From: Pseudomonadota bacterium | GTDB lineage: Bacteria; Bdellovibrionota; Bacteriovoracia; Bacteriovoracales; Bacteriovoracaceae | DNA: 53,660 nucleotides | Direction: 5' to 3' | Assembly (NCBI GenBank): GCA_027487685.1 | Contig: JAIYDC010000018.1 | Location: 1 to 53,660, forward strand | Part shown: positions 1-53,660 of the stretch, one piece after another | Position numbering within the stretch: position 1 is the stretch's first letter | Layout: each line of letters opens with the position of its first letter | Made by a program: the position numbers and the translations under genes | The notes under the pieces: generated by a model | Told to the model about the DNA's origin: nothing | Database searches by the model: none | Seen by the model: only the letters and a program-made list of their open reading frames with translations

Positions 1-80
1 CATCTCGAACCTGGAAGTCAAGCTCACTTGCGGCGAAGGTAGTGCCAGGGGAACTTGGTGTCAGAATAGCAAGATGCACC
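1..80 (+). rRNA. rrf: 5S ribosomal RNA, 3' part (cut by window start)
   Basis: The first 80 bases match the second half of a bacterial 5S rRNA: CATCTCGAACCTGGAAGT at the start corresponds to the conserved loop B/C region, GCGGCGAAGGTAGTG is the loop D/E region, and CAGGGGAA...AGAATAGCAAGATGC is the 3' arm. The 5' part lies outside the window, so this is the end of an rRNA operon read on the plus strand. The exact 3' end is uncertain by a few bases. A strong terminator follows directly. Confidence 0.85.
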
Positions 81-90
81 CTCTATTTAT

Positions 91-119
91 AAAAAAGCCC
101 TCGAAAGAGGGCTTTTTTT
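91..119 (+). terminator. Rho-independent terminator of the rRNA operon
   Basis: The stem GCCCTC (97-102) pairs with GAGGGC (107-112) across a GAAA tetraloop. An A-run before it and a 7-T tract at 113-119 complete the terminator. It sits just past the 5S rRNA and separates that operon from ftsK. Confidence 0.92.
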
Positions 120-157
120 GCCCTTCTTTAATACATTGCGGTGCTTTTTTCAATAGC

Positions 158-186
158 TTGCACTTTGCTTTGCTGCTCCCTACAAT
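158..186 (+). promoter_or_regulatory. Sigma70-type promoter of ftsK, predicted leaderless
   Basis: TTGCAC (158-163), a 17-base spacer, then TACAAT (181-186). Transcription would begin about 7 bases after the -10 box, at or next to the ATG at 193. No Shine-Dalgarno sequence is present, so the mRNA is probably leaderless. The boxes are seen in the sequence; the start site is inferred. Confidence 0.65.
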
Positions 187-192
187 TTATGC

Positions 193-2604
193 ATGGATAA
201 AAAATCTCTCAAGCTTCAACTACTTTTACTCTTCGTAATTACCTGCCTGAACTTAGTCTATTTTTATTACAAAGATAATCTGCCAGATCATTACTATCAG
301 ATTTCATATCAGAATGAATCGATTGGAATGGTGAGCTATTGGTTTTTTAGTGCCTTGGCAAATTTTGGTTATTGGTGCGGAATTTGGATTACATTGTCAT
401 TTTTAATTTTTGCTCTATTTCAATCTTTTGTTTTCAACAAGAATCCCGTTCACAAGAATCAGTTGGTCATACTTCTGCTTCTGCCCCTTACAATTGGCCT
501 TTGCTATTTCGCCTTCCCTGAGACATTGGGTGAAGGTTTGTTTCATCTTATTGAGGAGCATTTAAGCAAGCAAGCGATCGCTTTGAGCTCGGTCCTCTTG
601 AGTGTAAGTCTTTTCTATCTTGTATCAGAGCAAACATTCTATCAGTTTTGGTCTTGGATTTGGGTCTGTTGTCTCAACTTCCTTACTTCCTTCAAGGAAT
701 TTCAATATAGATCATTAGACTTCAGTAATATTTCTAAGCCATTCCACAATCTAGCTGGTTTTTTGTTTAATTTACCTTTAGCTTTCAAGAAGAGATCGGA
801 TATCTCTTCCAATACTTTATCAGAGTCTCTTGTCGAATTTGCGCAGCCGGTCTTGAGAGCACCCAAATTCGTTAGAGGGAAGAGGACAGATTCAACGAAG
901 GGAGTTGGAAGTGGAATCATTGCACGTGAAGAAACCTATGAACGGGTAGGTGTATCTGAGTTTGATTCTGACTTGGTTGAGACGGAGTCAATTCCATCGG
1001 GCCATATTGACGATAGCTTTGAAGACTTTAATGATACGTTAGAAGATGAAGAGTTTCAAGATAAGGATCACTCAGCAGATCCAATACATGCTTTGAAAGA
1101 GGCTTTCTTTGATACTGACGAGTTGATCAGCTGCCTGAAGCCGAAGAATCAAACAAATAAAACAGTGGACCCCTCGGATAATTATTTTACAACGATTGCT
1201 CGCGCAATAGAAGAAAAGCTCAAAGAATTCCATATCAGTTCTAGTGTCATAAACGTTCTAAAAGGACCAGTAGTTGATACTTTTGAGCTTGAGCTTGGCG
1301 CAGGGGTTAAGGTCGCAGGGGTTACGAATAGAGTTGACGACCTTTCGCTTGCCCTCATGGGCGCACCTATAAGAATGGTTTATCCCATGAAAGGTAAGTC
1401 TACTATCGGAATCGAGGTGCCTCGTAACCCTCGTGACGTCATCTATCTCGATGAAGTCTTGAGGGCTCCGAATTTTAGTAATTCGATGTTTAAGCTTCCG
1501 ATTGCCATGGGTAAAGATGCTTATGGTGACGCTGCTGTAATAGATCTCGCAGCGACTCCTCATTTATTGGTTGCGGGCACGACCGGGGCCGGTAAATCAG
1601 TCTTCATCAATACACTTTTAGTCTCTTTGATAATCAAATTTTCCCCGAAAAAGCTACGTCTTATTATGCTAGACCCGAAGCAGCTCGAGTTAGCACTTTA
1701 TCAACGCCTACCTCATCTTATAATGCCAGTCGTGACTGATGCCTCGATTGCATCAGCTGCACTTCTTTGGGTCATCGATGAAATGGAAAGGCGGTACTCA
1801 CTGCTTAGAGATTTTGGTGTAAAAAACATAGAGGGCTTCAACAAAAAGGTCGTCGGGGCAGGAACCGATCTCACCTGTAGGATTAACAAATATTATGCCG
1901 ATGCAGTGGTTGAAGGATTTGAATTACCTTATCTTGTTGTGGTCGTTGATGAATTTGCAGATTTGATGCTTTCGAAATCTGGTAAAGCGATCGAAACGTC
2001 TATATCTAGATTAGCAGCGAAGGCCCGAGCTTCAGGAATTCATATAGTACTTGCTACTCAGCGCCCATCTACAGACATTATTACAGGCGTAATCAAGGCA
2101 AATTTCCCTACACGAGTCGCGTTCAGAGTTTTCACTAACATTGATTCAAGAGTCATACTTGATGGGATGGGTGCGGAGAAGCTTTTAGGTAAGGGTGATA
2201 TGCTTTTCAAGCAGGGTATAGACATTCTTCGTATGCACTCCGCGTACGTTAATGAGGATGAAATAGAAGCACTTGTCGATAAGTTGGCCACGCTTCCTGC
2301 ACAATACGATGAAGGAGCGATGGAATTCCTTGAGAGTAATGGGTCGGTTGATACTGATGTCGATGGAATGACAACTGATTCGGATGGAACAAATCTCAAA
2401 GATGACAAATATGAAGAAGCAGTAAAGTGTGTCGCGGCGCACAGGGTGGCAAGCGCTTCGTTTCTTCAAAGAAGATTAGGTGTTGGCTATAATCGAGCTG
2501 CAAATCTCATCGAAGAGATGGAGCGTCATGCTGTGGTCGGGCCGGCTCAAGGATCTAAGCCACGGAAAGTTTTGGTTCCTCCGCCGAGCGAGCTTGGTGG
2601 CTAA
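193..2604 (+). CDS. ftsK: DNA translocase FtsK
   Basis: Septum-anchored ATP-driven DNA pump that clears chromosome ends during division and activates XerCD/dif resolution (family knowledge). The 803 residues show several hydrophobic N-terminal membrane segments (about 1-160), then an acidic linker (about 240-310) shorter than in E. coli. The RecA-like motor follows, with Walker A GTTGAGKS at 462-469 and Walker B LVVVVDEFADL with D586/E587. The C-terminus (about 735-800) is a winged-helix gamma domain of the type that reads KOPS sites. The ATG at 193 lies 6 bases behind a good -10 box and has no ribosome-binding site. The gene stands alone between the rRNA terminator and the rpsB cluster. The long SpoIIIE-like motor supports the call strongly. 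Confidence 0.95.
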   Translation: MDKKSLKLQLLLLFVITCLNLVYFYYKDNLPDHYYQISYQNESIGMVSYWFFSALANFGYWCGIWITLSFLIFALFQSFVFNKNPVHKNQLVILLLLPLTIGLCYFAFPETLGEGLFHLIEEHLSKQAIALSSVLLSVSLFYLVSEQTFYQFWSWIWVCCLNFLTSFKEFQYRSLDFSNISKPFHNLAGFLFNLPLAFKKRSDISSNTLSESLVEFAQPVLRAPKFVRGKRTDSTKGVGSGIIAREETYERVGVSEFDSDLVETESIPSGHIDDSFEDFNDTLEDEEFQDKDHSADPIHALKEAFFDTDELISCLKPKNQTNKTVDPSDNYFTTIARAIEEKLKEFHISSSVINVLKGPVVDTFELELGAGVKVAGVTNRVDDLSLALMGAPIRMVYPMKGKSTIGIEVPRNPRDVIYLDEVLRAPNFSNSMFKLPIAMGKDAYGDAAVIDLAATPHLLVAGTTGAGKSVFINTLLVSLIIKFSPKKLRLIMLDPKQLELALYQRLPHLIMPVVTDASIASAALLWVIDEMERRYSLLRDFGVKNIEGFNKKVVGAGTDLTCRINKYYADAVVEGFELPYLVVVVDEFADLMLSKSGKAIETSISRLAAKARASGIHIVLATQRPSTDIITGVIKANFPTRVAFRVFTNIDSRVILDGMGAEKLLGKGDMLFKQGIDILRMHSAYVNEDEIEALVDKLATLPAQYDEGAMEFLESNGSVDTDVDGMTTDSDGTNLKDDKYEEAVKCVAAHRVASASFLQRRLGVGYNRAANLIEEMERHAVVGPAQGSKPRKVLVPPPSELGG

Positions 2605-2641
2605 AGTTATTTGAAGTGAATTGATGGGTTAGTAAGATTGG

Positions 2642-2670
2642 TTGACATGTCAACGCCTTGATTTCATTCT
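2642..2670 (+). promoter_or_regulatory. Possible promoter of the rpsB-tsf operon
   Basis: A perfect -35 hexamer TTGACA (2642-2647) lies in the 213-base gap before rpsB. At a 17-base spacing the -10 is poor (CATTCT, 2665-2670). It would give a leader of about 140 bases, which contains the structured region described separately. Confidence 0.4.
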
Positions 2671-2699
2671 CAAAAATCTTGCTCTAAGCGAGTCGGCGT

Positions 2700-2817
2700 G
2701 CTATTTACACAGAACCATTAAAATACTGTCCCTAAAGGACAAATCTAATCACTTTATTTGGTTGGTCCATCATATCGGTGGCTGAAAGTGATTCGATGCA
2801 ACCACCAAGGAGCTTTC
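2700..2817 (+). promoter_or_regulatory. Structured rpsB leader, candidate ribosomal protein S2 autoregulatory RNA
   Basis: The untranslated region before rpsB carries a perfect 9-bp long-range stem: AATCACTTT (2747-2755) with AAAGTGATT (2785-2793). Upstream is a small hairpin TGTCC/GGACA around 2727-2741. GGTTG (2760-2764) can pair with CAACC (2799-2803), and GGTGG (2777-2781) with CCACC (2802-2806). These are mutually exclusive and lie next to the ribosome-binding site AAGGAG (2807-2812). S2 is known to repress its own mRNA through leader structures in several bacterial groups; applying that here is inference. Confidence 0.5.
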
Positions 2818-3606
2818 ATGTCTAAGTTAAACGTCAAGCAACTGCTTGAGGCCGGCGCCCACTTCGGTCACCAAACACATAAGTGGAACCCAAAGATGAA
2901 GAAATATGTCTATGGAGAGCGTAATGGTATTTACATTATCGATCTACAGCAGACGCTTCCTATGGCCGAAAAAGCTTATGAATTCCTGAAGAAAACAGCT
3001 CAGCAAGGTAAGTCTGTTCTTTTCGTAGGAACAAAACGTCAAGCAGCCGACATGGTTAAGAAAACGGCTGAAGATTGTGGCTCTTTCCATGTTACTTCTC
3101 GCTGGCTTGGCGGAATGCTTACAAATTATAAAACGATTGCTCTTTCGATCGACAAGCTTCGGAAGGTTGAGAAGATGAAAGAGAATGGAGACTTTAAACT
3201 CCTAACAAAGAAAGAGCAGTCTAATTTAGAGAAAGAAGTTGAAAAACTTGAAAAAAACCTCGGCGGCATCAAGAACATGAGAAAGTTGCCTGGCGCAATT
3301 TTTATCATTGATCCGAATAATGAACACATTGCAGTTAAAGAAGCGAACGTTCTGGGAATTCCTGTCGTGGCAGTAACTGATACCAACTGTGATCCAACGG
3401 GAGTTGATTTCGTTGTACCTGGTAACGACGATGCCCTTAAGTCCATCACTCTTTTCCTCGATTACTTCTCTAACGCTATCGTTGAAGGTGGCTCAAAAGC
3501 GCGCAAGGATGCCGGTGAAGAGTCTGGCCGGGATATGGATCTTGAGACCGAAATCCTTGCTAAATATGAGAAGGATATCGATCTTCAAGGTGAAGAAGAC
3601 GCTTAA
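2818..3606 (+). CDS. rpsB: 30S ribosomal protein S2
   Basis: Structural protein of the small ribosomal subunit, needed for S1 binding. The start is the ATG at 2818, giving 262 residues that open MSKLNVKQLLEAGAHFGHQT, the canonical S2 N-terminus. It has AAGGAG six bases upstream. An in-frame upstream TTG at 2758 would add 20 unrelated residues and is not used. Family signatures include HFGHQTHKWNPKMKKYVYG near the start and the IFIIDPNNEHIAVKEAN segment in the second half. The acidic C-terminal tail is normal. It is first gene of the rpsB-tsf pair, with tsf 29 bases downstream. Confidence 0.97.
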   Translation: MSKLNVKQLLEAGAHFGHQTHKWNPKMKKYVYGERNGIYIIDLQQTLPMAEKAYEFLKKTAQQGKSVLFVGTKRQAADMVKKTAEDCGSFHVTSRWLGGMLTNYKTIALSIDKLRKVEKMKENGDFKLLTKKEQSNLEKEVEKLEKNLGGIKNMRKLPGAIFIIDPNNEHIAVKEANVLGIPVVAVTDTNCDPTGVDFVVPGNDDALKSITLFLDYFSNAIVEGGSKARKDAGEESGRDMDLETEILAKYEKDIDLQGEEDA

Positions 3607-3635
3607 TTTTTTAACTTTAGATAAGGATACCTACC

Positions 3636-4553
3636 ATGGCATATACAGCTGCTGATGTAAAAAACCTGCGTGAAACAACTGGCGCTGGAATGATGGATTG
3701 TAAAAAAGCCCTCGACGAGACTGGTGATTTCCAGAAAGCCGTGGACTACCTCCGGGCAAAAGGTCTTGCTGCCGCTGCTAAGAAGCAGTCTCGAGTTGCC
3801 GCTGAAGGAATCATTGCCGTAGCAGTTAAGGGAAAACTAGCTTCGCTAGTAGAAGTCAATTGTGAGACTGACTTCGTGGCAAAGAATGATGCATTCCAAG
3901 CCTTCGCGAGCTCAGCTGCAAACGTCGCTGTAGATGCGCATTTGAAGTCAGTTGATGCACTTCTTTCCTCAAAATCATCAAATGGTTTGACGATTAAGGA
4001 TAATATTTCAGAACTCACGATTAAAATTGGTGAGAAGATTGACGTGCGTAGGCTTGAGACTATGTCTCTCGATGGCCACGGGATGATTGGCTCTTACGTG
4101 CACTCGGGTAAGATTGGTGTCCTCACTCGCGTAGAGACGGACAAAGACCTTACTGGCCATGAAGGCTTCCGTGAGCTTGTTAAAGATCTTTGTATGCAAA
4201 TAGCGGCAGCAGATCCGAAGTTTTTGAATTCAAGTGAAATTGACGAGACTTACAAGGCAAAAGAAGCGGAGATTTACGCTGCTCAGCTTCGCGAGCAAGG
4301 TAAAGCTGAAGCAATGATACCGAACATCGTTAAAGGCAAGCTTAACAAACTAGCTTCTGAGGTTTGTCTTTATGAGCAGTCTTTTGTTAAAGATACCGAC
4401 ACTACTGTAGGTAAGCTGATAGAGAAAGTGGCTAAGGACGCGGGCGCTTCAATCAAGGTGACAAAATTCATTAAGCTGAACCTTGGTGAAGGAATCGAAA
4501 AGAAATCTGAGAACTTCGCCGAAGAGATCGCCAAACTTACCGGGAAGAACTAA
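3636..4553 (+). CDS. tsf: Elongation factor Ts
   Basis: Guanine-nucleotide exchange factor that reloads EF-Tu with GTP in the cytoplasm. The 305 residues begin with the UBA-like domain, including the family signature LRETTGAGMMDCKKALDETGD (the TGAGMMDCK core). Next is the VEVNCETDFVAKND motif of the core dimerisation domain, around residue 70. Length is normal for the long proteobacterial form. A ribosome-binding site AAGGAT precedes the ATG. It is cotranscribed with rpsB and ended by the terminator at 4572-4605. Confidence 0.97.
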   Translation: MAYTAADVKNLRETTGAGMMDCKKALDETGDFQKAVDYLRAKGLAAAAKKQSRVAAEGIIAVAVKGKLASLVEVNCETDFVAKNDAFQAFASSAANVAVDAHLKSVDALLSSKSSNGLTIKDNISELTIKIGEKIDVRRLETMSLDGHGMIGSYVHSGKIGVLTRVETDKDLTGHEGFRELVKDLCMQIAAADPKFLNSSEIDETYKAKEAEIYAAQLREQGKAEAMIPNIVKGKLNKLASEVCLYEQSFVKDTDTTVGKLIEKVAKDAGASIKVTKFIKLNLGEGIEKKSENFAEEIAKLTGKN

Positions 4554-4564
4554 TCCCAATCTAG

Positions 4565-5329
<765 letters not shown>

Positions 5330-5342
5330 GGAGAATCAGATT

Positions 5343-5900
5343 ATGATAAAAGAGCTGAAGCCTATACTTGACGACCATATGAACAAGGCAGTCAAGGCAC
5401 TCCAAAATCAGATGACGAAGGTGAGAACAGGGCGTGCAAGCGCAGCTGTTCTTGATGGAATTTCGGTTGATTATTACGGCACTCCAACTCCTATAAAAAA
5501 TCTGGGTCAGATATCAACCCCTGAGGCTCGACTCCTGCAAATTCAGCCATTCGATAAGTCTGCAATCGGGGCTATTGAGAAGTCTATTCTTGCTGCCAAT
5601 ATTGGCCTTACTCCTGGCAATGATGGGAACTTGATCCGGATACAGTTTCCTGCACTCACTGAGGACAAACGAAAATCCTTTGTAAAGGATGTAAAAAAGT
5701 TGGGTGAGGATGCGAAGGTTGCGATCCGCAATATTCGCAGAGAACAGAACGATAAAGTTAAAATTGCTGAAAAGGATAAGAAAGTATCCGAGGACGAATC
5801 GAAGAAGATCCAAGAAGAGATTCAGAAGATCACCGATAATTTTATCAAAGAAGTTGATAAGGTTGTCGACGCTAAAGAGAAAGAGCTCTTAACCGTTTAA
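5343..5900 (+). CDS. frr: Ribosome recycling factor
   Basis: Splits post-termination ribosomes together with EF-G. The 185 residues are exactly the family length. Diagnostic segments are KVRTGRASAAVLDGI (about 26-40), VDYYGTPTPIKNLGQIS and the C-terminal basic helix VKKLGEDAKVAIRNIRREQND. An AAGGAG ribosome-binding site lies before the ATG. It is in the pyrH-frr-uppS-cdsA-rseP run, with 7 bases to uppS. Confidence 0.97.
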   Translation: MIKELKPILDDHMNKAVKALQNQMTKVRTGRASAAVLDGISVDYYGTPTPIKNLGQISTPEARLLQIQPFDKSAIGAIEKSILAANIGLTPGNDGNLIRIQFPALTEDKRKSFVKDVKKLGEDAKVAIRNIRREQNDKVKIAEKDKKVSEDESKKIQEEIQKITDNFIKEVDKVVDAKEKELLTV

Positions 5901-5907
5901 GGTTTCT

Positions 5908-6669
5908 ATGTCTGTTATTAAGCATGTTGCCATTATTATGGACGGGAATGGACGCTGGGCAAAAAGGCGTGTTCGTCCCCGGATATGGGGGCACGTTCGC
6001 GGATCATCAGTGGTATCTGATATCGTTCGATCTGCTGATGACCTTGGACTCAGGGCCTTGACCATGTACGCTTTTTCTACAGAAAATTGGTCTCGTCCCC
6101 TAGAAGAAGTTTCGACTCTTTTCAGATTACTGAGAAAGTTTATTATTAAGGAAAAGTCGCGAATTCTTGAAAATAACATTAAGTTTCGCGTTATCGGTGA
6201 ACTCCAATCATTGCCTCCGGAGACGGTTGACCTCATCAACGATATTGAAACTTTGACCTCAAAAGCCACAGGTCTTAATCTTACTTTTGCATTTAATTAT
6301 GGTGGCCGAGCCGAGATCCTAAGGGCAGTAAACACTTTTCAAATCACTAACCCAGAACGTCTTATGACTGAGGCGGATCTTAATGAACTCATGTACCGAC
6401 CAGAGACCGGTGATGTTGACCTTATGATTCGGACTGGGGGAGAGCAAAGAATATCTAACTTCCTACTTTGGCAGATGGCATACGCGGAGATGTATTTTAC
6501 TCCAACGAAATGGCCAGATTTTACCTCCCGTGAGTTTTGTAAGATTATTGAACATGTCTCTTGCCGTGAACGGCGGTTTGGAAGCGTTTGCGGTCAAGAG
6601 GCTTTGAATGCTTCCGTTGAAAGAGCGGAGACTAACAAGTCCGCTTTTTTCCAGGGAGTTGTCCTCTAA
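5908..6669 (+). CDS. uppS: Undecaprenyl diphosphate synthase (cis-prenyltransferase)
   Basis: Condenses isopentenyl diphosphate onto farnesyl diphosphate in cis to make the C55 carrier lipid for peptidoglycan and O-antigen. The 253 residues carry the catalytic motif [13 protein letters not shown] with Asp12, the [11 protein letters not shown] motif, FNYGGRAEI, and the C-terminal [19 protein letters not shown] signature. Its stop codon overlaps the cdsA ATG (TAATG). dxr, often located beside uppS, is not here. Confidence 0.96.
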
Positions 6670-7490
6670 TGTCGAACAACACGATTAGAATTTTATCTGG
6701 TGTATTGCTTCTTGGCCTAGTTGGGGCTTGTCTTTACATGGGTCAGAGAACGAGCCTGCTCGCCATTGGTGCTATCGGTCCGCTTATCATAGATGAGATT
6801 ATAACGAATTTTTACCATCAACGCCGTATCTCCATTCGCTATGTCTCTGCTCAGGGCTTGTATCTGGTGTGCTATTGGTTCTTTAATTTTTATCAAATCA
6901 GCCAATCGTCCTTCAGTTTTTGGATATCTGCAGGTGTAGTTTTGAACTTTCTTCTCTTCCTCTATTTGTTTATCGTTTATCGCAAATCTGAAATATTACT
7001 TCGTGTCTTTCGCGCAACCTCTTGGGGCGCGGGCTTTTTTGTTGTAATTCCTATGATTTGCCTTGGGTACATTATTCATTTCCCGAACTGGCTTCTTCTC
7101 TTCGTGGGTTTGATCATCCTCAATTTTATGGTTGATACCGCTGCTTACTTCACAGGCAAAAAGTTTGGCCGGCATAAGCTTTGGGAAGCCGTGAGTCCGA
7201 AAAAAACTATTGAGGGCTTGATTGGTGGTGTTTTTTTCTCAGTGCTTGCGACGAGCATCTATTGGAATTTCTTTATTGAAGAGATCACGATGCTTACTGT
7301 TTTCTTTTTCACGATCGTCGCCTGCTGCTCACAGCTGGGCGACCTCGCTCAGTCAAAGCTTAAACGACAGTTCGAGATCAAGGACAGTTCTTCCCTGATC
7401 CCTGGGCACGGTGGAGTTTACGACCGGGTAGATAGTTTAATGTTTGTAGCACCACTTTATGCGTTCTATCTGATGGCGAACTTCCGCTAA
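6669..7490 (+). CDS. cdsA: Phosphatidate cytidylyltransferase
   Basis: Integral membrane enzyme making CDP-diacylglycerol from phosphatidate and CTP, the precursor of all phospholipids and the substrate of PssA encoded further down this cluster. The 273 residues contain about seven to eight hydrophobic segments. The CdsA signature lies in the second half: [12 protein letters not shown], then [20 protein letters not shown] and [13 protein letters not shown] with the metal-binding acidic residues. It overlaps uppS by one base and is followed after 8 bases by rseP. Confidence 0.95.
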
Positions 7491-7498
7491 GGGAAAGT

Positions 7499-9049
7499 AT
7501 GTTTGAAAAAATTGTAATATTTGTTGTTTTCCTCGGACCACTCATTTTTTTTCACGAGCTAGGTCACTTTTTTTTCGCTCGCTTTTTTGGCGTACGAGTG
7601 GAGGTGTTTTCGATTGGGTTTGGGCCAAAAATCTTTAAGTTCCTCCGAAATGGAACTGAATATGCGATTTCGATCATCCCTCTTGGTGGTTACGTCAAAA
7701 TGTTCGGAGATGATCCTTTTTCTGAGACTCCTCTAAGTGAGGATGAGAAGAAGGTAGCCTTTAATCACAAAAGTAAGCACGCTCGTTTTTGGATCGTTGT
7801 TGGTGGGCCTCTGGCCAATCTTGCTCTTGCTTACTTCCTCTATGTTGGTCTCTTAGTCGGCGGCGAGAAAGTGCCTGAAACCAAGGTTGGTATCGTTGCT
7901 GAAAAGTCTACTCTTTATGAGAAGGGTCTTCGCACGGGCGATATTCTTGTTGGTATTAACGATGAAAAAGTCATGAGCTTTGATGACCTAAATATAAAGG
8001 GGTCGAAGGTTGAAACAATCAAAGTGAGGCGTAATCAGGATATTATCGATATTTCCGTCGGCATGCAGCTCGAACCCTTTATTAATCAATTTGTAGAAAT
8101 CGTCTCGCTTGTCAAAAAGCCTGTTTATGTTACTCGGACAGGTGAGCGCTTCTTGGTTAGCCTAGAAAAAAATCCTACCGAATTTGATCACTCGATTGAA
8201 GAACTTTCTACTCGTTTCATGGGTAAAGCATTCCTTTATAGGGTTTTAGATACATCCAGCGTTATCGCGATAGACCCAAAAACGGAGAGTGAACTCGTAG
8301 GCCTACCTGGTCAATCTCTTGAATTCATTCTCTCAAAGCTCGACTTCTTCTCGTTAGATCTTGTGGTCAGGAATGTCGTGATGTCGTCTCCCGCCGATAA
8401 GGCTCAGTTTAAGAAAGGAGATATTCTTTTAACTGTCAATGGCGTCCCACTGAAGAACTTTGAAGAACTCAGGCAGAATTTACAGGCAGTTCCAGATGGT
8501 AAGGAGGTTAAGGTCGAGGTCTTTTCTAACGGAACTAGAGTCACCAAAGTCTTAATCCCAGAGGTTCGTGAGATTGATAAGAAGAAAACTAAGATTATTG
8601 GAATTGAAAGTTCTGTTGAATTTATTCAGCCTAAGCTGATCATCGCTAAGGCCGAAGGTCTAGGAGACGCTCTTGGGGGGGGGCTGGTAAGAACTTGGGA
8701 TGGGATTGTTAAAACGTTTAATGGGTACAAAAAGCTTATCACCCGAGAAGTTTCGTTGAACAATATCGGCGGACCACTTGCAATCGGTAAAGTGGCTTCT
8801 GACTCACTCAACATAAGCCTATCGATGTTCTTTCGGCTCATGGCCATAATCAGCATAAACCTGGGCGTAATCAACCTCTTTCCGATTCCTGTGCTTGATG
8901 GGGGGCACATTATGTTCTTGCTTTTCGAGACCTTTAACGGTGGACCTCTTTCTCGGCGTAAACTAGAAATTGCTCAACGTTTTGGAGTGTCGATTCTTTT
9001 TTTGTTGATTTTTATTGCACTCTTTAACGACATTACTCGGTTGTTCTGA
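7499..9049 (+). CDS. rseP: Site-2 metalloprotease RseP with PDZ domains
   Basis: Inner-membrane zinc protease that cleaves anti-sigma factors and leftover signal peptides within the membrane. The 516 residues show the zinc motif HELGH (H19, E20, H23) in the first membrane segment and the second ligand motif PVLDGGH with D467. Two PDZ-like regions lie in the periplasmic part: about 125-190, and about 290-370 with SPADKAQFKKGDILLTVNG. It is some 60 residues longer than E. coli RseP; the extra length lies between the PDZ regions. The place after cdsA is the usual one. Its substrate cannot be read from the window. Confidence 0.93.
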   Translation: MFEKIVIFVVFLGPLIFFHELGHFFFARFFGVRVEVFSIGFGPKIFKFLRNGTEYAISIIPLGGYVKMFGDDPFSETPLSEDEKKVAFNHKSKHARFWIVVGGPLANLALAYFLYVGLLVGGEKVPETKVGIVAEKSTLYEKGLRTGDILVGINDEKVMSFDDLNIKGSKVETIKVRRNQDIIDISVGMQLEPFINQFVEIVSLVKKPVYVTRTGERFLVSLEKNPTEFDHSIEELSTRFMGKAFLYRVLDTSSVIAIDPKTESELVGLPGQSLEFILSKLDFFSLDLVVRNVVMSSPADKAQFKKGDILLTVNGVPLKNFEELRQNLQAVPDGKEVKVEVFSNGTRVTKVLIPEVREIDKKKTKIIGIESSVEFIQPKLIIAKAEGLGDALGGGLVRTWDGIVKTFNGYKKLITREVSLNNIGGPLAIGKVASDSLNISLSMFFRLMAIISINLGVINLFPIPVLDGGHIMFLLFETFNGGPLSRRKLEIAQRFGVSILFLLIFIALFNDITRLF

Positions 9050-9052
9050 CCT

Positions 9053-9676
9053 TTGAGTTTTTTATATGTGGATTCTTCGTACGACCTTTGCTTAGGCGTC
9101 TTGGATGACGAATTAAACTGGCTCGCCTATGAATCCCATTCTGGAGTGAAAGCATCTGCAATCATTCAGGAACGGACGGCGCTTCTTCTTGGGCAATTGG
9201 ATCTTAAAGCGGCTGATCTTTCAGGTGTGATAACCGTCAATGGGCCGGGCTTTTATACAGGTATCCGACTCATGGAAGGGTTTGCAAATGTGCTCGGCTT
9301 TTTTGGGGTACGAATTTTTTCTTTTTATTCTTATGACGTTCCTCTCTGGGCCGGACATTGTCATGGTACATGGTTTACGAAGGCATATCGGGGCGAGTAT
9401 TTTCTTTATACTTGGGAAGGAGATAGTTCATTCAAAAATCTCGTTTCATCGAGTGAACTACCTACTGCCCTGGCAAGCCTAAATGATCAATCATTCTTTA
9501 TTCATTCAGGAGCTTCGCTAGATTCGCTGAGTGCCTCACTGCTTTTGAACCCTATTTCGACGGCTGAATTGATCAGAGTTGCCCCGAAAAAGGTCTTTGC
9601 GGAAGTTCTAAAAGGTCGGGTCTGTGAACCGTATTACTTTCGCGCACCTGAGGATGAGTTTAAGGTCAATCCGTGA
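9053..9676 (+). CDS. tsaB: tRNA threonylcarbamoyladenosine biosynthesis protein TsaB-like
   Basis: TsaB is the ASKHA-fold partner that binds TsaD and TsaE for t6A modification of ANN-decoding tRNAs. The 207-residue product starts with a TTG codon (9053), giving MSFLYVDSSYDLCLGVL. This aligns with the family N-terminus, where a DTS/DSS motif opens the first strand. Residues about 62-80 (VNGPGFYTGIRLMEGFANVL) match the TsaB GPGSFTGLR signature. The C-terminal half is divergent. It begins 3 bases after rseP and overlaps the next gene (GTGA). TsaD and TsaE are not in the window. Confidence 0.8.
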   Translation: MSFLYVDSSYDLCLGVLDDELNWLAYESHSGVKASAIIQERTALLLGQLDLKAADLSGVITVNGPGFYTGIRLMEGFANVLGFFGVRIFSFYSYDVPLWAGHCHGTWFTKAYRGEYFLYTWEGDSSFKNLVSSSELPTALASLNDQSFFIHSGASLDSLSASLLLNPISTAELIRVAPKKVFAEVLKGRVCEPYYFRAPEDEFKVNP

Positions 9677-10347
9677 AGCGCTTTTTCTTCCTGCCTACTG
9701 AAGTTACTTATCTCTCATTTGCCAGCATCGTTTACGCTTTTCTAAAACTTCCTCTCTTGTTGGAAATTCCGATCCTCCTTGGGAGCTCCCTCGTTTTATT
9801 TCTTTTTCGACGAGGCCGAATTCCCTATCGAGAGACCCTTAAAATGGAGGGGGAGATTTACCTTTCGCCTGTGCATGGAACGATAGAATCGGTTCGGCAC
9901 TCTGTTCCAGGTTCCGTCTTTTCCTTTCCGTGTCATGAAGTGAGAATTTCGCTTTCATTCTGGGATGAGAAGGGACTTTATTTACCTACAAATGCTGAGT
10001 CATCCTTCATGAAGTCGAGTAAAGGCTTGAAACTTTCGCGGCGCGGGCCGGGCCATTTTTTCTATGGCTCCCTTGAGGATGTTTCTCATACTGATCTCAC
10101 TCTGTTGTCAAAAAACAACACTCAAACATTAATTCGCTTTATTGATTGCCCTCTGGGTCTGAAGCCAAGTATCTGGTTGAAATCCGGTGACCGTGGACGA
10201 GGAGCAGCTTGTTTTGGGTATTATCCTTTTGGTGGGACTCTGTTAATCTACCTGCCTGCCACAAGCGATGTACTCGTGTATGAGAAAGAACGAGTTACAC
10301 CCGGACAAACCGTCATCGCGGCACTCAAAGATCAAACGAAGGGTTAA
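9673..10347 (+). CDS. Phosphatidylserine decarboxylase homologue lacking the catalytic triad
   Basis: The fold is assigned to the Psd family from SPVHGTIESV (65-74), LSFWDEKGLYLP (94-105), FGYYPFGGTLLIYLP (181-195) and a final VTPGQTVIAAL segment. These line up without gaps with E. coli Psd segments as I recall them. The residues that make Psd an enzyme are changed. The Asp of SPVDG is His68, the two His of DYHRVH are Lys100 and Tyr103, and the pyruvoyl-forming Ser of FGST is Gly188. It should therefore neither self-cleave nor decarboxylate. One or two N-terminal membrane helices (about 10-48) precede the domain. The GTG start overlaps the tsaB stop and pssA follows at once, so a lipid-related role is likely but unknown. 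Confidence 0.75.
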   Translation: MKRFFFLPTEVTYLSFASIVYAFLKLPLLLEIPILLGSSLVLFLFRRGRIPYRETLKMEGEIYLSPVHGTIESVRHSVPGSVFSFPCHEVRISLSFWDEKGLYLPTNAESSFMKSSKGLKLSRRGPGHFFYGSLEDVSHTDLTLLSKNNTQTLIRFIDCPLGLKPSIWLKSGDRGRGAACFGYYPFGGTLLIYLPATSDVLVYEKERVTPGQTVIAALKDQTKG

Positions 10348-10348
10348 T

Positions 10349-11101
10349 ATGCTTTTAGAGAACCGTCGCCTCGCTTATTTTATTCCTAATACATTCACTG
10401 CTCTCAATATGGGATGTGGGTTCATTGCCATCCTCTTCGCATTTCATGGAGAGTACTACAAAGCGTGCATGTTTATTGTACTAGGGGCCATTTTTGATAG
10501 TGTCGATGGGCGCATCGCTCGTCTCACAAATACTCAGTCTACCTTCGGTGAGCAGTTTGACTCTCTAAGCGACTTGGTCTCGTTCGGTGTGTCTCCTGCA
10601 ATTGTTTATTATTTTAGGTTTCTCGCCGATGCCGGCCGGCCAGGAATGGTCGCTTGCTTCTTCTTCATGCTTTGTGGGGCACTTCGTCTCGCCAGATTTA
10701 ATGCGACGATTGACAAGAATAAAACAGATTATTTCCAGGGGCTTCCTATCCCAGGTGGAGCAACTGCCGTTATCAGTTTAATTTTCCTCTCCTTCAACTT
10801 TCCTGTGATCGCTGAGTACAAGCCACTGACTGTGGGCTACCTCCTTTTTTACGCTGCTCTTATGGTTTCCAATATCCCATTCCCCAGCTTTAAGAAGTCT
10901 GAATGGGTCAAGCACCATAAGAAGCAAGTTCTTATGGTTATCTTCTTAATCATGGCTTCATTATTCATTTACGAAGAGATCATGATTCCGGCGATCATTA
11001 CGACCTACGTCGTAGCGTCGCTTACTTATTGGTTAACTCATCTTAAAAGGTTCGAAGGCATCTTCGACTGGTCAGAAGAAGCTGAAAACGATTTGAAGTG
11101 A
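10349..11101 (+). CDS. pssA: CDP-diacylglycerol-serine O-phosphatidyltransferase
   Basis: Type II membrane phosphatidylserine synthase: CDP-diacylglycerol plus serine gives phosphatidylserine, the precursor of phosphatidylethanolamine. The CDP-alcohol phosphotransferase motif is complete: DSVDGRIARL followed by GEQFDSLSDLVSFG, supplying the metal-binding Asp residues. Several hydrophobic segments follow. The start chosen is ATG 10349 (250 residues, MLLENRRLAYFIPNTFT), one base after the psd-like stop. The in-frame ATG at 10268 would add 27 residues that only read the end of the previous gene in another frame. It overlaps truA. Confidence 0.93.
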   Translation: MLLENRRLAYFIPNTFTALNMGCGFIAILFAFHGEYYKACMFIVLGAIFDSVDGRIARLTNTQSTFGEQFDSLSDLVSFGVSPAIVYYFRFLADAGRPGMVACFFFMLCGALRLARFNATIDKNKTDYFQGLPIPGGATAVISLIFLSFNFPVIAEYKPLTVGYLLFYAALMVSNIPFPSFKKSEWVKHHKKQVLMVIFLIMASLFIYEEIMIPAIITTYVVASLTYWLTHLKRFEGIFDWSEEAENDLK

Positions 11102-11859
11102 TTCATCATTACCGTTTACTTTTGCAGTACAAAGGAACGCACTACCGCGGCTGGCAGGTCCAGCCGGAAGGCTTAACTGTTCAGGGAGAATTGAATCGTT
11201 CTCTTCGTGCGATTTCAAAATCATCGAATGTTAAGTCTATGGGGGCAGGCCGTACCGACGCCGGAGTTCATGCACTTGGGCAGGTGGCGAAAGTTAGTAT
11301 CGAGCTTGCTATTTCCGCCGATGGCTTAATGAGGGCACTGAATGCACATCTTCCAGAGGATGTAAGAGTTCTTGCGTCAGAGCTTTCGGACGATCATTTT
11401 GTTCCAACAGTTCATGCAATCTCAAAGGAGTATCAATATCGGTTCACTTTGAATCGTGAGTCTGGTGCGCTCCAGACTGAACTCATCGCCAATTATCCCT
11501 TCGCTGTTGACATCAGCCGTATGCGTGAAGCTTGCAGTGCACTCGTTGGAGTTTATGACTTCTCAAACTTTTACTGCGAAGGCACTGATGTGGCACACAA
11601 AGTACGTGAGATTTTTGAGTGTGAAATTATCGAAGTTTCTCGGGACCAGTGGATGCTACCGGCACATTATATTTTCCGCATCGTTGGCAGTGGATTTCTT
11701 AAGCAGATGGTTCGACTTCTTGTAGGCGCTGTATGGAATGTTGGGCGAGGCAAAATCTCAATCTCTGAATTTCAAGCAGCTCTTTCCCCGAAAAGAGTAC
11801 CTCGTTTGGGTCCCGTTGCTCCTGCATGTGGCCTCTATATGGTTCGCGTCAATTATTGA
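11098..11859 (+). CDS. truA: tRNA pseudouridine(38-40) synthase
   Basis: Converts uridines 38-40 in the tRNA anticodon stem-loop to pseudouridine. The 253 residues carry the catalytic motif GAGRTDAGVHALGQ with Asp54 as the nucleophile. The N-terminal YKGTHYRGWQVQP segment and the C-terminal FLKQMVRLLVGAVWNVGRGK segment are typical. The GTG start at 11098 overlaps the TGA of pssA, a translational-coupling arrangement. Length is normal. Confidence 0.95.
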   Translation: MIHHYRLLLQYKGTHYRGWQVQPEGLTVQGELNRSLRAISKSSNVKSMGAGRTDAGVHALGQVAKVSIELAISADGLMRALNAHLPEDVRVLASELSDDHFVPTVHAISKEYQYRFTLNRESGALQTELIANYPFAVDISRMREACSALVGVYDFSNFYCEGTDVAHKVREIFECEIIEVSRDQWMLPAHYIFRIVGSGFLKQMVRLLVGAVWNVGRGKISISEFQAALSPKRVPRLGPVAPACGLYMVRVNY

Positions 11860-11933
11860 AATCTTTGACATTTTGAGGCTTTATGTTAAAAAGGCTCAAT
11901 CAATTTTCCATTCGAGAACAAGAGAGATTTTTA

Positions 11934-13217
11934 ATGTCTTACATCATTGAGAACGTAAACAGCTGCACGAAGAAGTTAGTCTTCAACTTTGATAAAGTTG
12001 ATCTTACTAAAGAGATCAAAGAAGCGCTCATTGCCAAACAATCCAGCGCTAATCTTAAGGGATTCCGCAAAGGGAAAGCCCCGCTCGAGATGGTACAAAA
12101 ACTCTTTGGGCCCCAGGTTGAAAACGACGCACTCTACCGCTTCATTTCTGATCAGTACTATCAAGCGGTAAAGAAAGAAAACCTGCGCGCTGTTGGGTAC
12201 CCTCAATTCGGAAACACTAAATATGAGTCGGGTCGCAATGTTGCTTTCGAAGCGACTGTAGAAATTATTCCAGAGATCGAAATCAAGGACTATTCAAAAC
12301 TTAGTTTCAAAAAAGGCTCTGAAGTTGTCAGCGAAGAGGATTTTGAAAATCTGAAGAAAAACTACCTTGCAAACAAGGCTGAAATCGCTGAAGTCAAGGA
12401 TGCAGGACATGCACTCGCCAAGGGTGACTTCGCTGTCTTTAACTTTGAAGGTGAAAAAGCCGACGGGACAAAACCTGAAAATATGAAGGCCCAAGAGTAC
12501 ATGCTCGAAATCGGTTCTGGTCAATTCATTCCAGGCTTCGAGGATGGCATGATCGGACTGAAAAAAGCTGAAAAGCGTGATGTGAAAGTGACCTTCCCGG
12601 CGGACTACCACGAAGAAGATCTTAAGAATGCTCCTGTCATCTTTCACGTTGAACTTCTCGAAATCAAGAATAAGACTTTCCCTGAATTCTCAGATGAGCT
12701 TGCCAAGGAGTTTGGTTTTGAGTCTGTCGCAGACTTCAATGCTAAGAATAAAGAGCGGATGATGGTGCAGAAGAAGCGCGAAGTTCAAACAAAACTTCAG
12801 CAGGAGATTCTTGAGAAATTGATTGAAGAAAATTCTTTCGACGTCCCTAAGGCCCTCGTCGATGACCAGAAAGAGTCTGTTAAGGCTGAGCTCTCTCGCA
12901 ACCTAAAGCAGCAAGGATTTAATGATCAGATGATTGGTCTTTATTTCGAGCGTTGGGATAGCGATGTTACTCAGAAGGCAACCTTTCAGGTTCGCTCAGG
13001 ACTGATCCTTGATAAGCTTGCCCGAAAATACAACGTTGAGGCAACTGAGGCGGACTTGGATGCGAAAATCGAAGAGATGGTCACTCAGTCAGACATGAAG
13101 AAGGAAGAGATCGCAAAGTTTTACAAATCTAACGAGAATGTAAAACGTAATCTCATGTATGCCATCCGTGAAGAAAAGACCTTTGTATCTCTGATGAAGG
13201 ATATGAAAGTTTCTTAG
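11934..13217 (+). CDS. tig: Trigger factor, ribosome-bound chaperone / prolyl isomerase
   Basis: Binds beside the exit tunnel and protects nascent chains. The 427 residues (start ATG 11934) show the ribosome-binding domain with LKGFRKGKAPLEMVQKLFG. This is the GFRxGKxP signature, about residues 38-55. An FKBP-type PPIase domain follows (about 155-245: KGDFAVFNFEG, FIPGFEDGMIGLKKAEKRD), then the long helical C-terminal chaperone arms. An in-frame ATG at 11883 would add 17 residues that do not fit the family; AGAGAG before 11934 is a weak ribosome-binding site. Its 3' end overlaps the convergent ComEC-like gene by 65 bases. Confidence 0.95.
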   Translation: MSYIIENVNSCTKKLVFNFDKVDLTKEIKEALIAKQSSANLKGFRKGKAPLEMVQKLFGPQVENDALYRFISDQYYQAVKKENLRAVGYPQFGNTKYESGRNVAFEATVEIIPEIEIKDYSKLSFKKGSEVVSEEDFENLKKNYLANKAEIAEVKDAGHALAKGDFAVFNFEGEKADGTKPENMKAQEYMLEIGSGQFIPGFEDGMIGLKKAEKRDVKVTFPADYHEEDLKNAPVIFHVELLEIKNKTFPEFSDELAKEFGFESVADFNAKNKERMMVQKKREVQTKLQQEILEKLIEENSFDVPKALVDDQKESVKAELSRNLKQQGFNDQMIGLYFERWDSDVTQKATFQVRSGLILDKLARKYNVEATEADLDAKIEEMVTQSDMKKEEIAKFYKSNENVKRNLMYAIREEKTFVSLMKDMKVS

Positions 13218-14319
13218 CGTACTTTTGTCGTCTGCTCTTCCTTCGGGGGGAGCAGCTTTCATACCAGTAACCTCGCACCAAACGGTAGCGGCATTTGCCA
13301 TCACTAAATCGTATGATGTTTTCTAATTCTCCATAGACTACCTCCTCGACTGTTCCAATTGTAACGAATTCATTGGCCGGGGCCCCAGGCTCTCGAGCAA
13401 TGTCACTGTTCAGGCTCACGGAAAAGACCAACAGCAACGGAGGAATCATCCTGCGCTTCCCGAAAACAAATAATCCAACGAGTAGGAGAGTGACGATGTT
13501 GACTTCGACAGTGGGAACCTGGGATGCGAGGTTGGCGCACCAGGAAACAATTTGTTGTACCCAGCTGAGAATACTTATCCCTACCTCTCGCTGCCAGTTA
13601 ACAAGAGGAATTGCGAGTATGAATAGCAGAGGCATTATTCCGGTGAAGATAAGATTAAGGGCGGGGGATATCAAGAGCAGGAGGGGAGAGATTTCTTGAC
13701 CCTGAAAGTATGCCAGGAAAATCTGGGCGATAAAGAACCAGATGACCAGGCGAAGCCCTGAGATGCCAGCGTAAATGATTCCAAGGAAGAGAAAGCTATA
13801 AGTGAAGCTTACGGTGTTAGTTTGGAAAGTTCCGACTATGATGTCTAGGGCCAACGCTAGAATAAATCCTAATTTTAGATCAAACAGGCGCTGGCACATC
13901 TTAATCAAAATCATGCGTTTTAGCGCCGAGAAGCCGGGTAGCGTCGTAATGCCAACGCCGAGAAGCATAAGCAGGATGAGCTGGGGCCTGGGGCCCCTGA
14001 TCACGTAGAGAATGGGTAATAACACAGCACTTAGGTGAAACCCGGAAGGGGTAAAGACATGGCTAAGGCCCAAGCTTTTGTACTGGTTCTTGATTAAACG
14101 TGACAGTGGTGCCGAACGTCCTGTTAGCATCGATTCCCATAACTTTAGGAGATCGAGGTCTTTTTTCTTCACTAGTTTTCGCGCCTCAGAGAAGTTTTTA
14201 AGTCGTAAAACTTTCTCGCCTCTGAAGTATGGTTGACGAGTCCGGACCGCTTGGGATCTGAGACAACAGAGAAGGAATGAAGAAGTTATCAGGATGATGC
14301 ATATCCAGGGTCGCGCCAT
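13153..14319 (-). CDS. Short ComEC/Rec2-family membrane protein (competence domain only)
   Basis: ComEC forms the inner-membrane channel for DNA uptake. This 388-residue protein contains the core signature LSHVFTPSGFHLSAV (about 92-106), corresponding to the family LxHLxxxSGxH motif, then many hydrophobic segments. Full-length ComEC proteins are about 700-800 residues, with an N-terminal OB-like domain and a C-terminal metallo-beta-lactamase domain. Neither is visible here, although the frame is intact. It may be a stand-alone channel core, a reduced gene, or a protein of another function. The gene is convergent with tig and its last 22 codons lie inside the tig coding region. Confidence 0.75.
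   Translation of the reverse strand: MARPWICIILITSSFLLCCLRSQAVRTRQPYFRGEKVLRLKNFSEARKLVKKKDLDLLKLWESMLTGRSAPLSRLIKNQYKSLGLSHVFTPSGFHLSAVLLPILYVIRGPRPQLILLMLLGVGITTLPGFSALKRMILIKMCQRLFDLKLGFILALALDIIVGTFQTNTVSFTYSFLFLGIIYAGISGLRLVIWFFIAQIFLAYFQGQEISPLLLLISPALNLIFTGIMPLLFILAIPLVNWQREVGISILSWVQQIVSWCANLASQVPTVEVNIVTLLLVGLFVFGKRRMIPPLLLVFSVSLNSDIAREPGAPANEFVTIGTVEEVVYGELENIIRFSDGKCRYRLVRGYWYESCSPRRKSRRQKYAKKLSYPSSEIQRSFLHGWHT
13232..13260 (+). terminator. Hairpin with UUCG tetraloop after tig
   Basis: CTGCTCTTCC (13232-13241) pairs with GGGGGAGCAG (13246-13255), with two G-T pairs, across a TTCG tetraloop, followed by CTTTC. It lies 14 bases past the tig stop and inside the 3' end of the convergent ComEC-like gene. 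The weak T tract makes it a modest terminator, although very stable as RNA. Confidence 0.6.
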
Positions 14320-14409
14320 CTTGTAGTAGTTGCAATACTAGGGCCCGCTATTAATGGGCTAAGCCTAAGAATTAACTAACTTTATAGGCGTTGCAGAAAA
14401 TTGATTCCC

Positions 14410-14438
14410 TTGCAGTAAGCATTAACTTGAGATACTTA
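14410..14438 (+). promoter_or_regulatory. Possible promoter of nadC-nadB
   Basis: TTGCAG (14410-14415), a 17-base spacer and TACTTA (14433-14438). The ATG of nadC is 7 bases past the -10 box and no Shine-Dalgarno is visible, the same layout as ftsK and zapA. The -10 box is imperfect, so this is tentative. Confidence 0.4.
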
Positions 14439-14445
14439 GGTCCCC

Positions 14446-15291
14446 ATGATGGATATGAGCATTAAGAGTCTCCTGCCACAAATTCAAGAGTGGCTAGGAG
14501 AGGATGATCTTACAAGAAATTACCACTACACAAGATCGCTTCCAAAGCATTCTGTGAAGCTTGTTTTAAAAATAAAGTCACCCTTGGTTCTGGCCGGAAC
14601 TGATTATCTCGCAGCCGTCTTTACACAACTGGGCGCGGATTGTGACTTTTCTTTCCTGTCAAAATATGAGGGCGGACGGTTCGAGGTTAGTGCCATCGAT
14701 TTTCCAGAGCCTCTTCCTTTTAATATCGCCGTAACTGGCGAGCGCCTTGCCCTGAACCTTATCCAGCATGCGAGTTCGATTGCCACTTGGACTGAAAAGC
14801 ATGTAGCACTTGCTGCTCCCTCCGGCATAAAGATCCTTGATACCCGTAAAACAACTCCGGGCCTGCGCTCAGTTGAAAAGTACGCGGTCCGTCTCGGCGG
14901 TGGGTATAATCATAGACTCGGGCAAACTGATACTTGGATGATTAAGGATAACCACAAGTCTTCACTCGGGGGTTTGTCAGGCGCATGGAAGTTTTTCAAA
15001 GATCAAGGTGCTTTTTATACCAACGTCGTCGTTGAAATCCATACGATTGACGAGCTTCGCGAAGCGATTGAGCTTGGATGCACGCATGTCATGCTCGATA
15101 ATTTTTCCCCAGAGAATATCCGACGAGCGGTAGAGCTCAAGCGGGCCGGAATGACATTCGAGGTTTCTGGAGGCATTAATCTTCAGACGATGAGTAGCTT
15201 TCTGATTAGCGGCGTCGACGCTCTAAGCCTTGGATCATTAACCTACGCGGCACCGAGGGTCGACCTCTCGCTAAAATTTCAAACCCTATGA
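14446..15291 (+). CDS. nadC: Nicotinate-nucleotide diphosphorylase (quinolinate phosphoribosyltransferase)
   Basis: Converts quinolinate and PRPP to nicotinate mononucleotide with loss of CO2, in de novo NAD synthesis. The 281 residues show TRKTTPGLRSVEKYAVRLGGG, the PRPP/quinolinate-site signature (around 138-155), then NHRLGQTDTWMIKDNH and, near the end, VSGGINLQTMSSFLISGVD for phosphate binding. Start ATG 14446, with an in-frame ATG right after it. Its TGA overlaps the nadB ATG, so the two are coupled. nadA is absent from the window. Confidence 0.95.
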   Translation: MMDMSIKSLLPQIQEWLGEDDLTRNYHYTRSLPKHSVKLVLKIKSPLVLAGTDYLAAVFTQLGADCDFSFLSKYEGGRFEVSAIDFPEPLPFNIAVTGERLALNLIQHASSIATWTEKHVALAAPSGIKILDTRKTTPGLRSVEKYAVRLGGGYNHRLGQTDTWMIKDNHKSSLGGLSGAWKFFKDQGAFYTNVVVEIHTIDELREAIELGCTHVMLDNFSPENIRRAVELKRAGMTFEVSGGINLQTMSSFLISGVDALSLGSLTYAAPRVDLSLKFQTL

Positions 15292-16862
15292 AAGACTTCA
15301 ATACAGACGTTCTTATTCTTGGCTCAGGCATCTCTGGACTCGCAGCTGCGATTAAGCTTGCGGAGAAAAAACTCAAGATCACTATAGTGACGCGAGAGAA
15401 GCGGCCCGAGATCACCAATACCTTTTGGGCCCAGGGGGGAATCATCTATAGCCCTAAGGATTTGAATGACCAGGAAGATCTTGTCCAGGACATCCTCAAG
15501 GCATCGGCCTACACTTCAAACCATGAGGCGGCGAAGATCCTCTCTCACCGCTCGGCCGAGATCATTGACGAGATTTTGATCCACAAGTCACATACGGATT
15601 TTGCAAAGGACGCAGAAGGAGAGTTACTCTTCACTCGAGAGGCTGCGCATTCTCGTGATCGAATTATCTACAACGGTGATATGACGGGAAAGTCTATCCA
15701 ACTCTCACTTCTAAACTACCTCGCTGACATCGAAAAATTTCCGAACGTTACGTTTCTAACCTCCCATACGGCGATAGATCTCATAACTCCGAACCATCAC
15801 GGCGTTGATATCACTCAGCGCTATGAGGAGAATCAGGTCTTAGGGGCTTACCTCCTTGACCAGCCTTCTAAGGAAGTCAGGAAAGTTTTGGCAAAGATCA
15901 CGGTGCTTGCCACTGGCGGAATTGGTGCACTCTATCTTCACCACTCGAACTCAGAGGGGGCCCGTGGCGACGGTCATGCGATGGCACATCGAGCGGGAGC
16001 TTACGTTACCAACATGGAATTTATTCAGTTTCATCCAACGACTTTTTACAACCGTTCATCGCACCGACGTTTTTTGATTTCTGAAGCCATTCGAGGGGAA
16101 GGGGGGCGCCTTATCAATTCGAAGGGTGAGGCCTTCATGACGAAGTACCACTCCGATGGGGAGCTGGCCCCTCGGGATATCGTCGCCCGTGCCATTCTGG
16201 AAGAAATGATCGCTGAGAAGGAAGACTGCGTTTATCTCGATATTTCACACAAGAGTGAAGAGTATCTCCGGAATAGATTCCCCACCATAAACGCTTACTG
16301 CCTTGAAAATAAAGTCGACATGGCGAGGGGGCCAATTCCTGTCGTACCGGCGGCTCACTACACTTGTGGTGGTGTGAAGACGGATTTGAAAGGACGCACC
16401 AATCTTAAGCGACTTTACGCTGTTGGCGAAGTCGCATGCACCGGCCTTCATGGTGCGAACCGACTTGCCTCGACATCGCTTCTTGAAGGGTTAACCTGGG
16501 GATACATCGCTGCTGAGGACATGCTGACCTACATTAGTGATGTTTTGGAATATGACCAAGAGAAGATCAAAGACTGGGCTCAAGGCCACGAGGAGGTTGA
16601 CCTTGCGCTCATCACTCAGGATCAAATGACGGTGAAGCAGACGATGTGGAATTACGTGGGTCTGTCCAGGTCAAAAAACCGGTTGAATCGGGCCCGAGCA
16701 ATGTTCATCGAACTCCAGGACGAAATTTCAAAATTTTATAAGAACGCTCAGATGCACGATGAACTCATTGGTCTACGTAATAGCGTAGAAGTTGCATTTA
16801 TGGTCCTTAATGCTTCACTCAGGAACAAGAAATCCGTAGGGTGCTTCTATCTCAAAGACTAG
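15288..16862 (+). CDS. nadB: L-aspartate oxidase
   Basis: FAD enzyme oxidising L-aspartate to iminoaspartate, which NadA and then NadC turn into nicotinate mononucleotide. The 524 residues begin with the FAD-binding motif LGSGISGLAAAIKLAEKKL. Next come ITNTFWAQGGI (about 43-53) and the succinate-dehydrogenase-like family signature AAHYTCGGVKTDLKGRTNL with GANRLASTSLLEGL around 384-405. The start overlaps nadC by 4 bases. Its stop region overlaps the 3' end of mtgA on the other strand. Confidence 0.95.
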   Translation: MKDFNTDVLILGSGISGLAAAIKLAEKKLKITIVTREKRPEITNTFWAQGGIIYSPKDLNDQEDLVQDILKASAYTSNHEAAKILSHRSAEIIDEILIHKSHTDFAKDAEGELLFTREAAHSRDRIIYNGDMTGKSIQLSLLNYLADIEKFPNVTFLTSHTAIDLITPNHHGVDITQRYEENQVLGAYLLDQPSKEVRKVLAKITVLATGGIGALYLHHSNSEGARGDGHAMAHRAGAYVTNMEFIQFHPTTFYNRSSHRRFLISEAIRGEGGRLINSKGEAFMTKYHSDGELAPRDIVARAILEEMIAEKEDCVYLDISHKSEEYLRNRFPTINAYCLENKVDMARGPIPVVPAAHYTCGGVKTDLKGRTNLKRLYAVGEVACTGLHGANRLASTSLLEGLTWGYIAAEDMLTYISDVLEYDQEKIKDWAQGHEEVDLALITQDQMTVKQTMWNYVGLSRSKNRLNRARAMFIELQDEISKFYKNAQMHDELIGLRNSVEVAFMVLNASLRNKKSVGCFYLKD

Positions 16863-17596
16863 GTATCGTTCAATGGCTTAAAATAGTTTCGGCCTAGAAG
16901 AACAAGATTGCGGCGTATGAAGTTCCGTCTGCGAAGGACAAAGTTGGTAGGTCTGGTTGGATTCCAGCGACGGGGATTGGGAAGGATGGCCGCAAAGAGC
17001 TGCGCCTCTCCAAGTGAGAGCTTGCTGGCAGGCTTGTTCCAGTAGTATTTCGCTGCTGCATCAGCTCCGTAGATCCCAGGTCCGAGTTCGATTACGTTTA
17101 GATACACCTCGAGGATCCGCCTCTTGTCCCAGAGAGTTTCCATGAGGAGCGTGAAGTAGGCCTCTAGGCCCTTGCGGAGATAGGTTCTGGAGGGATAAAG
17201 AAAAACATTCTTGGCCGTCTGCTGGCTGATTGTCGACGCACCCATTTTAATTTTCCTTCGTTTGTTTGCATCAAGCGCCCTCAAGATTGCTTCGAAATCA
17301 AAGCCATTGTGGGAGAGGAACTTCGGGTCTTCAGAAGCAATAACCGCCCTCTGAAGGTCGGGAGAGATTTCGTCGATCGATACCCAGTTTTTATTAATTG
17401 GAACCCATTTGCCGGCAAAACCGTATTCAATCACACGAAGTACAACAAGTGGTGTTGCGTAGACTGGTAACCAGCGGTAAAGGGCAACTGTGAGAAAGCT
17501 TAGGGCGAAGAAGGCCACTACGCTCAATAGGACTATCTTTTTGAATGTCCGAAGAACTGGCACCGCTTTATAGAATCCTCTTCTTGTGTAGCCCAT
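16859..17596 (-). CDS. mtgA: Monofunctional peptidoglycan transglycosylase
   Basis: Polymerises lipid II into glycan strands at the outer face of the inner membrane; a class A PBP glycosyltransferase domain without transpeptidase. The 245 residues have one N-terminal membrane anchor (about 17-40). The GT51 motif IASEDPKFLSHNGFD has catalytic Glu89, then GASTISQQTAKNVFL, and the third motif KRRILEVYLNVIELGPGIYG. Length is typical for MtgA. It is convergent with nadB and the two overlap by 4 bases. Confidence 0.95.
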   Translation of the reverse strand: MGYTRRGFYKAVPVLRTFKKIVLLSVVAFFALSFLTVALYRWLPVYATPLVVLRVIEYGFAGKWVPINKNWVSIDEISPDLQRAVIASEDPKFLSHNGFDFEAILRALDANKRRKIKMGASTISQQTAKNVFLYPSRTYLRKGLEAYFTLLMETLWDKRRILEVYLNVIELGPGIYGADAAAKYYWNKPASKLSLGEAQLFAAILPNPRRWNPTRPTNFVLRRRNFIRRNLVLLGRNYFKPLNDT

Positions 17597-17759
17597 GGAA
17601 CAAATATCTCAATTAATTCAATTATTTTACTTGATGTGTTTATAGTACTGCTGTCCTGGGTTTTTGCCCATCATTAACAAAACTGAGCGGAGTATCGCCT
17701 GATTCGCCACAAAGTGTCAAAATTGCTAGTTAACCCTGATTATTTTACAGGCTTAGAGA

Positions 17760-17813
17760 GTAAGTCGAATGACTTTTCGCCCTTCATCCCTTAGAACGGG
17801 CTGAAAGACTTAC
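17760..17813 (+). promoter_or_regulatory. Hairpin in the rimO 5' untranslated region
   Basis: GTAAGTC (17760-17766) pairs with GACTTAC (17807-17813). Inside it CTTTTCGCCC (17773-17782) matches GGGCTGAAAG (17798-17807) with one mismatch, so the fold is a long hairpin with a 6-base bulge and a 15-base loop. It ends directly before the ribosome-binding site AGG and 9 bases before the rimO ATG. This could modulate translation or mRNA stability; function is inferred only from position. Confidence 0.5.
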
Positions 17814-17822
17814 AGGTGAAAA

Positions 17823-19202
17823 ATGAACGTTGAAGTAAAAAAATTCCAGGAAAAATCGATCTATTTTACGTCTCTAGGGTGTTCTAAGAATCTCGTTGAC
17901 TCTCAGGTTATGCTCGGACATCTCAAGCTCGACGGATTTACCATCGCGCAGGAGCCGCAAGACGCCGAGGTGATCATCGTCAACACCTGTTCGTTCGTTG
18001 AAGCCGCGAAGGTCGAGTCTATCGAGACCGTATTAGAACTTTCCACTTATAAGGAAGACGGAAAATGTCAGGCACTTGTCATGTCGGGTTGCATGGCCCA
18101 GCGTTATGCAGGAGAACTTGAGCAAGAAATGCCAGAGATCGATATGTTTATCGGAACTGGCGAGTACCATAAAATCGTCCCTCTACTTAAAGCGATGGAG
18201 GATGGAAAGCTCGAGAAGAAGTCTTTCGTTGAGATTCCGAGGTTTATCCACACAGAGTTTGACCCACGTCTTAACACCTCACCTTTTTATATGGCATGGC
18301 TCAAGATCTCTGAGGGATGTAACCGTAACTGTACTTTTTGTATTATCCCAACACTGCGTGGAAAGCTTAGGTCCCGAACCGTCGAATCGCTCGTTAAAGA
18401 AACCGAGCAGCTCGTTGCCACTGGTGTCAGGGAGCTTAATCTCATCTCACAAGATTTTTCTGACTACGGGGTAGATCTTGAAGGAGGTGGAAAGAGTGGG
18501 GGGAAAAACCCAATGATTTATGAACTACTTTCCCGGCTCGAAAAAGTCGAGGGGATTGATTGGGTTCGGGTTTTTTACTTCTATCCGGACGACCTTACCG
18601 AAGACGTGATGGATTTAATGGCGAGGTCTAAGAAAATAACCAAGTATCTTGATATGCCGGTTCAGCACTTCGCCGACGATGTCCTGAAGCGCATGAATCG
18701 TCGTGTGAGTGGTGAAATCATTCACGAGAAAATTCGTTTGCTGCGGGAGAAAATCCCTGGAATTGTGTTGAGAACTTCAATCATCGTCGGTTTTCCTGGC
18801 GAAACTGAGGCAGACTTTCAGGTGTTGCTCGAAGGAATTAAGAAGGCGAAGTTCAATCATCTTGGAGTGTTTAAGTACTCCGATGAGGACGGAACACCAG
18901 CAGTACGACTTAAGAAGAAGGTTTCTCAGGACGTGATTGATGCCCGCTTTGAGCAGCTCTATGAAGCACAGCGAGAAATCGCCCGTGAGCTTAATCAGGC
19001 CTACCTTGGCAGAGTGATTGACGTCCTGGTCGAGGGTCAACACGAAGAGACTGAGCTTTTGCTCCAGGGTCGCCATGCGGGGCAAGCTCCAGACATCGAC
19101 GGTAAAGTCATCATTAACGATGGTCTCGCAAAGGCCGGAGACATCGTTCGGGTTGAGATTACTGATGTCCTTGATTACGATCTCGTAGGGCGTATTGTCT
19201 AA
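17823..19202 (+). CDS. rimO: Ribosomal protein S12 methylthiotransferase
   Basis: Radical SAM enzyme placing a methylthio group on an Asp of ribosomal protein S12. The 459 residues show the N-terminal UPF0004 domain with the three Cys of the auxiliary cluster: FTSLGCSKNLVDSQ (Cys20), VNTCSFV (Cys56), SGCMAQR (Cys90). The radical SAM motif EGCNRNCTFC has Cys166, Cys170 and Cys173. The C-terminal TRAM domain is about 390-459. The SLGCSKNLVD motif favours RimO over MiaB. Transcribed alone behind a 226-base gap containing a hairpin. Confidence 0.95.
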   Translation: MNVEVKKFQEKSIYFTSLGCSKNLVDSQVMLGHLKLDGFTIAQEPQDAEVIIVNTCSFVEAAKVESIETVLELSTYKEDGKCQALVMSGCMAQRYAGELEQEMPEIDMFIGTGEYHKIVPLLKAMEDGKLEKKSFVEIPRFIHTEFDPRLNTSPFYMAWLKISEGCNRNCTFCIIPTLRGKLRSRTVESLVKETEQLVATGVRELNLISQDFSDYGVDLEGGGKSGGKNPMIYELLSRLEKVEGIDWVRVFYFYPDDLTEDVMDLMARSKKITKYLDMPVQHFADDVLKRMNRRVSGEIIHEKIRLLREKIPGIVLRTSIIVGFPGETEADFQVLLEGIKKAKFNHLGVFKYSDEDGTPAVRLKKKVSQDVIDARFEQLYEAQREIARELNQAYLGRVIDVLVEGQHEETELLLQGRHAGQAPDIDGKVIINDGLAKAGDIVRVEITDVLDYDLVGRIV

Positions 19203-19232
19203 CCAGTAACTTTGGGCAGAGACTACGAAAAA

Positions 19233-19559
19233 CTAGTGATCCTTAAGCTCGGTCTTCTTGGATGCTAGAGATGCCTCGAGGTCTTTTATTTCGTCGGTGA
19301 GCTTACTGCTTTTGGCCTCATGGAGCTTATAATGAAGAAGTCCGTAAGCTTGCTTATCTTTGAGATCTTTTGTCAGAAGCTTGGTCTCGAGTTGTTCGAG
19401 ACCCAGCTCTAGCTCCTTGACCTGGGAGGAGAGTTCCCGAAACCGGAGATCGATCTGACGCTGGAGATCACTTATCAGGGCACCAGTCTGGGTTACGACT
19501 GCATGGACAATAACGTCGTCCGCGATAACCTTTTTCTTTCTCCAAATCTTGCTTAGCAT
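19233..19559 (-). CDS. Small coiled-coil protein, unknown function
   Basis: A 108-residue charged protein with a long predicted helix: heptad-like stretches run from about residue 30 to the end (for example SSQVKELELGLEQLETKLL). No signal peptide, membrane segment or known domain is recognised. The ATG is preceded by a clear AAGGAGA ribosome-binding site about 6 bases away on the minus strand, so the gene is likely real. It lies 30 bases past the convergent rimO and is divergent from the secreted protein at 19682. Confidence 0.7.
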   Translation of the reverse strand: MLSKIWRKKKVIADDVIVHAVVTQTGALISDLQRQIDLRFRELSSQVKELELGLEQLETKLLTKDLKDKQAYGLLHYKLHEAKSSKLTDEIKDLEASLASKKTELKDH

Positions 19560-19681
19560 GGGTTCTCCTTACCTTTCATCATAGAGCAGAATGACTTGCG
19601 AGGTCTCCGAGGCAAGAATCACCTAGTATGTTAGTCATCAGATTAACCTTAAAATGAATGCATATTTAAGGAGTTGCCCAC

Positions 19682-20506
19682 GTGAAAAATACGATTGTCT
19701 TGCTCGGCTTTTGCTTTTCCTTGGCAGTGGTTGCAGCACCTACTTCGGAGCCCTCCTGGAAGGCGAAGCTACGAGACATAGTTGCGAAGGTGGCCGGAAC
19801 AGAGTGGAGCACGAAACTTCTTGGAGGGCCACCTGAACTCTCACCTGAGTTACCCATGCCTGAAATCCCAGCTCTGATTAAGAAGTCAACGGACGTCGGA
19901 TCCTACTCAAAAAAAGTTAAGGACTCTACAGAGTTTGACAAGCTGCCGGTCGAACGTAAGCGCCAGTTTAACTATAAATTTCTAGAGGAGCTTTTTCAGG
20001 TCACTCGCAAGACTACACCTAGGGATGAGGATCTGGCTAACTGGCTCAACACACTTGAGCAGGGAGGATCTCGTGAGGGAGTTTATCAAGGCCTGGTTCT
20101 TGACGAAGTTTATGGTGGCCTTGAGAGCATAGAGGAGCAGCCTTCGAATAAGCTTCTCGACTTCTGTTTACGTTACAGCCAAACCTTCTTGGCGCAGACC
20201 TTTAAGCCAGAAGGCCTTGTGAAACTTAATCTTTATTCCCTCAAGAGAATTTTTACAGAAAAGGGTCTCGATCTTTTGGAGTACTATGAGGTCCGTGATC
20301 TGGACTCATTTTACCGCTGGTATGCACTTTATTCGTCGGAGCTCGCTAGAAATCATAGTCAGCTTCTCAATTCCCCTATAAGGAAGGAGCCGTCAGCGGC
20401 CTTTCATTACGAGTGGGCGAAGGGGATGCCGATGCAGCATATTAAATCCGAGTACATTATAAAGCTTCATCTTGTGATGAATGGTCTCCAACTCCAGAAT
20501 CAGTAG
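19682..20506 (+). CDS. Secreted protein of unknown function
   Basis: The 274-residue product starts at GTG 19682, with AAGGAG (19668-19673) 8 bases upstream. The first 20 residues form a signal peptide (KNTIVLLGFCFSLAVVAAPT, likely cleaved after VAA/AP). The mature part is largely helical and charged with no recognised domain; its only Cys in the mature part is in LLDFCLRY. It is convergent with the EpmA-like gene and overlaps it by 7 bases at the stops. Confidence 0.7.
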   Translation: MKNTIVLLGFCFSLAVVAAPTSEPSWKAKLRDIVAKVAGTEWSTKLLGGPPELSPELPMPEIPALIKKSTDVGSYSKKVKDSTEFDKLPVERKRQFNYKFLEELFQVTRKTTPRDEDLANWLNTLEQGGSREGVYQGLVLDEVYGGLESIEEQPSNKLLDFCLRYSQTFLAQTFKPEGLVKLNLYSLKRIFTEKGLDLLEYYEVRDLDSFYRWYALYSSELARNHSQLLNSPIRKEPSAAFHYEWAKGMPMQHIKSEYIIKLHLVMNGLQLQNQ

Positions 20507-21480
20507 AAGAAGGGATTCTCTACTACGAAGAGGGCATGGAGAAGGCGTTCTACGCCAAGGGCGATACCTGAGCTCTCCGGGAAGCCGTTGTCTAAGGCTT
20601 GGTAGAATTGGCGAGGTTCTGGGAGATCGTAGCCGTACAGTTTGCGCTTGAGTCGATTCTGCACGCCGAAACGCAGGCGTTGTTCAGCAGGATCAGTGAG
20701 TTCGTTGAAGCAGTTGCAGAGCTCAATGCCATTGACGTAGACTTCGAATCTTTCCGAAACTCGGTTATCATCGGTTTTGAGAGTTGAGAGTGCTGCCAAC
20801 GGGGCGGGAAACTCGTAGATGAGAAGTAGCGGGTACCTGGAGATCTGAGGCTCAACCTTATTAAGGTAAAGAAGAAAGAAATAGTCATCCCACTCGAGTT
20901 CAATCGAGGGCACCGGAACTTCGGGGTAGCGTTCGAGGAGGTCTTTGATCGCATGGAGCTCAAGGAAGTCTAGAATCTCAATGCCGAGACACTCGTAAAA
21001 AAGTTCCCTCATGGTTTTCCTGACAAGTTTATGGTCTACAAGTTCAGGTCGGAGAGTGAGACCACGTTCAGGTCCACGAAGGATAACATAATTCAGGAGG
21101 GCCTCTGTATCCCGCATAATCACTTCGTAGCGTTCATGCACTCGGTACCATTCTAGCATCAGAAACTGAGGGCGGTGGATCGGTGACTCGGGCTCGTCCC
21201 TGAAGCAGTAGGATATCGAAAAGATTTTTTCGAAGCCCTCTGAGAGAAGCTCCTTCATACAGAACTCGGGAGAGGTGTGAAGATAAAGCGGTGCTGGCGT
21301 TTGCTTCTGCACTGAGTAGAGCTGAAATGGATGGATATGGACTTCCATTCCTGGATTCTCGACGGCCGGAGGAGTTAGAACGTCGAGGAAGCCTTGCTCC
21401 CCGAAAAAGTTTCGCATAATCTGGATGAGTTCAAAAAGGTGACGACGACGCATGGACTTCCACCGGGTAAGACAGATCAT
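20500..21480 (-). CDS. epmA: EpmA/GenX-type EF-P lysine ligase (lysyl-tRNA synthetase paralogue)
   Basis: EpmA attaches beta-lysine to a lysine of elongation factor P. It resembles the catalytic domain of class II lysyl-tRNA synthetase without the anticodon domain. Here 326 residues show HTSPEFCMKELLSEGFEKIF (motif 1/2 region), FRDEPESPIHRPQFLMLEWY (class II motif 2) and GIALGVERLLHALF at the end (motif 3). Length matches EpmA (about 325) and not LysRS (about 500). The start may be 21480 or the ATG at 21453; the latter shares the bases CATG with the divergent Nudix start. No EpmB or EF-P gene is in the window. Confidence 0.85.
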   Translation of the reverse strand: MICLTRWKSMRRRHLFELIQIMRNFFGEQGFLDVLTPPAVENPGMEVHIHPFQLYSVQKQTPAPLYLHTSPEFCMKELLSEGFEKIFSISYCFRDEPESPIHRPQFLMLEWYRVHERYEVIMRDTEALLNYVILRGPERGLTLRPELVDHKLVRKTMRELFYECLGIEILDFLELHAIKDLLERYPEVPVPSIELEWDDYFFLLYLNKVEPQISRYPLLLIYEFPAPLAALSTLKTDDNRVSERFEVYVNGIELCNCFNELTDPAEQRLRFGVQNRLKRKLYGYDLPEPRQFYQALDNGFPESSGIALGVERLLHALFVVENPFFY

Positions 21481-22045
21481 TCAACGTGAGCATACCCTTG
21501 CACCTAACGAGTGGAAAGGGGCGGTCCTTTTTTTATCTAACGAACAGCATGTATTCTTCATCAAGCGCTCTGAGAAGATGCCAACCCACGGTGGGCAAAT
21601 TGCTTTTGTCGGAGGCCATAGGCAGGACCAAGAGCTGAGTCCTTGGGTTGTGGCCCAGCGAGAGTTTGAGGAGGAGACCGGACTCGGACTCGCGACCATT
21701 GATTTTCTTGGCTACCTTCCGGCCGTCATGACTGCAAGGCTTCAGCCCATCGTTCCAGTGATGGGTAAGCTCCTGGTTTCCTCTGAGGAGTTTATGAACC
21801 TAGCGACGAGTAATGGTGAGTGGGTTGACTGTTTGGCATACCCTTGGACTGAGTTAGCAGTTGAGGCCAGCTGGGAGTTTGGCTGGCGCCATGGCCATAG
21901 CCGTGGCCCGGTACTTTTTCATACCTTGAGGCAAGGGTCATTTATTTCCAAGACAAAGGATTTTCACACTCACTTGCTTTGGGGTGCTACTGCAGCAATG
22001 GTTTGGGATTTCTTACGACTTTACTATGGCCATTCGCAACGCTAA
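21452..22045 (+). CDS. Nudix hydrolase of the CoA-pyrophosphatase type (NudL-like)
   Basis: The 197-residue protein has a Nudix box beginning GGHRQDQE and ending REFEEETGL, with one extra residue in the middle, as in NudL-type CoA/acyl-CoA pyrophosphatases. Those family members cleave CoA to 4'-phosphopantetheine and 3',5'-ADP. The upstream KRSEKMPTHGGQIAFVGG stretch matches the family extension before the box (H-x-GQIxFPGG). Substrate is inferred. Its ATG overlaps, on the opposite strand, a possible start of the EpmA gene; AAGGTG upstream serves as a weak ribosome-binding site. Confidence 0.82.
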   Translation: MDFHRVRQIIQREHTLAPNEWKGAVLFLSNEQHVFFIKRSEKMPTHGGQIAFVGGHRQDQELSPWVVAQREFEEETGLGLATIDFLGYLPAVMTARLQPIVPVMGKLLVSSEEFMNLATSNGEWVDCLAYPWTELAVEASWEFGWRHGHSRGPVLFHTLRQGSFISKTKDFHTHLLWGATAAMVWDFLRLYYGHSQR

Positions 22046-22088
22046 TACTGAGCCCTAATCCGGACCGAGAATTGTAAAGGAAGTTCCA

Positions 22089-23195
22089 ATGGATCAGTTG
22101 CAGCAACTCGTACTTGAGAACATCGAAGTCTACGTCAGCGGTTTTATCGTCGTGACAGGAGCTTTGTACTACTTCTTCCTGCAGAAGCATCGTGGAAAGC
22201 GGCCTGATGTGGTGGAAGAAGCGATCGAAGTCATTGCTAAGCCGACGGTAGCAACGCTTGAGCAACCTAAGGTTAGCTGGAAAGACCGATTAAGCCTCGG
22301 GTTGTCCAAGTCTCGTATGGATGTCTGGGGAAAAATCGGAAATTTATTCTCCGGGCCTGCGCCACTGCTCGATGAGATCGAAGAAGTTCTTTACACTGCG
22401 GATATACCCACAGGGATGGTTCAAGAACTTTTATTGAAACTCGACCGCGAAGGAAAGGGACGGAGTTCTTCTGAAATTCAACGGCTGGTCTACGGCTTTA
22501 TGAAAGACAAAATGGCCCCGGTCCAAGACACCATCAATAAAGACGTCTTTGAATTTGTACCAGAAACGAAGAAGACCCGCGTTTTAATGATAGTTGGCGT
22601 CAACGGGGCGGGAAAGACAACGACGATTGGAAAGCTCGCCACGAAACTTAAGTCCCAGGGGGCGAAGGTCATCGTCGGTGCCTGTGATACTTTCCGTGCG
22701 GCAGCGGTAGACCAACTTCAAGTTTGGTGCGACCGTGCGGGAGTAGATATGGTTCGCGCCAAAGACGGCGCAGACCCCAGTGGTGTGGCCTATGACACGG
22801 TCGCTCGCGCCTACGCAGAGGGCTATGACTACTGTCTTATTGATACTGCGGGGCGACTACATACTAATCAGAACCTCATGGATGAGTTAACGAAAACGAA
22901 GCGTGTCATGAGCAAGTTGAATGCGGATGCACCCCATGAAGTCCTCCTGGTCCTTGACGCGATTACTGGACAAAATGCGTTAAGGCAGGCCCAGGAATTC
23001 AACAAGTCACTCCAACTTACTGGAATCATATTTACCAAGTGTGATGGTTCGGCTAAGGCAGGAAGTGCTGTTGGAATCGTGGATCAATTAAAAGTCCCCA
23101 TTACCTATATCGGAGTTGGCGAGTCTGTGGATGATCTTCTGACTTTTGATCTCGAAACTTACCTTAAAAGTTTAGTAGGTTTAGAGACCACTTAA
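22089..23195 (+). CDS. ftsY: Signal recognition particle receptor FtsY
   Basis: SRP receptor GTPase docking ribosome-nascent chains at the inner membrane. The 368 residues have an N-terminal hydrophobic anchor (about 15-35, VSGFIVVTGALYYFF) in place of the long acidic A domain of E. coli FtsY. The NG domains include G1 GVNGAGKTT (170-178), DTFRAAAVDQL, the G3 DTAGR motif and G4 TKCDG. A good ribosome-binding site AAAGGAAG precedes the ATG. zapA follows on what looks like its own promoter. Confidence 0.96.
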   Translation: MDQLQQLVLENIEVYVSGFIVVTGALYYFFLQKHRGKRPDVVEEAIEVIAKPTVATLEQPKVSWKDRLSLGLSKSRMDVWGKIGNLFSGPAPLLDEIEEVLYTADIPTGMVQELLLKLDREGKGRSSSEIQRLVYGFMKDKMAPVQDTINKDVFEFVPETKKTRVLMIVGVNGAGKTTTIGKLATKLKSQGAKVIVGACDTFRAAAVDQLQVWCDRAGVDMVRAKDGADPSGVAYDTVARAYAEGYDYCLIDTAGRLHTNQNLMDELTKTKRVMSKLNADAPHEVLLVLDAITGQNALRQAQEFNKSLQLTGIIFTKCDGSAKAGSAVGIVDQLKVPITYIGVGESVDDLLTFDLETYLKSLVGLETT

Positions 23196-23231
23196 GATAT
23201 TGATTTTACGCCTGCGCTCTCAGCGTCTTCA

Positions 23232-23262
23232 TTGACTTTTATTAGGGTCTCCCTTACCCTAA
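23232..23262 (+). promoter_or_regulatory. Promoter of zapA with an inverted repeat over the -10 box
   Basis: TTGACT (23232-23237), a 17-base spacer and TACCCT (23255-23260); the ATG of zapA is 7 bases past the -10, giving an essentially leaderless transcript. A perfect 7-bp inverted repeat TTAGGGT (23242-23248) / ACCCTAA (23256-23262), separated by 7 bases, covers the spacer and the -10 box. It could be a repressor operator. Confidence 0.5.
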
Positions 23263-23266
23263 CTTC

Positions 23267-23557
23267 ATGACCCAAAGTCAGGAAGAAGAGTTTAACGTTT
23301 TAGGTTGTAAGGTGAAGTACCGACCTGAGCAAAACGATAGTCAGAATGCAAAAGCCGTTATCGATATTGTCCTTCGAGAAGTCGAGGATTTGAAAATTAA
23401 ACGGCCGATGCTTAAAGATACTGACGTCGCAGTTTTAGTGGCCCTAAAGCTAGCGACTGAGCGGCAGCAGATTGAGGATGAGTATCGAACAAACATCCTC
23501 AGGCTCGAAGCCTCTCTGGAATCCGCACTCGGAGCAATAAACTCCCAGGCGAATTAG
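23267..23557 (+). CDS. zapA: Cell division protein ZapA
   Basis: ZapA cross-links FtsZ filaments at midcell. The 96-residue product has the ZapA layout: a short N-terminal beta domain (FNVLGCKVKYRPEQ), then a helix with AKAVIDIVLREVEDL and VAVLVALKLATERQQIEDEY, then a C-terminal coiled coil. There is no ribosome-binding site and a promoter-like -10 box directly upstream. The 5-formyltetrahydrofolate cyclo-ligase gene comes 2 bases later, the arrangement seen in many proteobacteria, but without room for a 6S RNA gene between them. Confidence 0.88.
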   Translation: MTQSQEEEFNVLGCKVKYRPEQNDSQNAKAVIDIVLREVEDLKIKRPMLKDTDVAVLVALKLATERQQIEDEYRTNILRLEASLESALGAINSQAN

Positions 23558-23559
23558 TT

Positions 23560-24108
23560 GTGGAAAAAGATCGTCTTCGTCAGGTTATCCTTGGCAAGCT
23601 TGCATCTCTTTCTTACGACGAATTCCAGTCGTTGAGTTTTAAGTTAACTAACCAACTTATCAAGTTCTTCTCATCCATTCCTGAACTTAAGGATCAGATA
23701 GGTGGTGCATACCTCCCGCTGAAGGCGGAGATGGCCCCGGCTTATCAAGAGCTCCTCAAAGAGGTGCCCTTGGACCTGGCCTTCCCTGTTTTAATTGAGA
23801 GGCAGATGCACTTCGGACTCCCAAACGGTATGCCCCGCGGGTCGACTTGGCTCGAGCCGCCATACCATTTGGCAGAGCCGAGTTGGTTTTTGGTTCCGGG
23901 AGTAGGTTTTGACTTGAAAGGGGCTAGGCTTGGTCGAGGAAAGGGATTTTATGACCGGTATTTCGAGGGGAAGAACTCGATTGCGATTGGCCTTGCTTGG
24001 ACTGAACAAATATTTGAACGAATTCCGGTGGAGCAACACGACTGCCACATGGATTTTATAATAACAGAAAATTTCTGCTGGGACGTTGCTCAACAGGAAA
24101 AGTTTTAA
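23560..24108 (+). CDS. 5-formyltetrahydrofolate cyclo-ligase
   Basis: Converts 5-formyl-THF plus ATP to 5,10-methenyl-THF. The 182 residues (GTG start) have the family C-terminal signature PGVGFDLKGARLGRGKGFYDR (core RLGRGKGFYDRY) and the middle loop near PPYHLAEP. An N-terminal helix LRQVILGKLASLSYDEF is also typical. It is located between zapA and rny, 11 bases before the rny ATG. Confidence 0.92.
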   Translation: MEKDRLRQVILGKLASLSYDEFQSLSFKLTNQLIKFFSSIPELKDQIGGAYLPLKAEMAPAYQELLKEVPLDLAFPVLIERQMHFGLPNGMPRGSTWLEPPYHLAEPSWFLVPGVGFDLKGARLGRGKGFYDRYFEGKNSIAIGLAWTEQIFERIPVEQHDCHMDFIITENFCWDVAQQEKF

Positions 24109-24119
24109 GGGGAATACAC

Positions 24120-25673
24120 ATGAATCCAATCGTTATCGCCGTTGCGAGCGTAATCGTTGGTGCGGTTATCGCTTACCTCCTGGTCAGCATGAAGATCGCA
24201 GCAGCAAGCAAATCCAAAGAAGGAGCGGCTCAGGATATCCTGAAGCGCGCCGAAGCCCAGGCCGAGGAGATTAAGAAAAAAGCCGACGAGCGCGGCAAGC
24301 AGATCGTCCGAGAAGAGCGGAGCCGTCTCGAGGAAGAGATGGAAAAGAAGAAGAAACACCTCACGGATTTTGAGCGTGGCCTGACCAAGAAAGAAGTTGC
24401 TCTCGAGCAGAAGACCGAGCAGATCCAAAAAGATATCGATCGGGTGAAAGGTAGGGAATCGGAAATCGAAACTCGAGTCCTGAAGCTTGACCTGGAGCTC
24501 AAGAAAAACGCCGAAATTCAAGATGAACTCGCCAATAAGCTCACACAAGTCGCCGGCCTCACTAAGGACCAAGCAAAAAACGAGCTCATCGCTCAAGTGG
24601 AAGAGGAAGCCAAGCTAGATGCTGCGATACGAGTCAAGCGGGTTGAAGAGGAAGCGAACGAAGAAGCTGAAAAACGCGCCAAGCGTATTGTCGGTATCGC
24701 CATTCAGCGCTTTGCAGGCGAGTATGTCGCCGAGCAAACCATATCTTCTGTAGAAATCTCTGACGACGGAGTGAAGGGACGGCTTATTGGCCGTGAAGGC
24801 CGGAACATCCGTGCCTTCGAGCAGATCTGCGGAGTTGATTTGATCATCGACGATACCCCTGGCGTCGTTACGATCTCATCCTTCAATGTTGTAAGGAAAG
24901 AGATTTCCCGGATGACGATCGAGCGGCTTATCGCCGATGGTCGAATCCATCCGGCGAAGATTGAAGAGTTTTACGACAAGTGCAAGCATGAATTTGAATC
25001 CCGCCTCCGTGAGCTTGGTGAGAAGGCCCAGATGGAAATCGGGGTTCACGGTATCCACCCAGAAATTCTTAAGCTCATCGGAGCCCTTAACTGGCGTACT
25101 TCTTATACTCAGAATCAGTACCAGCATGCTCTCGAATCGTCGTTCCTCGCCGGGAACATGGCCGCAGAGCTTGGTCTCAATGTGAAGCAGGCGCGCCGTG
25201 CAGGACTTATGCACGATATCGGTAAAGTCCTCGACGCTTCTGCGGAAGGCTCTCATGCTGTTATCGGGGCTGACTTTGCGAAAAAGTATGGAGAGTCACC
25301 AGACATCGTTCATGCGATTCGAGCTCACCACGACGACGAAAAACCTGAGTCAGTACTCGCGCATCTCGTGGCCGCGGCCGATGCTCTCTCCGGAGCTCGT
25401 CCTGGTGCACGTAAGGCCCTGAAAGAGTCTTATGTTTCCCGTCTCTCGGACATTGAAAAAATTGTGAATAGTTTCGAGGGCGTTCACCGCTCTTACGCCA
25501 TTTCTGCAGGCCGTGAGGTTCGGGTTTTGGTTGAGAATGAGAAGGTTTCCGACGAACAGACAATCATGCTCTCCCGGGATATCGCTCGGAAGATCGAGCA
25601 GGAAATGTCTTATCCGGGAACGATCAAGGTTTCCGTCATCCGCGAGACGCGAGCGGTTGGCATCGCTAAGTAA
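24120..25673 (+). CDS. rny: Ribonuclease Y
   Basis: Membrane-anchored endoribonuclease that starts mRNA decay in many bacteria, chiefly Firmicutes, while enterobacteria use RNase E. The 517 residues have one N-terminal membrane segment (about 4-24), a long charged coiled coil (about 30-200), a KH domain (GRLIGREGRNIRAFEQICG, about 221-240) and an HD domain. The HD motif GLMHDIGKVLD contains His365/Asp366. Length is that of B. subtilis RNase Y. A GGGGA ribosome-binding site is present. The 3'-flanking SDR gene starts 23 bases downstream. Confidence 0.96.
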   Translation: MNPIVIAVASVIVGAVIAYLLVSMKIAAASKSKEGAAQDILKRAEAQAEEIKKKADERGKQIVREERSRLEEEMEKKKKHLTDFERGLTKKEVALEQKTEQIQKDIDRVKGRESEIETRVLKLDLELKKNAEIQDELANKLTQVAGLTKDQAKNELIAQVEEEAKLDAAIRVKRVEEEANEEAEKRAKRIVGIAIQRFAGEYVAEQTISSVEISDDGVKGRLIGREGRNIRAFEQICGVDLIIDDTPGVVTISSFNVVRKEISRMTIERLIADGRIHPAKIEEFYDKCKHEFESRLRELGEKAQMEIGVHGIHPEILKLIGALNWRTSYTQNQYQHALESSFLAGNMAAELGLNVKQARRAGLMHDIGKVLDASAEGSHAVIGADFAKKYGESPDIVHAIRAHHDDEKPESVLAHLVAAADALSGARPGARKALKESYVSRLSDIEKIVNSFEGVHRSYAISAGREVRVLVENEKVSDEQTIMLSRDIARKIEQEMSYPGTIKVSVIRETRAVGIAK

Positions 25674-25696
25674 TCGAGGAACCGGGGAGGAATCAC

Positions 25697-26380
25697 ATGG
25701 ATAGCCGCTGTGCGATCGTGACCGGTTCCTCCTCTGGCCTTGGGCTTGAGATTTCGAGATCCTTACTCCATTCGGGTTTCATTGTTTTTGGCGGTTCACG
25801 GTCTGGCACTGACCTTGAGCACGAGAATTTCTACGACGTCGAACTCGACATCTCCCTTTCAGCATCTGTAGACGAGTTTTACGAAACCGTTAGAGAGTTT
25901 ACTTCCCAGATCCATCTGGTGGTGAATAATGCCGGCATCTGCGAGATGGCATCTGTCGGTGAGACCTCCGCGGAAGTCTTCGAGCAACACCTCGCAACTA
26001 ATACGCTTGGGCCCTTTCTGTTGTTTCAAGGCCTCGAGTCATTCATCGTAAAGAATGAAACTCATATCGTTTCTATCCTTTCCACTGCAGCTCATTACGG
26101 CTACCCGAACGTGGGAGCGTACAATGCCTCGAAGTTCGGCCAGCTGGGTCTTATTGAAAGTCTGAAGAAAGAGTGGAAGGAACATAAGGTGCGGTTTACC
26201 AACCTTTTTCCTGGCGCTATCGACACGCCTCTTTGGGATAAGCTCGGTACGAAATTCTCCCGAGACAAAATGCTTCGCTCGGAAGACTTCATGTCAGTCT
26301 TTGATTTTATTGTGACCGCTCCTGCTGTTATTCAATTTCCTGAGGTCACTTTTTTGCATCGTGAGGGCTACCTTGAGTAG
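25697..26380 (+). CDS. Short-chain dehydrogenase/reductase
   Basis: NAD(P)-dependent oxidoreductase of classical SDR type, substrate unknown. The 227 residues show the dinucleotide motif TGSSSGLGLEI near the N-terminus, VNNAGI (around 74-79) and the catalytic YNASKFG (Tyr-x3-Lys, around 138-144) with a Ser in the STAAHYG stretch before it. GGGGAGG lies before the ATG. The next gene starts inside its last codons, so the two are probably coupled. At 227 residues it is slightly short. Confidence 0.88.
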   Translation: MDSRCAIVTGSSSGLGLEISRSLLHSGFIVFGGSRSGTDLEHENFYDVELDISLSASVDEFYETVREFTSQIHLVVNNAGICEMASVGETSAEVFEQHLATNTLGPFLLFQGLESFIVKNETHIVSILSTAAHYGYPNVGAYNASKFGQLGLIESLKKEWKEHKVRFTNLFPGAIDTPLWDKLGTKFSRDKMLRSEDFMSVFDFIVTAPAVIQFPEVTFLHREGYLE

Positions 26381-26792
26381 CTTCGTGCCTCCTAGGCGCA
26401 AGCTTTTAGAACTCCTCGCTTCCCTGGGTGTTGCTGGAGTCGTTTATCTCATCTACCCGAATCTCGATGCTGTGATTCTATTTATCTCTGGTTTTGTTTG
26501 GAACTGGTCAGCTAGCATTGACCCCGGGCCGCTATTTGCAAACCGGCGTTACCGCTTCTCTATGCTGGCGACAGTCATTGCCCTCCAGCGTTTCGTTCTT
26601 AGGCCCTTTATCGGGGCCCCCGAGCTCTTGCGGCGCTTCGTTGCTCTATTCCCGGCCGGGACCTTTTGGTGGATCGTGGTTATCATTAATGACAGTAGTG
26701 TGCCCTGGTGGTTTAGCTTCTTCGGAAGTTTGACCTATGAATTTTTTCAGATCCAACTTCGACCCAAACTCGAGCACCAGGGGCCACTGTGA
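26361..26792 (+). CDS. Small integral membrane protein, unknown function
   Basis: A 143-residue protein with three to four hydrophobic segments (about 17-32, 37-50, 66-80, 92-110). Aromatic and Trp residues cluster in the second half (TFWWIVVIINDSSVPWWFSFF). No family is recognised. The GTG at 26361 is the furthest start; TTG 26373 and GTG 26385 are in-frame alternatives that reduce the overlap with the SDR gene. It overlaps mutT by 4 bases and is in an operon with SDR and mutT. Confidence 0.65.
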   Translation: MRATLSSFVPPRRKLLELLASLGVAGVVYLIYPNLDAVILFISGFVWNWSASIDPGPLFANRRYRFSMLATVIALQRFVLRPFIGAPELLRRFVALFPAGTFWWIVVIINDSSVPWWFSFFGSLTYEFFQIQLRPKLEHQGPL

Positions 26793-27202
26793 AGCTACTT
26801 CCAGTGGCGCTCGCGATCTTCTACCGATTCCGGGATTCGGGCCTGGAGGTCTGGACTCAGCGGCGAACTGATGATGGAATCTACCACGGTCTTCTGGAGT
26901 TTCCCGGAGGTAAGATTGAAGAAGGGGAAACCCCGCTCGCTGCTGCCGTCAGAGAAGTGCAAGAGGAGGTGGGTATCCACGTCGACCCCGCTCACGGGAG
27001 GCCATTTGGCCTCTACCCTAATGAGCTTTCCGGACGTGTCGTCCTTTTAAATGTGTTTCTTTTCCCTGACCAACCTTCGCTTGCGGGGCGAGGAGAATGG
27101 CTAAGCATCGAAACTTCTCAGCTCAGTTCTCCCTATCAGGGGAAGATCCCTGGCCCTAATCACCTGATCATTGATGATCTCTTCCGAGCGCTATATAGTT
27201 AG
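26789..27202 (+). CDS. mutT: MutT-type Nudix hydrolase
   Basis: Likely 8-oxo-dGTP diphosphatase preventing A-C transversions. The 137 residues have a textbook Nudix box: GKIEEGE, seven residues, then REVQEEVGI, preceded by LLEFPGG as in MutT. Small size and the YHGLLEFPGGK motif favour MutT over other Nudix types; substrate is inferred. The GTG start overlaps the stop of the preceding membrane-protein gene. Confidence 0.82.
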   Translation: MKLLPVALAIFYRFRDSGLEVWTQRRTDDGIYHGLLEFPGGKIEEGETPLAAAVREVQEEVGIHVDPAHGRPFGLYPNELSGRVVLLNVFLFPDQPSLAGRGEWLSIETSQLSSPYQGKIPGPNHLIIDDLFRALYS

Positions 27203-27223
27203 GCTCCTCGAGGATCCTAAATT

Positions 27224-28000
27224 ATGACCAGTGTTACTCAGATTATCGTCCATTTTTTCCTTCTCTCCCTAGCATTTGGTACCCAGTTCTTCGGCCCTGT
27301 CGTGAGTACGAGGCTTACCGGCGTCGGCTTTTACAAGCTTGGAACGTCGATTGTTTTAGGGTGCCTTGTCCTTGCTATGGGCGTAGATTTTTTTATGGCG
27401 GGGGGGTTAACCAGGGCCGAACTAGTGGCCTACAGTATTCTTCTTGCGACTAACGCTATTGGCTACGCTTTCCACCGGGATACGAAGAGCCTTTGGATGT
27501 GGCTACTGTATGTTATTCAAGTTTTAACTTTTTCTAGTCTAGTGTTCAGTGTTTTCCTCTTCGATCCGCTATGGATTGTCTTTTTCTTTGTCAGTATGGC
27601 CCTGTTAGGAATAAGCAACTACTCGATGATCCTCGGCCACTATTATTTGGTAGTGCCCAAGCTGTCTGAGGAACCCCTCATCTACTCGATTTATATATTT
27701 TGGGTAGTGATGTTCCTGAAGATTGTTTCTTCGGTCGCTGTTGCTATGTCTCTCGGCGTTCCTTATTTGCAGGAGGGCTCGCTTAAAGGTGACGGTTACG
27801 TGTTTAACTGGCTTTTCATCAGCATGCGCTACCTTTGGGGATTCGTGGCCCCCCTCATCTTAAGTTTCTTCACTTTCCGCTTGTGCAGGCTTAGGTCTAT
27901 CCAGAGTGCTACAGGTGTTCTTTACATCGTGGAGTTTTTTGTTATTGTTGGCGAACTCATATCCATTTACCTCATGGCGAAGTACGGTTTACCACTATGA
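27224..28000 (+). CDS. Polytopic membrane protein, unknown function
   Basis: A 258-residue protein of about seven predicted membrane helices with short loops (hydrophobic stretches near 7-25, 37-56, 65-80, 90-125, 150-172, 195-220, 235-252). No known family is recognised. A GAGGA ribosome-binding site precedes the ATG. It overlaps the next gene, a zinc-ribbon membrane protein, by 4 bases, so the pair is likely one unit. Confidence 0.65.
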   Translation: MTSVTQIIVHFFLLSLAFGTQFFGPVVSTRLTGVGFYKLGTSIVLGCLVLAMGVDFFMAGGLTRAELVAYSILLATNAIGYAFHRDTKSLWMWLLYVIQVLTFSSLVFSVFLFDPLWIVFFFVSMALLGISNYSMILGHYYLVVPKLSEEPLIYSIYIFWVVMFLKIVSSVAVAMSLGVPYLQEGSLKGDGYVFNWLFISMRYLWGFVAPLILSFFTFRLCRLRSIQSATGVLYIVEFFVIVGELISIYLMAKYGLPL

Positions 28001-28449
28001 TGGAAGTTCAGATCACATGCACCAGTTGCGGCTCGAGCATTGAGGTTCTGCCTGATCGCAGTTCCAGCAAGGTTGAGTGCGATGTTTGTAAGCATGTTCA
28101 AGAGGTCATCTTTACCGCTGATCATGAGGTGGGAAGTTTAACTGAGTGCCCAGTTTGTAGGCGCATGGACTTCTACAAGCAGAAGGACTTTAATCGGAAA
28201 ATCGGCGTCACTCTTTTTTTGATCGCGGCTATTCTTTCGATCTGGACCTATGGGCTAAGTCTTGTAGGTCTGTTTTTGGTTGATCTGTTTCTCTTTCAAA
28301 AGCTATCCGTCGTTGCGATCTGCTACAAGTGCCGGACCAACTTCCGGAAACTAAAGAACATGGGTGAAATAAGGGAATACGACCACGAAATGAACGATCG
28401 GATTGTCTACTCGGACCATGATTTTAAAGGTAAGCCGCTATCTCACTAA
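27997..28449 (+). CDS. Zinc-ribbon membrane protein, unknown function
   Basis: The 150 residues carry three or four CxxC pairs: CTSC and CDVC at the N-terminus (about 8-11 and 29-32), CPVC (about 49-52) and CYKC near 108-111. They flank one hairpin of two membrane helices (about 68-100). The N-terminal pairs look like an MJ0042-type zinc ribbon. Probably a cytosol-facing metal-binding module fused to a membrane hairpin. Start overlaps the upstream membrane protein, which suggests complex formation. Function unknown. Confidence 0.7.
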   Translation: MMEVQITCTSCGSSIEVLPDRSSSKVECDVCKHVQEVIFTADHEVGSLTECPVCRRMDFYKQKDFNRKIGVTLFLIAAILSIWTYGLSLVGLFLVDLFLFQKLSVVAICYKCRTNFRKLKNMGEIREYDHEMNDRIVYSDHDFKGKPLSH

Positions 28450-28616
28450 AAACTTGATTTTGATCCATGGATTTTGTTTATGTTTTGATCTTTTGGCCAT
28501 CAGCGGGTATAATAAATCTGCTAAATCATTTATATGCAAAACAGGAGTCTATCCCCATAGAACCCCCGGCCGGTCCCTACTTAAATTCTTTTCCCCTCTC
28601 CCAAAGCTATTAAACT
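28450..28616 (+). other. Intergenic gap, no feature identified
   Basis: The 167 bases between the zinc-ribbon gene and the CBS protein have no RNA gene or strong hairpin. The last bases before the ATG contain TATTAA and TAAACT, which resemble -10 boxes but lie too close to the start to be assigned. Confidence 0.3.
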
Positions 28617-29945
28617 ATGAGCACTGACCAAGAGATACTCGTACTATCCCTGTCACTTCTATTGTCTGGATTTTTTTCGGGCTCCGAGGCTGCATTGTTG
28701 TCGCTTCCTCATGAGAAGGCGAAGCAGATCGCTGAAGAGCACGGGGTGGATTCCTGGGCGATGAATAAGTGGCTAACTCATCCGAATGAAATTCTCACGA
28801 CGATCCTAGTCGGTAACAACTTTGTTAATATTCTCATCGCCTCCCTATCAACCAATATTGCTGAGCGCTATTTGGATAACGATTCTCTCGCCATTAGCGT
28901 TGGTGTTTCAACTATGGTTATTCTTCTCTTCGGAGAGATAGCACCCAAGACCTTTGCCCGGGGTCGCGCTGAGAAGCTCGCTCCTCTGGCGTTATTGGGA
29001 CTGTCGGTCTTCTACTACGGGATGTGGCCTATCGTGAAGGTTTTCACGAAAATCATCCAACTTGTCCTCGGGAAAAATGCGAATGTACGAAGCCGTGCTG
29101 TCACAAGAGATGACATCGAAGTCATGGTCGAGATGGCGGAAGAAAACCGGACGATCGATTCAAAGCAACTGGACCTTCTGAACTCAATTCTTGAGTTCCC
29201 ATCAATCAAGGTGAAGGACATCATGGTGCCGCGGACGGCGATCGAGGGTCTTAAGAGAACGGCGACGTTCCCGGAAGTGATTCGAATCGTTCGAGAAGTC
29301 GCTCACAGTCGTTACCCCGTTTATGATGAAGACCTCGACGATGTTCTCGGCTTTCTTCATGTGAAGGATCTGGCCTTCATGCAGCCGGAAGAACAAAAGC
29401 AGTTCGACGTCTCGAAGTACTTGAAGCCTCCATTCTTCGTCTATGAGCACATGAAGATTCAGGCAGTGTTCGACCATATGAACCGCAAGAAAGTTCACCT
29501 TGCCCTTGTGAAAGATGAGAACGGCATGGTTGTGGGCATGTTGACCCTCGAGGATATTATGGAGGAGATTTTCGGCTCGATCCAGGACGAGCATGACGAC
29601 GACGGAGACCTCGTTCCGGGCGTAGAGAGCGAGGAAGGAGTGCTCGTTCCTTCCACAATTTCGCTTCGTGATCTTTATAATGAGTTCGATATCGAAATCC
29701 CGCTCAATGATAATTACTCAACTCTCAATGGCTTCCTGATGGATCAATTGGGGAATAGCTTTCCCAAGAAGGGTCACATCATCATTTGGGATGGATTCTC
29801 TTTTGAACTTGTTCGCGTCAAGAGCTCCGAGATCAAGGATGTGAAGATCAAGTCCACAACCGGTTTTCACCTACGGGAGCCCAATGTAAAGGAAACGAGT
29901 GATGCCGGAGATCATGACGAAATGAAGTCCCTCACTGCAAAATAG
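28617..29945 (+). CDS. CNNM/CorC-HlyC-type transporter-associated CBS protein
   Basis: Family members (DUF21 plus two CBS domains plus CorC_HlyC) are linked to Mg/Co efflux and were formerly annotated as haemolysins. The 442 residues have a DUF21 membrane region (about 1-190) with SGFFSGSEAALLSL and NPNEILTTILVGNNFVNIL, a family motif. The CBS pair is at about 205-330 (VKDIMVPRTAIEGL and LTLEDIMEEIFGSIQDEHD), and the C-terminal CorC_HlyC domain follows (about 345-425). Located in the inner membrane. It ends one base before the flavoprotein gene. Confidence 0.9.
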   Translation: MSTDQEILVLSLSLLLSGFFSGSEAALLSLPHEKAKQIAEEHGVDSWAMNKWLTHPNEILTTILVGNNFVNILIASLSTNIAERYLDNDSLAISVGVSTMVILLFGEIAPKTFARGRAEKLAPLALLGLSVFYYGMWPIVKVFTKIIQLVLGKNANVRSRAVTRDDIEVMVEMAEENRTIDSKQLDLLNSILEFPSIKVKDIMVPRTAIEGLKRTATFPEVIRIVREVAHSRYPVYDEDLDDVLGFLHVKDLAFMQPEEQKQFDVSKYLKPPFFVYEHMKIQAVFDHMNRKKVHLALVKDENGMVVGMLTLEDIMEEIFGSIQDEHDDDGDLVPGVESEEGVLVPSTISLRDLYNEFDIEIPLNDNYSTLNGFLMDQLGNSFPKKGHIIIWDGFSFELVRVKSSEIKDVKIKSTTGFHLREPNVKETSDAGDHDEMKSLTAK

Positions 29946-29946
29946 A

Positions 29947-30933
29947 ATGATGGAACAAAAGATCTATCCGGTTTGCGTCATCGGTGGAGGCTCAGCGGGG
30001 ACAATGTCAGTCCTGAGGACTGTGCTTAACAACGATGAATGTCTATTTTTCCCAGGGTCTCCGAAAGATAAGAAAAAATCGAGGGCCCTGTGGGTTCGAA
30101 AAGTCGAAAACATGCCGGCACACCTGGGCTATAAGCGTGGCATAGAGGATCCGAACGCCGAAACCTTAACGTGGATCTCTGAGTCTCCTTTTAAGGAGAA
30201 GCTTGTTCTTCAGAAAAACACTGGCGTCGTGCAGCTTCGAAAAGAAGGTGAACTTTTTCATATCACCGACTCTAAGGGACAAAATCACCTGGCCCGCTTC
30301 ATCCTGCTTTGCACCGGTGTCATGGACGTCCAGCCTGATATTGGCGGTTCCATCGAGTCAGTTTTCGACTATGCGAATGCTCAAACCGTTGATTATTGCT
30401 TGATCTGCGATGGTCATCATGTCCTGGGGAAGAGGACTACCATTATAGGTCATGGCCTGGGTGCCGCTTGGGCGGCCATCATGCTCTACGAGCGCTACCG
30501 ACCACCAGGGATGCGGATTCTGACTCATGGGAAGGCCCCTGCATTTGACGGCGAAACTTCGGCGCTGATCAAGAACTATGGAATCACGGTCAGCGAGGCT
30601 CCGATTTCTGAAATCATGGGAGAGGAGAAGGGAAAAGTGCTCCGAGGCTTTCTTCTGTCCGATGGCGAAAAAGTTGAATCTGATCTTTGCTTTGTTTCCC
30701 TGGGCCTCATCGTCTACAACGAACTTGCCCGGCAATTGGGAGCTGATCTCGACGGTCGTGGTTTTGTGAAGGCCGATGACGCAGGTCTGACGTCCATCTC
30801 GGGGCTATATGTCGCTGGTGACCTCAAGGCCAATACCAAAAAGCAGATTTATACTGCGTGGGATCAAGCAGTTAACGCTGCGAATGCTATAAACATGAAG
30901 CTCCGCTCAAGCCAAAGGCCTAAGCCACTATAA
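29947..30933 (+). CDS. Thioredoxin-reductase-like FAD/NAD(P) oxidoreductase
   Basis: The 328 residues have the FAD motif VIGGGSAG (11-18), the redox pair CLIC (Cys151, Cys154) followed by DGHHVLGKR as in thioredoxin reductase, the NAD(P) motif GHGLGAAWAA (168-177) and the C-terminal FAD motif GLYVAGDLKANTKKQIYTAWDQAV. The CxxC is conserved but the N-terminal half is divergent (a 38-50 region rich in Lys and Arg). It probably passes electrons from NAD(P)H to a disulfide partner, thioredoxin or another protein. It is adjacent to the CBS gene with no gap, so co-transcribed. Confidence 0.8.
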   Translation: MMEQKIYPVCVIGGGSAGTMSVLRTVLNNDECLFFPGSPKDKKKSRALWVRKVENMPAHLGYKRGIEDPNAETLTWISESPFKEKLVLQKNTGVVQLRKEGELFHITDSKGQNHLARFILLCTGVMDVQPDIGGSIESVFDYANAQTVDYCLICDGHHVLGKRTTIIGHGLGAAWAAIMLYERYRPPGMRILTHGKAPAFDGETSALIKNYGITVSEAPISEIMGEEKGKVLRGFLLSDGEKVESDLCFVSLGLIVYNELARQLGADLDGRGFVKADDAGLTSISGLYVAGDLKANTKKQIYTAWDQAVNAANAINMKLRSSQRPKPL

Positions 30934-30982
30934 ATTCTTCACAACGCAAGACAATTGGTTCATCTTTCTTGTTAACTTTGCT

Positions 30983-32035
30983 ATGTTCCGGCTTATGAAA
31001 AATACATACGTCGCGATTGCACTTTTAAGCATTACTACTTTTTCTTACGCTCAGGATCTAACTGAATTCTCAGTCTTTTCGAAGACTAATATCAGTTACG
31101 CCAGAAGTGACTTCGAGGGCCTGGTTGGCGCGGGAAGTTCTGTCCGGGTTGAAGACTTCACCTTCTTCGGTCAGCGTTCGGCGAGCGGGGTCCTGATCGG
31201 AGATAATCTCTCACATCTCAGAGGTCAAATCCTCGATCATAACCTCCAGGTTGGATCGACAGTGGAGCTCTCTCAACTCCGTCATACCGGCAGATTGTCT
31301 GCTCACGATCTCTATTTGAACCATGCAGGTGTCGGGCATGTAACGGCATTCGATGTGCACCGTACGATCGGCCCAAATGGCCATCCTACTGCAGGGTATG
31401 AAAGCGTGCGAGTTATCTCGCGTAGGGCAAGCGAAACACGTCGTACCGAGCTGAAAACCAAGCTTTCTCGTATTTCTTCGGCGATGGATGAATTATCCGC
31501 GAAGTGTCGTCATCTCCCAGGGAAAGAGGTCAAGGTCCATGGGCGTTTGCTTAATTTAATGGGCAACCAGGATATGAACGTCTTCACCATAGATGCGAAT
31601 GAGCTTAACAAGGTTGATAACATTGTTTTTGACCTTGCCCCGCTTTCAACAACAGTCATCAACATCCGTGGTGCTAGAGTCGAACTCGAGCGCGTGGGTG
31701 TTCGGGTTAATCAGGCCAATATTCGTCGCCTGATTTGGAACATTTATGAGGCGCGTGAGCTTGATATACGTTTCTCGGGTACCGGTGAGATCGTAAACAA
31801 TCGCGCAATAGGACTTCCGGGCGTTTTCTTAGCACCGCATGCTAAGGCAACCTTCATTGAGGCCCTCATCACTGGTAGCCTCTTCGTTCGCGAACTCCAC
31901 GGAGTAGAGGCAGGATGGTCTGGTGGTCAGGTTAACTACTCACCTTTCGATGGCCGCGCTTGCGGTTACACTCCAAACGGTGGAAAAGATCCGAGTGATG
32001 AGACCCAGGATCCGAACGGCGGCGGCAAGCGATAG
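30983..32035 (+). CDS. Secreted choice-of-anchor A family protein
   Basis: Signal peptide followed by a beta-rich domain. The 350-residue ORF starts at 30983; the ATG at 30995 (MKNTYVAIALLSITTFSYAQ) gives the better signal peptide. In the second half VFDLAPLSTTVINIRG, RRLIWNIYEARELDIRFSGTGE, LPGVFLAPHAKATFIEALITGSLFVREL matches the pattern of the choice-of-anchor A domain. A family annotation search would be needed to be certain. Members are secreted or surface proteins of unclear role. No C-terminal sorting signal is seen; the tail is a Gly/Lys/Pro/Asp-rich stretch. It is convergent with the ferredoxin gene and the stops abut. Confidence 0.75.
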   Translation: MFRLMKNTYVAIALLSITTFSYAQDLTEFSVFSKTNISYARSDFEGLVGAGSSVRVEDFTFFGQRSASGVLIGDNLSHLRGQILDHNLQVGSTVELSQLRHTGRLSAHDLYLNHAGVGHVTAFDVHRTIGPNGHPTAGYESVRVISRRASETRRTELKTKLSRISSAMDELSAKCRHLPGKEVKVHGRLLNLMGNQDMNVFTIDANELNKVDNIVFDLAPLSTTVINIRGARVELERVGVRVNQANIRRLIWNIYEARELDIRFSGTGEIVNNRAIGLPGVFLAPHAKATFIEALITGSLFVRELHGVEAGWSGGQVNYSPFDGRACGYTPNGGKDPSDETQDPNGGGKR

Positions 32036-32341
32036 TTACTTCATTGGCTTAAATGTGACGTGCCCGGCGACTTTCGCCCGGCACGAGAGTCTGATCTCGA
32101 TTCCTTGAGATGTTTTTGGATCAAGTTCGGACCTGACGGAATCAATCGTATTTTGTTCAATTACACCTGCTGGCATTAAATTCTCCTTACCTTTAACGAT
32201 GACAACTCGACAGGCACCGCACGATCCTGCAAGACAGCCATGGGGTAGAACCTCACCTTGTTCGTAAAGAGAGTCGTACAGAGTCTCCCCTTCTTTAACT
32301 TCAAATGTCTTTGTCGAACCCGCTATTGACACATTGGGCAT
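32036..32341 (-). CDS. [2Fe-2S] plant-type ferredoxin
   Basis: Small electron carrier. From ATG 32341 the protein is 101 residues (MPNVSIAGSTKTFEV), with an AAGGAAG ribosome-binding site 6 bases upstream. An ATG at 32365 would add 8 residues, but this ribosome-binding site lies inside that extension. Cluster ligands are in HGCLAGSCGACRV (C-x4-C-x2-C), with the fourth Cys in RLSCRAKV. Its redox partner is unknown; the thioredoxin-reductase-like protein upstream is on the other strand. It is divergent from leucine dehydrogenase. Confidence 0.88.
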   Translation of the reverse strand: MPNVSIAGSTKTFEVKEGETLYDSLYEQGEVLPHGCLAGSCGACRVVIVKGKENLMPAGVIEQNTIDSVRSELDPKTSQGIEIRLSCRAKVAGHVTFKPMK

Positions 32342-32456
32342 AAGATTCTTCCTTGTCAAAAACACCAGAGTTTAAGAAACTTCTCGCCATAAGAAACAAG
32401 TCTAAACCATGTCCAAATTTTGGTCATCAGGGAAATCCTGCAGTAAGGAGCATAAC

Positions 32457-33569
32457 ATGCTAACTCTCGAAAAAATGTATTCTATGGGACATGAAGAAGT
32501 CGTTTTCTTCCAGGATAAAACCTGTGGTCTTAAGGCCATCATTGGGATCCATGATACGACCCTAGGACCAGCGCTGGGCGGAACGCGTATGTATCCCTAT
32601 GCCAACGAAGAGGAAGCTCTGATCGATGTCCTCCGACTCTCTCGAGGAATGACGTACAAAAACGCTATTTCTGGTCTTAATCTTGGGGGCGGAAAGGCGG
32701 TCATCATCGGTGACCCTAAAAAAGACAAATCTGAAGCTCTCTTTCGTTCTTTTGGTCGTTTCGTCGAGTCACTGAACGGACGCTACATTACTGCCGAAGA
32801 CGTTAATACAACTGTTGATGATATTGAGCATATTTTCACCGAAACAAATTATGTGACAGGCGTTGCCCAGCAGTATGGTGGATCAGGCAATCCAGCGCCG
32901 TACACTGCCCTTGGCGTGTTCCGTGGAATTGAGGCTTCCGTCACGAAGGCATTCGGGAGCCGCTCGCTCAAAGGTAAAACGGTCGCTATCCAGGGTGTCG
33001 GCTCGGTTGGCTTCGAGCTCGCAAAGCTCCTGACTGAGGCGGGTGCTAGCATCGTCTATACTGACGTAAGCGAGAGAGGTATCCAGAAAATGCGAGAAGC
33101 GTTTCCTCATGCTAAATTCGTCGCACCAGCAGAAATTTTCGCTGCGGCTTGCGACGTCTATGCTCCCTGCGCTCTGGGAGCTTCGATTAACGAAGAAACC
33201 ATTCCCCAGCTCAAGTGCAAGATTGTCTGCGGTGCTGCCAATAACCAGTTGAAGGAAGACCGTCACGGGCTTGTTCTTAAAGAGCGTGGCATCCTCTACG
33301 CCCCGGATTACCTTGTTAACGCTGGCGGCGTTATGAACGTTTCCATTGAATTTGAGGGTTGGGCCGACAGTAAATCCCGCCGGATGATTGATACCATTTA
33401 CGACAAGACCCTTCAGGTCTTCGCGATCTCTGATGAGCAGAATATTCCGGTTAATAAAGCCGCGGATGTGATGGCCGAAAACCGTATCACGTCGATGAAA
33501 AACATAAAGAACTCTTACCTTGGAGTTAAGATCAATCATCGCATGCCAGGTCAGAAAAGAAGATTCTAG
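32457..33569 (+). CDS. ldh: Leucine dehydrogenase (Glu/Leu/Phe/Val dehydrogenase)
   Basis: NAD-dependent oxidative deamination of leucine and other branched-chain amino acids to 2-oxo acids and ammonia. The 370 residues (ATG 32457, with AAGGAG seven bases upstream) start MLTLEKMYSMGHEEVVFF, as in Bacillus Leu dehydrogenase. They include LGPALGGTRMYPY and GMTYKNAISGLNLGGGKAV with the catalytic Lys, and the NAD motif VAIQGVGSVGFELAKLL. The ATG at 32409 in frame lacks a ribosome-binding site. Its 2-oxo-acid product could be the substrate of the fused E1 at 50748, but the genes are not adjacent. Confidence 0.92.
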   Translation: MLTLEKMYSMGHEEVVFFQDKTCGLKAIIGIHDTTLGPALGGTRMYPYANEEEALIDVLRLSRGMTYKNAISGLNLGGGKAVIIGDPKKDKSEALFRSFGRFVESLNGRYITAEDVNTTVDDIEHIFTETNYVTGVAQQYGGSGNPAPYTALGVFRGIEASVTKAFGSRSLKGKTVAIQGVGSVGFELAKLLTEAGASIVYTDVSERGIQKMREAFPHAKFVAPAEIFAAACDVYAPCALGASINEETIPQLKCKIVCGAANNQLKEDRHGLVLKERGILYAPDYLVNAGGVMNVSIEFEGWADSKSRRMIDTIYDKTLQVFAISDEQNIPVNKAADVMAENRITSMKNIKNSYLGVKINHRMPGQKRRF

Positions 33570-33576
33570 TTTTTTG

Positions 33577-33603
33577 GAGGGCCCCGGGATTGGCGGGGCC
33601 CTC
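33577..33603 (+). terminator. GC-rich hairpin after leucine dehydrogenase
   Basis: GAGGGCCCC (33577-33585) pairs with GGGGCCCTC (33595-33603) across 9 bases. No T tract follows, so a rho-independent terminator is only possible; mRNA 3' end protection is the alternative. It lies 8 bases after the stop codon. Confidence 0.5.
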
Positions 33604-33757
33604 TACAGATCGACTCAACTACTTTCTCGGTCAACATTCCCGGTTTCAATCTTTGGCCCTATGCCTCTTCAGTGACTTGCGAATCCTAACTGGCCGGCAC
33701 CGGATATGCTTACCCCTCTATAGTCAGACTAAGACGACTGATGTAAAAGGGGCGATT

Positions 33758-34189
33758 ATGCTGAAGGGTGAACTCTCTGGGCGGTTTGGACAGCTTAAGA
33801 ATAAAGTACAAAATTTCTGGGTCAAGATTTCGGATCAAGACTTCGAATCCGCGCGTAAAGGCGTCTCACAGGTCTTCGCTAAGTTTCAGAGGCTGCGGGA
33901 TCATGAAGTAAAACCCCATGACGTCCACATTGATAACTACCACTACGAGTCTCATCGCATCGATGATATGCCGCTGACAATGGCGAAGGATCCAGGGCCT
34001 GGCATTAAGTATGGCCTGACAGATAATTCGAGATTCGCTCGAGGGGCCGATAAGGTCGCTGCAGTGGGAATTGATAGCTTTGGGGAGGATAATGCATTTA
34101 ACCCCGATGAGGGGGACGAACATCAGGATTTCCTGAAGAGAAACTCAACCTCGGATTTGGATCAGGGGTATTTTTCCCACGGGTCTTAA
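33758..34189 (+). CDS. Hypothetical acidic protein, weakly CsbD-like at the N-terminus
   Basis: Start ATG 33758 (143 residues) has AAAAGGGG upstream; a longer in-frame start at 33590 falls within the hairpin region and is unlikely. The first 45 residues (LSGRFGQLKNKVQNFWVKIS and on) resemble the short helical repeat of CsbD-type stress proteins, W-K-x-(S/T)-D; this is a weak similarity. The rest is Asp- and Gly-rich, with no signal peptide. Function unknown. It lies between leucine dehydrogenase and a lipoprotein gene. Confidence 0.5.
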   Translation: MLKGELSGRFGQLKNKVQNFWVKISDQDFESARKGVSQVFAKFQRLRDHEVKPHDVHIDNYHYESHRIDDMPLTMAKDPGPGIKYGLTDNSRFARGADKVAAVGIDSFGEDNAFNPDEGDEHQDFLKRNSTSDLDQGYFSHGS

Positions 34190-34247
34190 TCTTGGGCTTG
34201 TCTCTTCAGTAAATTCAGAGCATTAGGAGGTACTTTTTGCCTCTGGT

Positions 34248-34276
34248 TTGGAGCTTTCCATGTGATAGCAGATAAT
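34248..34276 (+). promoter_or_regulatory. Promoter of the lipoprotein gene at 34287
   Basis: TTGGAG (34248-34253), 17 bases, GATAAT (34271-34276). The ATG is at 34287, 10 bases beyond, so the transcript would have a leader of only about 3 bases. No Shine-Dalgarno is present. Confidence 0.5.
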
Positions 34277-34286
34277 TCAATGATTA

Positions 34287-35015
34287 ATGAAAAGCGCATT
34301 GCTCTACGCTCTCCAGCTCCTTATCCTCACCGGGCTCTCCGGTTGTGCTACGAAATACATTGTCGCGAGCAATCGCTTTATCACGCCTGAAAGTCAGGGC
34401 GATGCTTTCCGTGGTCAGGTTGAACTCCAGCAAACGAGTGCTAACCAAATGACGGTGAACACAACCAATGGAACCGTGGATGAGGGAGTGGTTTATCAGG
34501 ATGTGAATCGATCAGGATTCCTTTTATCCTCCTCTATCTTCTCGAAGCTGGACGTTGTCTGGTCCCATGCTGGTGGAGGAAATTCGATGATGGGGGCCAA
34601 GTTCCAGATCGTAGGAGATCCCAGGATTACGAAGTCGAGTGGCCATAAGGCCAGCCTCGGGGCCCTCATTGGTGGAAACGAGCATGAGACTGATGATAAA
34701 ACTGTTGAGTTTGAGCTGACCGGTCGAGAGTACCTCTTCACTTATGGCTACCGTTTCACAGAGAACGTCATGCCTTACACCAGTGTTTCTCTGGGCACCT
34801 TTAACTTCCTGGGAAAGATCAAAGCTCCAAATACTGCCCTCGATGGTCTTGAGCCGAATCTGATCACCTCGAGCCGCGCCTTTAGTGCTGGGGTGGAATT
34901 CTCCTATGAGACATGGTTCGTGAAACTTGAAGGTACCTATCAGCAATTAAAGACTGAGGATACTAAGGACCGGGAGCGCTACGCGATCGGTTATGCACTT
35001 GGGTATAGCTTCTAG
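34287..35015 (+). CDS. Predicted outer-membrane lipoprotein with barrel-like C-terminus
   Basis: Signal sequence MKSALLYALQLLILTGLSGCATKY carries a lipobox LSGC with Cys20 and Ala at +2, so sorted to the outer membrane by the usual rule. The remaining 222 residues have alternating polar/hydrophobic strands: YLFTYGYRFTENVMPYTSVSLG and the last FKLEGTYQQLK / YAIGYALGYSF, ending in Phe as barrel proteins do. A lipidated barrel is unusual, so either the lipobox or the barrel reading needs checking. It is convergent with the giant repeat protein, 17 bases away. Confidence 0.65.
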   Translation: MKSALLYALQLLILTGLSGCATKYIVASNRFITPESQGDAFRGQVELQQTSANQMTVNTTNGTVDEGVVYQDVNRSGFLLSSSIFSKLDVVWSHAGGGNSMMGAKFQIVGDPRITKSSGHKASLGALIGGNEHETDDKTVEFELTGREYLFTYGYRFTENVMPYTSVSLGTFNFLGKIKAPNTALDGLEPNLITSSRAFSAGVEFSYETWFVKLEGTYQQLKTEDTKDRERYAIGYALGYSF

Positions 35016-35032
35016 CGGGAAAAAGTTATCGC

Positions 35033-38000
35033 TTATTCCGTCACCCTGATGACCATAAAGGCACCCCCCACAAGCGCTGTGCCACTTGTGCGCGTGTGTT
35101 GGACCCAGTAGCGGTTAAGGTTGGTGAGGCTGAGGGCCGTGCTTCGTTGCATGGTGTAGGTTGCGGCCGGTGTGATTGTATTCACCGTCGTAGGAGAAGT
35201 CACTCCGGTATCGACTGCTCCATTAGTCATAAGGACTACTGCACTAGTGGTCGTATTACTCCAGGCCTGGAAATAGACCGTAGGATTTTGCCATGCACTA
35301 GCATCCCAGAGGAATCGATGATCGGGAATGGTTGCCGTTGTGGTGGCACTACGTCGAGTCGACAAGCGATTATAGATTTCGGCCTTTTTGAGGTACTTGA
35401 GACGAAGCCATAAACCCGCTTTGAATAAGCGTGCAGTATGTGAAACGTTGCTAGTGCGGAGACGAACTTCCATTACGTCTCCATCCTCGAAGTTCGTCGC
35501 ATTGCCTGCGAAGTTTGCCTGCCTAACGGCCACGCCGGTAGTCCCTGTAACAGTGGTTGTGGCCGCAGTGATCTGAAGGTTGTTTGTCTTATCAAAGAGT
35601 GCGGCCGTAGCGGTACTTGCAGTGTTGGAAATGCTGGAGATTGTTTCTAGAGTCCAAGGTGTCCCTGTCGATGGGATCGCGTCGTAGGCCCCATCATTGC
35701 GGGTCCAGAAGTAAAAGTTACTTGCCGTAGGTTGGATAAAAGTCGTGCTCGTTGTCGAGATTACGTTACCGGTGGTATCAGAGTTAGTTTCGCCGGTGAC
35801 ATCGCCACCAATGAGAGGAATATAAATTCGAGACGCCACTGCGTTAGTCTGTTGGATAACTATTTTAGCAGAGTGAATCCTTACTTGACTCGCTAAGGCC
35901 GTTGCCGGTACCCGAATGCGGTAGGTGTCTGAAGCAACGGGCGGAGTCCATACGATGCTGAAGCGCCTTTGAGTCGTTGATGGAGGGATGGCAATCGAAC
36001 TGTCCGCAATGACAGTTCCGGCGGAATTGATGAGAGACACATTATAAGTCGTCGTCGTGTTAGTGTTATCGGCAATAAATTCGAAGCTGTAGGTACTGGA
36101 CTCACCGACGTAATCATTAGTATTAACCGAGGTTGACGACCTCAGGAAGTTTATCGCAGTGGTATTTGATGCGAGCCCTCGATCTATCATCTCGATCGGG
36201 ACAATGAGATCAATCCCTGAAGGATTAAAGTCAACGGTATTGCCAGTAACAGCGACTGGAGTGAGGAGTGAGAATGTCTTGCCTTCCGCTTTTGTTGAAG
36301 TCACCTCACAGACCGCCACACCTGCGCTGTCTGTTGCTGGACAAGCTCCGATAGTGTTGGAGCTTCCGCTAACGGAATAGGTTGGGGTTAGTCCCGAGAT
36401 AGCGTTACTGAAGGCATCTCGCAAAGTGATCGTCACCTCGGCAGGAGTAGTGCCGTTGGCAAGATTCGGATCTGAAGCCAGAATTGTTGATGTTACAGAT
36501 GAAACGGCCCCTGGAGTGAACTCGATGTCAGGTCCTGCTTTTACAATCGGTGCAGAGATGGAAATAGTTTTAAGCTCTGCTTTCGTTGAAGAGATGGTGC
36601 AGGTGGAGATACCAGAGGTGTTTGTGGCCGAACAGGTGCCTAAGTTATTACTAGTCCCAGTGGAACTGATTGTCGGAACGTTAGCAATCACAGGAGCGTT
36701 GAGTGAGTCACGGAGAGTGATAGTGATAGTGGAAGTGGCGACTCCATTGGCGAGGATTGGGCCAGTGCCGGATATCGTAGAGTTGACAGCGACAGCGGAT
36801 CCAGACTGGAAGACGACACTTCCGTCGGTCTTTGCAATTGGAGTGAGAATCGAAAGTGTCTTCGTTTCCGGCATGCTTGAAGAAAGAGTACAAGTTGATA
36901 CTCCAGTTGTTGCAGTCGCCGAACATGAACCATAGTTGTTACTGCTTCCGCTCGCGGAGAATGTTGGGGTGACGGCACTGATTGGGTTTGAGGATGCGTC
37001 GCGGAGAGTGATGGTAATTGTCGAGGTCGACGTTCCGTCAGGGTTTACAGGACCTGTCCCTGTGATAGTAGATGTGGCAACCGCGGCCGGGCCAGGGATA
37101 AAAGAGATACTGCTCCCCGTTTTGCTTACCGGGGTTAAGAGCTGGGGAACCTTTGACTCTGCCTTTGTCGATTTGAGCGTACAGGTAGAGGAACCGGCCG
37201 CATTGGTTACAGAGCAAGCGGTCTGCACATTGGTGGTGCCAGTGTTCGTGGCAGAGAAGGTCGGAGTCACTCCGGAGACTGGATTATTATTGGTGTCGGC
37301 CAGGGTCACAGAGATTGTAGAGGTCGCGATACCATCTGCTATTACTGGTCCTGTTCCAGCGATACTTGAATTAGTGGCAACTGCTGCACCTGCAACAAAA
37401 GTGATCGTGCTTCCTGGTTTTGTGACGGGGTTAGTAATCCTAAGAACCTTACCCTCTGCTCGAGTTGATGAGAAGGTGCAGATAGAAACGCCTCCTGCAT
37501 CGCTCATAGAGCAGCTATCGTAGACGTTCCGTGTGTCTGTGTCGGTGGCGTCGAAGGTTGGTACAATCCCGGCCACTGCATTGTTGCCTGAGTCTTTGAG
37601 TGTGATCGTGACCGTTGAACTCGCTCCACCGTCTGCCACGACTGGCCCTGTACCAGTGATACTGGAGTTGGCAGAGGTCGGAAGGAGTGCAGAAAAAGTG
37701 ACAGGAGAAGACCCTGTAACTGCGATGGGTGAGGTCAACTGAAGTGTCTTGGCCTCAGCGCGTGTTGCGGCCAATGAGCAGCTCGCAGTACCTAAGGTTG
37801 TCGTAGCTGTGCAGGCGCCGTAAACATTGGTTGAGTCCGTGTCCGTAGCATTGAAAATAGGGGTGACTCCACCGATTGGATTCCCGAAGGCATCTGCCAG
37901 AGAAACAGTGATAAAGGAAACTGATACACCATCTGCGCTCACGGGAGATGTACCAATGATGTCGGAGTTCGCAGCACTTGGAGATCCGGCCACGAAAGTT

Positions 38001-41000
38001 ACCGTTCCATCTGCTTTGGTAATTGGGGTTGCTATCGAAAGGGTCTTAATCTCTGCCCGCGTGGAAGACAAAGTGCAAGTGGCCTCACCAGTTGCGAGGG
38101 TCGCTGAGCAGGCGCCGTAGGTGTTGGTGGTCCCGGAGTTGGTCGCTGTGAAGGTTGGAGTTGATCCTATGACTGGATTATTGTTTGCATCTCTAAGTGT
38201 AATCGTGACAGTTGAGGTACTTACTCCGTCGGCAATGACTGTTCCTGTTCCGGTAATTGAAGAGTTCGCAGGAATCGCGGCTCCGGCCGTAAAAGTCACA
38301 GTCCCGTCTGCCTTAATTATGGGAGTTTCAATTTGGAGTGTTTTAAGTTCCGCTCGTGTTGATCTGAGAAGGCAGGTCGAGAGTCCGGCCACACTGGTCG
38401 CTGAACATGATCCGTAGTTGTTACCACTTCCTGTATTGGTAGCAGAAAATGTCGGGACAAGTCCGGCGATGGGATTGTTATTAGCGTCGCGCAGTGAGAT
38501 GGTGACAGTGGAAGATGCGGTTCCGTTAGCGATCACTGAACTCGTCCCAGTGATGGAAGAGTTGGCAGTCGATGGGGAACCCGCTGTGAAAACAACATTG
38601 CCCCCAATTTTAGTGACTGGAGAAGTAATGGAAAGTGTCTTTGTCTCCGCACTAAGTGAGGATAGGGTGCATGTTGAGATCCCTGAAACAGAGGTCACGC
38701 TGCATGCACCAAGAACGTTGGTTCCACCAGTGTCAGTCGCTGAGAAGTTCGGAGTTAATCCTGCTACGGGGTTGGAGAAGGCGTCACGGAGTGTGACCGT
38801 GATTGTCGAGGTCGCAACTCCATCGGCAATGACTGGGCCAGTGCCAGTGATCGTAGAAGTCCCTGCAACTGCCGCTCCGGCAGTGAAAGTGACTGTTCCG
38901 CCTGTCACCGAGATCGGAGTGACAAGGGAGAGAGTTTTTAATTCTGCATTCTGAGAAGAGATGCTGCAGGTTGAAGAGCCCAATGAGTTAGTGGCCGAAC
39001 AAGCGCCGTAGACATTTGTACTTCCCGTGTCCGTGGCGCTAAAAGTAGGTGTCTCTCCACTGATCGGGTTACTATTGGCGTCCCTTACCACGATCGTAAT
39101 ATTACTGGTGGCAACTCCGTCGGCAGCAACCGGAGAGGTTCCAGTGATTGTTGTCGTTCCTGTTGCTGCAGCGCCTGGGACAAAGCTGACGGTTCCACCT
39201 GTTTTCGAAACAGGGGTGAGAAGCTGAAGGGTCTTCACTTCGGCTTTGGTTGATGAGAGGGTACAGGTTGCAGACCCTGCTGAATCAGTTGTGGAGCAGG
39301 CACCGTAATTATTCACTGAGCCTGTGTCTGTGGCCGAGAAAGTGGGAGTCTGCCCAATGACAGGGTTAGAGTTTACGTCGCGTAAAGTGATGGTAACAGT
39401 TGAAGTGGCCATGCCGTCAGCGACGACAGTACTAGATCCGGTTATGGAAGAGTTCGAAGCGACCGCACCACCGGCAGTGAAGGTCAGAGTTTGACCCATT
39501 TTAGAGAAAGGAGCTGTGACTTCAAGCACCTTCGACTCCGCCGCAAGGGAGCTCAAAGTACAGGTCGATATGCCTGAACTGTCTGAAGCGGAGCAGGTAC
39601 CGTAGCTGTTTGTGCTTCCGGTATCGGTGGCGGCGAAAGTAGGCACGACACCTGTCACCGGATTATTCGAGGCATTCCGAAGCTCGATCGTCACGATGGC
39701 ATTTGAGGCCCCATCGGCGACAGTGGGTGTTGTTCCCGTAATCTGGGAATTCGCTGCAACGGGAAAGTTTCCGGCGATGAATACTGATGAAGTATCTGGT
39801 GCCGTGAAGCTTAAGTTTGTCAGTTGGTTTCCGTTTTCGTCGGCAATGGTTCCGGAATTTAGATCCAATGAAGAATTTACTGAGACTCCGTCATCGTCAG
39901 TATCGGCAGCGAGTAAGGAATAGCGGAAGTTCGCAGTGGCTCCCGAGAAGGAAACCAAGCCTGCTGTCCGGCTTTGACTTCCGATAGTTATCAATATTCG
40001 AGGCGTGCCAACGATGTCGATAGGCTCCGAAAAGGTGACGGAGAAGTCTAGATTCTGAGGAGAATCATAGGTCCCGGCACTAGGGCCCGTCACATTGGTT
40101 ATGGTAGGTCTAATTCCGTCTACTTTAACGTTTGGCGCGTTTCCGTTAGTAAATGATAGTGGAGCAGCGTCTCCAAAGACGTCGGTGATGCTGCCTCCCG
40201 CGAGATCAATCGGGGACTGCCAATCAATGCCGTCCGTATCCTCATCTGCCGAGGCTACGACATACTGAAAGGTAAGTGAGGGCGTTCCGGACCCTGCAAA
40301 GTAAACAGCGGAAACCGGTCCAGTACCTATGTTGACTGCAAATCTCGGTGCGCCGGTTACCGTCACCGGATGATCGTAGGTGACTGTAAAATTGAGTGCA
40401 TCGCCTACCTTGTAGATATTCTGCCCAGGTTCGGTGACGCTTGATAGTAACGGGTCGATGCCGTCAATGAGTACGCCCGAATCCACAGGTGGTGTAAACG
40501 TAAGGAGCGCGTCCCTTGAGAGAGAGATATTTTTGATCGTTCCCCCACTAAGATCGATGGGTGATGAGACCGAGGGCCCATTCGTATCATAATGACCATC
40601 GGCCACGACGTAACGAAAGAGAAGTGTATTCGTCCCGCCGCCACTCACATAATCAGCGTAGACAGTACCGCTTTCGAGAGCTAGTTCGATCCGTGGGACC
40701 GAGGTGACAATCACTGCTTCGGAGTATGTAACTGTGAGGTTGAGAGATTCACCAGTTTCATATTTAGCTGCACCAGGCAGTGCTACTGAGACAATTGTTG
40801 GAGTCGGTGACTGGACAATTATTCCCGATGTGTCGCTCATTGCCAGTGTAAGAGCAGCGATGTTTGCGTTCGCATCGAGAATGGAACCACTATTTAAGTC
40901 TATGGCCGCATTTAGGGTGATACCGTTCAGGTCTTCATCTGTTGCACTTACTTGATACTGAAAACGAAGAGTAGATGTACCTGAACCAGAGAGGAGTATT

Positions 41001-42643
41001 GCATGTTTGGTATTGCCTCCGATATCCAGCTGGAGTCTAGGCGCCCCCGTTACAATCACGGTCTCGTCGAAGGTGACGTCGAAGATCAGATCCTCTCCGT
41101 CGGTGTAAGTACGAGGAGAGGGCAAAGTGTTCATCGTAAGAAGAGGCCCTTGGGCGTCGACTTTAACGGCCGTCGTGTTCGGTGAAGTAAAGTTCAGTAT
41201 CGGTGGATTGGACCCACTGGTGATGGTTGATCCATTGAGCTGCAAAGGACTCGATAAGGTGACGCCAGTTGAGTCATAGTCTCCAGCGCCAACGACGTAG
41301 GCGTAAGTGAGGGATGCTGTTCCAGAGCCCGTCGAGTAGGTCGCATAATGTGAAGTCCCCCCAACGTCGATGAGAAGTCTGGAAGTTCCGCCGGTCTCAG
41401 TTACTGGTTGAGAAAAGTTGACAATAAAAGGGATCGAATCCCCAGTCTTATACCCATTCACTGGAGGAGAAATTGGTCCAGAGACGCTCAGGATGATGGG
41501 GGTTCCATCCCCTTGTACATCCACATCGGCCAGGTTGGGCACCAGGAAGATTGGGCGGGCCGATTGACCAGTTCCGTCTGTGATTGTACCGGTACTTAGG
41601 TCGAGTGTGTTTGAGAGACCAATTCCATCAGTATCGCTGACTGCACCGACCACTGTATAACGGAAGGTCAGAAGTGCGGAGCCGGAACCGGAGACGTAGG
41701 TAGCGTACTGAGTTATTCCTCCGACATCCAGAACAAGACGCGGTACTGAAGAAACTGTTGCGGGTTTGCTAAAGCTTAAGGTGAAGTTGAGATCCTGACC
41801 CAAGTTAAAAGTACCTGCTGCTGGCGGAGTGACGAAAGTAACGACCGGCGCATCTGACACAAGTACGCTCGATGTATCGGGAGTCACCAAGGTCAGTTCA
41901 GCGGCATGAGATGCATCTCGGATTGATCCGCCGTTAAGAGTGATTGTCCCTGAAAGACCAATACCATCTGAGTCGACGTCGGCCAGCGTTATGCCGTATG
42001 CAAAGTTTAAAGTGGCCGAACCAGATCCGGACACGTAGCTGGCCGTGCGGGATACTCCCCCTAGATTCAGTGCTAGCTGGGGGAATCCGGTGACATTAAC
42101 AGCTTCACTGTAGGTCACTTGGAAAAGTAGTGTCTGGGCAAAATAATAAGTTCCGTTCGTAGGTGCTGTAACCGAGACCACTACCGGGATATCTGCGTCG
42201 ACGCGAACTGAAGTCAGGGTCGGAATCGTAACATTTGATGGACAAGCTTCAGCTGTACCGTCGACTTTCGTGCAAGTGATGGTCCCTCCACTGACGTTGA
42301 CCTGAGAATTCACTGCCATTCCGTTGAGATCTAGATCCCCAGGAACCACGAGGTAGCGAAATAGAAGCTCATTGGATCCGGAGCCAGAAATATAGCTGGC
42401 CGTGCGAGAGTTGCTTCCAAGAACCAAATCGAGTTCTGGAGCACCAGTGACATTGATCACCCTTGAGTGCCTGAGCAGAAGGTCGATCGTATCGCCCGCT
42501 TTATAAGTTCTATTTAACGTCGTACTCAGAGTCAGCTGGTTCGTCTGCCCGGATGGCGTCAAGATGCCACCCCCGCCTCCGCCTCCGGAGGCTTGGCACC
42601 CTAAAAGGCCCAGGAGTGTGAAAAGAATTAAGATAGACTTCAT
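35033..42643 (-). CDS. Giant lipoprotein with 8 adhesin-type and 12 Big_1-like Ig repeats
   Basis: Predicted outer-membrane or surface lipoprotein of 2536 residues. MKSILILFTLLGLLGC has lipobox LLGC (Cys16), Gln at +2, then a run of 7 Gly. Residues about 34-962 are 8 repeats of about 116 aa (V-TGAPxLxLxIGGxxRxAxYxSGSG, then L-F-Y-V--D-D--GI-L---IDLNGGTI-D). Residues about 963-2143 are 12 repeats of about 98 aa (SSITGTGPVVADGVATSTVTITLRDANNNPV, PTFSATDTGSTN-YGACS, STCTLSS), matching the Big_1/invasin-type Ig fold. Each Big_1 unit has a conserved Cys pair C-x10-C. A unique region of about 390 aa (2145-2536) ends in VIRVTE. Likely adhesin or surface fibre; target unknown. Confidence 0.85.
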   Translation of the reverse strand: MKSILILFTLLGLLGCQASGGGGGGGILTPSGQTNQLTLSTTLNRTYKAGDTIDLLLRHSRVINVTGAPELDLVLGSNSRTASYISGSGSNELLFRYLVVPGDLDLNGMAVNSQVNVSGGTITCTKVDGTAEACPSNVTIPTLTSVRVDADIPVVVSVTAPTNGTYYFAQTLLFQVTYSEAVNVTGFPQLALNLGGVSRTASYVSGSGSATLNFAYGITLADVDSDGIGLSGTITLNGGSIRDASHAAELTLVTPDTSSVLVSDAPVVTFVTPPAAGTFNLGQDLNFTLSFSKPATVSSVPRLVLDVGGITQYATYVSGSGSALLTFRYTVVGAVSDTDGIGLSNTLDLSTGTITDGTGQSARPIFLVPNLADVDVQGDGTPIILSVSGPISPPVNGYKTGDSIPFIVNFSQPVTETGGTSRLLIDVGGTSHYATYSTGSGTASLTYAYVVGAGDYDSTGVTLSSPLQLNGSTITSGSNPPILNFTSPNTTAVKVDAQGPLLTMNTLPSPRTYTDGEDLIFDVTFDETVIVTGAPRLQLDIGGNTKHAILLSGSGTSTLRFQYQVSATDEDLNGITLNAAIDLNSGSILDANANIAALTLAMSDTSGIIVQSPTPTIVSVALPGAAKYETGESLNLTVTYSEAVIVTSVPRIELALESGTVYADYVSGGGTNTLLFRYVVADGHYDTNGPSVSSPIDLSGGTIKNISLSRDALLTFTPPVDSGVLIDGIDPLLSSVTEPGQNIYKVGDALNFTVTYDHPVTVTGAPRFAVNIGTGPVSAVYFAGSGTPSLTFQYVVASADEDTDGIDWQSPIDLAGGSITDVFGDAAPLSFTNGNAPNVKVDGIRPTITNVTGPSAGTYDSPQNLDFSVTFSEPIDIVGTPRILITIGSQSRTAGLVSFSGATANFRYSLLAADTDDDGVSVNSSLDLNSGTIADENGNQLTNLSFTAPDTSSVFIAGNFPVAANSQITGTTPTVADGASNAIVTIELRNASNNPVTGVVPTFAATDTGSTNSYGTCSASDSSGISTCTLSSLAAESKVLEVTAPFSKMGQTLTFTAGGAVASNSSITGSSTVVADGMATSTVTITLRDVNSNPVIGQTPTFSATDTGSVNNYGACSTTDSAGSATCTLSSTKAEVKTLQLLTPVSKTGGTVSFVPGAAATGTTTITGTSPVAADGVATSNITIVVRDANSNPISGETPTFSATDTGSTNVYGACSATNSLGSSTCSISSQNAELKTLSLVTPISVTGGTVTFTAGAAVAGTSTITGTGPVIADGVATSTITVTLRDAFSNPVAGLTPNFSATDTGGTNVLGACSVTSVSGISTCTLSSLSAETKTLSITSPVTKIGGNVVFTAGSPSTANSSITGTSSVIANGTASSTVTISLRDANNNPIAGLVPTFSATNTGSGNNYGSCSATSVAGLSTCLLRSTRAELKTLQIETPIIKADGTVTFTAGAAIPANSSITGTGTVIADGVSTSTVTITLRDANNNPVIGSTPTFTATNSGTTNTYGACSATLATGEATCTLSSTRAEIKTLSIATPITKADGTVTFVAGSPSAANSDIIGTSPVSADGVSVSFITVSLADAFGNPIGGVTPIFNATDTDSTNVYGACTATTTLGTASCSLAATRAEAKTLQLTSPIAVTGSSPVTFSALLPTSANSSITGTGPVVADGGASSTVTITLKDSGNNAVAGIVPTFDATDTDTRNVYDSCSMSDAGGVSICTFSSTRAEGKVLRITNPVTKPGSTITFVAGAAVATNSSIAGTGPVIADGIATSTISVTLADTNNNPVSGVTPTFSATNTGTTNVQTACSVTNAAGSSTCTLKSTKAESKVPQLLTPVSKTGSSISFIPGPAAVATSTITGTGPVNPDGTSTSTITITLRDASSNPISAVTPTFSASGSSNNYGSCSATATTGVSTCTLSSSMPETKTLSILTPIAKTDGSVVFQSGSAVAVNSTISGTGPILANGVATSTITITLRDSLNAPVIANVPTISSTGTSNNLGTCSATNTSGISTCTISSTKAELKTISISAPIVKAGPDIEFTPGAVSSVTSTILASDPNLANGTTPAEVTITLRDAFSNAISGLTPTYSVSGSSNTIGACPATDSAGVAVCEVTSTKAEGKTFSLLTPVAVTGNTVDFNPSGIDLIVPIEMIDRGLASNTTAINFLRSSTSVNTNDYVGESSTYSFEFIADNTNTTTTYNVSLINSAGTVIADSSIAIPPSTTQRRFSIVWTPPVASDTYRIRVPATALASQVRIHSAKIVIQQTNAVASRIYIPLIGGDVTGETNSDTTGNVISTTSTTFIQPTASNFYFWTRNDGAYDAIPSTGTPWTLETISSISNTASTATAALFDKTNNLQITAATTTVTGTTGVAVRQANFAGNATNFEDGDVMEVRLRTSNVSHTARLFKAGLWLRLKYLKKAEIYNRLSTRRSATTTATIPDHRFLWDASAWQNPTVYFQAWSNTTTSAVVLMTNGAVDTGVTSPTTVNTITPAATYTMQRSTALSLTNLNRYWVQHTRTSGTALVGGAFMVIRVTE
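36215..39757 (-). repeat. Coding repeat array, 12 Big_1-type units of about 98 residues
   Basis: Twelve consecutive units encoded on the minus strand, each starting near xxxSxITGT and closing with the TFTAGA-type strand. The units differ at DNA level but keep the core residues, including two Cys in each. The most divergent are the last three, which lack the TDTGSTN extension. Units were counted by eye from the protein. Confidence 0.85.
39758..42544 (-). repeat. Coding repeat array, 8 Ig-like units of about 116 residues
   Basis: Eight units with the pattern V---Y--GD-L-F-V-FSE-V-VTG-P-L-L-IGG---A-Y-SGSGT-TL-F-Y-V---D-D--GI, then LNGGTI. This is a bacterial Ig-like/cadherin-like sandwich. The first unit carries a loop with two Cys (ITC and EAC) not present in the others. 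Boundaries are approximate. Confidence 0.8.
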
Positions 42644-42809
42644 CCTTTAGATTTATCGACACAAGGGTCTAATAAATTTAAAAGCTTAAGGTTCTCCTCT
42701 CAAAGGAACTTTTTTCCAAAAACAAGTGAATAAAAGACTCTAACTCCCTGATTTGAGAAGGGCAGAATTGACCCGTGTTTGAGGTGTTGATTGAGTTAGT
42801 TAAAATACG
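42644..42809 (+). promoter_or_regulatory. Divergent promoter region between the giant lipoprotein and the barrel gene
   Basis: For the rightward gene, TTGAGG (42779-42784), 16 bases and TAAAAT (42801-42806) make a plausible promoter. The ATG at 42810 is only 3 bases beyond the -10, while the ATG at 42819 would be a few bases past the start. Nothing equally convincing was seen for the leftward gene. Confidence 0.35.
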
Positions 42810-43925
42810 ATGGTGAGAATGTTTTTCGCCAGAATTTGTTTATTTCTACTTTCGATTGGAGTTGCCTCAAAGGCGGCCTTAGCGAAGCTTGATTTCGAAG
42901 ATCATGCGTTCCCCGAGTTCGTGACTTCGGCACGGGCCTTGGCGATGGGAAACGCCTACATCAATAAGGCCGACGATTCATGGGCCGCCTTCTATAACCC
43001 CGCAGGTCTAGGATCCGTTCGGAAGGCCCAGTTTCATCTTTTTAACGCTCATATGGAAGCGAGCAGTGGTCTTTTGGATGTGATTGGAAAGGGTCCGGCC
43101 TACAAGGTTCCTGGGAACTGGATGGATTCTTTTGATATGGAAGATTTCCGTGAAAAGCTCTCCGAGAATCAGGGAACGTTAACTCACTCAAGGTTTAATA
43201 TTTTTCCTAATATTACTGTCAGGGGTCTAACCCTCGGATATATGTTTTCGCAACGGAACCGCGCTATTGTGAACGACGATGTGGACAATAATTTTGAGGT
43301 CGCCGAGCGCCAGGATCAAGGCCCTGTGATGTCCCTTACGGCCTCGCTTTTTGGGGGCGTATTTAAAATAGGTGCGACAGCGATCTATCTTACGCGGCGG
43401 GATCTGTATAAGAGCTTTGATTCTGCAGATCCGACGGTTATATATTACAGTGATTACAAAAAGGGGAGTGGTCTTCAGGTCACCGCCGCAGCGAAACTGA
43501 CCCTTCCAATCGCCTTGTTACCTACCTTTTCTGCTGTCCTTCGGAATTCCACGAACAATGCCTTTGAGAGTGAGACTATGGGAGGCGCTCCCGACCGGAT
43601 AAAGCAAACAGTGGATGTGGGGTTCTCCCTTACTCCGCAGATCGGTAACCGAACTCGGATCCATTTTGAGACCAATCTCAAAGATGCAAGTGACTCCTAT
43701 GAAACAAGTTTTAAGCGGCGGATTGCGGCCGGTGTAGAGCTTGATTTTAACCGGCGAATCTTTCTCCGGGGTGGCTTCGGAGATGGGTGGGGCTCTGGAG
43801 GAATCGGGGTGCGTAATGATCAATTTATCCTCGACCTAACTACCTATGCCGTAGACCGTTCTCTTGAGGGCTTCAGAGAAGAGGAAGACCGACGTTGGGT
43901 CTCCTCCCTCTCCATGGGTTTTTAG
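42810..43925 (+). CDS. Predicted outer-membrane beta-barrel (FadL/PorV-like)
   Basis: The 371-residue product has a signal peptide (ARICLFLLSIGVASKAALA, cleavage near residue 25) and then FVTSARALAMGNAYINKADDSWAAFYNPAGLGSV. This resembles the mature N-terminus of PorV/UPF0164 and FadL-related barrels, in which AxGxA and D--A-YNPAGL are typical. Amphipathic strands follow. Start may be 42810 or the ATG at 42819, which better suits the promoter. It is divergent from the giant lipoprotein and might export or anchor partners, but that is speculation. It overlaps the next gene's 3' end by 4 bases. Confidence 0.75.
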   Translation: MVRMFFARICLFLLSIGVASKAALAKLDFEDHAFPEFVTSARALAMGNAYINKADDSWAAFYNPAGLGSVRKAQFHLFNAHMEASSGLLDVIGKGPAYKVPGNWMDSFDMEDFREKLSENQGTLTHSRFNIFPNITVRGLTLGYMFSQRNRAIVNDDVDNNFEVAERQDQGPVMSLTASLFGGVFKIGATAIYLTRRDLYKSFDSADPTVIYYSDYKKGSGLQVTAAAKLTLPIALLPTFSAVLRNSTNNAFESETMGGAPDRIKQTVDVGFSLTPQIGNRTRIHFETNLKDASDSYETSFKRRIAAGVELDFNRRIFLRGGFGDGWGSGGIGVRNDQFILDLTTYAVDRSLEGFREEEDRRWVSSLSMGF

Positions 43926-44326
43926 AGGGTAAAGATTCCTTCGATGGTTCTGCCATCGATGGTGACGATCAATCGGAAAGGCTTCCCGAGCCATAGTTTT
44001 TCTGCATAGGTTTTCGCCGATTGTTTCTGGCCAAAGGATTGGGTGCTTGAGACTTCCTGAAGAGGGAATCGTGCCACGATTCCTCGATCGCCGGAAGCTT
44101 CGCGGATCTCGACTTCCTGGGCCCGTGCGGCCCTTGGGGCATGAACATCGACGTAAAACAAACCATCGTGAGCACCGCCGGCCGAACCATAGGTTGCTGG
44201 AGAAGTCGTGGTGGTGTAGCTCAAGCGGATCTGGTAGTTGTCGATCCGGTAGGTAAGATGTTTCCATTCGCCAGCGAGGGCGATGTGAGAGAAAAGTGCT
44301 AAGATAAGAGTCATAAAAGTGTTCAT
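43922..44326 (-). CDS. Small secreted protein, unknown function
   Basis: From ATG 44326 the protein is 134 residues: MNTFMTLILALFSHIALAG is a signal peptide with cleavage after ALA. AAGGAGC lies 6 bases upstream on the minus strand. A longer in-frame start at 44401 would add 25 residues upstream of that site. The mature part is beta-rich (HLTYRIDNYQIRLSYTTTT) without Cys. No family recognised. It is divergent from the AraC regulator, which may control it. Confidence 0.7.
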   Translation of the reverse strand: MNTFMTLILALFSHIALAGEWKHLTYRIDNYQIRLSYTTTTSPATYGSAGGAHDGLFYVDVHAPRAARAQEVEIREASGDRGIVARFPLQEVSSTQSFGQKQSAKTYAEKLWLGKPFRLIVTIDGRTIEGIFTL

Positions 44327-44424
44327 GGGAAGCTCCTTTGTTGTTGCGACGCTCGTGAATATAGGCGATCTCGTATGTGGAAGCTTTCTGATTTTGGCCA
44401 AAGGTTAACGAAAATGAGACATTC

Positions 44425-45198
44425 ATGATCAAGGGAAGCGAGCGCGTTTTTAAGAGCAAACGCCTTATCATTTACCACCAGAACCTCCCCAAGCGGCGTG
44501 TTCAAGAGCATGCTCACGAAGAGGCGCACCTCTTTATCTCCCTTGAAGCGTCCCTGGAGCTTGAGGTTTCTGGAGGGACTTACCGCATTGGGGCGGGAGA
44601 GATGGCGTTCGTGGGAAGCGATGTCGGTCACAGCTTCGCCGCCATGGGGGAAGCTGGGGAAAGACTCATTTTGAAGCTCGTAGGCCTCCGGCACCGCTCG
44701 AGGATTGCTTTACTGCCCCTGAATTCGCTCCTACGAGACATCTGCTTGAGCCTCTTTGTGCACTCAGGTGAGCCCTACACCGACACTCTGGTGAAAGTCA
44801 TCTTCGAGATCATCGAAGCCGACCTTGGACGTGAGGCCAAGGCCGAAAACAAGCTTTTTATCACTCAGCAAACACTTCTTGGAGTCCGGAGTCCCGACTT
44901 CCGGAAAGTCATCTCCATCCTTGAAGGAAACCTTAGTCTTTCTCTTTCTGAGGTGGCGGAGCGCTCAGGTATGTCCCTTCGTTCCTTGAGCCGGTTGGCC
45001 AAATCTGAGACAGGTCTTACCCTCCACGAGCTCCATACCTATTACCGGATCAAAATGGCGATAGGACTAATGCACGCCGGGGAGGAGGGACTGCTCGCAA
45101 TTGCGTTCGATTGTGGTTACAACTCCTTATCGCCGTTCATTGAAAATTTTAAACGCTGGACAGGGGCTAAACCATCGACGTTTAAGGCTTTTCTTTAA
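44425..45198 (+). CDS. AraC-family transcriptional regulator
   Basis: The 257 residues have an N-terminal cupin-like sensing domain (about 15-80, with EHAHEEAHLFISL and GEMAFVGSDVGHSF), a linker, then the AraC double HTH (about 165-257: LSLSEVAERSGMSLRSLSRLAKSETGLTLHELHTYYRIKMA and IAFDCGYNSLSPFIENFKRWTGAKPSTF). Effector unknown. The adjacent divergent small secreted protein is the natural regulatory target by position. A tRNA-Ser remnant lies directly after it. Confidence 0.9.
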   Translation: MIKGSERVFKSKRLIIYHQNLPKRRVQEHAHEEAHLFISLEASLELEVSGGTYRIGAGEMAFVGSDVGHSFAAMGEAGERLILKLVGLRHRSRIALLPLNSLLRDICLSLFVHSGEPYTDTLVKVIFEIIEADLGREAKAENKLFITQQTLLGVRSPDFRKVISILEGNLSLSLSEVAERSGMSLRSLSRLAKSETGLTLHELHTYYRIKMAIGLMHAGEEGLLAIAFDCGYNSLSPFIENFKRWTGAKPSTFKAFL

Positions 45199-45201
45199 TC
45201 T

Positions 45202-45256
45202 GTACTTCTGCTAAAAAGACCCATTCGATTAGAGGGTTCGAATCCCTCCGCTCCCG
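45202..45256 (+). other. 3' fragment of a tRNA-Ser gene (from anticodon loop)
   Basis: CTGCTAA (45208-45214) is a tRNA-Ser(GCU) anticodon loop. The T arm GAGGG (45232-45236), TTCGAAT, CCCTC (45244-45248) is perfect. CGCTCCC (45249-45255) would be the 3' acceptor strand and G45256 is the G73 discriminator of tRNA-Ser. The variable arm is about 12 bases. The matching 5' half GGGAGCG and D arm are not upstream; the AraC gene ends at 45198 and the bases before the loop do not form a proper anticodon stem. So this is a remnant, such as an att site, and not a functional tRNA. Confidence 0.72.
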
Positions 45257-45293
45257 TACTTAGAGTGAAACAAACAACTGATCAGGAGTCCTA

Positions 45294-48008
45294 GTGGCAT
45301 CTCACAATCCTTACGCTTCATTTCTAGAAAAAGTTGAAAAGCCGGCGCGCTACATTGGCGGTGAGCATTTCCTGGTCCGGAAGAACTGGGACGAATGCCT
45401 GTCCAGAGTCGCTCTTTGCTTCCCGGATACCTATGAGATCGGAATGAGTCACCTTGGGATGAAGATCCTTTACGACGAAATTAACCAGCATCCTGGTATG
45501 CTCGCAGAACGCGTGTTCGCCCCTTGGGTGGACATGGAAAAAGAAATTCGAGCGCGGGATTTGAAGCTTGTCTCCTTAGAGAACTTTAAGCCTCTGAAAG
45601 ACTTTCATATCGTCGGCTTTTCTCTTCAGTATGAAATGAGCTATTCCAATATCCTTAACATGCTTGACCTCGGCGGTGTTTCTCTTTGGACCGCAGAGCG
45701 TGGGGAAGATGAGCCGTTCGTCATTTGCGGAGGCCCTTGCGCCACGCACCCAGAGCCCTTGGCCCCTTTTATGGACTTCGTCGTTATCGGAGACGGAGAA
45801 AGGCTCTTCGCGCGCATCACCCACTTCATCGGCGAGGCCCGGGCCCAGGGGCTAAAGCGGGACGAGATCCTTTTTGAGCTCGCCAAATGGAAGGGGATCT
45901 ATGTTCCAAAATTCTATGATACTGCCATCGATCCCATGACACAGATGGAAGTCGTCACTGGGCCCAAGGCAGAATTTGCAGGCGTGATCCCAGACCGGGT
46001 CCAGCGCTATTTTGTGGATAACCTCGCTAATTACCCGTTCCCGACGCGCTCACCGATCCCGCACATGACGGCGATCTTTGACCGCTTCTCAGTTGAGCTG
46101 GCCCGAGGTTGCACTGAGGGCTGCCGCTTCTGCCAAGCAGGGATGATCTACCGGCCAGTGAGAGAGCGGAATCCAGAAAACGTCGTTCAGATGATGATGG
46201 ACGGACTCAAGAACGGGGGCTTCGATGAGGCCTCACTCACTTGCCTTTCCACTGCTGATTATTCGGCCGTGACTCCGCTGGTGATCGAACTGCTGGATAA
46301 GCTTCAGAAGGAGAATGCGACACTTGGAATCTCCTCCCTCCGGGCCTATGGCCTTGATGAGAAAATTCTCGATAAGCTTTCGGAAGTGAAGAACACTTCT
46401 CTTACGTTTGCACCTGAGGCCGGCTCCCAGCGGATGCGGGACGTGATCAACAAGAACATCTCTGAAGAGGACCTTTTAAAGACTGCGGAAAATGTCTTCT
46501 CTCGTGGTTGGTCAAAGATGAAGCTCTACTTCATGATTGGTCTTCCGACAGAGGAAGATGAAGACGTCGTTGCCATTATGGAGACGGCAGGGAAAGCACG
46601 CCGGAAAGCGATGGAGTGTGGCGTTCGGAATCCGACGGTGACGGTATCGGTTTCGTCGTTTGTCCCGAAACCTCACACGCCGTTTCAGTGGGCGGCCATG
46701 ATTACGCTGCCGGAAATTGAACGGAAGCAGAATCTTCTGAAAGACCACGCGGAAAAGCATCGCCTGAACTTCCGGAAGCACTTCTCCAAGATCTCTGCCC
46801 TAGAGGGGATCGTCGCTCGCGGTGATCGGCGGATCGCTAACATTATCTATAATGCCTGGAAAGGCGGCGCTCGTTTTGACGGCTGGGACGAGACCTTTAA
46901 GTATGACCTGTGGGTTAAGTGCGTTGAAGATTCTGGCCTTGATACCCAGATGTTCCTTGGAACCATTCCGATGAACGGCAAGCTTGCCTGGGATCACATC
47001 GACGTTGGGCTCACCGAACGCTTCCTGGAGATTGAGTGGAAGAAGGCGACCCACAATCGGTTGTCGCCGCCGTGTGGAAAGGTCTACGGCATGATCGTTC
47101 ACCACTCAAATCTCGAGGCCTTAGAGAAGACCTTCGACATCGATAAGAAGAAACTCGTTTGCTACCACTGTGGTGTGGCCTGTGACCTTAAGGGCATGGT
47201 TGAAGAGCGTCGGGACTTCCTCAAGGGGATGAACTCGATCGAAGACCAACCATATGTCCAGCCTGAGAAACTTAAAAAAGATATTGTTGAGCTGCGCGAG
47301 AAGCGCAATCAGGAAGTCGGGTACCGCTACCGGATAGAGTTCTCGAAGATCGGTCCTATTACTTTTATTTCTCATTTGGACCTTCAAAAAGTCATGTCGC
47401 GGATCTTTAAGCGCGCGGCACTTGATACACTTCACTCTGAGGGATACAACATCCGACCACTCCTTTCTTTTGGTCCAGCACTTACTCTAGGAATTAGCTC
47501 ACTCACTGAATACTTTGACGTCCGGGTTCCTTCCCCGTGGACTGACTTTGAGGGAGTAATGGCCCAGCTTCAGTCCCACTCAGAGCCTGGAATTCACTTC
47601 AAGGGAGTATCAGTCATCACCAGCAAGACCCCTTCGATCCAGGACTCCGCCAAGGCGTTTACGTACTTCATTCCGGTGCGGTCAACGGCCCAGATGGAGA
47701 GTGTTGTCGGAGAGCTCAAGGGACTGGAGCAGATCATCATCAAGTCTTACTCCAAGAAAGAAGAGAAGCTCCTGGATAAGGATATACGCCCCATGATCGT
47801 TGATTTTTCCATCGGTATGCTTAAGCTTTCGGAGAAGGAGCTCGAGATCATTGACGAGGTTTCTCCCTGCCGGAATTCGGGGATCTACGTCACGACCGCG
47901 GTGAAGCAGGGGTCTGGGGTCAGGCCGTCGGAGTTGACGGAGCTTTTGGTCTCCCGAGGGCTAGAGGTAGAAAGACCGATCAAAGTAGCGATTGAGCTGA
48001 ATGTCTAA
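45294..48008 (+). CDS. Fused B12-binding-type radical SAM protein with DUF2344 C-terminus
   Basis: 904 residues from a GTG start with AGGAG 5 bases upstream. The N-terminal half resembles the TIGR03960 family: a cobalamin-binding-like domain (about 40-200), then the radical SAM core with the cluster motif GCTEGCRFC (Cys273, Cys277, Cys280). The C-terminus (about 675-900, RIEFSKIGPITFISHLDLQKV) matches the TIGR03936/DUF2344 partner that is a separate protein in many bacteria. A Cys-rich CYHCGVAC motif lies between (about residues 623-630). Family members are of unknown substrate, often near RNase G genes; none is in this window. Confidence 0.85.
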   Translation: MASHNPYASFLEKVEKPARYIGGEHFLVRKNWDECLSRVALCFPDTYEIGMSHLGMKILYDEINQHPGMLAERVFAPWVDMEKEIRARDLKLVSLENFKPLKDFHIVGFSLQYEMSYSNILNMLDLGGVSLWTAERGEDEPFVICGGPCATHPEPLAPFMDFVVIGDGERLFARITHFIGEARAQGLKRDEILFELAKWKGIYVPKFYDTAIDPMTQMEVVTGPKAEFAGVIPDRVQRYFVDNLANYPFPTRSPIPHMTAIFDRFSVELARGCTEGCRFCQAGMIYRPVRERNPENVVQMMMDGLKNGGFDEASLTCLSTADYSAVTPLVIELLDKLQKENATLGISSLRAYGLDEKILDKLSEVKNTSLTFAPEAGSQRMRDVINKNISEEDLLKTAENVFSRGWSKMKLYFMIGLPTEEDEDVVAIMETAGKARRKAMECGVRNPTVTVSVSSFVPKPHTPFQWAAMITLPEIERKQNLLKDHAEKHRLNFRKHFSKISALEGIVARGDRRIANIIYNAWKGGARFDGWDETFKYDLWVKCVEDSGLDTQMFLGTIPMNGKLAWDHIDVGLTERFLEIEWKKATHNRLSPPCGKVYGMIVHHSNLEALEKTFDIDKKKLVCYHCGVACDLKGMVEERRDFLKGMNSIEDQPYVQPEKLKKDIVELREKRNQEVGYRYRIEFSKIGPITFISHLDLQKVMSRIFKRAALDTLHSEGYNIRPLLSFGPALTLGISSLTEYFDVRVPSPWTDFEGVMAQLQSHSEPGIHFKGVSVITSKTPSIQDSAKAFTYFIPVRSTAQMESVVGELKGLEQIIIKSYSKKEEKLLDKDIRPMIVDFSIGMLKLSEKELEIIDEVSPCRNSGIYVTTAVKQGSGVRPSELTELLVSRGLEVERPIKVAIELNV

Positions 48009-48050
48009 GTCGCGGTACTAAGCGCCTAACTGCTTTACGATGGCCTGCGT

Positions 48051-48077
48051 TCACTGGTGTAACTTTTACACCAGTGA
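48051..48077 (+). promoter_or_regulatory. Perfect 12-bp inverted repeat with 3-base loop
   Basis: TCACTGGTGTAA (48051-48062) and TTACACCAGTGA (48066-48077) are exact reverse complements separated by CTT. It lies 42 bases past the radical SAM stop and 97 bases before the subtilase ATG. No T tract follows on either strand beyond TTATAAATT. It may be an operator for a dimeric regulator or an mRNA-end hairpin. Confidence 0.6.
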
Positions 48078-48173
48078 TTATAAATTGTCTGACACTTGTC
48101 CCATCTCTCTTGTCTAGTGTTCTCGTTTAGGGTTTAAATCCTCCCGAGTTCATCAACAAAAGGAAGAATTCCC

Positions 48174-49913
48174 ATGATGTCTAAAAAAGCACTCCTCGTG
48201 CTCGCACTCCCGCTTTCATTCTCCACCGCTTTCGCACGTACACTTCAGATCCCGAAGGCAGAGCTTGACCTTAAGCTTCTACGGAAGAACGAATCTCGTT
48301 TTGTTCTGAAAAACGCGAAAGGAACCATCCTCTCCGCCAGTGCCATCCTTAACCTTCGGCCAGAAAATTGGTTTAACCTCTCACCTGCTGATGGTGCTGA
48401 AGGGGTACGGACCGAAGAAACATATCGCACCTTTGGGCTCCCGCAATCTGAGGACGTGATCGTTGCTGTAATTGATTCCGGAGTTGATGTTAACCACGAG
48501 GACCTTCAGGGAAAAATCTGGATTAACCAGGGCGAGCTCGCTAATGACGGTATCGATAATGATGGTAATGGCTACGTCGATGATGTCTTTGGCTGGAACT
48601 TCATTGGGGGGGCTAACGGTATGGCCACAATAGTAAAAGACGCCTCCCTCGAGAACGGGGTTCGTCTTGTTAAAGGGAACCCGGCCGCTCAGGTTGAGGC
48701 CGATACGCTCGAAGTGACGCGTGAACTTGTACGGATGAAAAAACTTAAGCTTCGCCTAGCTGAGCTTGGTGAAGAGCTTACGTCCCAGCAGGAGGAGTAC
48801 CTCGAAGCTTTGACGAAAGAAGTTGGTGACGCTGTGATCGAGGCAAGGAATGTACTCGCCCGATTTACCACAAGCCTTAAAGCTTATAAAGCTGCAGAGT
48901 TAGTTCTTCGCTCAGCTGGTGTCTCAACTATGAGCATCGAGGCCGTGAGAGCTCTCGAGTCGAATGATCCTGCCGTCATTGAAGCTAAGGCGACGATGAT
49001 CAGGCTTCTGTCGACCAACATGACAGAGGCCCGGATGAATAGAATCATCAATGCTTACGGTGAGCGCCTCGAGTTCATGTACAACGAAGACTTTAATCCT
49101 CGGACCATTGTTGGTGATAACTACGCCGATCAAGCTGAGCGCTTTTATGGCAACAACGACGTCATTGGTGCCGACTCCTCCCACGGGACTCACGTCTCTG
49201 GAATTATCGCCGCTGTCCGTGACAATGGCCTTGGTATGAAGGGTGTGGCTACAAACGTTAAGATCATGGCCATTCGAGTTGTTCCGAATGGTGATGAGCG
49301 GGATAAGGACGTTGCTAACGGCATCCGTTACGCTGTCGATAACGGAGCGAAGATCATTAACATGAGCTTCGGTAAGTCTTACTCACCGTTTAAACGGGTG
49401 GTGGATGAAGCCGTAAGATACGCAGAGTCGAAAGGAGTCCTTCTTGTTCACGCTGCTGGGAACTCGAACCAGAATAACGATTTTGCTGCGAACTTCCCGA
49501 ACCGCAATGACCGCGCCCGTGGACAAGAGTTTACCAACTGGCTCGAGATCGGTGCTTCATCTTTTGAAAAGGGTCTCTCCCTTCCTGCTGACTTTTCTAA
49601 CTACGGCAAAAAGTCTGTGGATTTCTTCGCTCCTGGCGTCGACATCCTCTCGACTACCCCGGACAACAAGTATGACACTTTCTCTGGAACTTCGATGGCG
49701 TCTCCGACAGCTGCCGGTGTGGCCACTCTGCTCCTGTCCTATGACTCATCTATGGACGCTCAGGCGGTCCGCTCGCTCATGATCGATACCTCTCGTCGGT
49801 ACCCGAAATTAAGGGTTCACCTGCCAGGGACTGAAACTCCGGTGCTCTTCAGCACTCTTTCGGTCTACGGGTCAGTCACGGATGTGTTTGAAGCTACTAA
49901 AGCTCTGAAATAA
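48174..49913 (+). CDS. Secreted subtilase-family serine protease (S8)
   Basis: Likely extracellular or periplasmic protease. The 579 residues begin with a signal peptide (about 1-21). The triad is Asp101 (AVIDSGVD), His337 (SSHGTHVSG) and Ser507 (SGTSMASP); Asn430 is the oxyanion Asn. A Ca-type NDGIDNDGNGYVDD lies at 124-137. Asp-His spacing is 236 residues instead of about 32 in subtilisin. The extra is a mostly helical insertion (about 150-320) with several charged coiled-coil stretches (such as RMKKLKLRLAELGEELTSQQ). Ribosome-binding site AAGGAAG precedes the paired ATG codons. Confidence 0.92.
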   Translation: MMSKKALLVLALPLSFSTAFARTLQIPKAELDLKLLRKNESRFVLKNAKGTILSASAILNLRPENWFNLSPADGAEGVRTEETYRTFGLPQSEDVIVAVIDSGVDVNHEDLQGKIWINQGELANDGIDNDGNGYVDDVFGWNFIGGANGMATIVKDASLENGVRLVKGNPAAQVEADTLEVTRELVRMKKLKLRLAELGEELTSQQEEYLEALTKEVGDAVIEARNVLARFTTSLKAYKAAELVLRSAGVSTMSIEAVRALESNDPAVIEAKATMIRLLSTNMTEARMNRIINAYGERLEFMYNEDFNPRTIVGDNYADQAERFYGNNDVIGADSSHGTHVSGIIAAVRDNGLGMKGVATNVKIMAIRVVPNGDERDKDVANGIRYAVDNGAKIINMSFGKSYSPFKRVVDEAVRYAESKGVLLVHAAGNSNQNNDFAANFPNRNDRARGQEFTNWLEIGASSFEKGLSLPADFSNYGKKSVDFFAPGVDILSTTPDNKYDTFSGTSMASPTAAGVATLLLSYDSSMDAQAVRSLMIDTSRRYPKLRVHLPGTETPVLFSTLSVYGSVTDVFEATKALK

Positions 49914-49923
49914 CGATGTTTCC

Positions 49924-49954
49924 AAGGCCCCCGATCCTCTGGGGGCCTTTTATC
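49924..49954 (+). terminator. Terminator after the S8 protease gene
   Basis: AAGGCCCCC (49924-49932) pairs with GGGGGCCTT (49941-49949) across 8 bases, followed by TTATC. Strong GC stem 11 bases past the stop codon with a short T tract. Confidence 0.8.
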
Positions 49955-49966
49955 TTTAATTAAAAC

Positions 49967-49996
49967 TTCAGATTCAAAATAGCCTACCGATAAGCT
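49967..49996 (+). promoter_or_regulatory. Possible promoter of the lipoprotein gene at 50003
   Basis: TTCAGA (49967-49972), 18 bases, TAAGCT (49991-49996). The ATG lies 6 bases beyond, with no Shine-Dalgarno sequence, again consistent with a leaderless transcript. The boxes are imperfect. Confidence 0.35.
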
Positions 49997-50002
49997 CAAG
50001 TA

Positions 50003-50686
50003 ATGAGCTGGCTAATACCATTTTCTTTAATTATTTTCGTCTCCTGCGCCTCCCAAAAGAAGGTGGAACGGGCACCCGCCTCCGTTTCTTCGGTGAGCGT
50101 GGCAGAAATCGATTACCTGAAGAGTACGGTGCAAATTTTCCCTGGTGAGGCAGGCGGAGCAGTGACCCCTTACCTTTATGTTCAGCTTCGGGATATCGCA
50201 GGAAATTACGCCGACAGTGATCCTGAGTCCTTTCGGATTCAAGGGAAGCATGGTGAGCAAATCTCTTTTAGGGTTGATCGTCTATTGACCGGTCGATACT
50301 ACCTTTTGATCGACAACGTGGAAGGAATAAAATCTTCTGAGATTGACCTCTATCTCGATGAAAAGCCTCTAAAGCATCAGGTCAAATTTCGTTTGGCGAG
50401 ACCTCACCGCTCGACATCTCACCTGCGGATCATCACCAACACCAATAATCGCCTTACCCTTCAACTTGAACTCCGGGACGAAAATGGTCGTCCGGTCGAG
50501 TTGCCTGAGTCACCGGAGATCCTTGACGATAATCTGACTCAACTAGAATCGATTGAGCACCTTGGGGCCGGAGTTTGGAAAATTGTGCTTCTTTACCCCC
50601 AGGATAACTGCATCCTCTACCTTTCTGTTCGGGCGATGGGAACTGTACTACCCAATCTTCTGCGCCATCAACACATAGAGAACTAG
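50003..50686 (+). CDS. Predicted lipoprotein with two Ig-like regions, unknown function
   Basis: MSWLIPFSLIIFVSCAS has a lipobox VSCA with Cys15 and Ala at +2, so an outer-membrane destination is expected. The 227 residues then show two beta-sandwich-like segments (about 38-125 and 130-210), each with a pattern V-L-LRD--G----D / L-LELRDENGRPVEL typical of Ig-like repeats. No known family is recognised. It lies between the protease terminator and the E1 gene. Confidence 0.7.
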   Translation: MSWLIPFSLIIFVSCASQKKVERAPASVSSVSVAEIDYLKSTVQIFPGEAGGAVTPYLYVQLRDIAGNYADSDPESFRIQGKHGEQISFRVDRLLTGRYYLLIDNVEGIKSSEIDLYLDEKPLKHQVKFRLARPHRSTSHLRIITNTNNRLTLQLELRDENGRPVELPESPEILDDNLTQLESIEHLGAGVWKIVLLYPQDNCILYLSVRAMGTVLPNLLRHQHIEN

Positions 50687-50747
50687 GTTTTGTGGATTTT
50701 CTTGATCCCTAAGGGTAAGATAACCCCACTATTTCAGGGGAATTACC

Positions 50748-52922
50748 ATGCGCACAAATATTTCAGAAAACGAGGCTACCGCCGTGAACTCTAAATCGAA
50801 CGCCGACTACAACCGAAAGCTTGACCTGATCAAAAAGTACAAGCTTACGAAAGCGGACCTTGCGTGGTTTCTAAGAAACGTTTTTGTTTCCCGCAAGACC
50901 GATGATGCAGAGATCACCATGAAAAAGCAGAATAAGGCTTTTTTCCAGATCTCCGGCGCGGGACATGAGGGAATCCTGTCGGCGACGGCGAAGGTCCTTA
51001 AGCCCAAGCATGACTACTTTATTCCTTACTACCGTGACCGCGCTCTTTGTCTTGGTCTAGGAGTCACCCCCTACGAGATGCTGTGCCAGGCAAATGGGAA
51101 CACCGGGGATACTGCATCCCATGGCCGCCAGATGCCGGCCCACTGGGGTAACGTTAAACTCAATATCGTCTCAAAATCTTCTTGTACCGGGACTCAATTC
51201 CTTCAGGCCGTGGGTATTGCTGAAGCAGGGCTTCACCTTAAACAGATGGCGCTTAAGGACTCACCGGTCTATCACGAGCAAGAAATTGTCTACGTATCTT
51301 GCGGCGACGGAACGACTTCTCAGGGAGAGTTCTGGGAGGCCATCACTACGGCTTGTGTTAACAAGTTTCCAGTTCTCTTTATGGTCGAAGACAACGGCTA
51401 TGCGATCTCAGTACCCGTGCGAGTACAGACTCCTGGAGCATCCATCTCGGTGGCACTGGCTAACTTTCCGGGCCTTAAGATCTTCACTTGCGACGGCAGC
51501 TGTCCGGTAGAGTCCTACGCTACACTTGTTGAAGCTGAGAAGTACCTACGGGCCGGAAAGGGTCCGGTCCTCGTCCACGCGACGGTGACTAGACCTTACT
51601 CCCACTCCCTTTCTGATGATCACTCTTACTACCGCACGAAAGAAGACCTCGCTGATGAAGCGACGAGAGATGTGTTTAACTCCTACCCAAAGTTCCTGAC
51701 AGAAACTGGTCTCATGACCTCAGCGGAGGTTAAGACACTCCTCGATGACACGACGAAGGAAGTGCGCGAGGCGATGACTCGTGCCATCGAGACTATTTGG
51801 CCTACTAAGGCAACTTTCGCTGATCACCTTTACTCGCCGGATGTTGATCCGACGTCGTCAACTTTTGAGACCTCCCCGAGTTTTTCAGGTAAAGAAGATG
51901 TGCCCCTTGCGACTGCTATCAACCTGACGCTTAAGTCTGAGATACGCCGTAACCCCTTGATGATGGTCTTCGGCGAAGATGTCGCCGACTTCACCGAGGT
52001 CGAAAAATACGAGAACCCAGACCTCAAAGGTAAGGGCGGTGTTTTCAAAGTCACTCACGGCGTACAGAAAGCGGCCAAGCTTGGACAGGTCTTTAATTCA
52101 CCCCTCGCCGAAGCCAATATCATTGGCCGGGCAATCGGCATGGCGATGCGGGGTCTTAAGCCCGTCGTGGAGATCCAGTTTTTTGATTATATCTGGACCG
52201 CCTATATGCAGCTTAAAAACGAGATGGCGACTACGCGCTACCGTTCTGGCGGAGACTTTAAGTGCCCGATGGTTGTCCGCGTTCCCATTGGTGGCTATCT
52301 CCGAGGTGGCGCCATCTATCACTCTCAGAGTGGTGAATCCCTCTTTACCCATAATCCAGGGATTCGCGTCGTTTATCCGTCCAACGCGCTGGACGCCATT
52401 GGCCTTCTCCGCACGGCCATCCGCTGCGATGATCCCGTGATGTTCCTTGAGCATAAGCACCTCTACTACCAGGGCTATAATCGTTGTGCTGATCCGGGTG
52501 AGGATTACATGATCCCGTTCGGGAAGGCGCGACTGGTGAGGGAAGGAAAAGATGCGACCATCGTGGCCTGGGGGGCTTTGGTTCAGAAGTCTGTTGAGGC
52601 TGCTAAGGAGCTGGAGAAAGAAGGCTTCTCGGTTGAAATCCTCGATCCCCGAACGATTGCACCTTTTGACTTTGAAGCGGTCTTTAAATCTCTTCGGAAG
52701 ACTCACCGGCTCCTCATTTGTCACGAGGAACATAAGACCTCTGGTTACGCGGGTGAGATTGCGGCCCGGGTGAATGAGGAGGCGTTTGAGACCCTCGACG
52801 CTCCGATCCTGCGGGTTTGTGCTAAAGACACCCATGTGGCGTACTGCCCGGATCTTGAAGAGGTTATTTTGCCTCAGACAAGTGATGTGGTGGAGGCCCT
52901 TCGGAAGCTCCTCACGTACTAA
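50748..52922 (+). CDS. Fused E1 alpha-beta 2-oxoacid dehydrogenase (branched-chain type)
   Basis: ThDP-dependent E1 of a 2-oxoacid dehydrogenase complex; both subunits are in one 724-residue chain. The alpha part (about 30-370) has [15 protein letters not shown], the ThDP motif [13 protein letters not shown] with Gly186/Asp187 and EDNGYAIS. The beta part (about 385-724) has [34 protein letters not shown] and [11 protein letters not shown]. Fused E1 of this kind is known for branched-chain 2-oxoacid complexes in Bacteroidetes and others. E2 and E3 are not in the window. Leucine dehydrogenase at 32457 would supply the 2-oxo acids. CAGGGG before the ATG is the likely ribosome-binding site. Confidence 0.9.
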
Positions 52923-52948
52923 TGCTCATATTTGCTAGAGAGTAAGTC

Positions 52949-53476
52949 ATGAATAAGGTCCGGCTTGAATCACTGAGTGATGGGATTATTTCCATCACTA
53001 TTACAGTCATGATTTTTAACCTGAAGCCACCTATTCAATCAGGGCCCGAAGAGATTTTAAAGCTTGTTCCCCAAATCCTCTGTTACCTAGAGAGTTTTTT
53101 TTTGATTGGTATCTTTTGGTACAAACACAATAAACTGCTCTCCTCTTTCAGTTCAATAAACCGAAGGATTGTTTGGGCGAATCACTTGTTTCTTTTTTGC
53201 CTTTCACTCATTCCGCTCGTTACAAGCTGGTCAACCCAAGCACCAGAGAGCATCTGGTCCAGGTTTTTTTATGGCTTGGCCTTGCTTGCGTGCTTTATGA
53301 GTTTCTTCTTTATGGAAAGCCTCGTTGGCGCGTTTAAATTCAAGGCATCACTGGCATTCACCCTAGGGAACTTGATCTCGATTACCACTTCGCTCTACAG
53401 TCCATGGATCGCCTACTTGTTTTTCGGCATACTTGGTTTTGGATATCTCCTTCACGAAGAAAGTTCTCCTCCTTAA
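52949..53476 (+). CDS. TMEM175-family potassium channel-like membrane protein
   Basis: 175 residues of about six membrane helices. Residues 5-20 (RLESLSDGIISITITV) match the RxxxFSD-type signature of the TMEM175/DUF1211 family, with Leu in place of Phe. Bacterial members form tetrameric K+ channels; that function is inferred here from family. The stretch FFLIGIFWYKHNKLLSSF also fits the family. AGAGAG precedes the ATG. It follows the E1 gene by 26 bases and may be coexpressed. Confidence 0.85.
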   Translation: MNKVRLESLSDGIISITITVMIFNLKPPIQSGPEEILKLVPQILCYLESFFLIGIFWYKHNKLLSSFSSINRRIVWANHLFLFCLSLIPLVTSWSTQAPESIWSRFFYGLALLACFMSFFFMESLVGAFKFKASLAFTLGNLISITTSLYSPWIAYLFFGILGFGYLLHEESSPP

Positions 53477-53660
53477 GGCCATTTTAAAACTTACTAACTG
53501 CCATCATGAATTGGTGACTATCGATTCAATTGCAGGATTTTATTTCGATCAAAAATTTTAACCACCAGTGTCGATCTCGTTCATAAACGACGACTTAGCT
53601 TTCCCCTCGTGGGATGAGGTTTTGCAGGGCTGAGGGAATGAGAATTACCTGCCCCAATAA
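53477..53660. other. Window-end gap, no supported gene
   Basis: 184 bases with no tRNA, terminator or clear promoter. On the minus strand an open frame from the window edge runs about 21 codons to a TAA near 53597, which could be the tail of a gene outside the window but cannot be confirmed. Confidence 0.3.

Follow-up and report, generated by a model that had tools for sequence, protein, structure and literature searches.

The locus considered here raises the question of what a gene related to phosphatidylserine decarboxylase (Psd) may do once its catalytic residues are gone, and why it would be kept next to pssA, the gene for phosphatidylserine (PS) synthesis. It lies in a window of 53,660 nucleotides, meaning the whole stretch of DNA that was analysed, from a member of the Bacteriovoracaceae, a family with known predators of other bacteria. 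The first-pass annotation described its product as an inactive decarboxylase retained in the PS operon, devoid of all three catalytic residues and wedged between tsaB and pssA with overlapping codons, and asked where the working enzyme might be, or whether the organism uses PS itself. The protein is named PsdX here, and the features needed for the discussion are the following.

9053..9676, + strand: tsaB, divergent, upstream neighbour of PsdX (TIGR03725, E 1e-11, below its cut-off)
9673..10347, + strand: PsdX, Psd-derived protein without catalytic residues, 224 aa (from the frame, profile searches and alignments)
9697..9804, + strand: two hydrophobic helices of PsdX, residues 9-25 and 28-44 (pLDDT about 90)
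9865..9879, + strand: SPVHG of PsdX, residues 65-69, with His68 replacing the Asp of SPADG
9964..9987, + strand: DEKGLYLP of PsdX, residues 98-105, with Lys100 replacing the His (E. coli H144), a new conserved G101, and P105 kept
10186..10197, + strand: GDRG of PsdX, residues 172-175, whose Asp is not conserved in active Psds
10225..10239, + strand: PFGGT of PsdX, residues 185-189, with Gly188 replacing the self-cleaving Ser of FGS
10349..11101, + strand: pssA, CDP-diacylglycerol-serine O-phosphatidyltransferase, downstream neighbour of PsdX (motif DG..AR..G...D...D intact by eye)

As for the gene itself, its frame runs uninterrupted from a GTG start at 9673 to a TAA stop at 10347; the start overlaps the stop of tsaB by 4 nt (GTGA, 9673-9676), and the ATG of pssA stands at 10349. 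The placement and the open frame described at first are therefore correct, but the overlap exists on the tsaB side only, the pssA side having a gap of 1 nt. A sequencing error or a one-strain pseudogene was rejected, as the substitutions recur in a relative with 82% identity and across the family. The TsaB of the window is very divergent, with 45 bits against the 69 required by TIGR03725, and it evolves faster than its neighbours. Elsewhere in the window, a frame of 2536 aa (35033-42643, - strand), with a lipoprotein-like start (LLGCQASGGGGGG) and many repeated units, probably encodes a surface protein.

Regarding its descent, PsdX matched NF003678 (PRK05305, short-type Psd) over residues 14-218 with E 2.7e-9, and PF02666 with E 7e-4; both scores were under the curated cut-offs, namely 36.7 against 225 bits for the former and 19.7 against 22 bits for the latter. 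Among the aligned relatives, NF003678 matched 20 of 20 sequences (best E 1.1e-15) and PF02666 matched 16 of 20 at E 0.01. An HMM built from seven intact short Psds gave 24.9-44.0 bits with 20 real PsdX sequences and a maximum of 5.3 bits with 2000 shuffled ones, used as a control, and profile-profile comparison (hhalign) of 20 PsdX sequences with 12 intact short Psds returned a probability of 98.9 and E 1.7e-17 over 196 columns. On account of the profile scores, the shuffle control and the profile-profile match, the homology is secure at the sequence level even without a structure, and PsdX is a divergent homologue of short-type Psd. AlphaFold2, run on 20 sequences only, reached a pLDDT of 62 with the window protein placed first and of 56 with a relative placed first, the N-terminal helices being the only part modelled confidently; Foldseek with the former model gave no match below E 0.4, and a sequence search of the PDB with the protein and the profile gave no relevant match. 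According to the model, the N-terminal helices are a probable membrane attachment.

PsdX shares with short-type Psd (PRK05305, NF003678, PF02666) its length, the two N-terminal hydrophobic stretches, SP..G, P105, the FG of the cleavage loop, the C-terminal strands, and pssA as a neighbour. It differs in the replacement of the active-site Asp, His and Ser, in the scores far under the curated cut-offs, and in the disappearance of the AG of the active family, along with N132, E133, N135, Q151 and the RRI stretch, which the PsdX family as a whole has lost.

The active site was read against the closest active relatives of PsdX, which are short Psds of ~215 aa and not the E. coli enzyme used in the first-pass annotation. 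In the latter, auto-cleavage depends on D90/D142-H144-S254, with H147 having a minor part; S254A remains uncleaved, and H144 mutants lose all decarboxylation (PMC7952604). In locally gap-free alignments with the active short Psds, SPVHG (H68) corresponds to SPADG, WDEKGLYLP (K100) to NVHVNRVP, and FGG (G188) to FGS. Among 87 aligned PsdX relatives, the Ser column holds Gly in 85, Ser in one (G074) and Lys in one (G028), against Ser in 12/12 active short Psds; His is found at the E. coli H144 position in 2/87 against 12/12, and Asp at the D90 position in 6/87 against 11/12. His and Ser never occur together in the aligned relatives (0/87), and the G137 copy, read separately from the alignment, has a Ser near the cleavage position without the His. 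The losses of Asp, His and Ser (H68, K100, G188) are thus confirmed, with Gly188 in place of a Ser at the cleavage point and with the same replacement in neighbouring taxa; Tyr103, instead, is no sign of loss, because the corresponding position (E. coli H147) is Arg in 12/12 active short Psds of the phylum, and it counts as a subfamily difference.

One way for a modified decarboxylase to survive would be self-processing at Thr189 or Ser189, the residue beside the lost Ser. The register could indeed shift, as the long Psds have FGGST, one residue longer before the Ser, and the ungapped local register places Thr189, not Gly188, opposite it; in addition, position 189 is Thr in 50 of the 87 relatives and Ser in 10, and slow cleavage persists in E. 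coli His mutants (PMC7952604). However, the remaining relatives have Lys, Ile, Tyr, Glu, Phe and others at position 189, 85 of the 87 lack the His whose mutation in E. coli abolished decarboxylation (PMC7952604), and a competent Psd is already present in the genome, which makes self-processing extremely improbable. The window protein has no Ser in either register (188 or 189), and, with position 189 so varied and the His gone, PsdX is unlikely to be a surviving pyruvoyl enzyme.

The competent Psd is encoded on contig C145 (G000:C145:176781-177326; L001:1417-2343, - strand) and is the only PF02666 match in the organism's own genome (E 2.8e-45); its best NCBIfam match is NF001941 (PRK00723; 284 of 371 bits), and its motifs PVDYHRYHYP and FGGST are intact. 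An above-cut-off long Psd was found in 36 of 36 family genomes searched and in ten more, with DYHR.H and GGST where read. This long GGST-type Psd (PRK00723) belongs to the same Pfam family and the same pathway as PsdX; unlike PsdX, it has DYHRYH and GGST intact, measures 309-327 aa and has no linkage to pssA. It presumably performs PS decarboxylation, so that the PS-to-PE route looks complete from the genes present, and an end of the pathway at PS need not be assumed. Accordingly, the second intact psd that the first-pass annotation had sought exists, and its suggestion that PS itself may be used becomes unnecessary. Two further options, that the genome holds no other Psd and that it holds a second, active short one, were rejected, the former in view of the C145 gene and the latter in view of the single PF02666 match.

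The long Psd on C145 has Glu (FAEARY) at the position of the Asp of E. coli SPADG; as it is common to every FGGST-type long Psd read in the phylum, this Glu looks like a trait of the subfamily. Two near-complete genomes of the phylum, G041 and G048, gave no PF02666 match, and G048 gave no PssA match as well; they may make no PE by the PssA-Psd route.

As for its distribution, PsdX was sought with the protein in its own genome and 57 relatives, and with a profile in 369 genomes of the phylum. About 120 of the 129 family genomes carry it: the profile detected 112 at E 0.001, and reading of the locus added eight, where divergent copies were found (G026, G081, G101, G121, G124, G136, G137 and G028, the last barely recognisable with E 4e-7). 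Retention of an inactive decarboxylase in the PS operon, as described at first, thus holds far beyond one genome. In five genomes (G112, G113, G114, G118 and G150) pssA comes immediately after tsaB and no PsdX copy lies between them; in G007, G134 and G138 (pssA not found) and in G135 (contig end) the presence of PsdX could not be judged. The losses fall in four genera (g47, g48, g52 and g67). The five genomes cleanly without it mean that PsdX is not universally essential, and, since they keep pssA, that PssA can work without it. In three of them (G112, G113 and G114) the long Psd is accompanied by additional Psd-like frames of 517-552 aa, and G112 also has one of 254 aa (loci L205/L211 in G114, L201/L210 in G112 and L203 in G113).

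Outside the family, the PsdX profile matched in nine genomes only (G037, G045, G046, G052, G053, G294, G295, G303 and G363); these nine, with the genes from G038, G039 and G047, make up 12 short Psds with intact His and Ser. The one from G363 has Asn for Asp (SPANG), the others having SPADG/NVH/FGS. A 98-row tree separates the 12 intact short Psds from the other sequences at a branch supported with 100/99. This topology fits a single loss of catalysis, the deeper order being limited by long branches, and the pyruvoyl-forming Ser and the His were lost early in the family's radiation or before it.

The gene order is strict. Of 81 family loci, 80 have tsaB directly upstream of PsdX and 79 have pssA downstream in the same orientation; the deviating loci lie on short contigs, and every locus with both neighbours on the contig has the same-strand order tsaB-PsdX-pssA. 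Intact short Psds in other families likewise immediately precede pssA, with no tsaB recognisable there, and in some families with the long Psd only (G043, G049 and G056) tsaB or a tsaB-like frame directly precedes pssA with no Psd between. Such a position, together with likely translational coupling (1-nt gap here) and two membrane helices, would suit a protein that aids the folding or membrane targeting of PssA as a chaperone or structural element, with no lipid binding. This explanation is quite unlikely: pssA is far more conserved than PsdX, sharing 97% identity with the nearest relative where PsdX shares 82%, and survives in the genomes without it, and the kept Psd core would be superfluous.

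Regarding selection, the dN/dS of PsdX is 0.04-0.13 in close pairs, lower than that of tsaB in six of the seven pairs with both values finite and one to three times that of truA, and pssA has about 0.02 or less in the same pairs; these ratios are rough because dS is saturated in several pairs. PsdX is under purifying selection. The family has gained near-universal G101, E109, P165, D173 (100%), G175, P185 and G188, with Gly172-Asp173 invariant in the 86 members compared, and a signature GLYxP, E, GDRG and PFGG has replaced the catalytic one. This new signature argues for some retained function without telling which of those suggested at first, lipid binding, regulation or a new activity, it would be, and the gain of near-universal residues means that PsdX is not a gene in plain decay. 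A relic in slow decay, open by chance or because it couples the translation of pssA to tsaB, would agree with the fast divergence of PsdX outside its own genus, with copies that are in places as short as about 185 aa and with the clean absence in five genomes; it is made very unlikely by the dN/dS values, by frames that are open across the whole family, and by invariant residues that are absent from the active relatives.

The same signature could mark a new enzyme, in which the Psd core is re-used for a reaction on another lipid head group and Asp173 with its neighbours forms the active site. The invariant Gly-Asp and the conserved GLYxP/E109/GDRG/PFGG would then have taken the place of the old active-site residues, and, by analogy, uncommon head-group chemistry does occur among these bacteria, as B. 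stolpii is reported to have a unique sphingolipid with a phosphonate head (PMC6148460); for the lipids of Bdellovibrio/Bacteriovorax, this sphingophosphonolipid remark was the only one found in the literature. On the other hand, Asp173 is the sole invariant polar residue and the others are mostly Gly and Pro, more as expected for a fold or an interface, and five genomes have no PsdX, so that a new enzyme is unlikely.

Taken together, it is rather probable that PsdX is a family-wide Psd pseudoenzyme with a new signature, which gained a function linked to PssA and other than decarboxylation, be it the control of PS synthesis or some new activity on lipids. More specifically, the resident short Psd would have been displaced when PS decarboxylation passed to the long Psd, leaving PsdX free. 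PsdX would be translated with PssA, would sit on the inner membrane via its two N-terminal helices and would keep a Psd-shaped, lipid-facing beta core, thereby serving PS synthesis as a non-catalytic partner that binds PssA or its product PS; it may modulate PssA, or else pass PS to the distant long Psd. Both the partner and the role are what we infer, and this displaced, membrane-bound partner in PS synthesis is put forward tentatively, its chances being somewhat less than even. Distance correlations gave PsdX a partial r of 0.25 with pssA, against 0.57 with truA and 0.34 with tsaB; this rate comparison and the five genomes without PsdX count against a universal, tight subunit of PssA. The fast divergence of PsdX outside its own genus and the low confidence of the modelled fold also weigh against the proposed partnership.

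The logic of this partnership has a precedent in the AdoMetDC prozyme of trypanosomes, where a dead paralogue of a pyruvoyl-dependent decarboxylase acts as activator (PMC5201418). In both cases the dead paralogue is maintained beside a live one, PsdX having its live paralogue in the same genome and being under purifying selection. The prozyme belongs to another enzyme and pathway and activates its own paralogue by heterodimerisation; the live Psd of this genome comes from a different subfamily than PsdX, hence a Psd-type heterodimer of the two is not expected. If a dead decarboxylase paralogue serves a live enzyme here too, the adjacent synthase would be the likeliest partner. A dead paralogue kept as a partner is therefore a known idea; a limited search of the open literature found no Psd pseudoenzyme conserved in a bacterial family, and this case is apparently new.

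In conclusion, PsdX belongs to the Psd family by descent and is no Psd by every catalytic residue tested. The annotation "phosphatidylserine decarboxylase family protein" is misleading for it, and a pathway reconstruction that used PsdX as the Psd would be wrong. The losses in g47, g48, g52 and g67 offer a comparison set for PsdX, and the family as a whole presents a natural experiment, in which a resident enzyme was apparently displaced by an isofunctional one and had its active site erased, the gene being kept beside the synthase.
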